Origin: Hyalangium ruber
Lineage (GTDB): Bacteria; Myxococcota; Myxococcia; Myxococcales; Myxococcaceae
Reading direction: 5' to 3'
NCBI RefSeq assembly: GCF_034259325.1
Contig: NZ_JAXIVS010000004.1
Location: 310,001-374,000 of the forward strand
Length of the DNA stretch: 64,000 bases
The translations under genes and the position numbers were made by a program. The first letter of the stretch is position 1; each line of letters opens with the position of its first letter. Shown here in pieces: positions 1 through 64,000 of this stretch. Below the pieces are notes generated by a model. That model did no database searches. It worked only from the letters and a program-made list of their open reading frames with translations, and had not been told where the DNA came from.

Positions 1-14
1 CCCTGCCCGCGCCG

Positions 15-1997
15 ATGCAGGAGCTGGCGCGCACCCTGGCCCCGATGGAGACGGCCCTGGGCCTGTCTGGCGTCGAGGCCGTGCGCTCCCTGCTGCCCGC
101 CTCCGGCCACCGCCGGGAGGCGCCCGTGTCCCAGGCCTCCTTCCACGTGGACGCGCTGCGCACCGTGCTGGAGCGCACCTACACCGCCGAGCGCGCCCAG
201 GTGCGCCAGTGGCTCCGCGAGCCCGCGTTCCGCCACGCGGACGAGCGCGACACGGCGGCGTACCGGGCGCGGGTGTTCTCCTGGCTGGAGCAGCTCTCCG
301 AGCGCGGGCTGGGGAAGCTGGCCTACCCGGATGACCTGACGAAGGTGGACCTGGGCGCCTTCATCGCCGCCTTCGAGACGCTGGCCTACTTCGACCTGAG
401 CCTCGTGGTGAAGGTGGGAGTGAACTTCGGGCTGTTCGGCGGCAGCATCTACTTCCTGGGCACGGAGCGGCACCACCGCGAGGTGCTGCCGAAGGTGGCC
501 TCGCTGGAGCTGCCGGGTTGCTTCGCCATGAGCGAGCTGGGCCACGGCTCCAACGTGCGGGACGTGGAGACGGTGGCCCGCTACGACGCGGGGACGGGCG
601 AGTTCGTGGTGCATACGCCCTCGGAGACGGCGCGCAAGGAGTGGATCGGCAACGCGGCCCAGCACGCGCGGATGGCCACGGTGTTCGCACAGCTCGAGGT
701 GAACGGCGAGCGCCATGGTGTCCACGCGCTGCTCGTGCCGCTGCGAGACGAGAAGGGGCGCCTGCTGCCGGGCGTGCGGGTAGAGGACTGCGGGCTGAAG
801 ATGGGGCTCAACGGCGTGGACAACGGGCGGCTGTGGTTCGACCAGGTGCGCGTACCTCGCGAGAACCTGCTGGACCGCTTCGCGCAGGTGAGCGCGGAGG
901 GCGAGTACACCAGCACCATCACCAGCGCCTCCAAGCGCTTCTTCACCATGCTGGGCACGCTGGTGGCGGGCCGGGTGAGCGTGGCGTGCGGAGGGCTGAG
1001 CGCGACCAAGAGCGGCCTGGCCATCGCCATCGCCTACGGAGACCAGCGCCGGCAGTTCGGCCCGGCCGGAGCCGACGAGGTGCGGCTGCTGGACTACCAG
1101 ACGCACCAACTGAAGCTGCTGCGCCCGCTGGCGACCACCTACGCCTTGGACTTCGCGCTGAAGTACCTGGTGAAGCGCTACGTGGGGCGCACGGAAGCAG
1201 ACGCGATGGAGGTGGAGGCGCTGGCCGCGGGCCTCAAGGCGTACGCCACGTGGCAGACCACGCGGACGCTGCAGGTGGCGCGCGAGGCGTGCGGCGGCCA
1301 GGGGTATCTGGTGGCCAACCGACTGCCCTCGCTGAAGGCGGACACGGATGTATTCACCACCTTCGAGGGCGACAACACGGTGCTGATGCAGCTGGTGGCC
1401 AAGAGCCTGCTCACCGGCTATCGGCAGCAGTTCGCGGACGACCGCGTCTTCACGGTCATGCGGTTCATCGTGGAGCGGGCCTCGGGCGCGCTGTCGGACC
1501 GCAACCCGTTCCAGGTGCGGCGCACGGGCAGCGAGCACCTGCGGGATGGGGACTTCCAGCTGCGAGCGCTGCGCTTCCGGGAGGCGGACCTGCTGGCCTC
1601 AGCGGCGCGGCGGCTGCGCAAGCGCCTGGGCACGGGCATGGACTCGTTCCAGGCGTTCAACCAGGTGCAGGACCACCTGCTGACGCTGGCGCACGCGCAC
1701 GTGCAGCGCGTGGTGCTGGAGCAGTTCCTGGCGGGCGTGGAGCAGGTGGAGGACCCGGCGGTGAAGGCGGTGCTGGGGCGGCTGTGTGACTTGTACGGCC
1801 TGGGCTGCCTGATGGACGCCAGCGGCTGGTTCCTGGAGAACGAGCACATCGAGAGCGGCAAGGCCAAGGCCATCCGCAAGGAGGTGTCGCGGCTGTGTAC
1901 GGAGGTGCGGCCGGACGCGGTGGCGCTGATTCAGGCCTTCGGGATTCCGGACGCGTGCCTGGATGCGCCCATTGGCCTGGGGCACCTGTCGCCGTGA
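15..1997 (+). CDS. Acyl-CoA oxidase/dehydrogenase family flavoprotein (5' end uncertain)
   Basis: FAD-dependent alpha,beta-dehydrogenation of acyl-CoA in fatty acid beta-oxidation, probably cytosolic. The 660-residue product has the length and layout of acyl-CoA oxidases rather than of ~380-residue acyl-CoA dehydrogenases: an N-terminal helical domain, a middle beta domain with the flavin-contacting stretch AMSELGHGSN (about residue 171 onward), and a C-terminal helical half with CGGQGY followed by FEGDNTVL. Glu451 of that last motif is at the place of the catalytic base in acyl-CoA oxidases. The reading frame is open to the window edge, so Met at position 15 may be internal. Whether O2 or an ETF is the electron acceptor cannot be read from the sequence. 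Confidence 0.85.
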   Translation: MQELARTLAPMETALGLSGVEAVRSLLPASGHRREAPVSQASFHVDALRTVLERTYTAERAQVRQWLREPAFRHADERDTAAYRARVFSWLEQLSERGLGKLAYPDDLTKVDLGAFIAAFETLAYFDLSLVVKVGVNFGLFGGSIYFLGTERHHREVLPKVASLELPGCFAMSELGHGSNVRDVETVARYDAGTGEFVVHTPSETARKEWIGNAAQHARMATVFAQLEVNGERHGVHALLVPLRDEKGRLLPGVRVEDCGLKMGLNGVDNGRLWFDQVRVPRENLLDRFAQVSAEGEYTSTITSASKRFFTMLGTLVAGRVSVACGGLSATKSGLAIAIAYGDQRRQFGPAGADEVRLLDYQTHQLKLLRPLATTYALDFALKYLVKRYVGRTEADAMEVEALAAGLKAYATWQTTRTLQVAREACGGQGYLVANRLPSLKADTDVFTTFEGDNTVLMQLVAKSLLTGYRQQFADDRVFTVMRFIVERASGALSDRNPFQVRRTGSEHLRDGDFQLRALRFREADLLASAARRLRKRLGTGMDSFQAFNQVQDHLLTLAHAHVQRVVLEQFLAGVEQVEDPAVKAVLGRLCDLYGLGCLMDASGWFLENEHIESGKAKAIRKEVSRLCTEVRPDAVALIQAFGIPDACLDAPIGLGHLSP

Positions 1998-2061
1998 GGT
2001 GGACAGTGGCGCGAGGACGCGGCTGACGCGGGCGGGGGCCGGTAGCACACTGCCGGCTCCT

Positions 2062-2577
2062 ATGAATCGACTCCCGCTGTTGCTGACGCTCGCGCTGCTG
2101 ACCGGCTGTGCCACCACTTCGGGGGCTCGGAACCTCACCGCTGAAGAGGAGAACAAGCGGCTGGCCCGGGCCTTCATCGAGGAGATCTACAACCAGCGCC
2201 AGCTCGACCGCATCCCCGTGTACGTGGCGCCGGACTTCGTGGACCTGTCCCAGAACGCCTCACCGGAGGACCGTGGGCCGGACTCCGTGCGCAAGCAGGT
2301 GGAGCAGAGCATTCAGGCGATTCCGGACCTGCGGTTCGACATCCAGCACCTGATCTCGGAGGGAGACCTGGTCCTCATCCACTGGAAGGCGACGGGAACG
2401 GACGCGAAGGCGGTGGACGAGGCGGGGCAGCCCCGACCGCTGACGCTCCACGGACACTCGCTCTTCCGGATGCGCGCGGGGCAGCTCCTCGAGTCCTGGG
2501 ACATCACCGACCAGCTCGGCATGCTGCTCCAGCGGGGCTACAAGCTGCTCCCCCCGCCGGCCGTCTCCGCCCCTTGA
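2062..2577 (+). CDS. SnoaL/NTF2-like lipoprotein
   Basis: 171-residue protein with a lipoprotein signal peptide ending in the lipobox LTGC (Cys16), followed by one NTF2-like (SnoaL/ester-cyclase-like) domain. Visible hallmarks are the opening helix with ARAFIEEIYNQ, a DLSQN segment, and a closing strand ending in ESWDITDQLGML. This fold serves as a small-ligand pocket or enzyme scaffold; no catalytic role can be assigned here. I chose ATG 2062 because it places the signal peptide at the N terminus; an upstream in-frame start at 1963 would overlap the preceding gene and bury it. It ends 7 bp before a convergent gene. Confidence 0.75.
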   Translation: MNRLPLLLTLALLTGCATTSGARNLTAEEENKRLARAFIEEIYNQRQLDRIPVYVAPDFVDLSQNASPEDRGPDSVRKQVEQSIQAIPDLRFDIQHLISEGDLVLIHWKATGTDAKAVDEAGQPRPLTLHGHSLFRMRAGQLLESWDITDQLGMLLQRGYKLLPPPAVSAP

Positions 2578-2584
2578 GCCTTGG

Positions 2585-3205
2585 CTACTGCACGCTGGAG
2601 GGCGCGCGGAACACCTCTCCGTCGAGCCCCTCCAGCACGAGACTGGCGTTGTTGGAGGGCGACACCCGCAGCGTGGCTCGGGGCTGACCCAGGCGGTCCA
2701 CGAGCAACAACCCCGGCGAGCCATGCTCGTCCGCGCCGAGGATGGCGCGCGGCCGGCCGTCCCCATCCGCCAGCTCCAGCCGGGACGAGCCATCGGGGAA
2801 CATGCCCACGGCGAAGAACTCCGTGCCGCCGTTCTTCGCGAACGCCAGGCGCGGCGCCTCATCCGAGTACACGGTGAGCTCGGCCAAGGTGTTGCCCTCG
2901 GCGGTCGAGAAGCGCAGCTTGGGCGAGCCATCCTTCGACACGCCCAGCAGGGCCCGGGGGTTGCCCGCGGCATCGTTGAGCACCAGCCCCGAGTAGCCCT
3001 CCCGCTCGGCGGAGAGCGTGGCGCGCGGACGCCCCTGGGCATCCGCCAGCGTGAGCCGGGACACCACCAGTTCCTCCTTGTCCCCGCCCTGAACGAGCGC
3101 GGCGCTCACTGCCACGGCCGCCAGCACCAGCGCGCCGACGGCCACGCCCTGCATGCGCCGGTAGCCACGCTCCAGACGCTCCAGCCGCGAGTCGAGGTTC
3201 TCCAT
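2585..3205 (-). CDS. Membrane-anchored beta-repeat protein
   Basis: 206-residue protein of unknown function. It starts with a short charged coiled-coil-like segment (residues 1-18), has one membrane helix (about 20-38), then an extracytoplasmic region built from a repeated beta motif. A D-x-x-G-x-P-R-A signature recurs at about residues 55, 78, 148 and 170, with intermediate strands rich in L and G, suggesting a solenoid or blade-like fold. Start ATG at 3203-3205 puts the coiled coil and membrane helix at the N terminus; a much longer in-frame extension would run through the divergent protease gene and is not credible. It is divergent from the M48 protease across 163 bp. Confidence 0.65.
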   Translation of the reverse strand: MENLDSRLERLERGYRRMQGVAVGALVLAAVAVSAALVQGGDKEELVVSRLTLADAQGRPRATLSAEREGYSGLVLNDAAGNPRALLGVSKDGSPKLRFSTAEGNTLAELTVYSDEAPRLAFAKNGGTEFFAVGMFPDGSSRLELADGDGRPRAILGADEHGSPGLLLVDRLGQPRATLRVSPSNNASLVLEGLDGEVFRAPSSVQ

Positions 3206-3368
3206 GTGCGACGGCCTCCCGAACGAGCCCACTGAGGCAGACCCGGACGGGGAGAAGCTAACGAACCTCCGGGCACAATGCGCGCCCCTCTGTCCGCCAG
3301 TGACGCGAAGCGCACCCGGAGAGTGGCTCCCCGAGGGGAGGCGCCCTATCGGGAGGCCTGGAGGTGTC

Positions 3369-4799
3369 ATGCCCCGAAGTCTTCTGCTCCTGCCCCTGCT
3401 CCTCGTGCTCGCCGCGTGCGCGCGCAACCCCGTCACCGGCAAGCGCCAGTTCTCGCTGGTCTCCCAGGGGGACGAGATCGCCATCGGCCAGCAAGCGGCC
3501 AAGGATGTGCAGCAGTCCATCGGCCTCGTCGCCAATCCGCAGCTCCAGCAGTACGTCTCCACCATCGGCCTGTCCATGGCGCGCCAGTCGGAGCGACCGG
3601 ACCTGCCGTGGAGCTTCCAGGTGGTGGATGACCCGGCGGTGAACGCCTTCGCACTGCCGGGCGGCCCCGTCTTCGTCACGCGGGGGTTGATGGCGCACCT
3701 CAACTCGGAGGCGGAGCTGGCGGCGGTCATCGGCCACGAGATCGGCCACATCACCGCCAAGCACTCGGTGAGTCAGATCTCCAAGGCGCAGCTGGCGCAG
3801 TTGGGGCTGGGCGTGGGCGCCATCCTCGAGCCAGACCTGGCGAAGTACGGCCAGCTCGCCTCGGCGGGGCTGCAGCTCCTCTTCCTCAAATACGGGCGCG
3901 ACGCCGAGAACCAGTCGGACGAGCTGGGCTTCCGCTACATGGTGGCTCAGGGCTACGACCCGCGCGAGATGCAGGACGTCTTCGTCACCCTGGGCAAGGT
4001 GGGCGAGGCGAGCGGCGCCGGCCGGCTGCCCACGTGGCTCGCCACGCACCCCAACCCCGAGGACCGGCTGGAGAAGACGCAAGAGCGTCTCGCCCGGCTC
4101 GGTACGCTCCCGGAAGGCAGGAAGGTGGTCCAAGCCGAGTACCTGCGGATGCTCCAGGGCCTGGCGTACGGAGAGAACCCCCGGCAGGGCTTCTTCCGGG
4201 GCAACCTCTTCCTCCACCCGGAGCTGCGCTTCCAGTTCGAGTTCCCCCAGGGCTGGCAGACCGCGAACCAGACGCAGGCGGTGCTCGGGGCCAGTCCCCA
4301 GCAGGATGCCCTGGTGGGGCTGGGCACGGTGGGAGGCCTCTCACCGGAGCAGGCCCTGCAACAGTTCTTCTCGCAGCCGGGCATCGCCCCGCTCGTGGTG
4401 CCGGCGACGGGGCTTCCCCCGGCCACGAGCTACTTCGAGGCCCAGACGGAGCAGGGCGTCATCCGCGGCCTGACGACCTTCCTCTCCTGGCGAGGAGGGA
4501 CGCTGCAGCTCGTCGGCTACACGGTGGCGGCCCAGCTCCCTCAATATGACTCCGCCTTCCGAGCCACCTTCGCCAGCTTCCGGGAACTGACCGACCCGGC
4601 GGCGCTGGCGGCGCAGCCCGCGCGCATCGAGCTGGTGACGCTGGACCAGGCGATGACGCTGGAGCAGTTCCAGGCCCGCTCCCCATCCACCGTCTCACTG
4701 GCGGAGCTGGCCCTCATCAACGGCGTGCAACCGGGAGAGACGCTCGCGGCCGGAAGGCTGGTGAAGCGTGTGACGGGGGGCGTGTCCCCCAGCCCCTGA
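3369..4799 (+). CDS. M48-family metalloprotease lipoprotein (BepA/LoiP-like)
   Basis: 476-residue zinc metallopeptidase, anchored as a lipoprotein (lipobox LAAC, Cys17). The M48 catalytic signature HEIGH is at residues 123-127, and Glu180 in AENQSDELG is the expected third zinc ligand. Relatives such as E. coli BepA (YfgC) and LoiP cut misfolded or stalled outer-membrane proteins in the periplasm. The C-terminal half (about 290-476) lacks clear TPRs and instead carries a region common in myxobacterial homologues, ending in a segment resembling a LysM-like tail (LALINGVQPGETLAAG). ATG 3369 is chosen because it begins a textbook signal peptide; the upstream in-frame extension has no such signal. 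Confidence 0.85.
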   Translation: MPRSLLLLPLLLVLAACARNPVTGKRQFSLVSQGDEIAIGQQAAKDVQQSIGLVANPQLQQYVSTIGLSMARQSERPDLPWSFQVVDDPAVNAFALPGGPVFVTRGLMAHLNSEAELAAVIGHEIGHITAKHSVSQISKAQLAQLGLGVGAILEPDLAKYGQLASAGLQLLFLKYGRDAENQSDELGFRYMVAQGYDPREMQDVFVTLGKVGEASGAGRLPTWLATHPNPEDRLEKTQERLARLGTLPEGRKVVQAEYLRMLQGLAYGENPRQGFFRGNLFLHPELRFQFEFPQGWQTANQTQAVLGASPQQDALVGLGTVGGLSPEQALQQFFSQPGIAPLVVPATGLPPATSYFEAQTEQGVIRGLTTFLSWRGGTLQLVGYTVAAQLPQYDSAFRATFASFRELTDPAALAAQPARIELVTLDQAMTLEQFQARSPSTVSLAELALINGVQPGETLAAGRLVKRVTGGVSPSP

Positions 4800-4917
4800 C
4801 ATTCTGTGCGAGGCTGTCGGGCACAACCCTTCCCGGTGGTGCCCCCATGCGCCTGCTGCCCCGCTGCCCAGGGACGGCGGGGGCAAGCCCGCGGGAGACG
4901 CCTGCGCCAAGCCGTAG
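4800..4917. other. Convergent intergenic spacer
   Basis: 118 bp between the convergent M48 protease gene and the small membrane-protein gene. A short inverted repeat GGGCAC...GTGCCC lies near 4820-4845 and might help end transcription; there is no T-tract. Confidence 0.3.
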
Positions 4918-5166
4918 TCAGCGCCGGTCCCGCTGGAGATCCGAGAGGATCTTCTTCAGGTACCAGGTCTCCTCCTGGCCGGGGAACCGCTCCTTGAGCG
5001 CCATCACGTGCCGCGCGAGCGACTCCTCGGCCTGGACTCGGGGCAGGGGCGTGTTTCGGAACCAGGCGCGCCGCAGCCGCTGGGCCTCACTGCCTCGGAG
5101 CACCAGCCCCACGACGACCGCGAACCCGACCAACCCCAGGATGATGAGCGCCGTACTGCCGTCCAC
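4918..5166 (-). CDS. Small single-pass membrane protein, downstream of retron RT
   Basis: 82-residue protein. Residues 5-25 form one strongly hydrophobic helix (ALIILGLVGFAVVVGLVL), followed by a positively charged stop-transfer (RRAW) and about 55 polar residues that should lie in the cytoplasm. No known family is recognised. It is on the same strand as the retron reverse transcriptase and starts 66 bp after its stop codon. Several retron systems pair the RT and msDNA with a small membrane-spanning effector, so an effector role is an inference from position and topology only. It could equally be an unrelated conserved small membrane protein. Confidence 0.6.
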   Translation of the reverse strand: MDGSTALIILGLVGFAVVVGLVLRGSEAQRLRRAWFRNTPLPRVQAEESLARHVMALKERFPGQEETWYLKKILSDLQRDRR

Positions 5167-5232
5167 ACAACCTCCCCACGAAGGATCCGCAGGAGTCTAC
5201 TCAGCCCGGTGACACGCGGCGGGCTTCCTCGC

Positions 5233-6798
5233 TCAGTACAGCTTCCACCACTTCTTCTTCGGGGGATCCTCGGGCTTCGGAGGCTCCTCCGTGGGAGCCG
5301 GACCGCTGGCAGCCGGAGGGGCAACGGGAGCGGCGACGGTTCCAGGCTTCGGAGCCGCCGCGCCCGGCTTGCGCCAAGGCAGCTCCACCGGCTTGCGCCC
5401 ATGCTTCCGCTCCAGCGCCCGGGCCTTCTCCTGGAACACCTTGCCCTTGGCCGGGTCCACCATGGCCACGTAGTGGGCGAAGCCCACCGCGGACGCAATC
5501 ACGTCCGTTGAGCCATTCCACTGCTTGCCCTCGGGCCCGCTCTTCTCGAGCTGGTGCAGCAGGGCCCGGAAGCGCCGCAGCGTCTCGCGGTCCACGCCGG
5601 GCTTGTCGTTGACGACGACGCCCGTCACCTCCTGCTGCCCGCCCCGCCGCAGCACCCGCGTCTTGTCCGGGTGCGGAGCGAAGTCCTCCTTGCGGATGAC
5701 GAAGCGCGCCAGCCGCAACATCTTCCCCACGTCCCCACCGCCCGAGCGGGGCGCGGAGAACGTCAGGTCATCCGCGTAGCGCGTATACGTGAAGCCCAGC
5801 TTGCGCGCCGCGCCCTGCAGCCGTCGGTCGAGCCTGAGGCACAACAGGTTCGTCAGCGCCGGAGAGGTGGGAGCGCCCTGCGGCAGCCGCCGCCCGCCCT
5901 GCGCCACGAAGTAGCGCTGTCCGTCCAGCTCCACCTCCTCCACGTCCGGCTCGGTACACAGCAGCGCCAGCGCCGTGGCCGTCGCCTCGCTGTAGCCCAG
6001 CTTCACGAAGAAGCCCTTCACCCGGGGGTAGCGCACCGTGGGGAAGAAGTCCTTCAGGTCCAGGTTCACCACCACGGATGCGCCCACGTGCGGCCGCGCG
6101 TTGCTGACGATGGAGCGCCCCGGACGAAACCCGTGCGCCGCCTCGTGCATGGGCAGCTTCTCCAGCACGTTCTCCAGCACCCAGTGCTGCGCCGCCTTCA
6201 GCCGGGGCCGGGGCGCGGAGATGAGCCGCAGGCCGCCCGTCTTCTTCGGCAGCGCGAAGCGCACGTAGTTCGTCCGCGTGGCCACCTGACGCGCGTAGCA
6301 CAGCCCTCGCAGCTGCCCCACCGTGAGCCCCAGCGCCTGCGCCAGCGCCTCCGGCGTCTCCAGCTTCGGCAGCCCCTGGCGCTCCAGCTTCGTCGCGTCC
6401 GGGGTGCGCTGGCTCAGGCCTCCCGACACCCCGCGCCCGAGGAAGAGGATCTCCTTGGCCTTGCGCGCCTTCCACGCCTCGGCCCGCGCCACCCGCTCGC
6501 GCTCGCGCCGCTCCTTCGTCTCCTTCTGCTTGCGCTTGCTCTCGGCCAGCCGCTTCTTGCGCAGCTCCTTCTTCAGCCGCTCCAGGTTGCCCAGCCGGCT
6601 CGCCTCGCCCGTGAGCGCGCGAATCTGCCGCTCGAGCTCCGCCTTGCGGTGGACCTCGTCCCGAGGGTCTCCAGGCGCGCCGCTGCGCGCGGGCCAGAAG
6701 CCCAGCCGCACCATCTCCTCGAGGATGACCTCATCCTTCGAGCTGTGCTGGATGCGCTCGTACAGCTCCTGCCGATTCCGAGGGGGTTGTTGGGCCAT
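5233..6798 (-). CDS. ret: Retron reverse transcriptase (Mx162-type)
   Basis: 521-residue retron RT that would prime from the 2'-OH of a branching G in its own msr RNA and copy the msd region into msDNA. Palm motifs appear in order: NLDLKDFF with Asp247/Asp250 (about 245-252), LPQGAPTSP (305-313), and the catalytic YADD (341-344). Retron-specific features are also present: NAxxH as NARPH (233-237, region X) and VTG (391-393, region Y, which recognises msr). The N terminus has a 170-residue extension containing a highly charged Lys/Arg/Glu coiled coil (about 55-115), as in long myxobacterial RTs. The C terminus is a Pro/Ala/Lys-rich tail ending in KKKWWKLY. ATG 6798 lies 32 bp after the ncRNA gene. 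Confidence 0.95.
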   Translation of the reverse strand: MAQQPPRNRQELYERIQHSSKDEVILEEMVRLGFWPARSGAPGDPRDEVHRKAELERQIRALTGEASRLGNLERLKKELRKKRLAESKRKQKETKERRERERVARAEAWKARKAKEILFLGRGVSGGLSQRTPDATKLERQGLPKLETPEALAQALGLTVGQLRGLCYARQVATRTNYVRFALPKKTGGLRLISAPRPRLKAAQHWVLENVLEKLPMHEAAHGFRPGRSIVSNARPHVGASVVVNLDLKDFFPTVRYPRVKGFFVKLGYSEATATALALLCTEPDVEEVELDGQRYFVAQGGRRLPQGAPTSPALTNLLCLRLDRRLQGAARKLGFTYTRYADDLTFSAPRSGGGDVGKMLRLARFVIRKEDFAPHPDKTRVLRRGGQQEVTGVVVNDKPGVDRETLRRFRALLHQLEKSGPEGKQWNGSTDVIASAVGFAHYVAMVDPAKGKVFQEKARALERKHGRKPVELPWRKPGAAAPKPGTVAAPVAPPAASGPAPTEEPPKPEDPPKKKWWKLY

Positions 6799-6830
6799 TT
6801 CGCTCTCATGAAGAGAGAGGAGGGTCCGTC

Positions 6831-6842
6831 CACGCGGCGGTC
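6831..6842 (-). repeat. Retron a2 inverted repeat
   Basis: Plus-strand CACGCGGCGGTC, the exact reverse complement of the plus-strand sequence at 7051-7062. It marks the 3' limit of the msr-msd RNA and the 5' end of the msDNA strand. Confidence 0.9.
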
Positions 6843-6890
6843 CGAGAGCACCTTCGTACTGCTCTCAGGACTGGCTCGTCTCGACTCAAG

Positions 6891-6963
6891 CCGTACGCCC
6901 TACCCCGGGGCCTATGGATTCACGGAATCCAAACCGCCATAGCCCTGGGGTAGGGATGTACGG
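6891..6963. repeat. msd long stem (msDNA hairpin)
   Basis: Imperfect inverted repeat whose arms begin CCGTAC and end GTACGG, with G/C-rich middle arms CCCTACCCC and GGGGTAGGG. The apex contains its own perfect 6-bp hairpin (GGATTC/GAATCC, 3-nt loop). This is the characteristic long, mismatched msDNA stem of myxobacterial retrons. Confidence 0.9.
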
Positions 6964-7050
6964 CACAGTCAAGAGCGGGCCAGTGAATCATCACAAGCCA
7001 TCAGGCAAGGACGGCGAAACGCCGCCCGGGTTGCAAGGTACCTGCCCTCT

Positions 7051-7062
7051 GACCGCCGCGTG
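7051..7062 (-). repeat. Retron a1 inverted repeat
   Basis: Plus-strand GACCGCCGCGTG, pairing perfectly with the a2 copy at 6831-6842. It marks the 5' end of the msr RNA. It sits only 18 bp after the stop codon of the SWIM-domain gene, so any dedicated retron promoter must lie inside that gene. Confidence 0.9.
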
Positions 7063-7080
7063 CGCGAACCCTCCCTCCCT

Positions 7081-8727
7081 TCATGTCCGATACGACTTCG
7101 AGTGCTGGAGCCGCAGCGCGAGCAGGTGCTCGCATGGCCCCTTGAACAACTTGTTCTGCTGGAAGAAGTTGCAGGTGCACTCGCCGAAAACCATACGCTG
7201 GTCCGCGTCGAGTCGCAAAGACGGCCGTAGCACCTTGCTCCCCTCTTTCACCGAGCCCGAGAGCTCCAGGGAGCCATCCACATTCGAGGGCCGAGCCTGC
7301 ACCGTCACCGCCCGCTCCGTCAGGAAGCGCGAGGCCTTCTCCTCACGCTCGTTGGAGAAGCGCAGCTTCTCCATGGGCAGGGGCTCGCGGCTCAGCTCGC
7401 GCGCCCGGTACACGTTCTTGTTCAGGTCCCAGATGGCGCGGCCCGCCTGCGTGTAAGCGCCCAGCGCGCCCAGCACCGTGGCCCGGTCGAGCCCCAGCCG
7501 CGCCGCCAGCGCCTCCGGCGTCTCGCGCCAGTTCTCCTTGAGCGCATCGAAGACACGGCGGCGGGTGAACTCGTCCACCTCCGTGCGCGGCGCCATCAGG
7601 TCGAAGTTGCCCGAGGTGGACCAGTCATTGGCCGTCCACCCCGACAGCCCCAGGGTGAAGGACAGGTCTCCGAGGTCCGCCACATAGAAGGAGGGCATGC
7701 CGCTGCCCAGCAGGTGAACGGTGAAGCTGCGCGCCACGGGCAGGAGCCGCTCCAGGATGAGGAGCCGCCGCCGGCCCCACACGCGGATGTCGTGCGTGCC
7801 CTCGCCCTGGAAGATGGAGCGGGGGCACGTCACCTCCAGGTTCCACGGCTCGAACACCACCTTCACCGGCTGCCCCGGCGTGAGCCGGTAGCGCATGGAG
7901 CGAGGCCCCTGCTTCTCCTTCCGCCGCTTGAGGACGAAGAGGAAGTTATGCACGTCCATGGGGTGCAACACCACGCGCGTGGCCTGCAGGCTCATGGCCG
8001 AGTTCACCTGCAGGAACCCGCGCACCCACGAGTCCGGCAGGTCGATCTTCACTTCCTTGTAGGCCTCGTCCACGCCCGTCTGCGTGGTGAAGCCCGTGGG
8101 GTCCACCTCGAAGCGCGTCGTCTTGTACGAGCGAATCTTCTGGAACTCGTCGTACAGCACCGAGGAGTAGTCCACGTTGGTGGTGCCGCAGGAGAACTCG
8201 CCGATGTTCTGGAAGACCTCGTAGCTGGCGCCCAGCCGGCCGTAGCTGGACTCGTCCTGGCTGAAGCACTCGAAGAAGGCCTCGTCCGGGTGGACGGTGA
8301 CGACGGGGTCGAACACGAACCAGAAGTCGCGGTTCTTCTCGTAGAGGTAGTTGAAGTAGCGCTGGCGCGCCTGCATGAAGGGGCGCATGCGCGAGACGCT
8401 CTGCCGCTCCAGCTCCGCCAGCTCCTCGCGCAGGGATTTGATCTGACGGACGACGCCCTGGCGCTGGGCCATGATGGTGTCCAGGTCCGCCTCTTCCTGC
8501 TTGGCGGCCCAGGCCTTGTAGGCCGTCTTGTCCTTGGGCTTGAAGCGCAGGTCCGACACCACCACGCTGTGCAGCGCGGAGATGGCCTCGCGGAAGGCCA
8601 CGTTCTGCCGCAGCTCGCCGGAGAAGAACGTGGGCGGACGCTTGGTGTCCGGAGAGAAGGACAGCTCGGTGCGGTCGCCCCGGTTCTCGACGGAAGAGCT
8701 ACCCCGGTAGGCGTACTCAAACTCCAC
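7081..8727 (-). CDS. SWIM zinc-finger protein
   Basis: 548-residue cytosolic protein. The C terminus carries a SWIM zinc finger, C-x-C...C-x-H, with ligands Cys517, Cys519, Cys532 and His534; SWIM fingers bind DNA or proteins. Before it, around residues 380-430, is a stretch resembling a winged-helix or HTH segment (ETPEALAARLGLDRATVLGAL). Residues about 75-120 are coiled coil. The N-terminal 350 residues are not recognised. It overlaps the preceding WGR/HEAT gene by 11 bp, so the two are translationally coupled, and it ends just before the retron RNA. Together with two WGR proteins upstream it suggests a nucleic-acid-associated complex. Confidence 0.8.
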   Translation of the reverse strand: MEFEYAYRGSSSVENRGDRTELSFSPDTKRPPTFFSGELRQNVAFREAISALHSVVVSDLRFKPKDKTAYKAWAAKQEEADLDTIMAQRQGVVRQIKSLREELAELERQSVSRMRPFMQARQRYFNYLYEKNRDFWFVFDPVVTVHPDEAFFECFSQDESSYGRLGASYEVFQNIGEFSCGTTNVDYSSVLYDEFQKIRSYKTTRFEVDPTGFTTQTGVDEAYKEVKIDLPDSWVRGFLQVNSAMSLQATRVVLHPMDVHNFLFVLKRRKEKQGPRSMRYRLTPGQPVKVVFEPWNLEVTCPRSIFQGEGTHDIRVWGRRRLLILERLLPVARSFTVHLLGSGMPSFYVADLGDLSFTLGLSGWTANDWSTSGNFDLMAPRTEVDEFTRRRVFDALKENWRETPEALAARLGLDRATVLGALGAYTQAGRAIWDLNKNVYRARELSREPLPMEKLRFSNEREEKASRFLTERAVTVQARPSNVDGSLELSGSVKEGSKVLRPSLRLDADQRMVFGECTCNFFQQNKLFKGPCEHLLALRLQHSKSYRT

Positions 8728-11700
8728 GGCGGACCTCCACCGGCTTGACGCGCACGGGAAGCGGAATGGCGGGCTGTGCCTTGCCGATGGCGAGCATGGC
8801 CTCCAGCGCCGCGGCGCGGTTCTCTATAGCAATCGTCGCTGACAAGCGGTGCAGCACATCCATGGCGTGACGGCCCGCCACCTCGTTGCGCAGGCCCTCG
8901 CGCCGCAGGAACTCCAGCACGCGGCCGCGCGCGGCGCGCCCCTTGTTCACCTGGCTGAGCACGCGGACGAAGTACGGCACCAGCTTCTCCACCAGGGGCA
9001 TGTTGCCGGTGGCGAAGCGCTCCAGGTAGTGCGTGGCGAAGAGCTGCACCGGCGGCGCGGGGTGCTCGGACAGGCGCAAGAGCAGCTCCGGTCCGTCCGC
9101 CTCGCGGAAGGAGCGCGCCAGCAGCTCCCGCCCGAACGTCTGCACGTCCGGACGCACGCTGTCCGCCACGGAGACAAGCACCTCCAGGGTGTAGTCCTCG
9201 GGAGCGAAGCGCTCGCGGAAGTAGCGGAAGGCGAAGGCCCGCGCATCCTCCCAGCGCGTGTCCAGCAGCCGCACCGCCGTGGCCAGGTCCGCGCGTACCT
9301 GGGGCACATGTGCCTCCAGCCAGCGCCAGGTCCACTCGCGCACGCGCAGCACGTCATGGCCCGCCAGCTTCACCGCGCGCGCGACATCGACGGTCAGCTC
9401 GTTGGCACGGCGCTCGAGCAGCTCCGCGCCCAGCCCCTGCGCCGCGGAGTCCTCCGACTCCAAGAGCCGCCACACCGTCTCGACGGACACGGCCCGGAAC
9501 GCGGCGGACAGCTCGCCGCCGAGGAGCGCCGCCACATGCTCCGGCACGCCCTCGGGCAGCCGCCGACGCAGCAGCGCCGCCACGAGGGTCTCCACCACCC
9601 GCGCGCCCGCATCCACATCCAAGGCCACCAGCCGCGAGAGCAAGGACCGGATGCCTTGGCGCACATCCGGATGGGGACTGGAGGCCAGCCGCCCGAGCAC
9701 CGCCTCGTTCGCGCGGAAAGCGTCGTCCGGCATCTTCCCCAGCAGGCGCAGGCCGAGGGTGCGCAGCGAGGCGCTCCCGGACTGGAGCAACTGGTTGAGC
9801 ACCTCGGGAGGCACCGGCTCGGCGCGCAGGTCGCGCCGCAAGAGCAGCTCGCCGCCCAGCTCCTGAATCTCGACGAGCGGGTGGGCCAGCAGCTCGAGGA
9901 TGATCTCAGCGCCCGGCGGCCGGGCCAGGGGGCCAAGCGCGGCGAGCACCATCTGCTTCACATCCGCGGCCAGTGGGCCATCGTTCGGGCCCAGCTTGCG
10001 CGCCGCCTGGAGCAGGTGGCGGATGAACGCCTCCGCCACGGCGTCCGAGAGGACCGAGCCGCGCAGCAGGCTGGCCACGTACTGGCGTGTCTCCGTCTGG
10101 GGCGAGATGGCCAGCGCGGCGAGGAAGGACAGGTCCTTCAGCAGCACGTCCCGCAGCGCGTCCAGCCACCGGAAGGCCTGGCGGCGAGCCGGCTCGTACG
10201 AAGAACCGGCGGCGGCGAGCACCAGCGCCCGGGGCTCTCCCCGCGCGTTCACCCGCGCCACGGCCAGCTCCAGGCCGAGCTGCGCGGTGGGCGCGTAGGG
10301 GCGCTCCAGCATCATCACCACCGCGTCCGTGTCGAGCTGAGCGAGGAAGTCCCGCTGGTCGCGCAGCGCGCGCGCGGCGAAGGCATGCACGGGCGCGCAG
10401 CGGCTCTCATCCACCAGGTGCATGAGCCCCTGCGGCGTGCGGTCCCACAGCGTGGGGAAGCTCTCCTCGCGCCCCAGCGCGCCCGCCTCCGGGCGCCTCG
10501 TGTAGAACTCGAGCCGCTGGTCCACGGCCACGTAGCGCCCGCCTGGCTCCATGCGGTGCAGCACGTGGTTGAAGGCCCAGTAGGGGTGGAAGGCATCCCA
10601 GTGCAGCTCATAGCGACCGCGACCGATACCTCGGGTCGTGGTGCGCGGCGCCACCGCGTCCGCGTCGGTGAAGGGCAGCAGCACGCCCACCGCCATCCGC
10701 ACGTAGTCCGGGTCCTCGAGCTCGCCCAGCCGCCGCAGCGTGCGCCACGCGCGGCGCCGCAGGAAGATCCGCGTGGCCCGGGTGTAGCCATCGCGGGGGC
10801 TGCGGCTGGTGGAGCGCTCCTTCTCGTACCGCCAGGCGATGAGGCCGAACACCTCGCCATCGCGGCGGTACTCGGCCATCTTGAAGACGTAGCGCAGCGC
10901 CTTCACCGCACCGCGCTGGAGAGGAGCTGTCCGCAGCACGCGCAGCAGCGAGGGCCGCACTGCCTCCGAGTCCACCAGGTACACCAGCTCCAGCACCGCG
11001 TACGCGTCCTTGCCGCCCGAGGCCAGGTGCGCATCCAGCGCCTTGCCAAAGGCCTCCGCGTTGCCAGCCAGCGCCGCGTCCCGGAGCGCCGGAGGCAACT
11101 TGCCCATCAAGTCCTGGCGGAACTCGCGGCGGGTGGACTCGTCGGAGAGCTGAAGCAAGGCCTCGGTGGCCATGCGCCGCACCATGTCCGGCGTGCCCGG
11201 GTCACCATAGAGCCGCCCAAGCGCGGTCACGGAAGCGTGCGAGCCCAGGCGCCCGAGCGCCGCGGCGACGCAGTAGGCACGAAGCGGCGTGGCCCGCTCC
11301 AGCATGGGCAGGAGGATGGGTTCCGCGGCGCGCAGGCGCAGCTCCCCCACGCGCCAGATGACGCGCTCCAGGGGCCGAGGTTGAGCCCTGACCTCGGAAC
11401 TGCGGAACCAGCGGCGGGTGCTGACCTCCTGCGTGAGCTGCTGGAGCAGGATGCGCTCGCGGGCGGAGGCCCCAGGAGGCGCGGACGGTGCCACCGGGGC
11501 CGCGGGCGGAGCCGCCGTCGCCGTCGGTCCGGGCACCGGAGCCCGAGGTGGCGCGGGAGGCAGCCCCGTGGAGGGGTGCCCGGCGCGCACGTAGCCGGTC
11601 TCCAGCTTGGACTCGACGAGCTTGTCGAAGGCCCGGCGCGCCTCCGCCATGGACACGGGCGCGGGCGTCTTGGTGCCATCCTTGAGGGCGGTGCCACGCC

Positions 11701-11818
11701 GGCCGTAGCGGAAGTTGACGACGTACTGGCCCGCCCCCACCTCGAGCAGGTCCACCTCATACACCTTGTCGCTCTTCCCCTCCTGGAAGAGGAGGGTGAC
11801 CTGTTCGAGGAGCTTCAC
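8717..11818 (-). CDS. WGR-domain protein with HEAT-like repeats
   Basis: 1033-residue cytosolic protein. Residues 1-80 form a WGR domain, with the signature appearing as RYGRRG; WGR domains in poly(ADP-ribose) polymerases and bacterial MolR-type proteins contact nucleic acid. A Pro/Ala linker (about 85-125) leads into a long alpha-helical array of HEAT-like repeats, for example the repeated pattern of LL..L..S...VR..G..LL. Helical repeats usually form protein- or nucleic-acid-binding scaffolds; no enzymatic motif is visible. Start codon is GTG, one nucleotide after the upstream gene's TGA (TGACGTG), indicating tight translational coupling. Confidence 0.8.
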   Translation of the reverse strand: MKLLEQVTLLFQEGKSDKVYEVDLLEVGAGQYVVNFRYGRRGTALKDGTKTPAPVSMAEARRAFDKLVESKLETGYVRAGHPSTGLPPAPPRAPVPGPTATAAPPAAPVAPSAPPGASARERILLQQLTQEVSTRRWFRSSEVRAQPRPLERVIWRVGELRLRAAEPILLPMLERATPLRAYCVAAALGRLGSHASVTALGRLYGDPGTPDMVRRMATEALLQLSDESTRREFRQDLMGKLPPALRDAALAGNAEAFGKALDAHLASGGKDAYAVLELVYLVDSEAVRPSLLRVLRTAPLQRGAVKALRYVFKMAEYRRDGEVFGLIAWRYEKERSTSRSPRDGYTRATRIFLRRRAWRTLRRLGELEDPDYVRMAVGVLLPFTDADAVAPRTTTRGIGRGRYELHWDAFHPYWAFNHVLHRMEPGGRYVAVDQRLEFYTRRPEAGALGREESFPTLWDRTPQGLMHLVDESRCAPVHAFAARALRDQRDFLAQLDTDAVVMMLERPYAPTAQLGLELAVARVNARGEPRALVLAAAGSSYEPARRQAFRWLDALRDVLLKDLSFLAALAISPQTETRQYVASLLRGSVLSDAVAEAFIRHLLQAARKLGPNDGPLAADVKQMVLAALGPLARPPGAEIILELLAHPLVEIQELGGELLLRRDLRAEPVPPEVLNQLLQSGSASLRTLGLRLLGKMPDDAFRANEAVLGRLASSPHPDVRQGIRSLLSRLVALDVDAGARVVETLVAALLRRRLPEGVPEHVAALLGGELSAAFRAVSVETVWRLLESEDSAAQGLGAELLERRANELTVDVARAVKLAGHDVLRVREWTWRWLEAHVPQVRADLATAVRLLDTRWEDARAFAFRYFRERFAPEDYTLEVLVSVADSVRPDVQTFGRELLARSFREADGPELLLRLSEHPAPPVQLFATHYLERFATGNMPLVEKLVPYFVRVLSQVNKGRAARGRVLEFLRREGLRNEVAGRHAMDVLHRLSATIAIENRAAALEAMLAIGKAQPAIPLPVRVKPVEVRRGV

Positions 11819-11819
11819 G

Positions 11820-13244
11820 TCAGTTCACCAGCTTCTTGATGTCGCCGTAGGCCCGGTAGAAGCCGCCACGCGCGGACTCGCGCACGCCCTCGACCACGTA
11901 GCGGGCGCCAGCCTCGCGGATGTCCTTGGGGAACTGCACGTGCCAGTCCTTCTTGTAGCCCTGGGACACCACGCGTACGCGCACGTGGCCGCCGTCCTCG
12001 TAGCACTCGACCACCACGCCCGAGCCCGCGCTGCGCGTGGTCTCCACGGTGCCCACCTGCGCGGCCGCCATCGGCTTGGGCGCCTTGACGGTGACCGTCT
12101 TCGGCACGGTGCCCTTCTGCGCGGCCTGGATGGCGGCCTCGCTCGCGTCGATGCAGGCCAGCGAGCCGTCGGTGGTGACGATGTAGAGCCGGTCCTTGAA
12201 GAACTGCATCGAGAACGCAGAGCCGCAGCCGGTGGACAGCTTCCACAGCCGCTCGCCCTTGTCGTTGAAGCAGTACACGCTGGACATGTTGTCGCCAGCG
12301 AAGACGTACTTGCCGTCCTCCACCGCGGCGCAGGAGAACGCCGCCGCGTCGCACTTCATCACCGGGCCCTCGCCGCCCTTCTTGGTGAAGCGGTGGACGT
12401 AGCCGGTGTTGGTGCAGGCGTAGACGCTGGACTCCTCCTGCCAGCCGAACATCACGTGGCCCTTGGTGGGCTTGGACCAGATCTCCCGGCCGTCCTCCCA
12501 GTCGTACATGGTCACGCCCTTGGCGTGGCCGTGGTACATGCCCACCTCGTCACAGCGCACCATCCACGCGTGGGTGCCCTGGCTCTGGCGCGTCCACTGC
12601 GACTCGTCCTCGTGGTTGATGGCGGTGAGCTTGCCGTTGGCGTCGGAGACGCCGAGCACGGCGTCCTTGATGTCCAGCCAGAAGATGTCCACGTCCTCGG
12701 CGATCTCGTACGCCTTGCGCGGCACCTTGCCACCCAGGTCATACACGTTGCCGTCGTCGCACCCGGCGTAGAGCCAGCGATCATCGGCGACGATGCACTT
12801 GACGCCCTCGGGCAGGCGGAACTGGTTGAGCACCTTGCCGTCATGGCTGAGCGAGTAGATGTGGCCGCTCTCGTTGCCAACCCAGCAGCGCGCATCATCC
12901 ACGAAGACGCCGAAGGTGCGGTCGCCCGTGTTGAACTTCCAGAGGATGGGGGCCTGGGTGGCGGAGGAGGTGCCGCTGGTGATTTCGCGGCGGGTGACGG
13001 AGCGCTTCTTGCGCATGCCCATGACGGCGGGCGCGTAGCCCTTCTTCGTCTTCTCGGCGATCTTCTTCTGGGCCTCGGCGAGGGCCTTGTCGGCGCTGGG
13101 GAAGTCGGTGACCTTGAGCTGGCCTCCGTCCCCGATGCGGCCGTAGCGGATGGAGAGCTTCTTTCCCTCCACCTTCACTTCGTAGAACTTGTGCGAGCTA
13201 CCGCCGTCTTCCGAAAGCTCCAGGTACGTCAACTGATCGGCCAT
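11820..13244 (-). CDS. WGR-domain protein with beta-propeller
   Basis: 474-residue cytosolic protein and first gene of the WGR/SWIM operon. An N-terminal WGR domain (about 1-75, motif RYGRIG) is followed by a basic linker, then repeated blades of a PQQ/WD-like propeller (about 100-370; recurring pattern of ILW, VFVDD, CWVGNESGHIYSL, LYAGCDDGNVYDL). The last 70 residues form a small beta-rich domain (VVVECYEDGGHVRVRVVS...). There is no signal peptide, so this is not a periplasmic dehydrogenase. The WGR domain shared with the next gene argues for a common partner. Its promoter should lie in 13245-13416, downstream of clpP. Confidence 0.8.
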   Translation of the reverse strand: MADQLTYLELSEDGGSSHKFYEVKVEGKKLSIRYGRIGDGGQLKVTDFPSADKALAEAQKKIAEKTKKGYAPAVMGMRKKRSVTRREITSGTSSATQAPILWKFNTGDRTFGVFVDDARCWVGNESGHIYSLSHDGKVLNQFRLPEGVKCIVADDRWLYAGCDDGNVYDLGGKVPRKAYEIAEDVDIFWLDIKDAVLGVSDANGKLTAINHEDESQWTRQSQGTHAWMVRCDEVGMYHGHAKGVTMYDWEDGREIWSKPTKGHVMFGWQEESSVYACTNTGYVHRFTKKGGEGPVMKCDAAAFSCAAVEDGKYVFAGDNMSSVYCFNDKGERLWKLSTGCGSAFSMQFFKDRLYIVTTDGSLACIDASEAAIQAAQKGTVPKTVTVKAPKPMAAAQVGTVETTRSAGSGVVVECYEDGGHVRVRVVSQGYKKDWHVQFPKDIREAGARYVVEGVRESARGGFYRAYGDIKKLVN

Positions 13245-13359
13245 TCCCGTGGTCCCCTCGAGGCGAACGACACGGAGCGTAGCCTTTTGAACTGACAGTC
13301 CGGAAGGCCCAACCTGTGGTGGCAGGTCGAGCCCGGCGCTACAGCCCTGATGGGTGGCC

Positions 13360-13380
13360 CCCCCAGCTCCAACCTGGGGG
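13360..13380. terminator. Possible terminator after clpP
   Basis: Perfect 7-bp inverted repeat CCCCCAG/CTGGGGG with a 7-nt loop, followed at 13392-13405 by a second short hairpin (GCTCC/GGAGC). They lie just downstream of clpP on its strand, between it and the WGR operon. No U-tract is present. Confidence 0.45.
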
Positions 13381-13416
13381 ATTGCCCGCGCGCTCCCTGG
13401 GGAGCACGCAGCCCGC

Positions 13417-14019
<603 letters not shown>

Positions 14020-14115
14020 GGCACACCTACCCTAATCGTCCCTCGGCCCGCATGCTCGCCCGTTCTTCTCGGACCGTGTGGTGCGTTACGATTCGCTCCC
14101 TTCCGCCCAGGCGCC

Positions 14116-14802
14116 ATGGATCCCTCCGAGATTGACTCCATCCTCACCGCCACCCTGGCGGACAAGCAGCTCACCCGCTCGGAGAAGCGTGCCCTCCAGG
14201 CCGTGCTCGATGACAGGCGGGCAAGCGAGGCCGTGCTCGCCCTCTTCCGCTCGCGGGCCTTTGCCCTCGCTCGAGAGTCGGTGGTGGACCCGCGCGCCCG
14301 GCAGGTCATCTCCTGGCTGGAGGAGACCGTCCAGGCGCTCCTGCCCACCCGGCGTGTCCCCGACAGCGCCCGCACGGAGGCCCACTTCTCCCCCGGGGAG
14401 GGCCCCCTGCGCGCCATCGTCAAGCTCATCGAGGAGGCGCGCGGCTCCATCGATGTATGTGTCTTCACGGTGACGGATGACCGCCTCACCCGGGCGCTGA
14501 TGGACGCGCACCGGCGCGGCGTCCGGGTACGGGTGCTGAGCGACGACGAGAAGTCGCTGGATGCGGGCTCCGACATGTGGCGCCTGCGCGACGGGGGCAT
14601 CCCCGTCCGCCTGGACCGGGCCGAGGCCCACATGCACCACAAGTTCGCCGTCTTCGACCGGCTGCGCCTGCTCACGGGCAGCTACAACTGGACCCGCTCG
14701 GCCGCGGACGTGAACCACGAGAACGTGCTCGTCTCGGATGATCCACGCCTCGTGCAGCCCTTCTGCCGGGCCTTCGACGACCTCTGGACCGCCCTCGAAT
14801 AG
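14116..14802 (+). CDS. Single-HKD phospholipase D-like protein
   Basis: 228-residue protein. Residues 1-80 are helical and unrecognised; residues 87-228 are one PLD-type domain with the HKD motif His174-x-Lys176-x4-Asp181, followed by GSYNWTRSA and the downstream ENV segment. Single-HKD members (Nuc, mitochondrial PLD-like) dimerise to build one active site and act as endonucleases or phosphodiesterases. No signal peptide is seen, so a cytosolic role is likely, in contrast to secreted Nuc. ATG 14116 leaves 96 bp to divergent clpP. It ends 18 bp before the convergent fumarase gene. Confidence 0.8.
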   Translation: MDPSEIDSILTATLADKQLTRSEKRALQAVLDDRRASEAVLALFRSRAFALARESVVDPRARQVISWLEETVQALLPTRRVPDSARTEAHFSPGEGPLRAIVKLIEEARGSIDVCVFTVTDDRLTRALMDAHRRGVRVRVLSDDEKSLDAGSDMWRLRDGGIPVRLDRAEAHMHHKFAVFDRLRLLTGSYNWTRSAADVNHENVLVSDDPRLVQPFCRAFDDLWTALE

Positions 14803-14820
14803 GCTCCCGCGTCCCGCGGC

Positions 14821-16218
<1,398 letters not shown>

Positions 16219-16323
16219 GAAAGTGTCTCCTCGGGCTGCATTCCCACGGCCCCTCGCCCGTAGCACGAAAGCCCGGGCTGTCACGCCCATGCGTGGGGCC
16301 TGTCCGTGGGTTAGCGTCCAGCC

Positions 16324-16806
16324 GTGAACCCTGCCACCGGAACCATCCGCGCCCTCCTGCTTGCCCAGGCACGGGGCACGCCCATGCGCCGCGTCCCCGA
16401 GGCCCTCGCCGTCGAGCAGCGCGGCTTCGAGGGGGACCGGCACTTCCAACGTGCGCTCGGCCACAAGCGCCAGCTCCTGCTGCTGGACGAGTCCTCCCGC
16501 GAGGCGCTCCAGGTCGAGGTGGGCGCCCTCAAGGAGAACATCCTGATCGCCGGCCTGCCCCTGGACACGTTGCCTCCGGGCCAGCGTCTGGCGCTGGGGG
16601 ACACGGTCCTGGTGGAGCTCACCGAGCCGTGCGTGCCCTGCTGGAAGCTGGATGCGCTGCGCCCGGGGCTCTTGAAGGAGAGCTGGGGCCGGCGTGGGCA
16701 GCTCGCGCGCGTGCTGCGCGGTGGCACCGTGCGCGAGGGCGACACCGTTCGCCTGCTCGACATCAACCCCGATGCGCCTCGTGTCATCCGCCCGAAGCTC
16801 CCGTGA
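16324..16806 (+). CDS. MOSC domain protein
   Basis: 160-residue stand-alone MOSC (MoCo sulfurase C-terminal) domain protein. Visible hallmarks are the N-terminal [23 protein letters not shown], the KENI segment, [22 protein letters not shown] with its conserved Cys, and [13 protein letters not shown] at the end. MOSC proteins bind molybdenum cofactor or move sulfur onto it; some act on hydroxylated nucleobases (YiiM/YcbX type). The start is a GTG. The next gene follows 55 bp later on the same strand. Confidence 0.85.
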
Positions 16807-16861
16807 GTCCGGCTCGCGTGAGGGTAGCGGCAGCGGCGCTCCTATGCTCCGCTCCCGCGCC

Positions 16862-17392
16862 ATGAGCTCCTCCTTCCCTCGCGCCCTCGCCGCTCCGGCG
16901 GGCGATCTCGTGGTCCTCTCGCGCGAACTCGTCGCGAGCGTCACCCAGGCCTCCCGCGAGAGCCCGCGCCGTCGCGTCATCCAGCCCTTCCACAAGAGCG
17001 ACGCCGACCCGCTGCACCGGATGCTCAACATCATCCAGCCCGACAGCTACGTGCGGCCCCACCGGCACCTGGATCCCCCCAAGGCCGAGGCCTGGGTGCT
17101 CCTCCAGGGCAAGCTCGCCTTCTTCACCTTCGAGGAGGATGGCCGCGTGCGCGACTGCCTCGAGCTGGAGGCCGGCGGAGAACACTTCGGCGTGGACCTG
17201 GCCCCGGGCATCTTCCACAGCCTCGTGGCGCTCACCCCGGACACGGTCATCTTCGAGGTGAAGACCGGGCCGTACGCGCCCGCCAATGACAAGACCTTCG
17301 CGCCCTGGGCTCCCGAGGAGGGCAGCCCCGAAGCCACCCATTACATGGCCCGGCTGCGCGAGGACTACCAGCGGCGCTACCTCCGCCCCTAA
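16862..17392 (+). CDS. WbuC-like cupin protein
   Basis: 176-residue cupin-fold protein resembling the WbuC family of putative metalloproteins found near polysaccharide genes. The beta-barrel motif is visible as [20 protein letters not shown] (residues about 61-80) and the later GIFHSLVAL, giving candidate metal ligands in the histidines and glutamate. Substrate is unknown. Two in-frame ATGs exist, 16844 and 16862; I prefer 16862 because the alignment-like core starts soon after and the extra residues MLRSRA look like leader sequence. Same strand as the MOSC gene. Confidence 0.7.
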
Positions 17393-17535
17393 CTGCTCCT
17401 GCGACGCTTCCCCATGCTCGCGGAGGTAGGCAACGTGGCGGCCTTCATGGCTTCAGATTACGCAAGCCCGATCACCGCGACCGCCGTCAACATCACGTGC
17501 GGCGCGGTCGTCGGCTGAACCCCGAGGAACACACG

Positions 17536-18495
17536 ATGCAGAAGCGGCAGCTCGGCAAGTCCGACCTTCACATCACCCCCATCGGCTTCGGCGCCTGGGC
17601 CATCGGTGGCTCGGGCTGGGCTTACGCCTGGGGACACCAGGATGACCAGCAGTCCATCCACTCCATCCACCGCGCCCTGGACCTGGGCATCAACTGGATC
17701 GACACCGCCGCCGTGTACGGGCTCGGCCACTCGGAGGAGGTCGTCGCCTCCGCCCTGCAGGGCCGCTCGAACCGCCCCTACCTCTTCACCAAGTGCAGCC
17801 TCGTCTGGGACGCCAAGGGCCAAGTCCACAACGAGCTGAGTCCGGACTCCATCCGCCGGGAGTGCGAGGCCAGCCTGCGCCGCCTCAAGGTGGACGCCAT
17901 CGACCTCTATCAAGTCCACTGGCCGCTCGCGGAAGACTCGCTCGAGGGCATCGAGGCAGGCTGGACGGCCATGGCTGAGCTGCAGCGCCAGGGCAAGGTG
18001 CGCTGGATCGGCGTCTCCAACTTCAACTCGAAGCAGATGGCGCTCGCCCAGCGCATCGCGCCCATCACCTCGCTGCAGCCGCCCTACTCGCTCATCCACC
18101 GCGACATCGAGGCGGACATCCTCCCGTTCTGCGAGCGCAACAACATCGGCGTCATCGGCTACTCGCCCATGGCCTCCGGCCTGCTGACGGGCTCCATGAC
18201 CCGTGAGCGCGTGGCGGCCTTCCCCCAGGATGACTGGCGGCGCCGCAGCTCGGACTTCCAGGAGCCGAACCTGTCGCGCCACCTGGCGCTGGTGGACCGG
18301 TTGCGAGAGATCGGCGCGCGGCACGGGCGCTCCCCCGCCGAGGTCGCCATCGCGTGGACGCTGCGGCTGCCCGCCGTCACCGCCGCCATCGTGGGCGCCC
18401 GCAGCGCCGAACAGGTGCAGGGCTTCATCGGCGCCATGGACTTCCGGCTCTCGCCCACCGAGCAGAAAGAGATCGAGGACTTCCTGCGCCAGTAG
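17536..18495 (+). CDS. Aldo/keto reductase
   Basis: 319-residue NAD(P)H-dependent oxidoreductase with the (alpha/beta)8 barrel of the aldo/keto reductase superfamily. The catalytic tetrad is visible: Asp and Tyr in IDTAAVYG, Lys in YLFTKCS, His in YQVHWP. Cofactor-binding features include the GFGAWAIGG start and the [10 protein letters not shown] loop near the C terminus. It belongs to the YajO/Tas/Gcy-like branch; the natural substrate cannot be told. ATG 17536 is chosen since it begins the conserved KRQLGKSDL strand. It ends 3 bp before a convergent kinase-like gene. Confidence 0.9.
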
Positions 18496-18498
18496 CGG

Positions 18499-19500
18499 CT
18501 ACCCGCGAGCGTCGCCCTTCAGCGGCGGGAGGTTCGCGACCTCCTGCCGCCACCGTGCCTCGCGCTTCACCTCCTCCGCGAAATGCGCCTGCAGGTACTG
18601 CCGCAGCGACTCCCGGCCGAAGCCCACAGGGTCGAGGGCCAGGAAGCGCTGCAGGTCCTCACCGAACTCGCCGGCGGTGCGATAACGCGCGGACACATCT
18701 CGCGCGAGCGCCTTGAGGACGATCTGATCGAGCATGGAGGGGATGCGCGGGTCGTGTGTGGACGGAGGCAGCGCCTGCGCGTCGCATATCTGGCGCAGGG
18801 TGTCCACCTCGTGAGCGCCCACGAAGGGCCGGCGGCCCGTGAGCAGCTCGTAGAGGCACACGCCCACGGTGAACACGTCGGCGCGCCCGTCCACTGGCTC
18901 ACCGCGAATCTGCTCCGGGCTCAGATAGCCGAGCTTTCCCTTGATGATGCCGGGCTGCGTCTGCGTCCGCCGGCCGGCCGCCTTCGCGATGCCGAAGTCG
19001 ATGACCTTGACCTCTCCCTCGTAGGAGACCAGGACGTCCTGGAGGGAGAGCCCCCGGTGGACGATGTGCAGCTCCCGTCCGTTCCGGTCCCTCTTGCGGT
19101 GGGCATACTCCAGCCCCTCGCACAGCATGGCGATGCAGTAGCAGGCCAGCGGCAACGGCACGGGCCGCCCCTCTCGCTGGCACTGCTCGAGGAGGTCCCC
19201 CAAGGACTTGCCGGGGATGTACTCCAACGAGAGGAAATGGACGCCGTCGTGCTCCCCCACCTCGTAGGTCTGCACGATGTTCGGGTGGATCAGCTGGAAG
19301 CCGATCTTCGCCTCATCGACGAACATCGCGATGAACTCCTCGGCGTCCGCTAGCGCCGGCAGGATTCGCTTGAGGGCCACGAGGCGCTCGAGCCCACCGC
19401 CGCCGAACATCTTCGCGCGCCACACCTCGGCCATCCCCCCTTCGGCGAGGCGGTCGAGCAGCAGGTAGTTGCCGAACGCAACGGACTGGAGCGGGCTCAT
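18499..19500 (-). CDS. Ser/Thr kinase-like protein with degenerate catalytic loop (probable pseudokinase)
   Basis: 333-residue cytosolic protein with a PknB-like kinase fold at residues 11-292. The ATP-site elements are there: glycine loop LAEGGMAEVW, Lys44 in VALKRIL, and DFG at 168-170. The catalytic loop is ruined: where myxobacterial homologues have HRD-x-SPQN, it reads HRGLSLQD (148-155), so the catalytic Asp is Gly150 and the metal-binding Asn is Asp155. Phosphotransfer is therefore unlikely; ATP binding and scaffolding remain possible. No membrane helix or sensor domain follows, only a short charged tail. The Uma2-like gene lies 21 bp upstream on the same strand. Confidence 0.88.
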   Translation of the reverse strand: MSPLQSVAFGNYLLLDRLAEGGMAEVWRAKMFGGGGLERLVALKRILPALADAEEFIAMFVDEAKIGFQLIHPNIVQTYEVGEHDGVHFLSLEYIPGKSLGDLLEQCQREGRPVPLPLACYCIAMLCEGLEYAHRKRDRNGRELHIVHRGLSLQDVLVSYEGEVKVIDFGIAKAAGRRTQTQPGIIKGKLGYLSPEQIRGEPVDGRADVFTVGVCLYELLTGRRPFVGAHEVDTLRQICDAQALPPSTHDPRIPSMLDQIVLKALARDVSARYRTAGEFGEDLQRFLALDPVGFGRESLRQYLQAHFAEEVKREARWRQEVANLPPLKGDARG

Positions 19501-19521
19501 CCCCCCAGTGTACCGCGCCGC

Positions 19522-20103
19522 TCACCGCTTCCAGAGCGAGCCCAGCTCCAGCTTGAGCGTCTGGAAGGGCTCGGCGCGCACCTTGGCCGCGTCCTCGTGG
19601 ACCGCCAGCAGCGACCAGCACGCATCCTCGAAGCGGTAGACCTCCAGGGTGCGCGTGTCCGGGTTCACCAGCCACACGTGCTCCACCTGCTCGCGCGCGT
19701 AGGTCAGCATCTTGCTGCCCCGATCGAGCGCCTCCGTCTCGTCGGAGAGCACCTCGCACACCCAGTCCGGTGGCAGCGTCATCACCGTCACATCCGGCAG
19801 CTCCGGCAACCGCTCCCGCCGCCAGCCGGCGATGTCCGGGACGAGCATCTCCCCGCCCAGGTGCAGCTCCGGCGCGAAGAGCAGCACCCACCCCCCCGGC
19901 CCTCCCTTGCCGCTCATGAAGGGCCCGCCCAGCGTGCTCAGCAGGGCCGTGGCCGCCAGCGTCTGCACCGTGCCCGGCCGAGAGCTGGTCACCAGCTCGC
20001 CCCCAAGCATCTCCCCCACCAGGTTGGACGGCAGAGCCCCCAGGTCGGTGTACGTCAGGTCAGGGTTCGGCGGCGGGCGCGAGCGCATGCCCACAGCATG
20101 CAC
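19522..20103 (-). CDS. Uma2 family nuclease-like protein (DUF820)
   Basis: 193-residue member of the Uma2 (DUF820) family, which has a PD-(D/E)XK restriction-endonuclease fold and is expanded in myxobacteria and cyanobacteria. Motifs include LVPDIAGWRRER (acidic residue of the core), WVCEVLSDETEALDR..K (second acidic residue and distal Lys) and VEHVWLVNPDTRTLEVY. Biological role is unknown. Two starts are close, 20103 and 20088; either leaves the domain whole. It sits just upstream of the degenerate kinase on the same strand. Confidence 0.8.
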   Translation of the reverse strand: MHAVGMRSRPPPNPDLTYTDLGALPSNLVGEMLGGELVTSSRPGTVQTLAATALLSTLGGPFMSGKGGPGGWVLLFAPELHLGGEMLVPDIAGWRRERLPELPDVTVMTLPPDWVCEVLSDETEALDRGSKMLTYAREQVEHVWLVNPDTRTLEVYRFEDACWSLLAVHEDAAKVRAEPFQTLKLELGSLWKR

Positions 20104-20171
20104 CCTACCCCTGACGTCTTCAAGAGGGTCTCCTACCCATCAGGGCAGGAGCCCCCTTCCCGCGGCTCCGC

Positions 20172-20537
20172 TCAGACCCGGCGCTCGACCCGCGGCTCCT
20201 CCGAGTTGCTGTCCGTCACCCGCGTCACCCAGTCCACCACCCGCTGCACTGGCGCCTTGCCCATCGCCGACGGAGGCGTGAAGGCCCACAGCAGCAGGTA
20301 CACCATCAACGCCGTGCCGCCCGTCACCGCCAGGGCGATCACGAACGCCACGCGCAGCAGCGCCGCGTCCACGCCGAACTGCCGCCCGAGCGCCAGGCAC
20401 ACGCCCAGGAGTGCGCGCCCCTCACCGCCCCGGTGCATCGGCCCCGAGCCCGGCTGCCAGGCCTTGCAGTGCGGGCACTTCGTCGCCTCGTCCCGGAGAT
20501 CCATCGCGCACGCCACACAACGCCTCGGGGTGTCCAT
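20172..20537 (-). CDS. Zinc-ribbon PspC-domain membrane protein
   Basis: 121-residue protein. It starts with a small zinc ribbon (two CxxC-type pairs, CVAC and CPHC, residues 7-23) followed by a PspC domain (about 38-95): the conserved LLGVCLALGRQFGVD segment and one membrane helix (VALAVTGGTALMVYLLLWAF region). PspC-domain proteins respond to envelope stress or secretin mislocalisation in proteobacteria. Start ATG 20537 places the zinc ribbon at the N terminus. Its promoter faces the AT-rich gap shared with aceB. Confidence 0.8.
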   Translation of the reverse strand: MDTPRRCVACAMDLRDEATKCPHCKAWQPGSGPMHRGGEGRALLGVCLALGRQFGVDAALLRVAFVIALAVTGGTALMVYLLLWAFTPPSAMGKAPVQRVVDWVTRVTDSNSEEPRVERRV

Positions 20538-20796
20538 GAGTTCTCGTCCTTTCGTACGCCCCCCTTGGATTCGAAGGGCCTCATTCCTACCTACGCGGCC
20601 TGTGCCTCCCCATTGCGCGGGGCCTGCCCGCCGGCGCTGCCTGGGCGTCAGGGCATTTACAAATTTATAGATTTTCTTGTTCACAACTACACAAGCAGGC
20701 AAGCTTCTCTTTCACAGGTGCTTCCTTTTCCCTTCTGGCAGACCCATTTTCTGAAGCGCTCGATGCTTTTACAACGCGCCACGTCAAGGAGTTCTC
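20538..20796. promoter_or_regulatory. AT-rich divergent promoter region, PspC gene / aceBA
   Basis: 259-bp gap. Bases 20640-20790 form an AT-rich island (for example TTTACAAATTTATAGATTTT) that stands out in this GC-rich sequence and must hold the divergent promoters. On the minus strand TATAAA near 20660-20670 could be a -10 element. A strong ribosome site AAGGAG lies 7 bp before the aceB ATG. I see no clear operator palindrome. Confidence 0.5.
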
Positions 20797-22422
20797 ATGC
20801 GTGAACCCGTGTCCTCCCCGATGCCGCCCACCTTCGGACCCGGCGTGTCGCTTCGGGGTGCCTGGAACCCGGACTACGCGCGGGTGCTCACCCCCGAGGC
20901 CGTCGAGTTCGTCGCCAAGCTGGTGCGGACGTTCGATGGAAGACGCGAGGCGCTGCTGACTCGCCGCCAGGAGCGTCAGGCCGCCTTCCTACGGGGCGAG
21001 CGGCCTCAGTTCCTGCCCGAGACGAAGTCCGTGCGGGAGGGCGACTGGAAGGTAGCGCCGCTGCCCCAGGACCTGCTCGACCGGCGCGTGGAAATTACCG
21101 GCCCGGTGGACCGGAAGATGATCATCAACGCCCTCAACTCGGGCGCCAACGTCTTCATGGCGGACTTCGAGGACGCCAACAGCCCCACCTGGGACAACGT
21201 GGTGCGCGGGCAGCTCAACCTGATGGACGCGGTGCGCCGCACCATCGACTTCACCGCCGAGAACGGCAAGCACTACGAGCTGCACGAGAAGCCCGCCGTG
21301 CTCTTCGTTCGCCCGCGCGGCTGGCACCTGCCCGAGCGCCACCTGGAGGTGGATGGCAAGCCCGTCTCCGGCTCGCTCTTCGACTTCGGCCTGTTCTTCT
21401 TCCACAACGTGAAGGCGCAGCTCGAGCGCGGCACCGGGCCCTACTTCTACCTGCCCAAGATGGAGAGCCACCTGGAGGCCCGGCTGTGGAACGACGTGTT
21501 CCACCTGGCTCAGAGCGAGCTGGGCATCCCTCGGGGCACCATCAAGGCCACCGTGCTCATCGAGACGCTGCCCGCGGCGTTCGAGATGCACGAGATCCTC
21601 TACGAGCTGCGCGAGCACTCGGCGGGGCTCAACTGCGGCCGCTGGGACTACATCTTCAGCTTCATCAAGAAGCTCCAGAACGACCCCGCCTTCCTGCTGC
21701 CCGACCGCGGGCAGGTGACCATGGACAAGGCGTTCCTGGATGCCTACTCGCGGCTGCTCATCCAGACGTGCCACCGCCGGGGCGTCCACGCCATGGGCGG
21801 CATGGCCGCTTTCATCCCCATCAAGGGCGATGAGGACGCCAACGAGGCCGTCATGGCCAAGGTGCGCGCCGACAAGCTGCGCGAGGTGAAGAACGGCCAT
21901 GACGGCACCTGGGTGGCCCACCCGGGCCTGGTGCCTCTGGCGCGCGAGGTGTTCGACTCGCACATGAAGGGCGCCCACCAACTCGACAACCTGCGCGAGG
22001 ACGTGCAGGTGGGCCCCGCGGAGCTGCTCAAGGTGCCCCGCGGTACCCGCACCGAGGAAGGCCTGCGCCACAACATCAAGGTCGGCGTGCAGTACATGGC
22101 CGCCTGGCTGGACGGCCTGGGCTGTGTGCCCCTCTACAACCTCATGGAGGACGCGGCCACCGCGGAGATTTCCCGCGCCCAGGTGTGGCAGTGGATCCAC
22201 CACGGCGCCACGCTGGAGGACGGCCGGCATGTGACGCGGGAGCTGTTCCGCCAGGTGTTCTCCGAGGAGCTGGGCCACCTGCGCCAGGAGGGCGCGCCCG
22301 AGCGCTACGGGGCGAAGTCCTTCACGCAGGCCAGCGAGCTCTTCGAGCGGCTGTCCACCGCGCCCACCTTCGAGGACTTCCTCACCCTTCCTGCCTACGA
22401 AGCATTGAACCCGCAGTTCTGA
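20797..22422 (+). CDS. aceB: Malate synthase A
   Basis: 541-residue malate synthase, condensing glyoxylate with acetyl-CoA to give malate in the glyoxylate shunt; cytosolic. The length is that of isoform A. Diagnostic blocks include [41 protein letters not shown], and [16 protein letters not shown] with the Mg-binding acidic residues. AAGGAG precedes the ATG. Isocitrate lyase follows after 22 bp, so the two shunt enzymes form one operon, letting the cell grow on acetate or fatty acids. Probably induced with the fatty-acid-oxidation genes of the region, though no regulator gene is adjacent. Confidence 0.96.
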
Positions 22423-22444
22423 AAACCGCGAGAGGAGCTTTCGC

Positions 22445-23731
<1,287 letters not shown>

Positions 23732-23758
23732 CGTTCCGCCACTACCGAGGCCGCGTGT

Positions 23759-23780
23759 CCCTGGGCTGTTGCTCCCAGGG
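23759..23780 (+). terminator. Terminator of aceBA
   Basis: Perfect 7-bp stem CCCTGGG/CCCAGGG with an 8-nt loop, starting 27 bp after the aceA stop. A T-rich run (TGTGTTTCTT) follows about 13 bp downstream. Convergent with the small gene ending at 23820. Confidence 0.6.
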
Positions 23781-23819
23781 CCCGCTGCCTCTGTGTTTCT
23801 TCGGTCCGAGCGGAGCGCC

Positions 23820-24062
23820 TCAGCGCTTCTTCTTGTCGCTCTTCTCGTTGTAGGCGTCGCGCTGGCCGCGCTGCACGTCTCCCGCGCCGTTGTAGGGCAC
23901 TCCCACCTCCGAGCGCTGCCCGCCGTTCTGATCGGAGAGGTCGGTCAGCGCTTCCCTGCCGCCGTCCCCTGGCAGCCGCTCCCCTTCCTCCTCCGGATCC
24001 TCCTGCTTCGCCGGATCCAGGGGCATGCCCACGCTGCGCTCCTTCCACTCCTTCGGGTCCAT
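23820..24062 (-). CDS. Small hydrophilic protein
   Basis: 80-residue, strongly charged protein (rich in D, E, K, G and P) with no hydrophobic segment, no cysteine and no recognised domain; the tail ends SDKKKR. It begins MDPKEWKERSVGM with ATG at 24060-24062; a slightly longer start at 24095 is possible. Such low-complexity acidic-basic proteins are common and often disordered. No function can be assigned. Confidence 0.5.
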   Translation of the reverse strand: MDPKEWKERSVGMPLDPAKQEDPEEEGERLPGDGGREALTDLSDQNGGQRSEVGVPYNGAGDVQRGQRDAYNEKSDKKKR

Positions 24063-24174
24063 GGCTTCGCTCCTCTCGAGGTGTCTGCCCCTCAAGGTGC
24101 GGATGGGCCGGCCACGAGCAGCACGCGCCCGGATGCCTGCATGCCCTGGGCTCGTGGAGACGAGCGATGGGCCT

Positions 24175-24519
24175 TCAGTTCAGCAACGGCGGCTTCGACC
24201 TCGACGGGGGTGGACGGGCCTGCATCAGCTCCAGCCCCTGCCGCGTCAGCAGGAAGCGCACCACGCCCGAGCCTCGCTCCGTGTCGATCTCCGCCTCGAA
24301 CGCCGGGCCGGAGATGCCGCCCAGGGCCACGTCTTTGCGGAGGTTGTGGACCCTACCGCTGAGGAGGTCTCCCGCTACCTGCCCCGACGAGTCGCCCCGC
24401 TGGTACAGCTCATACGCCGTCTGGTGCAGCGTCATCGCCAGCGAGGGCGTGAGCGGCTGCGTGCTGAACAGGACCGAGATGAGGGTCCAATAAGGGGGAG
24501 ACTCGTCGTCGTCAGCCAT
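24175..24519 (-). CDS. Hypothetical protein
   Basis: 114-residue soluble protein, unrecognised. It has an acidic start (MADDDESPPYW), a helical middle (LAMTLHQTAYELYQRGDSSGQ), a G-rich turn, and the strand ERGSGVVRFLLTRQGLEL. It is 15 bp downstream of the radical SAM gene on the same strand and is probably cotranscribed with it. Codon use matches neighbours, supporting a real gene. Confidence 0.6.
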   Translation of the reverse strand: MADDDESPPYWTLISVLFSTQPLTPSLAMTLHQTAYELYQRGDSSGQVAGDLLSGRVHNLRKDVALGGISGPAFEAEIDTERGSGVVRFLLTRQGLELMQARPPPSRSKPPLLN

Positions 24520-24534
24520 CGCCCCACATCCTAA

Positions 24535-25830
24535 TCAAGCACGGCCCCGCGCGCGTGGCTCTCTGCGTTGGACGATCTGCTCGGCCAGCGCCTCCTGCTG
24601 CTTCCAGTGCCCGTACAAGCGCCCCTGGGAGGCCAGTCGCTCCAGCCGGCGCTGCGTCTCCTCGTCCACCCGCCCCGCCGGTGCGTCCCGGTACGGTGTG
24701 CCCGGCAGTGGCATGAAGGTGTGCCCGTGGACTCGCGCTCCCAGATCCGAGAGTTGCTCCATCAACCGGAGCGTCGCGTCGATGTCCTGGGCCTCTTCTC
24801 CCGGCAGCCCGAGGATGAAGTCCACGTTGGGCAGGAAGCCCGCCTCCGTCGCCACTCGCACTGCCCGCACCACCGACTCCGTGTCGTGCCCCCGGTGGCT
24901 GCTCTTCAGAATGCGCTCGGAGCCCGACTGCCCGCCGATGATGAGGTTGTCGTTGGCCACGTACCGCTTGAGCACCGCCAGCGCCTCCGGCGTCACGTGC
25001 TCCGGCCGCACCTCCGAGGGGAAGGTGCCGAAGAAGATCCGCCCCTCGGGCGCCATCGCCTCCTTCAGCGCCGCCAGCAGCTCCTCCACGGCCGCCAGGT
25101 TCACCGCCTCGTCCACCGAGCCGTACGACAGCGAGGTGGGCGAGATGAAGCGCACGTCCCGCCGGCCCGAGCGCCGCAGCACCCGTGCCCACTCTGCCAC
25201 GTTGCGCACGCTGCGGTGCCGGAACCGCGCCTTGCTCACGAAGGGCGTCTGGCAGAACCGGCACGCGTAGATGCATCCTCGAGTGATTTCGATGGCCCCG
25301 AACTTCCCCTGCCCCGCCGCGAACGGAGGGAAGGCGTCCAGGTCCACCACCCCCTCGCCCCGCCCGTTGTGTACCACCCGCCCCGCCTCCAACCGCGCCA
25401 TCCCTCGCGTCCCCTTCGGATCCTCGCCACGCTGCAGCCGGCCCAGCAGCTCGCGCAGCAGATGCTCGCCTTCCCCCACCGCCACCAGGTCGAAGCCCGC
25501 CCGCAGCGTCTGCTCCGTCTCCGCCGTGGCGTGTACCCCTCCGGCGATGCAGAGAACCCGCCGGCCCTCCAGCCGCTCGCGCACCCACGTCAGCTCCTCG
25601 GCCGCCGCACCAAAGCTCGCCGAGTAGAAGGACCACGCCGCCACCACCGTGTCCCCCGCGTCCGCGCACTGCCGCACCGTGGCCAGCAGCGACTCGCGAT
25701 CCCGAGGGAAGTGAAGCGACACGCCCGAGAGCGTCGCGTCCGACTCGATGGCGCCCGCCAGGACCGTGAAGGCGTACTTGCCCGGGTACTGGTAGCTCAG
25801 GACGAGCGAGACCTTCCCGTTGGAGCTCAT
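24535..25830 (-). CDS. B12-binding/radical SAM protein
   Basis: 431-residue enzyme with an N-terminal cobalamin-binding-like Rossmann region (residues about 5-125, GGVHATAETEQTLR and VAVGEGEHLLRELL) and a C-terminal radical SAM barrel. The cluster-binding motif CIYACRFC gives Cys186, Cys190 and Cys193; a typical radical SAM strand VDFILGLPGEE follows. It lacks the DxHxxG B12 signature, so cobalamin use is not proved. It resembles the archaeal/bacterial radical SAM group annotated as TIGR04013-like; substrate unknown. ATG 25830 (MSSNGKVSLVLSY) is chosen over the longer start at 25851. Confidence 0.82.
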   Translation of the reverse strand: MSSNGKVSLVLSYQYPGKYAFTVLAGAIESDATLSGVSLHFPRDRESLLATVRQCADAGDTVVAAWSFYSASFGAAAEELTWVRERLEGRRVLCIAGGVHATAETEQTLRAGFDLVAVGEGEHLLRELLGRLQRGEDPKGTRGMARLEAGRVVHNGRGEGVVDLDAFPPFAAGQGKFGAIEITRGCIYACRFCQTPFVSKARFRHRSVRNVAEWARVLRRSGRRDVRFISPTSLSYGSVDEAVNLAAVEELLAALKEAMAPEGRIFFGTFPSEVRPEHVTPEALAVLKRYVANDNLIIGGQSGSERILKSSHRGHDTESVVRAVRVATEAGFLPNVDFILGLPGEEAQDIDATLRLMEQLSDLGARVHGHTFMPLPGTPYRDAPAGRVDEETQRRLERLASQGRLYGHWKQQEALAEQIVQRREPRARGRA

Positions 25831-25930
25831 GGATGCGCGATCATGCCACATGTGGCAGGACTCCTACCAAACCCCTGGAATCACAAGAGAAAAGAGGGTG
25901 AGCAACTTCCGCCCCTCCTGGCCGATAATG

Positions 25931-25955
25931 GGATCAGGAATCCGATCCCTGATCC
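25931..25955. promoter_or_regulatory. Inverted repeat in leader of following gene
   Basis: Perfect 8-bp inverted repeat GGATCAGG/CCTGATCC with a 9-nt spacer, centred 41 bp before the ATG at 25984. It could be an operator or a leader hairpin just upstream of the ribosome site GGAGGA (25975-25980). Confidence 0.45.
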
Positions 25956-25983
25956 GGGCCGGACCCATCTCTTTGGAGGAGCC

Positions 25984-26424
25984 ATGAACATCAACAGCCT
26001 GGGCGGCCCGCGGATGACGCCCCTGACTTCCGTGGACAGCGCGTCCTCGACCGCTCGCACCAGCTTCGGCTCGCTCCTGCAGCAGGGCGGCGCCGCCAAG
26101 GCCGGTGGCGCCAACCCGCTCTCCGGCGGGAACATCGTCTCCGCGGCCATCGCCATCAACTCGGGCGGCGCTCCGAGCGCGGGTGTCGGCGCTCCCTATG
26201 CCCAGGCGACGCCCAACGCCCCCGCCCAAGGGACGACGCCCCCGTCTCCGACGACCCCGTCGACGGACTCCAACGCCGCCCAGCTCCAGGCCCAGGCCAA
26301 GTCCCAGGCCCAGACGGAGCAGATGATGGTGATGAAGAAGCTCGCGATCATGTCGATCGCCTCCTTCGCGGGCAGCACCTTCTCCCTGGGCAACAGCCGC
26401 ATCCAGCTCGAGGCCGCGGACTGA
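25984..26424 (+). CDS. Ser/Ala/Gln-rich hypothetical protein
   Basis: 146-residue low-complexity protein with no signal peptide and no recognised domain. Residues 1-60 are Gly/Ser/Ala rich, 65-95 are Pro/Thr rich, 95-112 are a Gln/Ala/Lys helix (AQLQAQAKSQAQTEQMM), and 113-135 form a moderately hydrophobic helix (KKLAIMSIASFAGSTFS). Ribosome site GGAGGA precedes the ATG at short spacing. An 8-bp inverted repeat sits in its leader. It is convergent with the PLP decarboxylase. It could be a structural or secreted-without-signal protein, but that is a guess. Confidence 0.6.
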   Translation: MNINSLGGPRMTPLTSVDSASSTARTSFGSLLQQGGAAKAGGANPLSGGNIVSAAIAINSGGAPSAGVGAPYAQATPNAPAQGTTPPSPTTPSTDSNAAQLQAQAKSQAQTEQMMVMKKLAIMSIASFAGSTFSLGNSRIQLEAAD

Positions 26425-26462
26425 CCGTACCTCGGTAGTCCCGTGGAGGCGCTCGCGGCTCG

Positions 26463-27977
26463 TCACGTTTCGGCGAGCCGCTGGAGCGCCTCCCAGCATG
26501 CGCGTACGTGCCGCTCCTCCGTGCTCGGGGCGCCGATGGCCATGCGCAGCACGTACCTCGCGCTTGCTCCGCCCACCCCTGGCAACACCGTGTGCGTGAG
26601 GAACGCGCTCCCGCTGGCGTTCAGCCGCTCCAACAGCGCGCGGTTGCGTGCGTCCGTCTCCGAGGGCGCCTCTCCCGGGCGCGGCGCGAGGCGGAAGCAC
26701 ACCAGGCTCAGCGCGCGCGGCGCCGCCAGCTCGAAGCGCGTGTCCTGGCGCACCCAGTCCTCGAACAGCCCCGCAAGCCGCACGTGCTCACGGATGTAGG
26801 CCCGCAGGCCCTTCGCACCGTAGTGGCGAAGGACGAACCACAACTTCAGCGCGCGGAAGCGGCGGCCGAGCGGCACCTGCCAGTCCCGGTAGTCGATGAC
26901 GGCGCCGCTGGCACTGGCGGCGTTGCGCAGGTACTCGGGCGTCACGCTCAGCGCGTCGAGCAGCGCGCTCCGGTCCCGCGTGTAGAAGGCGTTGCAGTCG
27001 AAGTTGGTGAGCAGCCACTTGTGCGGGTTGAAGGCGAACGAGTCCACCGCCTCGAGCCCCGTGGCTGGCTCCCGGTACTCCGGGCAGAGCAGCGCCGCGC
27101 CGGCCCACGCCGCGTCCACGTGGAGCCAGCCGCCCGCGGCGGACACGCCCGTGTCCCCCATCGCCCGAGACACCGGCCCCAGCGGGTCGAACGCTCCCGA
27201 GGAGGTGGTCCCGAGCGAGGCGCAAACGAAGAAGGGCTGCCGTCCCGCGGCCAGGTCCTCGCCAAGGGCGCGCTGGAGCGCCTCCGGGTTCATCGCGTAG
27301 GAAGCATCCGTCTCCACCATGCGCACGTGCAGGGTGTCGCTCGCATCGCGCGCCACGCCGCACAGCATGGCGGCCTTGAGCACCGAGGAGTGTGCCTGGG
27401 TGGAGGCGTACGCCACGAGGGGCGCATCTCCAGGCCGCTGGCGCCGCACCCGGGCGCGGGCCGCCACCATCGCCACCAGCGTGGCCTCGCTCGCCGTGCC
27501 CTGGATGACGCCGCCCCCCGTGCCCGAGGTAGAGCGGAAGGCCTGCGGCAGCGCCATCAGCTCCGCCAGCCAGTCCAGCACCCGCGTCTCCAGCTCGGTG
27601 GCGGCGGGGCTCGTGGACCAGAGCATCCCCTGCACGCCCAGCCCCGCGGACAGCAGCTCTCCGAGCACCGCCGGGCCCGAGGCGTTGGCGGGGAAGTACG
27701 CGAAGAACGAAGGCGACTGCCAGTGGGTGATGCCCGGCAGCACCACGGCATCCAGGTCCCGGAAGACGGCGTCCCAGCCCTCGCCGCCACCCAGTCCCTC
27801 CTCGGGAGCGTGCAGCGGCAGCTTCGCGGCCACCTCGCCCGGCGCCACCTGCGAGCGCACGGGGAAGGACTCCAGCCGCGCCCAGTAGTTGGCGATCCAG
27901 TCCACCATCTGGTGGCCCAACCGCCGGAACTCCTCGGCATTCAGGTGGGGCACCGCCTCGTCGCGCTCGTCACTCAT
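26463..27977 (-). CDS. Group II pyridoxal-dependent amino acid decarboxylase
   Basis: 504-residue PLP enzyme of the aromatic-L-amino-acid / histidine decarboxylase group, cytosolic homodimer. The PLP lysine is Lys320 in FNPHKWLLTNFDC; the HVDAAWAGAALLCPE block supplies the ring-stacking and cofactor contacts, and TSGGG-like STSGTGGGVIQGTASEA is seen at 170-190. The N-terminal HPSFFAYFP-like block reads WQSPSFFAYFPANAS. Likely substrates are tryptophan, tyrosine, DOPA or phenylalanine, giving amines; the sequence alone does not settle which. In myxobacteria such enzymes sometimes feed secondary metabolism, but no biosynthetic genes are near. Confidence 0.92.
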   Translation of the reverse strand: MSDERDEAVPHLNAEEFRRLGHQMVDWIANYWARLESFPVRSQVAPGEVAAKLPLHAPEEGLGGGEGWDAVFRDLDAVVLPGITHWQSPSFFAYFPANASGPAVLGELLSAGLGVQGMLWSTSPAATELETRVLDWLAELMALPQAFRSTSGTGGGVIQGTASEATLVAMVAARARVRRQRPGDAPLVAYASTQAHSSVLKAAMLCGVARDASDTLHVRMVETDASYAMNPEALQRALGEDLAAGRQPFFVCASLGTTSSGAFDPLGPVSRAMGDTGVSAAGGWLHVDAAWAGAALLCPEYREPATGLEAVDSFAFNPHKWLLTNFDCNAFYTRDRSALLDALSVTPEYLRNAASASGAVIDYRDWQVPLGRRFRALKLWFVLRHYGAKGLRAYIREHVRLAGLFEDWVRQDTRFELAAPRALSLVCFRLAPRPGEAPSETDARNRALLERLNASGSAFLTHTVLPGVGGASARYVLRMAIGAPSTEERHVRACWEALQRLAET

Positions 27978-28046
27978 GGCAGGGTGGCGAACCCTAGTGA
28001 CGCACCCCGGGTGTGTCGAGGCCCCGCGAGGCCCTCGCCCGTGGGC

Positions 28047-29033
28047 TCACCGCCGATAGCGGGCGCGCAGGGCTCCCAGCAACCCCAGCAGCGCCAACGC
28101 CGCGAGCGGGCTGCCCGCGGCGGAGCAGCCGATGCCCGTGTTGGTGCCCGACTCGATGATCTCCGGGACTCCGCCGGGCGGGGACTCTCCCGTTTCCGGA
28201 GTGCCACCGGGCGTCGTCTCGCCTCCGGACGTGGGCGCCTCCGGCGCGGGCGTGCTCGGGTCTGGCTCGGCGGGCGGCAGGCCCGCATCGGGCGTGCCCG
28301 CGTCCGGCGGCGGCGTGCCCGCGTCCGGCGGGGCCGGAGGCAGCACATCCGCCAGCTGCGTCCCCTTGATGAAGGCGTCATGGTAGACGACGCCCACCGG
28401 GACGATGGTGTCCTTGCGGTACAGCCCCAGCTTCAAATAGTTCTTCGTCCCCGCGTACATCGTCGCCAGGTTCGTCCGGGGCACCACCTTCTCTCGGTTG
28501 TGCCACAGCTCGATGAAGCCCGTGTTCGCGTCGGCCGACCACTTCACGTGGAAGATGAACTCGTGCCACACCCCGCGCGTCAGCGGCGCGGTCCACGGGG
28601 TGACGCTGCTGGTGAGCGTCAGCCGCATCTCCTCCCCGTAGACGTGGAACTCCACCGGCGGCGAGCCGCAGCACCCGTCGTGGTGCCACTGGGTGAAGAC
28701 CTGCCAGGCGCGCTCGCTGGGGTAGTCCGGCGCGAACATCACCTTCCAGCGGTAGTAGTACTCCGTGCCCGCGGTCTCGTTGCTCAAGTGGAACAGCTCG
28801 TTGCGGTTGCCGCTGGAGTCGATGGGGTCATCGCCCTGCACCACCGTGGCCTTCAGCGCGTAGCGGCCCTCCGCCACCGGGCTCGTCACCACCTGCAGCC
28901 GGTCCGCGCTCACCATCTGCACCCCCGAGTACTGCGACCGGTTGCCCGTCTCGAAGTCCCCCCTCCACACCACACCCGCCAAGGCCGGCCCGGACACCGC
29001 CAACGTCACAAGCCATACGGAGAGGAATCTCAA
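28047..29033 (-). CDS. Secreted heparin-lyase-I-like protein with MYXO-CTERM tail
   Basis: 328-residue secreted protein. A signal peptide (residues 1-18, RFLSVWLVTLAVSGPALAG) leads into a jelly-roll domain (about 20-235) resembling the heparin lyase I-like polysaccharide lyase family: VWRGDFETGNRSQY at the start, YYYRWKVMFAPDY, VFTQWHHDGCCGSPPVEFHV and EFIFHVKWSADANTGFIELWHN. A Pro/Asp/Gly linker precedes a MYXO-CTERM tail: NTGIGCSA with its invariant Cys, a hydrophobic helix and terminal ARYRR, used for surface sorting. The start is inferred as TTG (29031-29033) because GAGGA is 7 bp upstream and it gives a perfect signal peptide; no ATG fits. Confidence 0.78.
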   Translation of the reverse strand: MRFLSVWLVTLAVSGPALAGVVWRGDFETGNRSQYSGVQMVSADRLQVVTSPVAEGRYALKATVVQGDDPIDSSGNRNELFHLSNETAGTEYYYRWKVMFAPDYPSERAWQVFTQWHHDGCCGSPPVEFHVYGEEMRLTLTSSVTPWTAPLTRGVWHEFIFHVKWSADANTGFIELWHNREKVVPRTNLATMYAGTKNYLKLGLYRKDTIVPVGVVYHDAFIKGTQLADVLPPAPPDAGTPPPDAGTPDAGLPPAEPDPSTPAPEAPTSGGETTPGGTPETGESPPGGVPEIIESGTNTGIGCSAAGSPLAALALLGLLGALRARYRR

Positions 29034-29344
29034 GGATGCGTCCTCGTGAAGGTTGGTTGACCAACGAACACGGCACCCTAGCCAAAAAACATGTTTCATT
29101 CCTGCCCCCCTTTCTTCCCGCTCCCTCGTCGCTAGAGCGAGCAGGCAGGCAGGGGCATGGCCTGTTCGAGACATGTTTCACCGCGAGACATGTCTCACGC
29201 CGCCCACCGGCCGTAGGAGGGAGCCCCGCGATTGACGCACGGCGTCACCCCGGCCGGGAACACAAGGGGCTGCTTGTGAGCACGCGTGGTGTATGGTCCC
29301 CACCCCTTCGCGGCGCCCTCTGACGGGGCGTCCCGGGTACCTCC
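29034..29344. promoter_or_regulatory. Divergent intergenic region with repeated ACATGT palindromes
   Basis: 311 bp without a gene. It holds three copies of an ACATGT-centred palindrome: AAACATGTTT (29087-29096), then two tandem 17-bp-spaced copies, GAGACATGTTTCAC (29168-29181) and GAGACATGTCTCAC (29185-29198); the last contains a perfect 12-bp palindrome. The string ACATGTTTCA occurs identically at 29089 and 29171. These look like operators for one dimeric regulator acting on the lyase gene, the AstA-like gene, or both. Short reading frames here lack coding character. Confidence 0.6.
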
Positions 29345-30370
29345 ATGCTTGTCCTGCGTGACGTCCAGAAGAGCGATCTGGCCGGCCTCAAGCGGCTGGC
29401 CGCCGTGCTCAATACGGTGAATCTCCCCAACAACGAGGAGACGCTCTCATCGATGATCGACAAGTCGATCCGGAGCTTCGCCGGCAAGGTGAAGAACCCC
29501 ATGGAGCGCGAGTACCTCTTCGTGCTCGAGGATGCGCGCAACCAGCACCTCATCGGCACCTCGATGATCATCGCGCAGCACGGCACCTACGAGGCGCCGC
29601 ACATCTATTACGAGGTGAGCGAGCGCGAGCACTACTCGGCCTCCATCGACCGGCACTTCCGGCACAAGGTGCTCTCCATCGCCTACCACTACGAGGGCCC
29701 GACGGAGATCGGCGGCCTCGTGGTGGACCCGCCCTACCGCGCCACCCCGGACAAGCCCGGCAAGCAGCTGTCCTTCGTGCGCTTCCTCTTCATCGCCATG
29801 CACCGGCGCCTGTTCCGCCCTCGGGTGCTGGCCGAGCTGCTGCCGCCGCTCCTTCCGGACGGGCGCAGCCTGCTGTGGGAGGCCTGCGGCAGGAAGTTCA
29901 CCGGCCTGTCCTACCAGGAGGCTGACCGCCTCAGCCGGCAGAACAAGGAGTTCATCAAGGAGCTGTTCCCCGCCTCGGACATCTACGCCTCGCTGTTCCC
30001 GACGCGGGTGCAGAAGGTGCTGGGCGAAGTGGGCCCGCAGACGCGCGGCGTGCAGCGCATGCTGGAGCGCATCGGCTTCCGGTACGTGGAGCGCATCGAC
30101 CCGTTCGACGGTGGGCCGCACTTCGAGGCCAACGTGACGGACATCACCCTGGTGCGCCGCTACCGCACGGCGAAGCTGGCCTCGGAGGACTTCGAGCAGG
30201 AGGGGGACGACATGCTCGTCGCCTTCGAGCGGGACTCGGGCCGCAACCGCTTCCGCGCGGTGCGCGCGCAGGTGCGCATGGACGACCAGACGGTGTACCT
30301 GCCCTCTCGCGCCAAGGAAGTGCTCGACGCGCCCGTCGGCGCACGGCTGTCCCTCATCCCCTTCGAGTAG
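29345..30370 (+). CDS. astA: Arginine N-succinyltransferase-like protein
   Basis: 341-residue GNAT-type acyltransferase of the AstA family, whose known members transfer succinyl from succinyl-CoA to arginine, the first step of the ammonia-producing AST catabolic pathway. Family blocks visible: VLRDVQKSDLAGL start, GTSMIIAQHG, IGGLVVDPPYR, FVRFLFIA and the LLPPLLPDGRSLLWEACGR..TGLSYQEADRLS stretch. No other ast genes (astB-E) are nearby, although an ornithine aminotransferase lies 17 kb away, so the acceptor may not be arginine. Some AstA-like proteins are stand-alone in deltaproteobacteria. Confidence 0.8.
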   Translation: MLVLRDVQKSDLAGLKRLAAVLNTVNLPNNEETLSSMIDKSIRSFAGKVKNPMEREYLFVLEDARNQHLIGTSMIIAQHGTYEAPHIYYEVSEREHYSASIDRHFRHKVLSIAYHYEGPTEIGGLVVDPPYRATPDKPGKQLSFVRFLFIAMHRRLFRPRVLAELLPPLLPDGRSLLWEACGRKFTGLSYQEADRLSRQNKEFIKELFPASDIYASLFPTRVQKVLGEVGPQTRGVQRMLERIGFRYVERIDPFDGGPHFEANVTDITLVRRYRTAKLASEDFEQEGDDMLVAFERDSGRNRFRAVRAQVRMDDQTVYLPSRAKEVLDAPVGARLSLIPFE

Positions 30371-30379
30371 GGGCCCGCT

Positions 30380-31474
30380 TCAGGGGCGCCGCACCACACG
30401 GTGGCTGCCGCGCAGCAACTCCAGCCAGCGCTCACCCGCCTCGCGCCCGGAGTCCTTCGCGTCCACCAGCGCCAGCGGCAGGTGCGTCTGGGGCAGCACC
30501 GCGTCCAGCGAGGTGGGGTCCAGCTCCAGCGTCCCGCCGCCCGCGAGCGCCACCCGCACCCAGGCGTGCGGCCGCGCCGGTCCTCCGTCCACCACCAGCA
30601 GCCCGTGGACCAGCGCCACCTTCTGGCCCAGTCCCTCCGCCTCCGCGGCGAAGCGCAGCGCGTGAGCCAGGCACCCGCCCGCCTCTCCCTCGCCTCCCTC
30701 GCGCCAGTCCGCCTCGCCCGGCCCCTTCTCCGGAAAGGCCGCGTGGACACGCTCGGCCAGGGCTCTCGCCGCGCCCTTCTCCCACTCCGTCATTCCCGGC
30801 AGCCGCGCCGGCACCGGCCACGGCGGCTCGAAGCGCAACGCCCCGCGCGGCCCCTCCACCGGCACGCCCTCGGCGAAGAGGTCGGGAGGAGGCCGCAGCC
30901 GCTCGCCGGGCGCCGCCACGGTGAAGCGGGAGGCGCCCACCTCCAGCGCCTGAAGCCGCCCCGCCCCGTCGTACCGGGCCCGGAAGGGCGCCCCCAGCAT
31001 CGTCCCCTCCACCTCCCGCCCCTGAATGGAGGTGACACAGTGCGGCCCCTCGCGCCCGGTCAGCTCCTCGCGCCCCGTCACACAGCCGTTGCGCGCGGGG
31101 GCCTGCCACACCCACAGCGCCTGCGGCAGACTCTGGGAGCCCTCCACGTGGCCCTGGGAATCCAACGCCAACGCCACCTCCCGTGTCCGGGCCCCCACGT
31201 GCCCCTCGCGCCGGTGCAGGTGCAGCGAGTGGTAGGTGAAGCGGCCAGGCGTCCGCTTCAACGTCACCATCCCCACCGGCACGCCCCGCCAGCTGAAAAC
31301 GTAACGTGCTGAGTCCTCCTGCCCCTGGGGCCGGGGGGACCCTCCCCCTGAAAAGGGGCTCGACGTACCAGGTAGGAGCAGCACCCCCGCGGCCACCCAG
31401 GCGCGCCAGGGGCTGGAGCGTGCAAGGATTTTAGGAACGGCGGGGTAAGGCGGGTTAGCTTCGCGGCTGCTCAT
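30380..31474 (-). CDS. Exported transglutaminase-like protein
   Basis: 364-residue protein with a hydrophobic N-terminal segment (about 17-36) serving as a signal or anchor and a C-terminal transglutaminase/protease-like domain. The Cys-His-Asp triad is visible: Cys268 in GGCLAHALRF, His303 in RPHAWVRV, Asp319 in LELDPTS. Such domains in bacteria act as peptidases or in peptide crosslinking of the envelope. The ATG (31472-31474) overlaps the ATG of the divergent chemoreceptor gene in the tetranucleotide CATG, so both promoters must lie within the opposite coding region or the messages have minimal leaders. It ends 9 bp from the convergent astA-like gene. Confidence 0.7.
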   Translation of the reverse strand: MSSREANPPYPAVPKILARSSPWRAWVAAGVLLLPGTSSPFSGGGSPRPQGQEDSARYVFSWRGVPVGMVTLKRTPGRFTYHSLHLHRREGHVGARTREVALALDSQGHVEGSQSLPQALWVWQAPARNGCVTGREELTGREGPHCVTSIQGREVEGTMLGAPFRARYDGAGRLQALEVGASRFTVAAPGERLRPPPDLFAEGVPVEGPRGALRFEPPWPVPARLPGMTEWEKGAARALAERVHAAFPEKGPGEADWREGGEGEAGGCLAHALRFAAEAEGLGQKVALVHGLLVVDGGPARPHAWVRVALAGGGTLELDPTSLDAVLPQTHLPLALVDAKDSGREAGERWLELLRGSHRVVRRP

Positions 31475-34400
31475 GGGAGCCAAACGGTACCTCTTCGGGT
31501 TCGGTCTCGTCGGGGGACTCACCACGGCGCTGGTCCTCGGCGGGCTGCAAAGCCTGCTCACGGGAGAGTCACGCACGCTGAGCGAGTGGCTCGCGCTGCT
31601 GCTCGGCACACCCCTGCTGTACCTGCTGGGCGGCTGGCTGTCGTGGTTCCGCTGGGCGGGACAGCGCGGCCGCGCGCGCCGTCGCGTCCTCACCCAGCTG
31701 GCCGAGGGAGACCTGGCCATCACCTCGCAGCTGCACTTCGAGGGCAAGGAGGACGTGCGCCGCCTCATCGCCTCGCTGCGCCGCGCCATCTCCCAGGTGC
31801 AGCGGGTGACGGTGAACATGCACCGCACCAGCACCTCCGTCTCCGAGCAGGCGCGGGTGTTGATGGAGGCCGCGCGCCGGCAGGGCACGGCGGTGGACCG
31901 CTCGCTGGACTCGGTGTCCAGCATGGGCGCGAGCCTCCACAGCGCCGGCCAGCGCGTGCTGCAGATGGAGAACTTCGCCCAGGAGACGACCAGCTCCCTG
32001 CTGGAGATGACCGAGCGGTTGCAGCAGGTGGGCCACGCCCTGTCCATCCTGGATGAGTTCTCGCACCACACCAGCGAGCTGGTGCAGGCCATGAGCGAGC
32101 GGCTCAGCAACATCGCCTCCGCGGGAGACGAGCTGGCGCGCTTCGCCAACGAGACCGAGAGCTTCGTGTCCATGGTGGGCACCGGCATCGACGCCGTGCG
32201 CCGCCGCGCCAGTGAGACCAACCAGCTCGCCCTGGCGGTGACGGCCACCGCCCAGCGCGGCGAGGAGCTGGTCAACGACAGCGTCAAGGGCATGTACCGC
32301 GTCGAGGAGACGGTGCGGAAGGCCGCGGAAATCGTCGACTCGCTGGGCGTGCGCTCCATGGAGATCGGCCGCATCGTCGACGTCATCCAGGAGATCGCCG
32401 ACCAGACGAACCTGCTGGCGCTCAATGCCGCCATCATCGCCGCGCAGGCGGGCGAGCACGGACGGCCCTTCGGCGTGGTCGCCAACGAGATTCGCGGGCT
32501 GGCCGAGCGCACCGCGCGCTCCACCCGGGAAATCTCTTCCATGGTGACGGGCGTGCGCGAGGCGGTGAGCACCGCGGTGCTGCTGGTGAAGGAGGGCCGC
32601 GCGCAGGCCACCGCGGGCGTGCAGCGCGGGGACCGGGCGGCCGGAGCGCTGGTGGAGATTCGCAGCATCACCCAGCGCACCTTCGCCGCCGTGGAGTCCA
32701 CCGTGGAGGAGACCAAGCGCCTGGAGTCGCAGGGCTCCACCGTGGTGGAGGCCAGCAAGCGGGTGGCGAGCCAGGTGGACGAGGTGACGCGGGCGGCCAT
32801 CGAGCAGTCCGGGCACGCGCGCGAGCTGGTGCGGCAGACCCGGGAGATGGCGCGACTGGCCCGGGACGCCTCGGACAAAGTGGATGGACAGGCGCGCATC
32901 GGCCGCAACCTGTCCGAGGCGGTGATGCGGCTGGCGTCAGCCATCGAGGAGATCCGCAACGCGCACGCGGTGCTCACCACGGGCGAAGAGGCCATCCGCG
33001 TGGAGGTGTCCCGGGTGCGCGAGGACGCGCGCCGCGTCATCCGCAGCGGCGATGAGCTGAGCCGCACCGTGGATCAGCTCGGCAACGAGGCGGTGACCCT
33101 GGAGGCGGAGGTGTTCCGCTTCCGCCTGCCCCGCCCGCGCCCGGGCGGGAGGCTGCGCGTGGGCATCCACCAGTCCTCCTCGCTGCGCACGCGGCAGAAC
33201 CTGGATCCGATCTTCAGCGTGGAGAACCAGCTGGCGGAGCTGTGCGCGTGCGTCTTCTCCGGGCTGCTGCGGCTGGAGGATGGCGTCCTGGTGCCGGACC
33301 TGGCCAACCAGTGGGAGGCCGACCCCACGGCGCGCATCTTCCGCTTCCACCTGCGCCGGGGCGTCACCTTCCATGATGGCATGGCGCTGACGGCCTATGA
33401 CGTGAAGCGCCACTTCGAGCGGCTGCTCGACCCGGCGGTGCGCTCGCCGGACCGCACCCTGCTGGAGGACATCGAAGGGGCGCAGGAGTACACCGCCGGC
33501 ACCAGCCGCGAGGTGAGCGGCATCCACGCGTTGGATGACATGACGCTGGAGATTCGCCTGCGCGAGCCCAAGGCGTTCTTCCTCCACCTGCTGGCGCTGA
33601 CGCCCACGGCAATCGCTCGGGTGGACATGAACGGGCGCATGCTCGGCACCGGGCCCTACCGCCTGATGAGCTTCGAGCAGGACCGCATCGTCATGGAGCG
33701 CAACCCCACCTACTTCCGCTCCGGGCAGCCGCTGCTGGACCGGCTCGAGTTCAAGCTGGAGGAGTCCCGGCAGGATGCGCTCGCCCGGCTCAAGTCCGGC
33801 CAGGTGGATGTCGTCTCCTTCCTCTATGCCCAGCAGGCACAGATGCCCGGCATGGAGGACTTCCAGGTCATCGCCAGCGCCACGCCCTCCACGGCCTTCA
33901 TCGGGTTGAACCTGCGCGAGTCGCTCTATGACGACGTGCGGGTGCGGCAGGCCATCCGCGCGGGGTTGGACATCCCCGCCCTGGTGGAGCAGTTCCACCC
34001 AGGGGCCCGCCCGGCGCGCACGCTCACGCCGCCGGAGCTGCTCCAGGAGAGCGAGCCGGGCGTGGTGCCAGGGCCGGATCTCGTTCGGGCCGAGCAGTTG
34101 CTGCGCGACGCGGGCGTGCGCACGGTGCCGCTGACGCTCTATTACCCCGCCGGCCAGGACACGAGCACCGAGGACCAGGTGCTCTTCCGCCGCCTCATCG
34201 ACGCGGGGCTCCTGGAGCTGCGGTACATGGAGCTGCCTCAGCAGGAGTACGCCTCGCGGCTTCGCGAGGGTCGCATCCCCGCCTTCCGGAACCTCTGGAT
34301 CGCCGACTACCCGGACCCGGACAACTTCCTCTACTTCCTGCTCCACTCGAGCGCGCAGACCATCTACCCGCTCGGCTACCAGAACGCGGAGCTGGACAAG

Positions 34401-34619
34401 ATCACCGCCGAGGCGCGCGTCTCCATTGATCCGGAGCTGCGCCAGCAGCTCTACCGGCGCGCCGAGAAGATCTTCGAGCAGGACTGCCCGCTCATTCCCC
34501 TGTACCACGACCGCATCTACGCCGTGGCGAGCCCCATGGTGCAGGGCCTGCGGCTGCACATGACGCCGCCGCAGGTGCGCTACGAGGATCTGTGGGTGGA
34601 CTCGGACGCGGCGCTCTGA
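31473..34619 (+). CDS. Chemoreceptor (MCP) fused to oligopeptide-binding protein domain
   Basis: 1048-residue fusion. Two closely spaced membrane helices (about 6-28 and 37-58) are followed by a methyl-accepting chemotaxis signalling domain; its hairpin tip lies at about 299-356 (DQTNLLALNAAIIAAQAGEHGRPFG, variant of the canonical AAIEAARAGE). From about 558 to the end is a family 5 extracellular solute-binding domain (SBP_bac_5, OppA/DppA-like): GGRLRVGIHQSSSL, LANQWEADPTARIFRFHLRRGV, LGTGPYRLMSF, VRQAIRAGLD. With only a helical hairpin in the membrane, both large domains should face the cytoplasm, which is unusual for a binding protein. It may sense cytosolic peptides and signal to a Che or Frz-like pathway; no che genes adjoin. 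Confidence 0.85.
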   Translation: MGAKRYLFGFGLVGGLTTALVLGGLQSLLTGESRTLSEWLALLLGTPLLYLLGGWLSWFRWAGQRGRARRRVLTQLAEGDLAITSQLHFEGKEDVRRLIASLRRAISQVQRVTVNMHRTSTSVSEQARVLMEAARRQGTAVDRSLDSVSSMGASLHSAGQRVLQMENFAQETTSSLLEMTERLQQVGHALSILDEFSHHTSELVQAMSERLSNIASAGDELARFANETESFVSMVGTGIDAVRRRASETNQLALAVTATAQRGEELVNDSVKGMYRVEETVRKAAEIVDSLGVRSMEIGRIVDVIQEIADQTNLLALNAAIIAAQAGEHGRPFGVVANEIRGLAERTARSTREISSMVTGVREAVSTAVLLVKEGRAQATAGVQRGDRAAGALVEIRSITQRTFAAVESTVEETKRLESQGSTVVEASKRVASQVDEVTRAAIEQSGHARELVRQTREMARLARDASDKVDGQARIGRNLSEAVMRLASAIEEIRNAHAVLTTGEEAIRVEVSRVREDARRVIRSGDELSRTVDQLGNEAVTLEAEVFRFRLPRPRPGGRLRVGIHQSSSLRTRQNLDPIFSVENQLAELCACVFSGLLRLEDGVLVPDLANQWEADPTARIFRFHLRRGVTFHDGMALTAYDVKRHFERLLDPAVRSPDRTLLEDIEGAQEYTAGTSREVSGIHALDDMTLEIRLREPKAFFLHLLALTPTAIARVDMNGRMLGTGPYRLMSFEQDRIVMERNPTYFRSGQPLLDRLEFKLEESRQDALARLKSGQVDVVSFLYAQQAQMPGMEDFQVIASATPSTAFIGLNLRESLYDDVRVRQAIRAGLDIPALVEQFHPGARPARTLTPPELLQESEPGVVPGPDLVRAEQLLRDAGVRTVPLTLYYPAGQDTSTEDQVLFRRLIDAGLLELRYMELPQQEYASRLREGRIPAFRNLWIADYPDPDNFLYFLLHSSAQTIYPLGYQNAELDKITAEARVSIDPELRQQLYRRAEKIFEQDCPLIPLYHDRIYAVASPMVQGLRLHMTPPQVRYEDLWVDSDAAL

Positions 34620-34620
34620 C

Positions 34621-36762
34621 TCAGGGCCTCGCGCGGCGGGTGCCCTGGACTCCGTGGCGCTGGGGCCAGCCGTGCTGCTCGGCCAGACCGTTGGGGCCCA
34701 GGTCGAACGCCTCCAGCTTCCAGACGCCGTCGCGCTCGAGCACGACGTAGAGGTTGCGCCCGACGTGTACCGCACCGGCGATGCGTGGCGTGCCCGGCAG
34801 CGGGCAGACGAGCTGCCCCTGGGCGGAGAGGAACTGGATGGAGGCCAGCGGTCCGCCGCCGTCCAGGGCTGTGCTCGTGAGTGCGCCCACCGCGCCTCCG
34901 CTCACCAGCGAGGCTTCGTGAAGGATGCTCGGCTCATCCAATGGGAGCACGGGTGCTTCCCAGGCTGTCTCGCCGGTGCGCGCGTTCAGGGCCCGGAGTA
35001 CCAGCCGCTCCTGCTCTGGAGCGCAGGAGCCGGGGCCCGCATCCGGGCATGTGCGCGCGAAGGCGTAGCCCACGTCTCCCAACAGCAGTGCCGGCTCGTC
35101 CAGGGGCATGAGGGGTTGCGTGCCTCCGTCCCAGGAGACGTGGGCCAGGTTGCCTCCGTCCGTGCTGGCGAAGCGTCTCGTCCCAGCGAAGAGCCGCCCT
35201 CCCGCCACCGCCAGGGACGCGCCTCCGTCCCGGTCCGTGTCCAGCAGCGGCACGGTGACGAAGCCGGTGCCCGCGTCCTCGGGCTGCGGCTCGGCGCGTG
35301 AGAGCTGACCTCCGCCCTGCGCGCACAAGAGCACCAGTCCCTGCTCGTCGAGCGCCACGCGGCTGTCTCCTGCTCCGAAGCCTTCCACGGTGCCGGAGCG
35401 ACGGACGCCTCCGTCCGTGCCGAAGACCACCAGCGTCGCGAGTGCCTCGGAGGCACCTGCATCCACGCCTCCGTCGAGCTCCCTTCCGGCGTCCTCGGGG
35501 GCTTGCCACGCGATGAGCGACACCACCTCTCCCTCGGCGGTCACCGCTACGCGCCCCACGCCCGTCGAGGGCTCTCCTTGCACATCGGGCGGCCGTTGCT
35601 CCCGAAGCGAGGCCTGCCACAGGCGCTCGCCCGGAATGGCGCGTCCATACCCCTCCAGGCTCTCGGGCTCGTGCAGGAGCACGCCGGCGTCCGACACGGC
35701 CAACAGCGTGCGTACTCCACCATCCGTATATGGCGCCTCGAAGCGAAGCAGGCCGTTCTCCGTGAAGGAGACGAGACGGCAGCCTGCGTCGTCCGCGCAG
35801 ACAGAGGTGAAGAGCGCACCTCCATAGGAGAGCAATACCGGCCCTCCCGTCTCCGCCACGGGCACTCCGCCGAGCCCTTGGGAGAAGCTGGGCACGAGGT
35901 CTCCCGCATCCGGACGCTGGCACTCGCCGCTCTGGCAGCGGCCTTCTCCCTGGCAGGGCGTGGCGGGCGAGCACACGAAACCATCCGGCGTGGGCACGGT
36001 GCGGCAGGTGCCGGAGAAGCACACGCTGGCCGTCCGGCAGTCGACCGGGCCGCAGATGCTGTAGTCGGCGGCGTCCGCCTCGCCGCAGCCGCGCTCGCGC
36101 TGGCACACGCCCACGCGGCAGGGGTTCGCGGGCTGGGGACACGCCACGGGCTCCGTCACACAGCCCTCGGTGGCAGAGCAGGAGTCCACCGTACACGGGT
36201 CATCGTCGTCACACAGGCGCGGCTCGCCCACGCACACGCCCGCCTGGCACCGGCCTCGCTCCTGGCAGAGGCTGGAGGGAACGCATGTCGTTCCGTCGGG
36301 CAGCGGCGACTCCACACACACGCCCGGCTCCAGCTCGAAGCGGGACTGGACACACTGCGCCGTCGGCACGCACGCCAGGGGGCGCACGCCCAGGCCCTTG
36401 AGCGCCACGGACTCGGCACGGCTTCCCGCGGTGAGCTCCAGCGTGCCTTCCGCCGGCCCGTTGCCCGCGGTGAACACCACTTCCAACGTCGCGGTGCCAC
36501 CGCCCGGCACCGACACCGTGCCCTGAGTGACGGAGAAGGGTGCGCTGGCGCTCGCCGTCACCGTCACCCCCGCGCGCCCCGTGCCCAGCAGTGTCACCGT
36601 GCGGCGGGACTGGGTGCCCTCCAGCACGCGGCCGAAGTCCACCTGCGTGTCTTGGGGCCGGAAGTCACCACGCGCGCCTCCGACGCCTGGCTCGTCACAC
36701 CGGCAGGCACCAGCAAGCACGAGCGCCACGAGGAACAGGAGCCAGGGCCGAGTGCGGAGCAT
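34621..36762 (-). CDS. Large cysteine-rich exported protein
   Basis: 713-residue exported protein with signal peptide (1-20, followed by ACRC, possibly a lipoprotein). Residues about 35-125 form an immunoglobulin-like domain of the ASPM/SPD-2/Hydin or 'choice-of-anchor' type (VDFGRVLEGTQSRRTVTLLGTG...). Residues 128-290 are a Cys-rich array with about twenty cysteines and repeated C-x(4-6)-G-x-C spacing (CQERGRCQAGVC, CQGEGRCQSGEC). The remaining 420 residues look like propeller blades with many DAG/DGG turns. Typical of myxobacterial surface lipoproteins of unknown function. It ends 1 bp after the convergent MCP fusion. Confidence 0.8.
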   Translation of the reverse strand: MLRTRPWLLFLVALVLAGACRCDEPGVGGARGDFRPQDTQVDFGRVLEGTQSRRTVTLLGTGRAGVTVTASASAPFSVTQGTVSVPGGGTATLEVVFTAGNGPAEGTLELTAGSRAESVALKGLGVRPLACVPTAQCVQSRFELEPGVCVESPLPDGTTCVPSSLCQERGRCQAGVCVGEPRLCDDDDPCTVDSCSATEGCVTEPVACPQPANPCRVGVCQRERGCGEADAADYSICGPVDCRTASVCFSGTCRTVPTPDGFVCSPATPCQGEGRCQSGECQRPDAGDLVPSFSQGLGGVPVAETGGPVLLSYGGALFTSVCADDAGCRLVSFTENGLLRFEAPYTDGGVRTLLAVSDAGVLLHEPESLEGYGRAIPGERLWQASLREQRPPDVQGEPSTGVGRVAVTAEGEVVSLIAWQAPEDAGRELDGGVDAGASEALATLVVFGTDGGVRRSGTVEGFGAGDSRVALDEQGLVLLCAQGGGQLSRAEPQPEDAGTGFVTVPLLDTDRDGGASLAVAGGRLFAGTRRFASTDGGNLAHVSWDGGTQPLMPLDEPALLLGDVGYAFARTCPDAGPGSCAPEQERLVLRALNARTGETAWEAPVLPLDEPSILHEASLVSGGAVGALTSTALDGGGPLASIQFLSAQGQLVCPLPGTPRIAGAVHVGRNLYVVLERDGVWKLEAFDLGPNGLAEQHGWPQRHGVQGTRRARP

Positions 36763-37024
36763 GGGGCGGACTTAACCAGCTTCGCGCCAAGGCCTGAAGA
36801 GGCAGTGCAATCCTCCGTTCGGACGAGACGCTTTCGGCTGCTTCCATTCAACTGGAAGTGGCGCCCGCCCAGTCCCCGCGCGTGGACGGTGCGTCTCGTT
36901 TCTGGACTCTCCTCGCACGCGAAGGGGCTGAAACTCCTCGATCCTACCGTTGGCCTCACTCCTGCTTTAGCGCTCGCGGGGGGGCGCACTCCCGCGGCCC
37001 CCTATCATTAGAGGAGTGACAACG
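36763..37024. other. Divergent intergenic region
   Basis: 262 bp between the Cys-rich protein gene and the gene at 37025. No gene and no clear palindrome; it should contain both promoters. GAGGAG at 37011-37016 is the ribosome site of the plus-strand gene. Confidence 0.3.
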
Positions 37025-37696
37025 ATGGACACAAATACCCCGAACGATACGCGTCTCAACCTCACGCTCCCGCAGGTCGAGGAGCGCATCACCACACTCG
37101 TGCGGCAGGGCAACCTCGACACGCACGAGATCGGCCGGCTCTACAACTACGTGGTGGAGAACAAGCTGGCGAAGAAGCCCCAGTACAAGAATGCCCAGGA
37201 CTTCTTCAAGAAGCGCATCAAGGGGCTCAGCCAGTCCGCCCTGAGCATGTACGGCACCGTGGCGCGCCAGTTCAACGCCGAGCACTGCGGGCAATACGGC
37301 ATGAACAACCTGTATGTCCTGCTCACCTACGAGAAGCTCTCGGGCACCAAGGTGGATGTGAAGGACCCGGGCCCCACGCCTATCACGGTGCCGCAGGAGG
37401 AGGGCGCACCGGTGCAGAAGCCCTTCGCCGAATGCACCGTGGAGGAACTGAAGCTGGCGGTGCAGTACAAGCGCTCGCCGCCCGCTCCGGGTATCCCCAC
37501 CACGGACATGGTGCGCCTCCAGCGCTACCATGACACCCTGGCACGCTTCTTCCCCGAGAACGCCCTGGTGCGGCTCAACGCCCGACTCCACCGCGACCAG
37601 ATCCTCCTCAGCGTGAAGGACGTACCGGAGGCGGAGCTGGAGCAGCTCGCGGAGGCCATCCTGGAGTGCCTCAACCCCGCCCGTGAGGCGGCGTAG
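37025..37696 (+). CDS. Hypothetical soluble protein
   Basis: 223-residue cytosolic protein I do not recognise. The N-terminal half is helical (QVEERITTLVRQGNLDTHEIGRLYNYV), with GLSQSALSMYGTVARQFN at about 69-86 resembling a helix-turn-helix recognition region; a Pro/Glu linker (about 115-140) precedes a second helical part. No signal peptide or membrane segment. ATG 37025 is 8 bp after GAGGAG; a GTG at 37016 would overlap that ribosome site. A perfect 10-bp hairpin terminator follows. It could be a DNA-binding protein, but this is only suggested by the helix pattern. Confidence 0.65.
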   Translation: MDTNTPNDTRLNLTLPQVEERITTLVRQGNLDTHEIGRLYNYVVENKLAKKPQYKNAQDFFKKRIKGLSQSALSMYGTVARQFNAEHCGQYGMNNLYVLLTYEKLSGTKVDVKDPGPTPITVPQEEGAPVQKPFAECTVEELKLAVQYKRSPPAPGIPTTDMVRLQRYHDTLARFFPENALVRLNARLHRDQILLSVKDVPEAELEQLAEAILECLNPAREAA

Positions 37697-37710
37697 GACT
37701 ACGTGCTGAG

Positions 37711-37744
37711 AGGGGGGCCAGGACGCGGACGGAATGGCCCCCCT
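37711..37744 (+). terminator. Strong hairpin terminator
   Basis: Perfect 10-bp inverted repeat AGGGGGGCCA/TGGCCCCCCT with a 14-nt loop, 15 bp after the stop of the preceding gene and followed by CCTCCCTTTCGG. It isolates that gene from the toxin/immunity pair downstream. Confidence 0.65.
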
Positions 37745-37939
37745 CCTCCCTTTCGGCGAAGTCCTGATAGAGAAGCGTGTGACTCTCACGTCCCACGCCA
37801 TGCGCTCCCAGAGACGACCGCAGACCCGACCAGAGCAGCTTGTTCATCCGGTGATGGCAGCCCCACTGACGCCCCAAGCCTCTGAGTCAAAGCCCGTCAC
37901 GCTTAGTTAAGGAGCACGCCGTTAAATGGGTCTTCGGAA

Positions 37940-38770
37940 ATGATTGAACATGCCCATGCTCGAAGCGTTCTCTGGAGCTTCGCATGCTTGAGCCTCGCCA
38001 GTGCCGTGCTCGCGGCTTGCGCCAGCAACCCCAGGCCATCCACCCGTGGTGACTTGCGCCTCGACACGGAGACCGTTGGCCGCATCCGCCATGCCGCCAC
38101 CACAGGTGAAGCAACGAGCAGTCTTGTCCCCGCCGCCACCCGGGTCGTGGCCTCCAGTCTCGCCGAGTTCGTCCCTGCCCTGCTGGTCCTCCTCGAGAGC
38201 GACAACGCGGTGAATGACTTCGAGGAGCGCCTCTGGGAGTGTGCCCGGCAGGCTGAGCGCCAGGTCAACTCGTCTTTCTTCGGTAACCGCGCCCCCACTC
38301 GCGCCGAGTGCGGCGAGGAGGTGGTGGTGGACGGCTGCGCCGAGCCCATCACCCGCGCCATGCTCTTGGGCCAGCAGAAACATGCCCGCGCCCTCCAGTG
38401 CGCTCGCGAGGTCCTCGAGCAACTCTGGCCCGCGCCGTTCAGCCTCGAGCAGCGCTACCGCTACTACCCTCATGCCAACTTCCTGGAGACCGTCAGTCGC
38501 GCCGAGGAGGAGCGCCTCATTGCCCTGGGCTGTACCCGCGAACTCTGGCGCACCATCAAGCCCGACATCGTCCTTCATGCCGATAAAAACCTGCGGCGTG
38601 CCGTGCTCATCCTGGACTTCAAGTTTCCCTGTCCCGACACCAACGAACCACGGTGGAAGGAGTATGGAGACAACAGCGCCTATACCGGTTCCAGCCAGGG
38701 CAAGGTCTACAAGGACGCATTGGGAGGAGAGCCTTTGCTCATCTCACCCCGTGGGGGGATAGCTCGATGA
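37940..38770 (+). CDS. Lipoprotein with PD-(D/E)XK-like C terminus; putative SitA-type toxin
   Basis: 276-residue lipoprotein (lipobox LAAC, Cys27). Residues 40-200 are helical with conserved-looking cysteines (101, 124, 133, 154, 198). The C-terminal 75 residues fit a restriction-endonuclease fold core: KPDIVL with Asp209, then LDFKF with Asp226 and Lys228, and a distal SQGKVY. The next gene overlaps by 4 bp (ATGA) and encodes a DUF3396-type immunity protein. A lipoprotein leader, C-terminal nuclease and downstream immunity gene is the layout of myxobacterial SitA toxins, which pass between kin by TraAB-dependent outer-membrane exchange. Family membership is inferred from architecture, not from recognised identity. 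Confidence 0.7.
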   Translation: MIEHAHARSVLWSFACLSLASAVLAACASNPRPSTRGDLRLDTETVGRIRHAATTGEATSSLVPAATRVVASSLAEFVPALLVLLESDNAVNDFEERLWECARQAERQVNSSFFGNRAPTRAECGEEVVVDGCAEPITRAMLLGQQKHARALQCAREVLEQLWPAPFSLEQRYRYYPHANFLETVSRAEEERLIALGCTRELWRTIKPDIVLHADKNLRRAVLILDFKFPCPDTNEPRWKEYGDNSAYTGSSQGKVYKDALGGEPLLISPRGGIAR

Positions 38771-39693
38771 GCGAGCGCTTTCCCGTCTTCCGCTTGATGA
38801 GCAAGGGCGACAGGATGGTCGCCCGTGACGGACTCGTCCTCTGCTTCTTCATGCGCCGCCCGCATGGAGAGATCGCCCCCGCTCTGTGGCGGGCCTTACA
38901 GACCTACCGTCGTGCCATCCTCCCGCAGTCGCTCAACTGGTATGGGGCGGAAGATGGAGACACCCTCCCGCTCGATGACAAGGGCTGGGAGCACATCCGC
39001 TGGAAACTCCTCGAGCGACCCTGGGGGGATGCCTGGAACGTCGACCTGGAGGAGGACTGTAGCGAAATAGGCGGCTACCACTTCGAGTACCGGGGCTGGA
39101 GACTCGATGCCCCGAGCTTCGAACGCGACGAGGACTCTAGCTGTGGGGTGAGCTTCACCTTTCCCACCGAGTACCTCCTGGGGCACGGTCCCGCCCACCT
39201 GCGCACCGTGGCCCTGGAGCTGGCTCACGAGCTGCCCTTCAGCTTCGGCTACGCCAGTCTGGCCGTTATCTCCCCACACGGGATGTGGTACGCGGCCCGC
39301 CACGAGCTGATCGGCCTGCTCAATCGCTACATGGGCTTGGACTTCTATCACTTGGATTCCACTTGCTCGGTCATTGGCACCCGCGCCAGAGGCGCCTACT
39401 GGCTCACCTTCCTGGGTCAACCCCTGCTCAGTCAGCTCGGTGGCATCGAGGCGCTGCGACACAAGCTCCCCTTCCAGGACATCACCTTCCACCCGCTGGA
39501 AGGTGAGCGCCTGCTGCTCACCCTCGGGCAGTGGCCCGATGCCATCGACATCCAGAGCTCGCGGAAACTCGATGTGGCGCACTACCGGGCCCTGGCTCAC
39601 CTGCTGGAGCCCCTCCTCTACGAGGAGCGCTCTGGCTGGGTTTCCCTCGACAAGGACAACATGCGCCGCTGGCTCCGCCGCCTCTGTCAGTGA
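38767..39693 (+). CDS. DUF3396 (type VI immunity-like) protein, putative SitI
   Basis: 308-residue cytosolic protein resembling the DUF3396 / type VI immunity family: an N-terminal strand pair with VLCFFMRRPH, the central YWYGAEDG-like NWYGAEDG, GVSFTFPTEYL and the later WYAARHELIGLLNRYMGLDF block. No signal peptide, as expected for a protein that neutralises a toxin inside the cell. Start ATG 38767 overlaps the toxin gene stop (ATGA), so the pair is translationally coupled and immunity is made with the toxin. The assignment to a toxin/immunity pair rests on this context. Confidence 0.75.
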   Translation: MSERFPVFRLMSKGDRMVARDGLVLCFFMRRPHGEIAPALWRALQTYRRAILPQSLNWYGAEDGDTLPLDDKGWEHIRWKLLERPWGDAWNVDLEEDCSEIGGYHFEYRGWRLDAPSFERDEDSSCGVSFTFPTEYLLGHGPAHLRTVALELAHELPFSFGYASLAVISPHGMWYAARHELIGLLNRYMGLDFYHLDSTCSVIGTRARGAYWLTFLGQPLLSQLGGIEALRHKLPFQDITFHPLEGERLLLTLGQWPDAIDIQSSRKLDVAHYRALAHLLEPLLYEERSGWVSLDKDNMRRWLRRLCQ

Positions 39694-39792
39694 GCGGGGC
39701 CGCTCTACCGGAGCCGTCCGCTGAACCCAAGCTGGCGGGTGTGCCGCCTCACAAGGTAGGGTGCCTCATTGCTTACCTGGTTGGAGGCCTCC

Positions 39793-40875
39793 ATGACGAC
39801 ATCCGCCGGCCCTCGGTACGCTCCCGTTGATGAAGTCGTCGGCCGCTGGCGCCTGCTCGAGCGCGCCGGCGGTGGCACCTTCGGGACGGTCTTCCGCGCG
39901 CAGCTCACCTCCGAGCCAGGCACCGTGGCCGCAGTGAAGATTGCCCGCCACCCTGGCGATCCACGCTTCGAGCGGGAGGCGAAGTTGCTGGATGAGGCCC
40001 GCTCGCCGCACCTCCCCAGACTCTTGGACAAGGGGGAGTGGACCTCTCCTGCTGGGCAGCGCTACCCCTACCTCGTCATGCAGTGGGTGGAGGGCCTGTC
40101 GCTGTACGCCTGGCGGAACGCGCGAGGCCTCACGCAGGCCTCCGCGGCTCAGGTCTTGTGCCATGTGGCGCGGGCGCTTGCCGATACCTCCTCCGCTGAG
40201 CCTCCGCGCTTGCTTCCCCCGGGAGCGTTGGTCACGGTGGCGCCGGAGCTGGAGCGGCTCATCCTCCCGCTCCTCTCCAAGAACAGCCAGGAGCGAGGCA
40301 GCGCGGCGGAGCTGGCCCAGGCACTGGAGCAAGCAGCGGCCAGCGCTGGGCATGCGCCCATCGCGGCAAGCCCTTCTGTGATGGAGACCCAGAAGACGGC
40401 CCGCCCTGGTCCTCGACCACGCCTCACGGTGCCCTCGTGGCTGACGTGGGCTGGCAGCTCAGCGCTCGGTGCCTGTGTAGTAATTGCCGTCTGGACCGGA
40501 GTCCACGGGCCGAAAGCGCCAGAGGCCACGCACCCGTCTGTGCGGGCTGAAGAAGAGAAGCCGGAGGCGAGCGTTTCGGACGAGCGTAGGACGAGCCTGG
40601 CGGATGCCGGAGTCGAGGAAGCCCTCGCCGCTGTGCATGAGCTGCCCAGCGCGCGGTTCGGAACACCGCACTTCGGACGGGAGATGCCTCGGGAGCCCTT
40701 CAAGGGACAGCGAAAGCCGCCCTGTGGGCGCTTGGAAGTAGCGATCAATGGGGCGTGCTGGGTCGAAGTGGGAAGGCAGAAGCCACCTTGTGGCAACGAC
40801 GGGTTCGACTGGAACGGGCTCTGCTACATTCCCAGCTTCAATAGTCCGCGCCAGCCCACCTCCGGGGAACCCTGA
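39793..40875 (+). CDS. Ser/Thr kinase remnant lacking the catalytic core, membrane-anchored
   Basis: 360-residue protein that keeps both ends of a myxobacterial receptor-type Ser/Thr kinase but not its middle. Present: glycine loop RAGGGTFGTVFRA, Lys49 in AAVKIA, hinge LVMQWVEGLSLYAW, helix up to VARALA (130). The frame then passes straight to DTSSAEPPRLLPPG, the kinase C-terminal lobe end, so HRD, DFG and the activation segment, some 130-150 residues, are missing in frame. A membrane helix (about 217-236) leads to an extracytoplasmic tail with paired KPPCG...ACW and KPPCG...CYIP motifs. Either a decayed gene or a signalling-dead adaptor. ATG 39793 starts the family-like N terminus. Confidence 0.8.
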   Translation: MTTSAGPRYAPVDEVVGRWRLLERAGGGTFGTVFRAQLTSEPGTVAAVKIARHPGDPRFEREAKLLDEARSPHLPRLLDKGEWTSPAGQRYPYLVMQWVEGLSLYAWRNARGLTQASAAQVLCHVARALADTSSAEPPRLLPPGALVTVAPELERLILPLLSKNSQERGSAAELAQALEQAAASAGHAPIAASPSVMETQKTARPGPRPRLTVPSWLTWAGSSALGACVVIAVWTGVHGPKAPEATHPSVRAEEEKPEASVSDERRTSLADAGVEEALAAVHELPSARFGTPHFGREMPREPFKGQRKPPCGRLEVAINGACWVEVGRQKPPCGNDGFDWNGLCYIPSFNSPRQPTSGEP

Positions 40876-40944
40876 CTTCCCATTGCTTTTCCAGCAGGTG
40901 AAGAGCGCGAAGACGCCGCGGCAGTACTACGGACCCGGCGGCAC

Positions 40945-41559
40945 TCAGTCCGTCGCGGTGCGCCGCCGCGCCAGCGTGCGAATCACCACCGCCAACACCC
41001 CGATGAGGACCAGCCCCACCACGGCCTGCTGGTACCGGGCCATCATCGACTCCAGCTGCTCGAGGTTCCCACCCACAGCCGCGCCGATGGACAGCACCAG
41101 CCCGCTGTGCGCCAGGCACGACACCGTGCCCAGCAGCAGCGCGTTGCGGCGGGGAACATGCGCGGCGCCCGCGGCGATGAAGATGACGCCGCGAATGCCG
41201 GGCAGGAACCGGTTGACCAGCAACAGCCACGGCCCGCTGCGGCGCATCCGCGCCTGCACCACCTCCAGCTTCGCGTGGGTGATGCCGAGCACCTTCGCCT
41301 TCGGGTTGGCCTCGAACTTCCGCGCCAGCCACCGGCCGAACCCGTAGTTGATGGCCGCGCCCGCCACGCTGCCCACCGTCACCACCAGCAGGATGAGCGG
41401 CCAGGGCTGATCCCCCCGCACCGCGTACACCCCGCCCAGCAGGGTGATGGTGTCTCCCGGGAAGGGCGGCACCACGTACTCCAGCATCGCCGCCACCCCG
41501 AGGACCAGCAGCCCCGCCATCCCCAGCGCCATGATGAAGTTGTCGATGGACTCCACCAT
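40945..41559 (-). CDS. DedA family membrane protein
   Basis: 204-residue DedA/SNARE-associated family protein with about five membrane segments. Conserved features include the PPFPGDT reentrant motif with its key acidic residue, the glycine-rich GSVAGAAINYGFGRW, and NRFLPGIRGVIFIAAG with the essential arginines. Family members act as undecaprenyl phosphate or phospholipid flippases in the inner membrane. ATG 41557-41559 (MVESIDNFIMALG) is chosen; the longer frame upstream runs into the divergent gene. The 148-bp gap to 41708 holds the divergent promoters. Confidence 0.88.
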   Translation of the reverse strand: MVESIDNFIMALGMAGLLVLGVAAMLEYVVPPFPGDTITLLGGVYAVRGDQPWPLILLVVTVGSVAGAAINYGFGRWLARKFEANPKAKVLGITHAKLEVVQARMRRSGPWLLLVNRFLPGIRGVIFIAAGAAHVPRRNALLLGTVSCLAHSGLVLSIGAAVGGNLEQLESMMARYQQAVVGLVLIGVLAVVIRTLARRRTATD

Positions 41560-41707
41560 CCGCGCTTCCTCCTCCGCTTCACGCCCGTGGCCCTCCTTTA
41601 TAAGCACCGGAGGCCCTGCGCACCGTTCCCAGGTGGGACAGCCAGGCTGGCCGGGCAACCCGGTTCGGCTCCTGAACGGGAACGCCGTAAGATGGTGGAC
41701 ACCCGCC

Positions 41708-42205
41708 ATGACTCCCGCCCCCCACCTCGCCCCACCTCCCAGCCCCGAAGCCCCCTCCGCGCCGACACTGGCGGCCGCCTCGGCCCCCCTTCCCGCCGCC
41801 CGCCTGATGGCACACGCGGCCGCCTGGCTCATGCTCATCGGCCTGCTCACCGGTGGCTATGTCTCCTCGGCCATGACGGGCAAGGTGCCAGCCGATCCCC
41901 ACATGGCTCTGGCCGCGCACCTCAACGCGCTGATGGGCACCTTCTTCCTGCTGGGCGTGGCGTGGACGCTGCCCATGCTGCGCTACGGCCCCGTGGGCCA
42001 GCGGCGCCTGGCCTGGGCCGTCATCCTCGCCAACTTCGCCAACTGGGGCGTCACCTGTGTAAAGGCGTGGCTGCGCGTCTCGGGCGTGGACCTCATCGGC
42101 CAGCCAGCCAATGACGCCATCTTCATCACCCTCACCGCCACCGTGGTGCTGCCCTCGCTCGCCGCCGCGGGAGCGTGGGTATACGGCTTCCGTCGCGCGG
42201 GCTGA
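41708..42205 (+). CDS. Hydroxylaminobenzene mutase-like membrane protein
   Basis: 165-residue protein with four membrane helices after a Pro/Ala-rich N terminus (1-30). It resembles the HabA/HabB hydroxylaminobenzene mutase family in the blocks LIGLLTGGYVSSAMTGKV, PHMALAAHLNALMGTFFLL and RRLAWAVILANFANW. Characterised members rearrange hydroxylaminobenzene to 2-aminophenol; most genomic relatives have no known substrate. Start uncertain: ATG 41708 fits, but translation could begin further downstream near the first helix. A hairpin lies just after the stop. Confidence 0.7.
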   Translation: MTPAPHLAPPPSPEAPSAPTLAAASAPLPAARLMAHAAAWLMLIGLLTGGYVSSAMTGKVPADPHMALAAHLNALMGTFFLLGVAWTLPMLRYGPVGQRRLAWAVILANFANWGVTCVKAWLRVSGVDLIGQPANDAIFITLTATVVLPSLAAAGAWVYGFRRAG

Positions 42206-42233
42206 GTCCCCTGGTCGGCGACAAGCCCTCCGT

Positions 42234-42265
42234 CAGGCCCCCGAGGTGACCCCCAGCGGGGCCTG
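42234..42265 (+). terminator. Possible terminator after HabA-like gene
   Basis: Perfect 8-bp inverted repeat CAGGCCCC/GGGGCCTG with a 16-nt spacer, 29 bp after the stop codon and 30 bp before the next gene on the same strand. No T-tract. Confidence 0.4.
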
Positions 42266-42294
42266 CGCATAGAATCTCTGTTCATCTTCCTACA

Positions 42295-45200
42295 ATGGAG
42301 TTTTCCCAGGTGACGCACCGCACGGTTGCGCTGGTTGGTCTCGCCTTGGCAACGATGGCAGCTCCTGCCTTCGCCGCCCGGCAATTGCCCACGGTGGATG
42401 CCTTCACGAGCACCCCGCTTCCCCTCCAAGCCTCGAGCATGCCGGAGCGTGCCAAGGGCCTCCACGTCGTCTCCGAGGAGCCACGGCTCGGAGTCCCCAC
42501 CTTCGCCTGGGGCGTGAGCCCTCCGGTACACGGGCCCCAGCTGCGGCGTCCCGTGACGCCCGAGGAGGCCGCGCGCGCGTACCTCAACACGCACGTGGGG
42601 CTCTACCGGCTCTCGCGCACCGACGCCGCGCACATCCCCGTGCGGGGCGTACACCGCATGCGCGAGGGCGCCAGCATCGTCTCCTTCGCCCAGGAGGTGG
42701 AGGGCATCGAGGTGTTCCGCCAGTCCCTCAAGGTGCTGCTGGACTCGGACAACCAGCTCGTCGCCATGTCCGGGTACTTGAGCCCCGCAGCCTCCGCGCC
42801 GCGCCGCGCGGGCACCCTGCGCTTCACGCTCACCCCGCCCGAGGCCATTGCCCTGGCCTGGAGCGACCTGCACGGCGAGGCGCTCCCCGCCTCGAGCCTG
42901 CGGCTCACCGGGCGCGCCAACGGCCCCTACAGCCACTACGCGCTCAGCCCGGGCCCGCGACAGGTGGTGTTCGCCTCGCCCGCGCGCGTGCGGCAGACCT
43001 TCTTCCCCCTGCCCGGCGCGCTGGTGCCCGCGTACTACGTGGAGCTCGACACCACGCCCGTCACCGAGACGGACGGAGACCACTACGCCTACGTCATCTC
43101 CGCCGAGGACGGCCGGCTGCTGTACCGCCATGACCTGACGGCGCACCAGAGCTTCACCTACCGGGTGTGGGCCGACGCGCAGAGCCCGCACGTTCCCTAT
43201 GACGGGCCCCAGGGCACCGAGCCCACGCCGCACCCCACGGGCTTTCCGGACAACTACCAGGCGCCCTTCGTCTCCCCCAACCTCATCACCCTGCAGAACG
43301 TGCCCTACAGCCGAAATGATCCGTGGCTGCCCGCCGGCGCCACGCAGACGACGGGCAACAACGTGGAGGCCTATACCGACTACGCCACCCCCAATGGCTT
43401 CAGCGCGGGCGACATCCGCGCCAGCGTCAGCGCGCCGAACACCTTCGGCCACGCCTACGACGTGACCCAGTCGCCGACGCTCTCAGACGCGCAGCAGATG
43501 AGCTCGGTGACGCAGCTCTTCTTCGTGACCAACTTCCTGCACGACTGGTACTACGACTTCGGCTTCGACGAGGCCTCGGGCAACAGCCAGATGGACAACT
43601 TCGGGCGCGGCGGGCTCGGCGGAGACAGCCTGCTCACCGAGGCGCAGGACTTCTCGGGGCGCAACAACGCGAACATGTCCACCCCGGCCGACGGCGGCCG
43701 GCCCCGAATGCAGATGTTCATGTATGACACGCGCGGGCTGCGCGTCATCGACATCCCCGAGGGCCACCCCTCCGTGGGTCGCTGGACGACCGGCACCGCT
43801 GCCTTCGGGCCCACGCAGTTCAGCGTCACCGCCGCCGTCGTCGTCGCTCAGGATGGGGTCGCCGGCCCTAGCAGCGGCACCGTGGCGGATGCCTGCGAGC
43901 CGCTCACCAACGGCGCCGAAGTGCTCGACAAGCTCGTCCTGGTGGACCGCGCCGGCTGTGCCTTCACCCTCAAGGCCGCCAACGTCCAGGCCGCTGGAGC
44001 CGCCGGTGTCATCATCGCCAACTCGGCGACGAACGGGGCCTCGTTCCACCTCGCGGGCCGCGCCTCGGACATCACCATCCCCGTCCTCTCGGTGGGCACC
44101 TCGCTGGGCAACGCGCTGCGGAGCCAGCCTCCCGCGAGCGTGACCGTCATCCGCGAGGCCGCAGACCGCGATGGCGCGCTGGACAACACCATCGTCGCCC
44201 ATGAGTGGACGCACTACATGAGCAACCGCCTCATCGGTAACGCCAACGGCCTGACCAACAACCAGGGCCGCAGCATGGGCGAGGGCTGGAGCGACTTCGC
44301 GGGCCTGCTGATGCTGGTGCGCGAAGGGGACAACACGCGGCCGTGGAACGTCGACTTCGGCGGTGTCTATGCCCGCGCCGCGTACGCCAGCAGCGGCGGA
44401 ACCAACCAGGGCTACTACTGGGGCAACCGGCGCTACCCGTACACCACCGACATGACGAAGAACCCGATGACCCTCCGCTACATGGAGCTGGGCGTGCCGC
44501 TGCCCGCGGACATCCCGGTTTCGTTCGGCGCGGATGGCGCGAGCAACGCGGAGGTCCACGCCTCGGGTGAGCTGTGGGCGGTGATGCTGTGGGAGTGCTA
44601 CGCCTCCCTGCTGCGCGACACCCCGCGCTACACCTTCGCCCAGGCCCAGGCCCAGATGAAGGAGTACCTCGTCAGCTCGCTCAAGCTCACCCCCAACGCT
44701 CCCACCTTCCTCGAGGCGCGCGACGCGCTGCTGGCCGCCGCCTATGCCAATGATCCGGCCGACTACGTCCTCTTCGCCCGAGCCTTCGCCAAGCGCGGCG
44801 CTGGGCCACGGGCCGTGGCGCCCCACCGCGACTCCACCGACCACGTCGGCGTGGTGGAGAGCTTCCAGGTTGGCAAGGACGTGACCCTGGCCAGCGTGGA
44901 GCTGCTCGAACAGTCGGGCTCGACGGCGTCCTGCGACGATGACGGGGTGCTCGACACGGGCGAGACGGCGCGCGTGCGGGTGACGCTGCGCAACAGTGGC
45001 ATCGGCGCCCTGAGCCGCACGAGCATGACGCTCTCCAGCAACGACCCGGACGTGTCCTTCCCCTCGGGAGCCACGGTGGCCCTCCCGGCCTCGGAGCCGC
45101 TCCAGCTCGTCAGCGTGGAGCTGCCGGTGAAGCTGTCGGGCGCCGCCACCCAGCGCAACATCTCCCTCACCGTCGCCTACCGGGACGAGGAGCAGGTGGT

Positions 45201-46827
45201 GCCCGGCGACCAGACGCACACGGTGGTGGTGCGGGTGAACACGGATGAAATCCCGGCTTCGAGCACCCTCGAGACGGTGGAGGCCGCTGGCCACCCGTGG
45301 CTCCTGGTGGGTTCGACGGCCCCGGGCATCCTGCCCTGGAAGCGCCAGGCCAACGCGGACAACACGGGCTGGTTCTTCTACGGCCCCGACAATGGTCGCG
45401 CCGCGGAGATCCTCCTCGTCTCCCCGCCGCTGCAGGTGGCGAGCACGGGAGACTTCCGCTTCACCTTCCAGCACCGCTACGACTTCGAGCTGGGCGACGA
45501 TGGCGTCTACTACGACGGCGGCGTCATCGAGCTGAGCGAGGACAACGGGTCGACCTGGGTGGAGCTCAACGGCGCCGTGCGCCCCTCCTACAACGCGCTG
45601 ATCTCGACAGGAGGCAACAACCCCATCGAGGGCAAGCAGGCGTACGGAGGCCAGAGCGCGGGTTATCCCGCCTTCAGCTCGGCTTCGGTCGAGCTCGGCA
45701 CGCTCTACGCGGGCAAGACGGTGCTCATCCGCTTCCGCATCGGCACGGACCTCGGCGTCGGCGCGCCGGGGTGGGAGGTGGATGACCTCCAGTTCGAGGG
45801 CATCGTGAACACGCCGTTCGCCACCGTGCTTGCCCACCGCGGCCAGTGCATCAACCGGGTGCCGGTGGTGAGCGCGGGTGCGGACCAGACGATCAACGAG
45901 CGCCGCCGGGTGACGCTCTCCGGCAGTGCGACGGACCCCGAGGGGGCCCCGTTGACCTACGTGTGGACCCAAACGGTGGGCCCGGCGGTGACGCTCAGCG
46001 GCGCGAGCGAGGCGAGCTCCACCTTCCGCGCGCCGGAGGTGACGGAGGACACGGACCTGCGCTTCGAGCTGCGGGCCAGTGATGGGGTGAACACGAGCCC
46101 TCCCGCACAGGTCACCGTGAGGGTGCGGAACATCTCCAACGGCAACCGGCCTCCCTCTGCCCAGGCGCAGGGGCCGGACGCGGTGGACGAGGGCGCGAGT
46201 GTCACGCTCACCGGCGGAGGCACGGATCCGGATGAGGACGTCGCGCTCGTCTACGCGTGGACCCAGGTGAGCGGCCCGACCGTCACCCTGAGCGATGCGG
46301 CTTCGTCGCAGGTGAGCTTCACCGCGCCTCAGGTGCCCGAGAACAAGGAGCTGCGCTTCCAGCTCGTCGTCAGCGATGGAGAGCTGAGCAGCGAGCCGGT
46401 GGTGGTGACGGTGCAGGTCCGGGATGTGTTCGACGCGAAGCCGGTGGCACGCGCGGGCGAGGACCAGAGCGTCAAGGAGGGCAACGTGGTGACCCTGAGC
46501 GACGCGGGCTCCACGGACCCGGAGGGCACCCCGCTCACCTACGCGTGGACCCAGGTGGAGGGCCCCACCGTGACGCTCACCGCGCAAGGCGCGCGCGCCA
46601 CGTTCACCGCTCCTGGAGTGGACGCGGACACGGTGCTCACCTTCCAGCTGCGCGTCACGGACACCCATGGCGAGAGCAGCGAGGACACGGTCTCCGTGAA
46701 CGTGGCGAACGTGCCGGAGCCCGACTCGGGCTGTGGCTGCGGCGCGGGCCAGGATGGCTCGGTGCCCGCCACGCTGGTCATGCTGCTCGCGGCGGTGGCC
46801 TTCGCCACGCGGCGTCGGCGCGCGTAG
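42295..46827 (+). CDS. Secreted M36 (fungalysin-type) metalloprotease with PA insert, PKD-like repeats and MYXO-CTERM
   Basis: 1510-residue secreted protease. Order of parts: signal peptide (about 6-28), FTP/PepSY-like propeptide (about 70-290), M36 catalytic domain with a protease-associated (PA) domain inserted at about 515-610, zinc motif HEWTH (636-640) and GEGWSDF about 25 residues later as third ligand, a proprotein-P-like/MAM-like beta region (about 850-1180), three PKD/REJ-type Ig repeats (about 1188-1475, each with TYxWTQxxGPxVTL), and a MYXO-CTERM tail DSGCGCGAG...ATRRRRA for surface sorting. It would digest prey or extracellular protein. ATG 42295 or GTG 42310 may start it; the signal peptide is whole either way. 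Confidence 0.92.
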   Translation: MEFSQVTHRTVALVGLALATMAAPAFAARQLPTVDAFTSTPLPLQASSMPERAKGLHVVSEEPRLGVPTFAWGVSPPVHGPQLRRPVTPEEAARAYLNTHVGLYRLSRTDAAHIPVRGVHRMREGASIVSFAQEVEGIEVFRQSLKVLLDSDNQLVAMSGYLSPAASAPRRAGTLRFTLTPPEAIALAWSDLHGEALPASSLRLTGRANGPYSHYALSPGPRQVVFASPARVRQTFFPLPGALVPAYYVELDTTPVTETDGDHYAYVISAEDGRLLYRHDLTAHQSFTYRVWADAQSPHVPYDGPQGTEPTPHPTGFPDNYQAPFVSPNLITLQNVPYSRNDPWLPAGATQTTGNNVEAYTDYATPNGFSAGDIRASVSAPNTFGHAYDVTQSPTLSDAQQMSSVTQLFFVTNFLHDWYYDFGFDEASGNSQMDNFGRGGLGGDSLLTEAQDFSGRNNANMSTPADGGRPRMQMFMYDTRGLRVIDIPEGHPSVGRWTTGTAAFGPTQFSVTAAVVVAQDGVAGPSSGTVADACEPLTNGAEVLDKLVLVDRAGCAFTLKAANVQAAGAAGVIIANSATNGASFHLAGRASDITIPVLSVGTSLGNALRSQPPASVTVIREAADRDGALDNTIVAHEWTHYMSNRLIGNANGLTNNQGRSMGEGWSDFAGLLMLVREGDNTRPWNVDFGGVYARAAYASSGGTNQGYYWGNRRYPYTTDMTKNPMTLRYMELGVPLPADIPVSFGADGASNAEVHASGELWAVMLWECYASLLRDTPRYTFAQAQAQMKEYLVSSLKLTPNAPTFLEARDALLAAAYANDPADYVLFARAFAKRGAGPRAVAPHRDSTDHVGVVESFQVGKDVTLASVELLEQSGSTASCDDDGVLDTGETARVRVTLRNSGIGALSRTSMTLSSNDPDVSFPSGATVALPASEPLQLVSVELPVKLSGAATQRNISLTVAYRDEEQVVPGDQTHTVVVRVNTDEIPASSTLETVEAAGHPWLLVGSTAPGILPWKRQANADNTGWFFYGPDNGRAAEILLVSPPLQVASTGDFRFTFQHRYDFELGDDGVYYDGGVIELSEDNGSTWVELNGAVRPSYNALISTGGNNPIEGKQAYGGQSAGYPAFSSASVELGTLYAGKTVLIRFRIGTDLGVGAPGWEVDDLQFEGIVNTPFATVLAHRGQCINRVPVVSAGADQTINERRRVTLSGSATDPEGAPLTYVWTQTVGPAVTLSGASEASSTFRAPEVTEDTDLRFELRASDGVNTSPPAQVTVRVRNISNGNRPPSAQAQGPDAVDEGASVTLTGGGTDPDEDVALVYAWTQVSGPTVTLSDAASSQVSFTAPQVPENKELRFQLVVSDGELSSEPVVVTVQVRDVFDAKPVARAGEDQSVKEGNVVTLSDAGSTDPEGTPLTYAWTQVEGPTVTLTAQGARATFTAPGVDADTVLTFQLRVTDTHGESSEDTVSVNVANVPEPDSGCGCGAGQDGSVPATLVMLLAAVAFATRRRRA

Positions 46828-46859
46828 TCACGAAGGCGGCGCTCTAGCGCCGAGCGGTG

Positions 46860-46889
46860 GAGACCGGGTGGCAGACGCTGCCCGGTCTC
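46860..46889. terminator. Bidirectional terminator between protease and rocD
   Basis: Perfect 9-bp inverted repeat GAGACCGGG/CCCGGTCTC with a 12-nt loop, 33 bp after the protease stop and 43 bp beyond the convergent rocD stop. It can serve both strands. Confidence 0.55.
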
Positions 46890-46931
46890 TCCTGCTGGCC
46901 CCCTGCGGCAGCCGGGGATGAAGCGGGGCCG

Positions 46932-48152
46932 CTACAGCGCTTCCAGGACCTTCTTGACGCGTTCGAAGGCCCAGTCCAGCTCGGCCTGGGTGACGACGAG
47001 CGGCGGCGTGAGACGGATGACGGAGTCATGCGTCTCTTTGCAGAGGATTCCTTCCGCCATCAGCGCCTCGCAGGCGGGCCGTGCGGAGATGTCCAGCGCC
47101 ACGCCCACCATCAGCCCCCGGCCGCGCACCTCCACGATGTGGCGGTTCTTCAGCGTCTTCAGCGCGGCCAGGAACGTCTGCCCCAACGCCGCGGAGCGCT
47201 CCACCAGGCGCTCGTCGCGCAGCACGTCCAGGGCGGTGCGCGCCACGGCGCAGGCCAGCGGATTGCCTCCGTAGGTGCTGCCATGCTCACCGGGATGGAG
47301 CACGCCCATGACCTCGTCGTCCGCCATGACGGCGGACACAGGATAGAAGCCGCCCGACAGCGCCTTGCCCACCACGATGACGTCCGGCCGCACGTTCTCG
47401 TGCTGGAAGGCGAACATCTTCCCGGTGCGCCCCAGGCCCGTCTGGATTTCATCCACCATGAACAGCACCCGGTGCTGCCGGCAGAGCTCGGCCACCTGCG
47501 TCAGGTAGCCGTCCCGCGGAATCAGCACACCGGCCTCCGCCTGAATGGGCTCCATCAGGATGGCGCAGGTGTTGGGGGTGATGGCGCGCCGCACCGCCTC
47601 CACGTCGTCGTAGGGCACCACGACGAAGCCGGGGGTGAAGGGGCCGAAGCCGTGCCGGTAGCGCGGCTCGGTGGAGAAGCTGATGAGGCTGATGGTGCGC
47701 CCGTGGAAGTTGTTCGCGAAGACGATGATCTCCGCCCGGTCCTCGGGGATTCCCTTGACGGTGTGGCCCCACTTGCGCGCCAGCTTGATGGCCGTCTCGC
47801 ACGCCTCCGCGCCCGAGTTCATCGGCAGCGAGCGACTCAGGCCGGACAGCTCTCGCAGCGCCTTGTAGAGGTGGGGAAGCTGGTCGTTGCGAAAAGCCCG
47901 TGACGTCAGCGTCACCTTCGAGGCCTGCTCGCGCAGCGTCTCCAGGATGCGCGGGTGGCAGTGGCCCTGATTCACCGCGGAGTACGCGCTCAGGCAGTCG
48001 AGGTACTTGCGGCCTTCCACGTCATGGACCCAGCAGCCCTCTGCCCGTTCGATGACGATGTCCAGCGGATGGTAGTTGCGCGCTCCGTACCGTTCTTCCA
48101 GGTCGATGTAATCGCGTGTGGAGAGGGGGGGCGTGGCGTTCTCGGAATTCAT
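46932..48152 (-). CDS. rocD: Ornithine--oxo-acid aminotransferase
   Basis: 406-residue class III PLP aminotransferase converting ornithine and 2-oxoglutarate to glutamate-5-semialdehyde and glutamate; cytosolic. The sequence matches ornithine aminotransferases along its length: YGARNYHPLDIVIERAEG at the N terminus (substrate pocket Tyr), the PLP-binding block MVDEIQTGLGRTGKMFA, the lysine in VVGKALSGGFYPVSAV, and EHGSTYGGNPLA. It links arginine/ornithine breakdown with proline and glutamate. It stands alone, with a terminator hairpin after it. Confidence 0.95.
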   Translation of the reverse strand: MNSENATPPLSTRDYIDLEERYGARNYHPLDIVIERAEGCWVHDVEGRKYLDCLSAYSAVNQGHCHPRILETLREQASKVTLTSRAFRNDQLPHLYKALRELSGLSRSLPMNSGAEACETAIKLARKWGHTVKGIPEDRAEIIVFANNFHGRTISLISFSTEPRYRHGFGPFTPGFVVVPYDDVEAVRRAITPNTCAILMEPIQAEAGVLIPRDGYLTQVAELCRQHRVLFMVDEIQTGLGRTGKMFAFQHENVRPDVIVVGKALSGGFYPVSAVMADDEVMGVLHPGEHGSTYGGNPLACAVARTALDVLRDERLVERSAALGQTFLAALKTLKNRHIVEVRGRGLMVGVALDISARPACEALMAEGILCKETHDSVIRLTPPLVVTQAELDWAFERVKKVLEAL

Positions 48153-48288
48153 CGAGATTCCTCGGGGTGGGGGAAGCTTCAGGAGCTAGCACCTAGCAGA
48201 ACATCAGCGGGGCGACGCGTGCATTCGATGATGTGCGTCGGCGTGACTACAAGTCGATCCGCTAGCGACGCGCTACAATGGCCGCTGG

Positions 48289-48777
48289 ATGCTCGGAACA
48301 AACCCTCATGGGGCGCATCGAATCCTCCGCGTGGCGCTCACGAGCCTGGCCTGTACCCTCGTGGTCCTGTGGCTCTCCAGTTACAAATCCTCCAGCTGGC
48401 TGGGCGTCGTCCTGGCGCGAACCGAACGACAAACGCTCGTCCACCACACGTATCTGCGCTTGTGGTGGCCAGGGGATGGCTCGATCCGGGTCGGCGGAGG
48501 TGCCATCCGCAGTGTGCTATCCAGCACCCCGGCGAAGCCCTTCGTCCTGGAAGCGAAGTTCTTCAGGTCCCGCAAGTTCCACATGCGCCAGCCGCCCTCT
48601 CTCTGGAACCGTCTCGGCTTCTGGTGGGTGACCACGCCTCTGTACGATGACGAGCTCAGCAACGACTGGACCTTCTGGGCTGGGATTCCCAGTTGGATCC
48701 CTCCGTTGCTGACGGGCACGGTGGCCGCTGTCCTCATCCGGAGAGCCCGCGGCTCTGCACGTAGAGTGGCGGAATGA
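48289..48777 (+). CDS. Hypothetical membrane protein
   Basis: 162-residue protein of no recognised family. It has a membrane helix near the N terminus (about 15-31, VALTSLACTLVVLWLSS) and a second near the C terminus (about 128-148), with a 95-residue loop between them rich in W, R and S that would face the periplasm. The last codon overlaps the start of the WD40-type gene by ATGA, so the two are coupled. Codon use is slightly less GC-extreme than in the housekeeping genes around it. Confidence 0.6.
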   Translation: MLGTNPHGAHRILRVALTSLACTLVVLWLSSYKSSSWLGVVLARTERQTLVHHTYLRLWWPGDGSIRVGGGAIRSVLSSTPAKPFVLEAKFFRSRKFHMRQPPSLWNRLGFWWVTTPLYDDELSNDWTFWAGIPSWIPPLLTGTVAAVLIRRARGSARRVAE

Positions 48778-50524
48778 ACTCCCTGGGGCTCGTCCTCACG
48801 CTGCTGGCTGCTGCTCCGCTGCCTCCCACCCGGTGGCTCGCGCCGCTCCCGGCTCACAACTCGTCCATCCTGGCAGTCGCCGTGGCGGCGGATGGGCGGT
48901 GGGTCTCCACGGAGGGACGGTGGATCCGCGTCTGGGACAAAAGCGCCACCACGCCCTCGGTATCGATCGACGCCAGTCCGCAATATGTCCGCCGGCTCTG
49001 TATCTCTCCCGACGGCAAGCGCCTGGTGGCGATGGGCGAGCGCTTGGACCTGGCCCTCTACTCCCTGCTCGAAGGCGAGAAGAAGGGGGAGTATCGAACG
49101 GAGGCGGGGAGCGGCGGCTGGTCGTCCTCGCTCGACTGTCAGCGCGCGGCCTTCATCGCCCAGGGCCGCGTCCAGCTGCTGGAGCTCGGCAAGCTGCCCC
49201 TGCCCGCGGTGCGCTTCCTCACTCCAGAGCCTGGAAAGGACCCGGGCGCGGCAGTCTCCAACCTGGCCATCTCCGACTCGGGAACCCGGCTCGCCGTGCG
49301 CTCCCGCAACGGCCGTCTGGCGCTGTATGACTGGGCAAGCGCCACGTTGCTGGAGGAACTGGAGCCCGCCTCGACGGTCGTTCCAGAAGCTCCCGCCCAG
49401 TTCTTCTTCACCCGCGAGGACTCGGTGGCGGGCTACTACGCTCAGCGCCAGGTGGGGCAGTCGTGGAAGCGCGGGGCGCCCTCGCAATGGACGAAAGTGT
49501 CCTTCAAGCCCGAGCATTTCCATGGCGTGGCGCGTGGCTGCTCCAGGAGCGGGAGGAGCGACGACCGGGCATCGTTCGAATCCTGGAGGTCTGGGATTGG
49601 AGGACCGGCAAACAGGTTTCCTCCGTCGAGCTGGAGCTCCATCGCGGGGCCCTGCGCGCCGGAGTCACCTTCATGCCCGACGCTCGGACCTTCTACTGGA
49701 TGGGCCGGGAGTGGGTGTTGGAGGCAGGCCAGCCACGGGAGATGGGCAACCCGGGCGAGGGCGGAGTGGCGGCATCCGCGGATGGCAAGGTGCGTGCGTT
49801 TGCCTTCTGTGAGTCCCTCGAGATCCGCGATGAGAAGGGACAGGTGCGGCACCACCTCGAGCTGGAGCCCACGGTGTATCCGGCGACCGAAGACTCGCGC
49901 GGTGCCCTCAGGCCCGCTGCTCAGTGCTCGGTGGCGCTCTCCCCGGATGGCACCTTCATGGTGAGCTGGGGATCCAGCGACGTGAGGCTGTGGAACCCGC
50001 GTGGCTTGAAGTTGATCCGCCAGATTCGCGACTACACCCAGGGTGTGGAGCTCTCCGCGGACGGACACTCGCTGGTGACCTGGGACGAGCAGAACCTGCG
50101 GCTGTGGGACCCGCGCACCGGAAAGCTGCTGCGCACGCTGCGCAAACACGTGACTGAGGTCCCCGTGCTCTGGACGGAGGCGAATGCCGCCTGGCTCGTC
50201 CCCATGGGGAGAGATGCGAGCCCGCAGCAGAGGTCGCTCCGCCGGCTCGATCTGAAGAGTGGCAAGGCAACCCCGCTGCCCGAGCTGTCCTTCTTCACGC
50301 GGGAAGCCCGGCAGACCCTGGACCGTTCGCGTGTCATGCTCGTGTCCTCTTCGGGAGCGTCCGAGCTGCGAGACGCGAAGAGCGGCAAGGTGCTCCTGGC
50401 TTTGGAGGATCTCCAATGCGTCGCCGGCCCGTCGGACCTCTCCCCGAAGGGAGACGCGTTCGCGCTGGCCTGCGAGAAAGGCGGCCTCGCGGTGTGGGAG
50501 CTGCCTCCTGGCAGCGGTCCCTGA
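48774..50524 (+). pseudogene. WD40-type repeat protein gene interrupted by a frameshift
   Basis: The region encodes one WD40-like propeller protein of about 580 residues with an N-terminal signal peptide (LVLTLLAAAPL), but in two frames. Frame 1 (from 48774) carries sensible blades (LCISPDGKRLVAMG, LAISDSGTRLAVRS) to about 49520, ending near KVSFKPEHF; the frame 2 bases later continues with AWLLQEREERRP, VWDWRTGKQVSSVEL, VALSPDGTFMVSWGSSDVRLW and LWDPRTGKLLRTL to the stop at 50524. A single-base change between about 49500 and 49540 explains the break. The first frame runs on as nonsense to 49964. It may be a true pseudogene, a sequencing error, or recoding. Confidence 0.75.
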
Positions 50525-50569
50525 GCGTCGCATCGAGACGCCCGTCCCCGGCCTACCCATTCCAGCGGG

Positions 50570-52047
<1,478 letters not shown>

Positions 52048-52219
52048 CGTGGGCTGCTTTATACATCCTGGATGATCTGAACAGTCCCTCATCCTCCCAT
52101 CGTCTCTGACGACCTTGGCCCAAGCCACCCCAGCGCAAGTAAGAACTTAAGGCGAGCACACCTTCGGAATCATGGGTAGCTCCGGGCGCCACCATGTGGC
52201 TCCAATAGAGGACCAGGGT

Positions 52220-53284
52220 CTACTCCGCGCGCGGCGCCGGCGGCGCGAGCACCGTGCCGCCGTACTGGCTCGCCTCCAGCGTGCCACACGCCGCGCCGAT
52301 GTCCTTGCCGCCCGAGTAACGCCGCGCGATCGGCGACTTCAGCACCTGCAGGTGGTCCCGGAACGCCTTCAGCTCCTCGGCCGTCGGCGGCTGGTACTTC
52401 CCCGTGGGGTCCGTCACGTCGATCAGATCCACCTTGATGGGAATCCCCTCGAACGTGTCCTTCAGCGCCAGCGCGTCCTCGAGCCCCAGGTTGAACCCCG
52501 AAATGGCCACGTAGGCGATCATCGCCCGCTCGTTGCGCACCTGGGTGTACTCGCGAATCGCCTCCACCAGCTCCGGCAGCGGGTGCCCCTTCTCAATTGG
52601 CAGCACCTTCAACCGCTTCTCCGGAATCGCGCTCGTCACCGAGAACGCCAGCCGGTACGGGTGCCCCTCCTGCGTGTAGCGCCGGATCTGCGGCACCATC
52701 CCCGCCGTGGAGAACGTGATGGACGTGCCCGAAATCGCCAGGCCCGCCGGGTGCGAGAGCACCTGCGCCGCGCGGATCGTCTCCGCGTAGTTCAGCAGCG
52801 GCTCCCCCATCCCCATGAACACCACCCCGCGCACCGGTCGGTCCGCCTCCTCCCGCACCTGGAGCACCTGGTCGAGGATCTCCCACATCTTCAGGTTGCG
52901 CTGGAACCCCAGCTTGCCCGTCATGCAGAAGTCGCACGCCAGCGCGCAGCCCACCTGGCTCGACACGCAGACGATGTACTTGTCGTCGAAGATGGGGATG
53001 CGCACCGCCTCCACCCGCCCTCCCAGGGGCGAGGCGAAGAGGTACTTCACGAAGCCATCGTCCGCCCGCCGCCGCTCCACCACCTCCAGCCGCGGCAGCT
53101 CCGCGTGGGCGCGCAGGTACTCGGCCACCCGCTTCGGCACCTGCGGGGCCTGACACACCTGCTCCACCGTCTGGGCGCCATGCGCGAACACCGCGGCGAA
53201 CACCTTGCGCACCGCCGTCGGCGTGGGCGAAAGCGGCGCGAGCACTTGCTCCAACTCCAGGAGCGACAATTGTTTCAGGTTCAC
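52220..53284 (-). CDS. rlmN: RlmN/Cfr-family 23S rRNA/tRNA adenine C2-methyltransferase
   Basis: 354-residue radical SAM methylase that installs 2-methyladenosine on 23S rRNA A2503 and some tRNAs. It has the cluster motif CALACDFC, the following MTGKLGFQRNL, the GMGEPLLNY segment, and near the end DIGAACGTL, whose Cys is the methyl-carrying catalytic residue; the second methylated Cys is expected nearby. The start is GTG at 53282-53284, overlapping the anti-sigma gene stop by 4 bp (GTGA). Being third in an ECF sigma/anti-sigma operon ties this modification to a stress regulon. Confidence 0.87.
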   Translation of the reverse strand: MNLKQLSLLELEQVLAPLSPTPTAVRKVFAAVFAHGAQTVEQVCQAPQVPKRVAEYLRAHAELPRLEVVERRRADDGFVKYLFASPLGGRVEAVRIPIFDDKYIVCVSSQVGCALACDFCMTGKLGFQRNLKMWEILDQVLQVREEADRPVRGVVFMGMGEPLLNYAETIRAAQVLSHPAGLAISGTSITFSTAGMVPQIRRYTQEGHPYRLAFSVTSAIPEKRLKVLPIEKGHPLPELVEAIREYTQVRNERAMIAYVAISGFNLGLEDALALKDTFEGIPIKVDLIDVTDPTGKYQPPTAEELKAFRDHLQVLKSPIARRYSGGKDIGAACGTLEASQYGGTVLAPPAPRAE

Positions 53285-53520
53285 GATGCGGACTTGATCT
53301 TCGACCGGAGGAACTCGGTCAGCTTCTCGGCCACTTCCTTCGGCATGGCCTGGGCCAGCGCCCGCTTGCACACCCCTGGGGTCGCCTTGTACGTGCGCAG
53401 GAAGTCCACGCACGGGGCACACCCTCGCAGGTGCTCTCGTAGGTGCTGCGCATCCTCCGGCGACATCTCGCCGTCGAGGTAGTCCATCAGGAGGTTAATG
53501 GAGTCTTTGCAGTTATACAT
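53281..53520 (-). CDS. Zinc-finger anti-sigma factor
   Basis: 79-residue ZAS-type anti-sigma factor. The zinc motif H-x3-C-x2-C is His30, Cys34, Cys37 (HLRGCAPC), preceded by the typical MDYLDGEMS helix. It has no membrane helix, so it is a soluble regulator that can hold the upstream ECF sigma factor in the cytosol and release it when the cysteines are oxidised or zinc is lost. It sits between the sigma gene (68 bp upstream) and rlmN (4-bp overlap), all on one strand. Confidence 0.85.
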   Translation of the reverse strand: MYNCKDSINLLMDYLDGEMSPEDAQHLREHLRGCAPCVDFLRTYKATPGVCKRALAQAMPKEVAEKLTEFLRSKIKSAS

Positions 53521-53588
53521 CCGAACCTCGACCGCGGCCTGCCTCGAAACCGTATTCGTTCAGGAGATGCACGGGGCGCTGAAGGGTT

Positions 53589-54206
53589 TCACGCCCCATG
53601 GCTGTCCTGATTGTAGAACTGATCGATGGCCTCTCGAAGCGCAAGCCGCGCCCGGTGCAGGCGGCTCTTGATCGCGGGCACCGAGTCCCCCGTCAGCTCG
53701 GCGATCTGTTCGTAACTGAGGCCCTCGACGTCTTTCAAGAGAAACACCTCCCGGTACCCCTCGGGCAGCCGGTCCGTGGCCTGCTGGATCGCCTGCCCCA
53801 GCTCCGCGTCCAGGGCCTTCTCCTCGGCGTCCCGGCTCCAGTCCTGCTGGGGGTACTCGGCCAGGCTCCCTCGCTCGGTGAACTCCGGGCCCTTGAGCTC
53901 TTCCTCGGCCGCCTGCACCACCCGCCGGTGCCGCAACCGCATGAGGGCGTGGTTCGCCGCGATGCGGTGGACCCACGAGCTGAAGGCCGCATCCCCCCGG
54001 AAGTCCTTGAGGTGCTGGTAGGCCGACAGGAAGGTGTCCTGGGTAATCTCCGCCGCGTCCGCCTCCGAGCGCGTCATCCGCAGCGCCAGGCCGAACACCT
54101 TGTCCCGGTGGGTGTCCACCAGCTCCTCGAACGCGCCCATGTCTCCAGACTGCGCGCGGGAGAGCAGCTGCCGGTCTTCTTGCTGGGGTACGACCTCATT
54201 GGACAT
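53589..54206 (-). CDS. ECF (RpoE-like) sigma factor
   Basis: 205-residue extracytoplasmic-function sigma factor. Region 2 is at about 22-95 (FEELVDTHRDKVFGLALRMTR, DAAEITQDTFLSAYQHL, FSSWVHRIAANHALMRLR) and region 4 at about 140-195 (LPEGYREVFLLKDVEGLSYEQIAELTG, AIKSRLHRARLALREA). It directs RNA polymerase to stress promoters with GGAAC-like -35 elements. The next gene is its likely zinc anti-sigma partner. An acidic linker (about 105-135) joins the two regions. No autoregulatory promoter could be seen in the 42 bp upstream. Confidence 0.93.
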   Translation of the reverse strand: MSNEVVPQQEDRQLLSRAQSGDMGAFEELVDTHRDKVFGLALRMTRSEADAAEITQDTFLSAYQHLKDFRGDAAFSSWVHRIAANHALMRLRHRRVVQAAEEELKGPEFTERGSLAEYPQQDWSRDAEEKALDAELGQAIQQATDRLPEGYREVFLLKDVEGLSYEQIAELTGDSVPAIKSRLHRARLALREAIDQFYNQDSHGA

Positions 54207-54248
54207 TGGTTTGCAACCTTCCAGCCATGGCGACGGGCGTCAAGGCCG

Positions 54249-54887
54249 TCAACGCGTCTTCCGGGCGGGGGCCCGGCTCACATGGCGACTATCTTTCACC
54301 CAGAATCGAAAGGGCTCGGCCGCCCACGCCCCGGCGTAGTCCACGCCAATGCGCGGCCCCCGGGCCACCCGCCCCTCCTCCACCGGCTGGCCCGCCGTGA
54401 GGTACAGCGCGGAGGACTGAAGTTCCAAGCGGTTATGCGCCAGGGTAATGCCAAAGGCGCTGCACAGGCGGCCAGGCCCATCCGTGCGGCGCTCGGGGGG
54501 GAGCCCCTCCACGGGCTCCACGGCGCGCACCAGCACCGCCGCGCCCACTCCGGGCGCCTCCGTCACCACGTTGAAGCAGTGGTGCATTCCATAGATGAGG
54601 TAGACGTAGGCGCGCCCCGCCGGCCCGAACATCACCTCGGTGCGCGGGGTGCGCCCCTTGGCGGCATGACACGCCAGGTCGTGCTCCCCAATATAGGCCT
54701 CGGTCTCGACAATCCGGCCCACGCGGCGCGCCCCCCCCTCCTCCTCCAGGATGAGGTGGGTACCGAGCAGCTCGCGGGCAACGGTCAGCGTGGGGCGGGC
54801 GAAAAAGGATTCGGGTAGGCGCACGGAAAGGGGGTGGGGAAAATTGTCCCCGGGTACAACGGACGACCCCCTCTCCTCCTTCCCCAT
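54249..54887 (-). CDS. 3-methyladenine DNA glycosylase (AAG/MPG family)
   Basis: 212-residue alkylpurine DNA glycosylase that removes 3-methyladenine, hypoxanthine and related lesions, starting base excision repair. Family features: FFARPTLTVARELLGT, the active-site stretch GRIVETEAYIGEHDLACHA with its catalytic Glu, VYLIYGMHHCFNVVTE with the intercalating Tyr, and GPGRLCSAFGI. Met 54887 is chosen; a shorter start within the conserved leader is possible. It is divergent from malQ across 72 bp. Confidence 0.92.
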   Translation of the reverse strand: MGKEERGSSVVPGDNFPHPLSVRLPESFFARPTLTVARELLGTHLILEEEGGARRVGRIVETEAYIGEHDLACHAAKGRTPRTEVMFGPAGRAYVYLIYGMHHCFNVVTEAPGVGAAVLVRAVEPVEGLPPERRTDGPGRLCSAFGITLAHNRLELQSSALYLTAGQPVEEGRVARGPRIGVDYAGAWAAEPFRFWVKDSRHVSRAPARKTR

Positions 54888-54959
54888 GCAGGCAAGCATC
54901 CAGCCGAAGGGGCTCTCACAACAGTTCACACCGACGACGGGCTGGGGCAGATTGCGCGC

Positions 54960-56510
54960 ATGCTCCCTACCGGCCGCCTCTCCGGCCTTCTTCTGCCTGT
55001 CTTCTCCCTCCGCTCGCGCACCGACTTCGGCATTGGCAACTTCGGTGCCATGGAAGGCCTCTTCCGTTGGATGAACGAGGCCCGCCAGAAGATCCTCATG
55101 GTGCTGCCGCTGCTGCCCACCGCGCCGGGGGACTCCAGCCCCTACGCCACGCGCTCGGCGTTCGGCCTCAACCCGCTCTTCATCGACCTGCACCAGGTGC
55201 CGGAGTTCCAGGCCACCGGCGGCGAGGCGGCGCTGTCGGAGGAGCACAAGCGCCAGCTGGCCGAGGCGCGCGCGGCCCACCGGGTCCGCTATGACCTGGT
55301 GTTCCCGCTCAAGGACGCCGCGTTCGCCCGGGCCTTCGCGCACTTCGAGCAGAAGGAGTGGGCGGCCCGCACGCCGCGCGCCCGCGAGTTCCAGGCGTGG
55401 CGAGAGGCGCAGGGCGAGTGGCTGGAGAGCTACGCCCTGTTCACCGCCATCTCCGAGGACCAGCAGCGCCGCGCGTGGTGGGAGTGGCCCGAGCCGCTGC
55501 GCACCCGCCAGCCCGACGCCCTGCGCGCCGAGGGCACCCGGATGGAGAGCCGCGTGCGCTACCACGCGTGGCTACAGTGGCTGGCCGAGCAGCAGTGGAA
55601 CCGCGTGCGCGAGCAGGCCAAGGCGCGCGGCATCCTCCTGTGCGGCGACGAGCCCTTCATCATCGGCCAGGACAGCGCGGACACCTGGGCGCACCCGGAC
55701 ATCCTCCGCAGGGATGCGCGCCTGGGCGTGCCGCCGGATGACTTCTCCGCCACCGGCCAGGACTGGGGCCTGCCCTACTTCGACTTCGCGGCGATGGAGA
55801 AGGAGGACTACCGCTGGCTCAAGGCGCGCGCGGTCAAGGCGGCCAGCTACTACGACTTGCGCCGGGTGGACCACGCGGTGGGTTACTTCCGCCAGTGGAT
55901 CCGCGACGAGAAGACGCCCACCGGGCGCTTCATCCCTCCGGACGAGGAGAGCCACAAGCGCCTGGGCGAGCGGCACTTCCGCCTGCTCTCGGAGAACGCG
56001 GGCATCATCGCCGAGGACCTGGGCGTCATTCCTCCGTTCGTGCGCAAGATTCTGGCGGACCTGGGACTGCCCGGCTACCGGGTGATGCGCTGGGAGCGCG
56101 ACGACGCCACCTACCGCAACCCGCACCAGTACCCGGCCGTGTCGCTGGCCACCACGGGCACCCACGACACCGAGCCGATGGCCGACTGGTGGGAGGCCGC
56201 GCGCGATGACGAGCGGGCCGCCGTGGCGCGCGCCTGGCCGGAGTTCCAGGGCATCAGCGCCACCAAGGAGTTCACCCCCGAGGTACACCGGGTGATGCTG
56301 GCCGCCGCGCTCAACTCCAACAGCAACCTGTGCGTGCTGCCGTGGCAGGACATCCTCGGCACGCGCGAGCGCATCAACCTGCCGGGCACCATGAGCGACA
56401 GCAACTGGGCCTACCGGATTACCCAGGACGTGGAGCGCCTGCTGGAGGATGAGCAGTCGCGCGGCGCGGCCGAGCGCCTGGCGTGGCTCACCGCCTCCGC
56501 CCGCCGCTGA
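54960..56510 (+). CDS. malQ: 4-alpha-glucanotransferase (amylomaltase)
   Basis: 516-residue GH77 glucanotransferase that moves maltosyl and longer glucan units between alpha-1,4-glucans in glycogen and maltodextrin metabolism; cytosolic. Active-site blocks: LRRVDHAVGYFRQW (nucleophile Asp), SENAGIIAEDLGVIPPFV (acid/base Glu), TTGTHDTEP (transition-state Asp), and the N-terminal SRTDFGIGNFGAM. ATG 54960 (MLPTGRLSGLLLPV) matches the usual start; an in-frame start at 54834 would overlap the divergent glycosylase gene. Confidence 0.93.
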   Translation: MLPTGRLSGLLLPVFSLRSRTDFGIGNFGAMEGLFRWMNEARQKILMVLPLLPTAPGDSSPYATRSAFGLNPLFIDLHQVPEFQATGGEAALSEEHKRQLAEARAAHRVRYDLVFPLKDAAFARAFAHFEQKEWAARTPRAREFQAWREAQGEWLESYALFTAISEDQQRRAWWEWPEPLRTRQPDALRAEGTRMESRVRYHAWLQWLAEQQWNRVREQAKARGILLCGDEPFIIGQDSADTWAHPDILRRDARLGVPPDDFSATGQDWGLPYFDFAAMEKEDYRWLKARAVKAASYYDLRRVDHAVGYFRQWIRDEKTPTGRFIPPDEESHKRLGERHFRLLSENAGIIAEDLGVIPPFVRKILADLGLPGYRVMRWERDDATYRNPHQYPAVSLATTGTHDTEPMADWWEAARDDERAAVARAWPEFQGISATKEFTPEVHRVMLAAALNSNSNLCVLPWQDILGTRERINLPGTMSDSNWAYRITQDVERLLEDEQSRGAAERLAWLTASARR

Positions 56511-56523
56511 AGTCCTCCGCTTC

Positions 56524-56547
56524 GCGGGGCCCGGGTCGGGGCCCCGC
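56524..56547. terminator. Bidirectional hairpin terminator
   Basis: Perfect 8-bp stem GCGGGGCC/GGCCCCGC with an 8-nt loop in the 45 bp between the convergent malQ and small lipoprotein genes. No U-tract. Confidence 0.6.
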
Positions 56548-56555
56548 CAGGGCGC

Positions 56556-56864
56556 TCAGTCGTCGTTCTTGACGCAGCGGACCTGAACGGGCAGCCCATC
56601 GAAGAGGACGCAGCGCCGGTTGGGCTCCAGGCAGTCCACCCGGGCGCAAATGTCGGTGGTGAGACACAGCGGGGGCGAGCGCCCGTAGTCGAAGAGCATC
56701 TCCCCGCAGAACTCGAGCTCGTCGGCGCACAGCAGGGCCGGACACTCGACGACGTCGTCCAGGTTGCGGCCTTCCTTGAGCTTCATCGCCTCGGCGTCGC
56801 TCGGCCCGCAGGAGAGCACCGCCGCCAGGGCCGCGCCGAGCAGCCCCCTCATTGGCCATGTCAT
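56556..56864 (-). CDS. Small cysteine-rich lipoprotein
   Basis: 102-residue exported protein of unknown family. Signal peptide with a lipobox-like VLSC (Cys19), then a mature part with seven or eight cysteines spaced for disulfides (ECPALLCADELEFCGEML, LCLTTDICARVDCLEPNRRC). It resembles the many short Cys-rich lipoproteins of myxobacteria. ATG 56864 lies behind a GTGGGA-like ribosome site; ATG 56852 is an alternative that also keeps the signal peptide. Confidence 0.65.
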   Translation of the reverse strand: MTWPMRGLLGAALAAVLSCGPSDAEAMKLKEGRNLDDVVECPALLCADELEFCGEMLFDYGRSPPLCLTTDICARVDCLEPNRRCVLFDGLPVQVRCVKNDD

Positions 56865-57026
56865 ATGTCCCACTCTGGCCCAGCCGGAGCCCTCTTGCAC
56901 GCTTGATGGCATGGAGTGTCCGGGATCCGCCCTTCCGCCCCTCTAGGGCTGAAAACGCGACAGCGGCACGCGGCTTGCGCGTCGGAAACGGGTCAACCGA
57001 CGGGCGAATGGATATGAACACGTCCC

Positions 57027-59108
57027 GTGGACGTGGCTCTCTTCCGACACCGGCTCCTGCCCCCCCTGTTCCTGCTGGCCCTGGCCTGCGCCTGCGCCAC
57101 CGCCAAGCCCCGACCCGATGCGCAAGAGGTCGATGACCTATCGATAAAAGGCACCGACAAGGTCGACGACGGGGACATCAAGGCGAAGATCCTCACCACC
57201 GAGACGCCCTGGTGGGAGCCGCTCTGGCCCTTCGACAACGGGCCCTCCTATTACGACCCCAACGCGTGGCAGGCGGACCTGCGGCGCATCGAGCGCTACT
57301 ACCAGTCGCAGGGCTACTACCAGGCCCAGGTCGTCTCGAATGAGGTGAAGCCCTCGGGCAAGGACCAGGTGGCGCTGGAGGCCACGGTGACCGAGGGCGC
57401 GCCCACGACCATCGGGGCCGTCAAGGTGTCCGGCATGGAGGCGCTGCCACAGGACCACCAGCGGCGCGCGCAGGCGGACCTGCCGCTCAAGGAGAAGGCC
57501 GTCTTCCGCGAGGAGGACTGGGTGGGCGTCAAGGAGCTCATCCAGGGGCGGCTGCGCGAGCTGGGCTACGCGGAGGCCGAGGTGGGTGGCGAGGTCCAGG
57601 TGGACGTGGGTACCCACACCGCCACGGTGGACCTGCAAGTCAAGCCGGGCCCGCGCTACAAGTTCGGCAACGTCTTCGTCGCCACCGACCCCGACCCGAA
57701 GGTGGCGCCCCGGCGCATCATCGAGCAGGCCCAGGGCGCGGTGCGCAAGGGCGACTGGTTCAGCGAGTCGGCGCTGGCCGAGGCCCAGGCGCGCGTGTTC
57801 GGCATGGGCGTGTTCGGCGCGGTGAAGGTCAACCGCGGCGCGCCCGACCCGGAGGCCGTCACGGTGCCGGTGGTGGTGGACGTGCGCGAGGCGCCGCTGC
57901 GCTCGGTCCGACTGGGCGGCGGCTTCGGCGTGGACATCACCCGCCAGGAAGGCCGCGTGCTGGCGGAGTGGACCAACCGCAACATCTTCGGCGGGCTGCG
58001 GCGGCTCACGGTGCGCGGGCGCGTTGGCTACGCCTTCCTGCCCTCCATCTATTCGACCGTCTCCGGGGACGAGAACGCCAAGAGCGGCGTGGTCTTCGAC
58101 GCCACCACCGAGTTCGAGCAGCCGCGCTTCCTCTTCCGGGACGTGCGCCTGCAGGCCTCGGTGTCCGGCGAGAAGGGCCTGGAGCAGGCCTACTCCTTCG
58201 TCGGCGGGCGGACGCGCACCGGCCTCATCTGGCAGCCGCACCCGGACCTGTCCGTCTTCCCCTCCTACAACCTGGAGGTCTACTTCCTGTCGGGCAAGGT
58301 CGGCACGGATGCGATCATCCCTCCGATTACCCTCGGCTGCCGCGAGCGAGACCTGGACGACTGCACCATCGCGCTGAGCTACCTGGAGACCACGGTGGCG
58401 TGGGACCGGCGGGATGACAGCAGCGAGCCTCGCAACGGCTACTACGCCTCGCTCTCGCTGCAGGGCGGTGGCGGGCCGCTGTTTGGCGACTTCAACTACG
58501 TGCGCGTGCTGCCGGACCTGCGCTACTACCACTCCTTCGGGCTCGCGCAGCGGCTGACGCTGGCGGGCAAGGTGCGCCTGGGGACCCTGATCCCGTTCTC
58601 CCGGGGCGAGGAGGAGGCGACGAGCTCCATCGTCACCCGCTTCTTCTCCGGCGGCGGCAACTCCATGCGCGGCTTCAACAGCCGGCGCCTGTCGCCGCAG
58701 GTGGCCGTGGATCCATCGGACCCCACCGCCGGCACCGTGCCGGTGGGCGGCAACAGCCTCGTGGAGACTTCACTGGAGGTGCGCTACCGGCTGACCGAGA
58801 GTCTGGTGGTCGCCAGCTTCTGGGACACCGGGTACGTGGGCCAGGAGTCACTGAAGCCCGGCTTCGCGGCACGCAACGAGCTCTACCACGCGGTGGGGCT
58901 GGGCTTGCGCTACCTGACCGTGGTGGGCCCCCTGCGAGTGGACATCGCCCGACGGTTGAACATCGGCCCCCCCTTGTTCGTGGACAGCCCCGGATACACC
59001 TATCCTTCCTCCGGGAGCTGTTTCGGCCTGGGGGGCAAGAAGACGACCTATGCCGGGGCCCCTGAAGGGCTCTGCACCTTCCAACTGTCGATTGGAGAAG
59101 CGTTTTGA
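57027..59108 (+). CDS. tamA: Outer-membrane TamA/BamA-family assembly protein
   Basis: 693-residue Omp85-family outer-membrane barrel. A signal peptide (about 8-25) precedes three POTRA-like domains (residues about 35-290; second POTRA starts IGAVKVSGMEAL), then a 16-strand barrel (about 300-693). The barrel contains the Omp85 lid-lock arginine motif FFSGGGNSMRGFNSRRLSP and ends in a C-terminal aromatic (AF), the BAM recognition signal. With the overlapping tamB it forms the translocation and assembly module, which helps insert outer-membrane proteins and move lipids. Start is GTG. The gene overlaps tamB by 4 bp. Confidence 0.9.
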   Translation: MDVALFRHRLLPPLFLLALACACATAKPRPDAQEVDDLSIKGTDKVDDGDIKAKILTTETPWWEPLWPFDNGPSYYDPNAWQADLRRIERYYQSQGYYQAQVVSNEVKPSGKDQVALEATVTEGAPTTIGAVKVSGMEALPQDHQRRAQADLPLKEKAVFREEDWVGVKELIQGRLRELGYAEAEVGGEVQVDVGTHTATVDLQVKPGPRYKFGNVFVATDPDPKVAPRRIIEQAQGAVRKGDWFSESALAEAQARVFGMGVFGAVKVNRGAPDPEAVTVPVVVDVREAPLRSVRLGGGFGVDITRQEGRVLAEWTNRNIFGGLRRLTVRGRVGYAFLPSIYSTVSGDENAKSGVVFDATTEFEQPRFLFRDVRLQASVSGEKGLEQAYSFVGGRTRTGLIWQPHPDLSVFPSYNLEVYFLSGKVGTDAIIPPITLGCRERDLDDCTIALSYLETTVAWDRRDDSSEPRNGYYASLSLQGGGGPLFGDFNYVRVLPDLRYYHSFGLAQRLTLAGKVRLGTLIPFSRGEEEATSSIVTRFFSGGGNSMRGFNSRRLSPQVAVDPSDPTAGTVPVGGNSLVETSLEVRYRLTESLVVASFWDTGYVGQESLKPGFAARNELYHAVGLGLRYLTVVGPLRVDIARRLNIGPPLFVDSPGYTYPSSGSCFGLGGKKTTYAGAPEGLCTFQLSIGEAF

Positions 59109-62100
59109 CGGAAGCCACCCCCAAGAAGAGCCACGCGCCCTGGAGACGTTGGGTGCGGCGCATCGTCTGGGGCGTGCTCGGCCTGGTGGCACTGGTGGTG
59201 CTGCTGGTGGGCGGGGCGCTCTTCTTCCTGACGACTCCCTCGGGCGAGCTCTGGCTGCGCGACAAGGTGGTGCCCATCGCCAACGAGCAGATCTCCGGCA
59301 AGCTGGAGGTGGGCTCGTTGGACCTGAGCCTCTCGGGGCTCACCGTAAGGGACTTGAAGCTCTACACGCCCGAGGGCGAGCTGGTGGCGGAGGTGGCCCT
59401 GGTGGACGCCCGCCTGTTGCTGGCGCCCCTGGCGCTCCAGCACGTGGAGCTGACGTCCGCCCGCATCGAGCGCCCGCGCCTCTACCTCGTGCAGGATGAG
59501 CGCGGCCTCAACCTGTCCCGAGCGATAGAGCCTCGCACGCCCAAGCCCGAGGAGCCGGACCAGGGCCGGGGCTCGCTGCGCCTCACCCTGAGGGACTTCC
59601 GCCTGGAGGATGGCTACGTCGACTTCGAGGCGGACGCCCCGGAGGGCACCCGCCAGGTGCGGCTGGAGGACCTCGACGCCAACGGCTCGGCCAGCTATGG
59701 GGCGGCGAAGCGCTCCTTCAACGCGCGGCTGGAGGCCACCGGCGGCCTGTCGCGCCCCGTCACCGGCCCCGTGAAGGTGTCCCTGCAAGGCCAGGGCGAG
59801 GAGGAGAACCTCTCCTCGGACGTGAACCTCACCGTGGCCGGGCTCGAGGTGGCGGTCCGCGGCGGCATGCGCGGAATGAATGAGGCGTGGATGGAGCTCA
59901 AGCGTCTGTCCCTCGCGCCGGACACGGCGCGTGCCTTCTTGCCGAGCTACCCGCTGCTGGTACCCGTCTCCCTGGAGGGCAACGCCCAGAAGCAGGGCGA
60001 CGTGGCCCGCGCCAGCCTGGACGCGCGGGCCGGCAAGGCCACGTTGGACCTCGACGGCTCCTTCAACATCGCCACGCTGCGCAGCGATGGCCTCACCCTG
60101 CAGGCGCGCGACATCGACCTGGCGGAGCTGGTGGAGAACGGGCCGACCACCTCCATCGTCGCCAGCCTCACCGCGCGCGGCGGCGGCACCAGCCTGGAGA
60201 CGCTCGATGGCGACGTGGAGCTCAACATCTCCCCGTCCAAGTTCAAGCAACAGCCCCTGGGACCGGTGGAGCTGCGCGCCAGCGCCAAGGACGGCAACTA
60301 CCTGCTCTCCCGCCTGCGGGTGCTGGTGCCGGGCGCCTCGCTGGACGCGAGCGGCCAGGGCTCCGTCGATAAGATTCAGGTGAAGGGCAGCCTGAGCGCC
60401 TCCAACCTGGCCGTGCTGGCGCAGACGGTGGGCAAGCTGGGCCCGGGCCCGGCGCTGCCGATGACGGGCGCCGGAGCGCTGGACTTCCAGGTCGAGGGGC
60501 CGCTGCGCGCCCCGGGCGTGGAGCTGTCGGGCACCTTCGCCTCGCTGGGCTACGCGGACACGCAGATCCAGAACCTCAACCTGAAGGCCGCGCTGCCGGA
60601 CGTCACCCGACCGCTCACGGTGGATGCCTCGCTGGTGGTGGGCGAGCTGCGCACCGGTGGGCGTACCCTGCAGAACGTCTCGGCCGTCATCGCCACCAAG
60701 GAGCGGGCGTTGCAGGCCATCGTGCGCACGGCGGGCGACATCCCGCTGAGCCTCGATGTGGCTGGCACCGTGGACGAAGACCAGCAAGGCCTCGCGCTGA
60801 AGGCGCTGACGCTGGCCTACCCGGAGGCCACCTGGACACTCCAGGGCCCCACCCACGTGGGCTTTGGCGGTGGGCACATTCAGGTGAAGCCCGCCCTGCG
60901 GCTCGCCTCCGACGCGCAGAGCCTGGCCGTCACGCTGGACATGGAGGGCGAGCGCGTGGACGGGCTCGTGGACGTGGGGGCGCTGGATCTCACGCGGCTG
61001 CCCAAGTCCGTCGTGCCCGAGACGCTCAAGCTGGGCGGCGTGCTCTCGGCCCGGGTGAGCGCGCGTGGGCGCCTGCCGCGTCCGGACGCCGAGCTCTCCG
61101 TCACCCTCGTGGATGGCCGCTTCCAGGAGTACTCGGACATCGACGTGAGCCTCAAGGGCACCTACGTGAAGGACCGCGCCACTGGCACGCTCTCGGCGGA
61201 GGTGCCCGCCGCGCGCGTCACCGCGGACTTCGACGTGCCGGTGCAGGGCGTGCTGCGCCGCCGCCGCGACGAGCTGAACCTCAAGGTAAACCTGGCCCGC
61301 CTCAACATCGAGGAGGTGCGCAAGCTGCTGAACCGCCCCGAGCCCGTCACCGGCGAGCTCACCGGCACGCTGGTGGTGACCGGCCCCGCGCGCGAGCCGA
61401 AGCTGAGCTTCACGCTGAGCGGCGAGGGGCTGCACTACGACGACAAGGCCTCCGGGGTGACGCTGCCCCCGCTCGCCTTCAAGCTGAACGCTGCCTCCGA
61501 CGAGACGGACGGCACGCTGGACGCGCGCCTGGAGGTGCAGGGGCTCGGCCCCCAGACGTACGTGGCCTTGCAGACGCCCTTCACCATGGGCCAGCTCCTG
61601 GAGAAGCCTCCCACCGCCGACGAGGTGATGCGCGCGCGGGTACAACTGGAGGCGCGCGCGAACGAGCTGCCCCTGACCCTGCTCGCGGGCATGGGCGGCG
61701 TCCAGAAGCCCGGTGGCACCGTGTCGCTGGCGGTGGATATGGCCGGCACTGCGCTCGTCCCCCAAGGCAAGCTGGAGGTGCTGGCCAAAGGGGCCACCGT
61801 CAACGGGCTGCCGCCCCAGGATGGCACCCTCACCGTGACGGCTGGGGCCGCGGACATCCGCATGGCCCTGTCGGTGCTCCAGCGCAAGGGCGAGGGCACC
61901 ACGCCGCTGGCGGAGCTGAGCGCCACCCTCGGCGCGCCCCTGGGCGCCCTTCAGGATCCGGACGTCATCGGCTGGGTGCCCTTCGATTTGAAGGGCCGCC
62001 TCCACCCCACACCGCTCATCGAGCTGCCCGGCCTGGCCACCGCGGATCCCGCGCTGCGCGAGCGCGGCCTGCAGGGCGTCATCTCCCTGGAGTTCACCGC

Positions 62101-63826
62101 GCGCGGCACACCCGCCGCGCCGCAGGTGGACCTCACCGCCGGCCTGCAGAAGCTCGGCGTGGGGACGCTCGCGCTCGGCCAGGCGCGCATCCACTACGGC
62201 TACTCGGACGCGCGCTCCCAGTTGGACGCGCTCGTCACCGCGCCCGCCGGAGGCACCCTGCTCTTGAAGGCCGGCATCCCGTTGGACTTGTCCCTGCCCG
62301 CCGTGCAGCAAGGGCTGGAGGTGAACCGGGTGCCGCTGGACGTGACGCTGGTGGCCCGGCAGTTCGACATGGGCTTCCTGTCCGGGGCGCACGAGATGGT
62401 GCGCAGCCTGGGCGGCGTGCTCGAGGCGGACGCGCACGTGGCGGGCTCCGTGGGCGCGCCCACCCTGCAGGGCAAGGTGAACTGGAACAACGGCCTGATC
62501 GGGCTGATGGGCTTCGGCGAGTACCGGGACATCCGCGTCAACCTCGCGGTGACCCAGGAGCGCATCCAGCTCCAGGAGCTGTTCGCGCGCGCCGGCTCCG
62601 GTGAGGTGCGCATGAAGGCCGATGCGAAGCTGTCGGGCGGCCGCGCCTATGAGCTCACCGGCGATGCCCAGCTCAAGGACTTCCCCATCATCTCGGAGGA
62701 TCAGCTCGTCGCCATCACCTCGCTGAACGCGACGATGGAAGGCACCCTGTCCAACGAGCTGGTGAACATCCGCAACCTCAACATCCCCGAGGCCCACATC
62801 ACGCTGCCCGAGGTGGCGCGCAAGGACCTGCAGCCGCTGCAGCGGCCCGGCGACATCGTCCTGGTGCGCAACGGCGTGCCCGTGGAGAAGCGCCGCCGCA
62901 AGAAGGCCGAGCCCGCCAAGAACGCTCCGGCCCTGGGCACCGGCGGCAAGGACTCTCCCGCGGGAGACGCCTCGGCGCAGCTCCCCACCACGGACCCGAC
63001 GAAGGGCGGCACGGGAACGGGAGGCGCCGGCGCCACGGCCCCGGTCGAGGACGCGGTCGACACGGAGGAGGAAGAGGAGGAGGTGCTGCGCACGTACCGG
63101 CTGCTGGTGAACGCCCCGCGCAACATCTGGGTCAAGGGCTCGGACGTGAACATCGAGCTGGGCCTGTCGCCGGGCTTCGAGGTCTCCTACACCGACGAGC
63201 CCTTCCTGTCGGGCGAGGTCATCGTCCAGCGCGGCCGGGTGTCGGCGCTGGGCCGGCGCTTCGACGTGCAGAAGGACAGCAAGGTGACGTTCACGGGGCC
63301 GCCGCTGGCGCCCTACCTGAACATCACCGCCGAGCACCAGAACGAGCGTGAGAACGTCACGGTGTTCGTCCACATCCGCGGCCAGGGCAAGGACTTCACC
63401 ATCGAGCCCACGAGCGAGCCGCCCATGTCGGAGACGGAGATCTACACGCTGCTGGCCACGGGGCGCAGCACACTGGAGCGCAACTCGGGCGCCTCCATGA
63501 CGGCGGGCGCGCAGGCGGCCTCGGTGGTGGGCTCGCTGGTGGCCTCGCAGGCCAAGAAGGCCATCGCCGCCGAGCTGCCCCTGGACGTGTTCTCCATCGA
63601 GGCGGGAGAGGGCGGGCTGGCCGGCACGAAGCTCGAGGTCGGCACGTACCTCACGGACAAAATCTACGTGGGTTACACCGGCCGGGTGGGCGTCACCGCC
63701 CAGGACCGCGAGAACGCCAACGCGGTCCGCTTCGAATACCAGTTCAGCCCGCAGTGGAGCTTGGAGGCCAACTACGGAGACGCGCGCTCCGGAGGCCTGG
63801 ACCTCATCTGGAGCAAGGAGTACTGA
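59105..63826 (+). CDS. tamB: TamB/AsmA-family translocation and assembly module protein (DUF490)
   Basis: 1573-residue inner-membrane-anchored protein that spans the periplasm beside TamA. One N-terminal membrane helix (about 18-42) is followed by a long beta-rich taco-like array of AsmA/TamB repeats (about 50-1250) forming a hydrophobic groove thought to carry phospholipids. A Pro/Ala/Glu-rich low-complexity stretch lies at about 1260-1330, then the DUF490/TamB C-terminal domain (about 1335-1573), with YTLLATGRSTLERNSG and the terminal barrel-like FEYQFSPQWSLEANYGD. Start is TTG, overlapping the tamA stop (TTGA), a translationally coupled pair. Confidence 0.92.
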   Translation: MTEATPKKSHAPWRRWVRRIVWGVLGLVALVVLLVGGALFFLTTPSGELWLRDKVVPIANEQISGKLEVGSLDLSLSGLTVRDLKLYTPEGELVAEVALVDARLLLAPLALQHVELTSARIERPRLYLVQDERGLNLSRAIEPRTPKPEEPDQGRGSLRLTLRDFRLEDGYVDFEADAPEGTRQVRLEDLDANGSASYGAAKRSFNARLEATGGLSRPVTGPVKVSLQGQGEEENLSSDVNLTVAGLEVAVRGGMRGMNEAWMELKRLSLAPDTARAFLPSYPLLVPVSLEGNAQKQGDVARASLDARAGKATLDLDGSFNIATLRSDGLTLQARDIDLAELVENGPTTSIVASLTARGGGTSLETLDGDVELNISPSKFKQQPLGPVELRASAKDGNYLLSRLRVLVPGASLDASGQGSVDKIQVKGSLSASNLAVLAQTVGKLGPGPALPMTGAGALDFQVEGPLRAPGVELSGTFASLGYADTQIQNLNLKAALPDVTRPLTVDASLVVGELRTGGRTLQNVSAVIATKERALQAIVRTAGDIPLSLDVAGTVDEDQQGLALKALTLAYPEATWTLQGPTHVGFGGGHIQVKPALRLASDAQSLAVTLDMEGERVDGLVDVGALDLTRLPKSVVPETLKLGGVLSARVSARGRLPRPDAELSVTLVDGRFQEYSDIDVSLKGTYVKDRATGTLSAEVPAARVTADFDVPVQGVLRRRRDELNLKVNLARLNIEEVRKLLNRPEPVTGELTGTLVVTGPAREPKLSFTLSGEGLHYDDKASGVTLPPLAFKLNAASDETDGTLDARLEVQGLGPQTYVALQTPFTMGQLLEKPPTADEVMRARVQLEARANELPLTLLAGMGGVQKPGGTVSLAVDMAGTALVPQGKLEVLAKGATVNGLPPQDGTLTVTAGAADIRMALSVLQRKGEGTTPLAELSATLGAPLGALQDPDVIGWVPFDLKGRLHPTPLIELPGLATADPALRERGLQGVISLEFTARGTPAAPQVDLTAGLQKLGVGTLALGQARIHYGYSDARSQLDALVTAPAGGTLLLKAGIPLDLSLPAVQQGLEVNRVPLDVTLVARQFDMGFLSGAHEMVRSLGGVLEADAHVAGSVGAPTLQGKVNWNNGLIGLMGFGEYRDIRVNLAVTQERIQLQELFARAGSGEVRMKADAKLSGGRAYELTGDAQLKDFPIISEDQLVAITSLNATMEGTLSNELVNIRNLNIPEAHITLPEVARKDLQPLQRPGDIVLVRNGVPVEKRRRKKAEPAKNAPALGTGGKDSPAGDASAQLPTTDPTKGGTGTGGAGATAPVEDAVDTEEEEEEVLRTYRLLVNAPRNIWVKGSDVNIELGLSPGFEVSYTDEPFLSGEVIVQRGRVSALGRRFDVQKDSKVTFTGPPLAPYLNITAEHQNERENVTVFVHIRGQGKDFTIEPTSEPPMSETEIYTLLATGRSTLERNSGASMTAGAQAASVVGSLVASQAKKAIAAELPLDVFSIEAGEGGLAGTKLEVGTYLTDKIYVGYTGRVGVTAQDRENANAVRFEYQFSPQWSLEANYGDARSGGLDLIWSKEY

Positions 63827-63832
63827 GCCGGC

Positions 63833-64000
63833 TCACAGCGCGTAGATCTGATAGCAGGCGCCCACCGGGCCGCTGCCCGTGGAGCCCGCGTTGGGGGCCG
63901 ACTGCCACAGGCCCTCGGCGCCGCACTGGTGCCAGAGCCCATCACCGCTGGACTGCACGCAGGTGCGCGTGGCCACCGAGCGGCCCAGCGTGGCCGAGGG
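63833..64000 (-). CDS. C-terminal fragment of a secreted protein (5' part outside window)
   Basis: The last 55 codons of a minus-strand gene whose upstream part lies beyond the window. The visible end has three cysteines and the pattern TRTCVQSSGDGLWHQCG...GPVGACYQIYAL, which looks like one unit of a Trp/Cys-containing extracellular beta motif seen at the ends of myxobacterial secreted enzymes, where CVQ...W..Q..G units recur. Function cannot be told from the fragment. It is convergent with tamB, 6 bp away. Confidence 0.6.
   Translation of the reverse strand, partial: PSATLGRSVATRTCVQSSGDGLWHQCGAEGLWQSAPNAGSTGSGPVGACYQIYAL

Follow-up and report, generated by a model that had tools for sequence, protein, structure and literature searches.

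The window, by which the whole stretch of 64,000 nucleotides analysed here is meant (Hyalangium ruber, contig NZ_JAXIVS010000004.1, positions 310,001 to 374,000), carries a minus-strand operon that extends from 13244 to 5233 and contains, in the order of transcription, a WGR-propeller gene, a WGR-HEAT gene, a SWIM gene, a retron noncoding RNA (ncRNA) and a reverse transcriptase (RT) gene. The WGR-propeller and WGR-HEAT genes lie 1 base apart, the WGR-HEAT and SWIM genes overlap by 11 nt and the a1 arm of the ncRNA starts 6 nt past the SWIM stop codon. The features, with their basis in parentheses, are as follows.

11820-13244, minus strand: fourth gene, a 474-residue protein with a WGR domain and a PQQ beta-propeller (open reading frame, no PADLOC match)
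8717-11818, minus strand: 1033-residue protein with a WGR domain and a HEAT alpha-solenoid (open reading frame, PADLOC WGR_XIII at 1126 bits, model)
7081-8727, minus strand: SWIM_XIII partner, 548 residues (open reading frame, PADLOC at 783 bits)
7630-8628, minus strand: SWIM residues 34-366, predicted PCNA-like sliding-clamp fold with a helical insertion (AlphaFold model, fold searches)
7402-7572, minus strand: SWIM residues 386-442, a winged-helix-like region (secondary structure of the model, weak Pfam helix-turn-helix matches)
7114-7206, minus strand: SWIM zinc finger, CxC..CxH (present in 40/40 aligned rows)
6819-7074, minus strand: retron ncRNA, a1-msr-msd-a2, assigned to type XIII (arms, fold, homologues, covariance model)
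7043-7074, minus strand: a1 arm, 32 nt, perfect core 7051-7062 (inverted repeat)
7041-7042, minus strand: candidate priming (branching) G, proposed from its position next to the inner a1 end; in most relatives a G precedes CCUUGC (PMC6868368)
7035-7038, minus strand: CCUU, predicted partner of AAGG at 6851-6854 in an extension of the a1/a2 stem (helix 1, 95.2% of cells paired)
7009-7027, minus strand: msr hairpin, 8 bp (helix 2, 99.6% of cells paired)
6870-6984, minus strand: msd stem-loop including the conserved base helix (helices 4-8)
6890-6964, minus strand: msd palindrome, 75 nt, varying in sequence with pairing retained (alignment and inspection)
6819-6850, minus strand: a2 arm, 32 nt, perfect core 6831-6842 (inverted repeat)
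5233-6798, minus strand: RT, 521 residues (open reading frame, PADLOC RT_XIII at 625 bits)
5236-5259, minus strand: C-terminal tail of the RT, KKKWWKLY, behind a low-complexity linker (sequence)

On the minus strand, the a1 core CACGCGGCGGTC and the a2 core GACCGCCGCGTG form the perfect 12-bp repeat that an initial annotation of this DNA had described. The arms around them are 84% complementary and spaced 192 nt apart, and because the perfect 12 bp are only the core of these longer arms the element spans 6819-7074 rather than the 6831-7062 first proposed. The view that this is an intact retron RNA gene has held: the minus-strand RNA of 6815-7080, for which folding had been recommended, reaches -163.8 kcal/mol (z -9.24), a value equalled by 0/200 dinucleotide shuffles, the arms and the msr and msd hairpins are present, and the pairing is kept in relatives. 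As DNA, the plus strand of 6860-7000 (the sense of the msDNA) also folds better than its shuffles (z -7.14; 0/200 equal). The msr hairpin was found as announced, and so was the msd palindrome, although it measures 75 nt and not 73. The RNA gene directly precedes an RT with the three motifs that had been named, NAxxH, YADD and VTG (NARPH at residue 233, YADD at 341, VTG at 391), and the best matches of this RT among PDB sequences are retron RTs. An a1/a2 inverted repeat that encloses msr and msd hairpins thus adjoins an RT gene, as in a retron. From the geometry of Mx162 (PMC6868368), the msDNA would plausibly measure about 150-160 nt. At gathering score, no Rfam family matches anywhere in the window; an Rfam family for the region was also sought at E up to 5, with one chance-level match as the outcome (E 3.8). 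The Hyalangium ruber genome holds no second copy of the ncRNA, the search at E up to 1 returning 1 match in total.

Within a relatives set of 116 genomes, the ncRNA occurs in 12, the own genome included, which are exactly those with a close RT; two more genomes give borderline matches (E 0.005 and 0.008). Loss of a1/a2 pairing in sister species had been named beforehand as a sign against the element, and the pairing is present in the window and in all 11 close Myxococcaceae homologues. For these 12 Myxococcaceae sequences (alignment A1), RNAalifold predicts 90 pairs, 20 of which have two-sided compensating changes. A wider alignment (A2), made from 31 of 37 candidate sequences of several phyla, has a consensus of 42 pairs; in this alignment, which was not fitted to the structure and from which the structure was itself derived, 92.2% of the cells are paired, against 75.0% after shuffling and 36-45% after sliding. 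Two-sided changes affect 30/42 pairs (shuffled mean 22.8; equalled by 0/500 shuffles), and covariation scores 0.500 compared with 0.192 for shuffles, while the number of further pair types, 74, does not exceed that of the shuffles (71.3; 123/500 as high). The most strongly conserved elements are CCUUGC past a1, the msr hairpin, a separate stretch with the consensus CACUGGCCCGCUCUU.ACUGUGC, CCAGUCC, and ACGAAGG ahead of a2. One relative, L014, shows the same A-to-T change in the conserved elements GTACC and GTACG (A1 columns 42 and 224, window positions 7039 and 6857), which pairing does not explain.

A scan of named genomes yielded 69 loci with a related RT. Inverted repeats were compared in 66 loci, namely 12 from Myxococcaceae, the window among them, and 54 of the 69 (4 duplicates and 11 without a close upstream SWIM gene were dropped). 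The best repeat exceeds all 10 of its shuffles in 57/66 loci, and the arm distance falls between 185 and 215 nt, a range chosen after the values were seen, in 55/66 loci as against 84/660 shuffles. The protein-coding genes are constrained as well; relative to the G052 relative, dN/dS is 0.264 for the RT, 0.203 for SWIM, 0.269 for WGR-HEAT and 0.200 for WGR-propeller. Since all four ratios lie at 0.20-0.27 and 20/90 pairs of the RNA carry compensating changes, the operon and its RNA appear to be kept by selection. The ncRNA alignment provides a working model for a structure that Rfam missed here, and connects loci in six named phyla.

RT_XIII is the best PADLOC model for the RT, the next model reaching 331 bits, and both SWIM_XIII and WGR_XIII match partner genes of the same operon. 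The element is almost certainly a type XIII retron, a type assignment that rests on these PADLOC models. In a quick RT tree of 93 rows with a midpoint root, from which the fragmentary or frameshifted L053, L090-L093 and L098 were excluded, the window falls in a fully supported 12-row Myxococcaceae clade inside the larger type XIII set (SH-aLRT 97). A covariance model of the msr region (R1), built from 29 sequences, finds 22 of 26 held-out type XIII loci, all of them on the RT strand, at 157-364 nt before the RT match; the test set comprises 26 of the 40 non-duplicate loci outside training (14 left out), and many of its members are near kin of the training sequences. The four loci missed are L053 and L098, whose sequence starts at the RT so that nothing upstream was available, and L048 and L091, in which upstream DNA is present.

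WGR domains are known to bind DNA ends in PARPs. The AlphaFold model of the WGR-HEAT protein (mean pLDDT 86.1) consists of a WGR domain and a long alpha-solenoid; a catalytic domain was sought in it and rejected, as the best 50 fold matches listed are large, mostly HEAT-type solenoids at low TM-score. Pfam and NCBIfam searches of the partner proteins at E up to 0.01 revealed no enzymatic domain, and nothing in these proteins was identified as a nuclease, NADase or protease domain. The WGR-propeller gene completes the operon in these myxobacteria. In the relatives set it occurs in the same 12 genomes as the close RT and in no others, and 195 genomes of the phylum contain one other, weak homologue (G185, 33%) besides a second copy in G065. 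Beyond this group it occurs in 9/25 other type XIII genomes, chosen from the 69 loci, and lies next to or near the RT in L039, L055, L056 and L096, in differing positions and orientations. Among 292 cyanobacterial genomes, 9 have a WGR-propeller and 16 have the RT (E at most 1e-60), with 2 in common (G206, the centre of the draw, and G267). Its presence elsewhere thus being limited, with an overlap of 2/292 genomes in Cyanobacteria, WGR-propeller was rejected as a universal component and is regarded as an accessory rather than a core protein.

For the SWIM protein of the window, Pfam recognises the SWIM finger and weak helix-turn-helix matches. Its family was aligned in 40 rows, the window included (A4), three of them Mx162-like; the family is strongly conserved, identity to the window being 49-69% for the 32 type XIII rows outside the four nearest and 33-34% for the Mx162-like rows. 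The AlphaFold model has a mean pLDDT of 77.6 and a pTM of 0.74, with residues 1-16, 19-26, 60-67 and 131-139 below 50. All of the best 50 Foldseek matches listed from the PDB are PCNA or sliding-clamp entries (best E 8.9e-10), and VIA-align superposes residues 34-364 on a PCNA-like clamp with Z 19.5 over 233/244 residues (rmsd 2.8 Å), where the typical best Z without a clear match is 7 to 8. Of the best 50 matches listed from a library of viral models, 28 are named PCNA or clamp/beta subunit, the others being mostly unnamed or uncharacterised. Eight positions, K197, R199, K270, R276, R315, R319, R321 and R327, are K or R in 40/40 rows, and we match them to places on or beside the helices that correspond in the model to the DNA-facing ones of PCNA, a matching taken from the order of the elements and not from a displayed alignment. 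The mean net charges of the four matched helices are -0.5 and 0.8 in the first half and 2.6 and 4.8, clearly basic, in the second.

At the level of sequence, PCNA was considered and rejected. No PCNA or beta-clamp Pfam appears among the best 25 of the 43 families matched by the 40 SWIM members, and a profile search of PDB sequences with the SWIM family gives no PCNA match. Pfam PCNA_N (PF00705) is absent from the 6 genomes tested, the own genome among them, and present in 4/14 controls, all archaea. Because the sequence profiles show no match, the protein is called PCNA-like and not PCNA, and the clamp reading rests on one AlphaFold model; on that model, the SWIM protein very probably has a clamp-like fold. 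By homology, the same fold would be expected in the Mx162-like members of the family. No clamp-loader gene lies in the operon. Among the papers listed by a literature search, we judged none to treat a clamp in a retron, which may nevertheless be in print, and the accessible part of the main text of PMC7159879 contains no mention of clamp, WGR or SWIM.

The C-terminus of the RT is the second feature that bears on how the partners might act. Among the 75 type XIII RTs whose C-terminus is complete, 39 end in a Trp-x-hydrophobic-hydrophobic tail (36 with Trp-Trp) and 26 carry a strongly hydrophobic stretch, with both in 0 and neither in 10; the tail pattern was set post hoc, near-identical loci were counted apart and the stretch was defined by a hydropathy cut-off rather than by a trained membrane predictor. 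The hydrophobic stretch probably spans the membrane. The linkers ahead of the tail vary in length. Judged from the protein sequences, the mutual exclusion of tail and stretch suggests two ways to one job, and the tail might serve either to dock the RT on another protein, the clamp-like partner for instance, or to hold it at the membrane.

We consider the best explanation overall to be that an intact retron of type XIII sits in an operon of four genes and that its partner proteins act by a clamp-based mechanism, with a probability of about 0.55. How such a mechanism might run is more tentative, and the guard-and-release scheme that follows is less likely than not. The RT would prime from the G beside the a1/a2 stem and would copy the msd, roughly 6851-7006, into branched msDNA of ~150-160 nt, the long hairpin of which would serve as the DNA ligand. 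RT and msDNA together may keep the clamp-like SWIM protein and the WGR proteins in an inactive complex, tethered via the RT tail. Damage to the msDNA by a phage, or its modification, would free the clamp-like complex, which might then close on replicating DNA and stop both replication and growth. As no nuclease, NADase or protease is seen in the partners, a DNA-clamping effector is the simplest effector left.

Polymerases are known to dock on clamps via short C-terminal peptides, and the clamp-like SWIM protein could instead be a processivity or assembly factor for the RT, which would dock by its Trp-rich tail and make msDNA within the complex, any defence being left to another part. The clamp-like fold, the Trp-x-hydrophobic-hydrophobic ends on variable linkers and the closeness of the two genes all agree with such a role. 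SWIM lies 0-3 kb upstream of the RT in 55 of 65 SWIM places in RT-scanned genomes, counted with the 80 strongest RT rows after weaker rows were dropped; of the other 10 places, six are on contigs without an RT and four are followed by one at 3.9, 4.7, 5.6 and 61 kb. However, 25 of the 26 loci whose RT has a hydrophobic stretch instead of the tail also keep the SWIM gene, the tail is missing from Mx162-like RTs (0/15), which do have a SWIM partner, and the 6 cyanobacterial RTs have neither tail nor stretch. We regard this role as unlikely.

Membrane damage has been proposed for retrons with effectors of two transmembrane segments, and the RT tail could be a membrane anchor, interchangeable with a hydrophobic hairpin, in which case the toxic step would be membrane damage. 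The strict exclusion of tail and hydrophobic stretch is what such interchange would produce, and the tail of the window RT is rich in Lys and Trp. Bacteroidota tails, however, are not basic (e.g. GEKPWWDVL, KDEEQWWSLW), so that docking in a pocket fits better than lipid binding, and action of the complex at the membrane through such an anchor seems improbable.

The genes around the operon raise a further alternative, that of a long-resident host cluster with a role outside defence (e.g. in DNA replication stress or development) and no antiphage function. Hyalangium versicolor (L033) and a related MAG (L034) possess several of the genes that flank the operon downstream, two of which recur in Archangium loci, and SWIM has 0 matches in 50,697 phage records and a single 29-residue fragment in viral contigs, as would suit a resident cluster. 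Against residence, none of these downstream genes has a match in the 7 kb obtained from the G052 relative (L119), the clpP flank is missing from the Archangium loci, and the distribution is patchy, close RT and ncRNA being confined to 12/116 genomes while related RTs with ncRNA recur in six named phyla. A resident cluster without antiphage function has a low probability. Finally, decay or chance structure without msDNA is highly improbable in view of the fold (z -9.24), the two-sided changes at 30/42 pairs across phyla, the intact RT motifs and the RT dN/dS of 0.264.

Several observations concern the same flanks. A clpP gene (13417-14019, minus strand) lies 172 nt upstream of WGR-propeller in the same orientation. 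In G065, the second copy of WGR-propeller (L121) likewise has clpP nearby, and the adjoining frame there is ClpX-like by eye; in the Archangium loci L035, L036 and L120, no clpP match occurs in the fetched flank. Downstream of the RT, an open reading frame of 82 residues (4918-5166, minus strand) without a Pfam match is conserved (84-46%) on the downstream side of the retron in three Archangium loci, in L033 and, 3.4 kb away, in L034, but the 7 kb fetched from G052 contain no match. Carriage by a phage or plasmid was considered and rejected; phage records give no SWIM match and 3 plasmid records do, one of which is a 2.8-Mb Methylobacterium replicon (54.7% identity).

The clamp-based reading of the operon may have a wider bearing. 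It is conceivable, though short of probable, that type XIII retrons, the Mx162-like ones included, are clamp-based systems in which msDNA regulates a PCNA-like clamp that, with WGR solenoid and propeller proteins, stops replication or serves the RT via its Trp-rich tail. The clamp fold predicted for the window member of a SWIM family of 40 aligned proteins, three of them Mx162-like, opens the question of the function of Mx162 msDNA to tests of ring formation, of msDNA holding and of docking by the RT tail. The retron belongs to a known type and has an extra gene; its predicted clamp-like partner raises the interest and offers a direct route to testing the role of an old group of bacterial elements that has been puzzling.

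Retrons were first found in myxobacteria (PMC6868368, PMC12548924), and the accessible parts of these two papers report no function for Mx162 msDNA. The main texts of PMC12548924, PMC8867640 and PMC8934634, in the parts available, contain neither 'XIII' nor 'SWIM'. Compared with other type XIII retrons, the locus has the same placement of the ncRNA between the SWIM gene and the RT, and 58/69 related loci have SWIM within about 760 nt upstream of the RT; it differs in its fourth gene, with a WGR domain and a beta-propeller, which matches no PADLOC model.

Mx162 itself has a transcript of 241 nt with a 71-nt msr and a 162-nt msd, and CAGC with its G next to a1 (PMC6868368). Because they share CAGC with a G beside a1, and because their a1-to-a2 geometry fits the figures of PMC6868368, the loci L002/L117, L019-L032, L115 and L116 are called Mx162-like, and we infer from their sequences that they are Mx162-type retrons. 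The initial annotation had likened the present element to Mx162, a kinship that is not borne out: the 17 Mx162-like rows (15 distinct loci) form a separate side of the RT tree (SH-aLRT 100), apart from L015-L018, which the tree table also labels Mx162-like, and RT identity between the window and Mx162-like loci is about 45-51%. R1 was run on 17 sources, equal to 13 distinct loci (8 Mx162-like, 4 of the neighbouring clade L015-L018 and the C12 retron of the own genome), and this single model finds none of the 8 Mx162-like loci and none of the 5 others, its one match being on the wrong strand (17.5 bits, E 0.14). Membership of the Mx162 group was rejected on the separate RT clade, and the R1 ncRNA model gives it no support.

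The Mx162-like loci nevertheless share a SWIM partner with the window (L115-L117, at 31-32% identity to the window SWIM), RTs that are best matched by PADLOC RT_XIII (L115, L117), one large HEAT protein that is best matched by HEAT-ARM_XIII, and an ncRNA with long a1/a2 arms of 31-34 nt. They differ in that their HEAT proteins have at least 1899-2012 residues, minima because the frames reach the edge of the fetched DNA, with HEAT repeats and no WGR match in the two tested, and in that their RTs lack the Trp tail; tail and hydrophobic stretch are both absent from the 15 Mx162-like RTs and from 5 other retron RTs. Since RT_XIII is the best model for the tested Mx162-like RTs, and SWIM and a large upstream protein occur in L115-L117, the two groups can be seen as distant cousins. 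The giant proteins ahead of these retrons (L115:45-5750, L116:57-5756, L117:20-6058) are encoded by genes that overlap the SWIM gene by 4 nt. L117 belongs to the own genome, where an Mx162-like RT (G000:C2:892519-893781) is accompanied by a SWIM gene and by a WD40- and HEAT-repeat protein at least 2012 residues in length, the first part of which matches WD40 repeats. A further RT of this genome (G000:C12:248841-249806, L118) lies beside a 959-residue HEAT protein without a SWIM match, and the L117 and L118 RTs both score best with RT_XIII.

With PCNA and the beta clamps, the SWIM protein shares a two-domain clamp fold, in the predicted structure only; it differs from them in sequence (6-15% identity in the matches listed) and in having an insertion after the first helix, followed by a winged helix and a zinc finger. 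More distant SWIM proteins are found on Diaphorobacter and Asticcacaulis plasmids (L169, L170), one pair lying beside a site-specific integrase. As in the window, these proteins match SWIM_XIII (176 and 169 bits) and are followed by large proteins, here of the DUF6493 family and one with HEAT repeats, but no RT is annotated within 8 kb on either side; the pairing of SWIM with a solenoid protein may therefore be older than its link to retrons.
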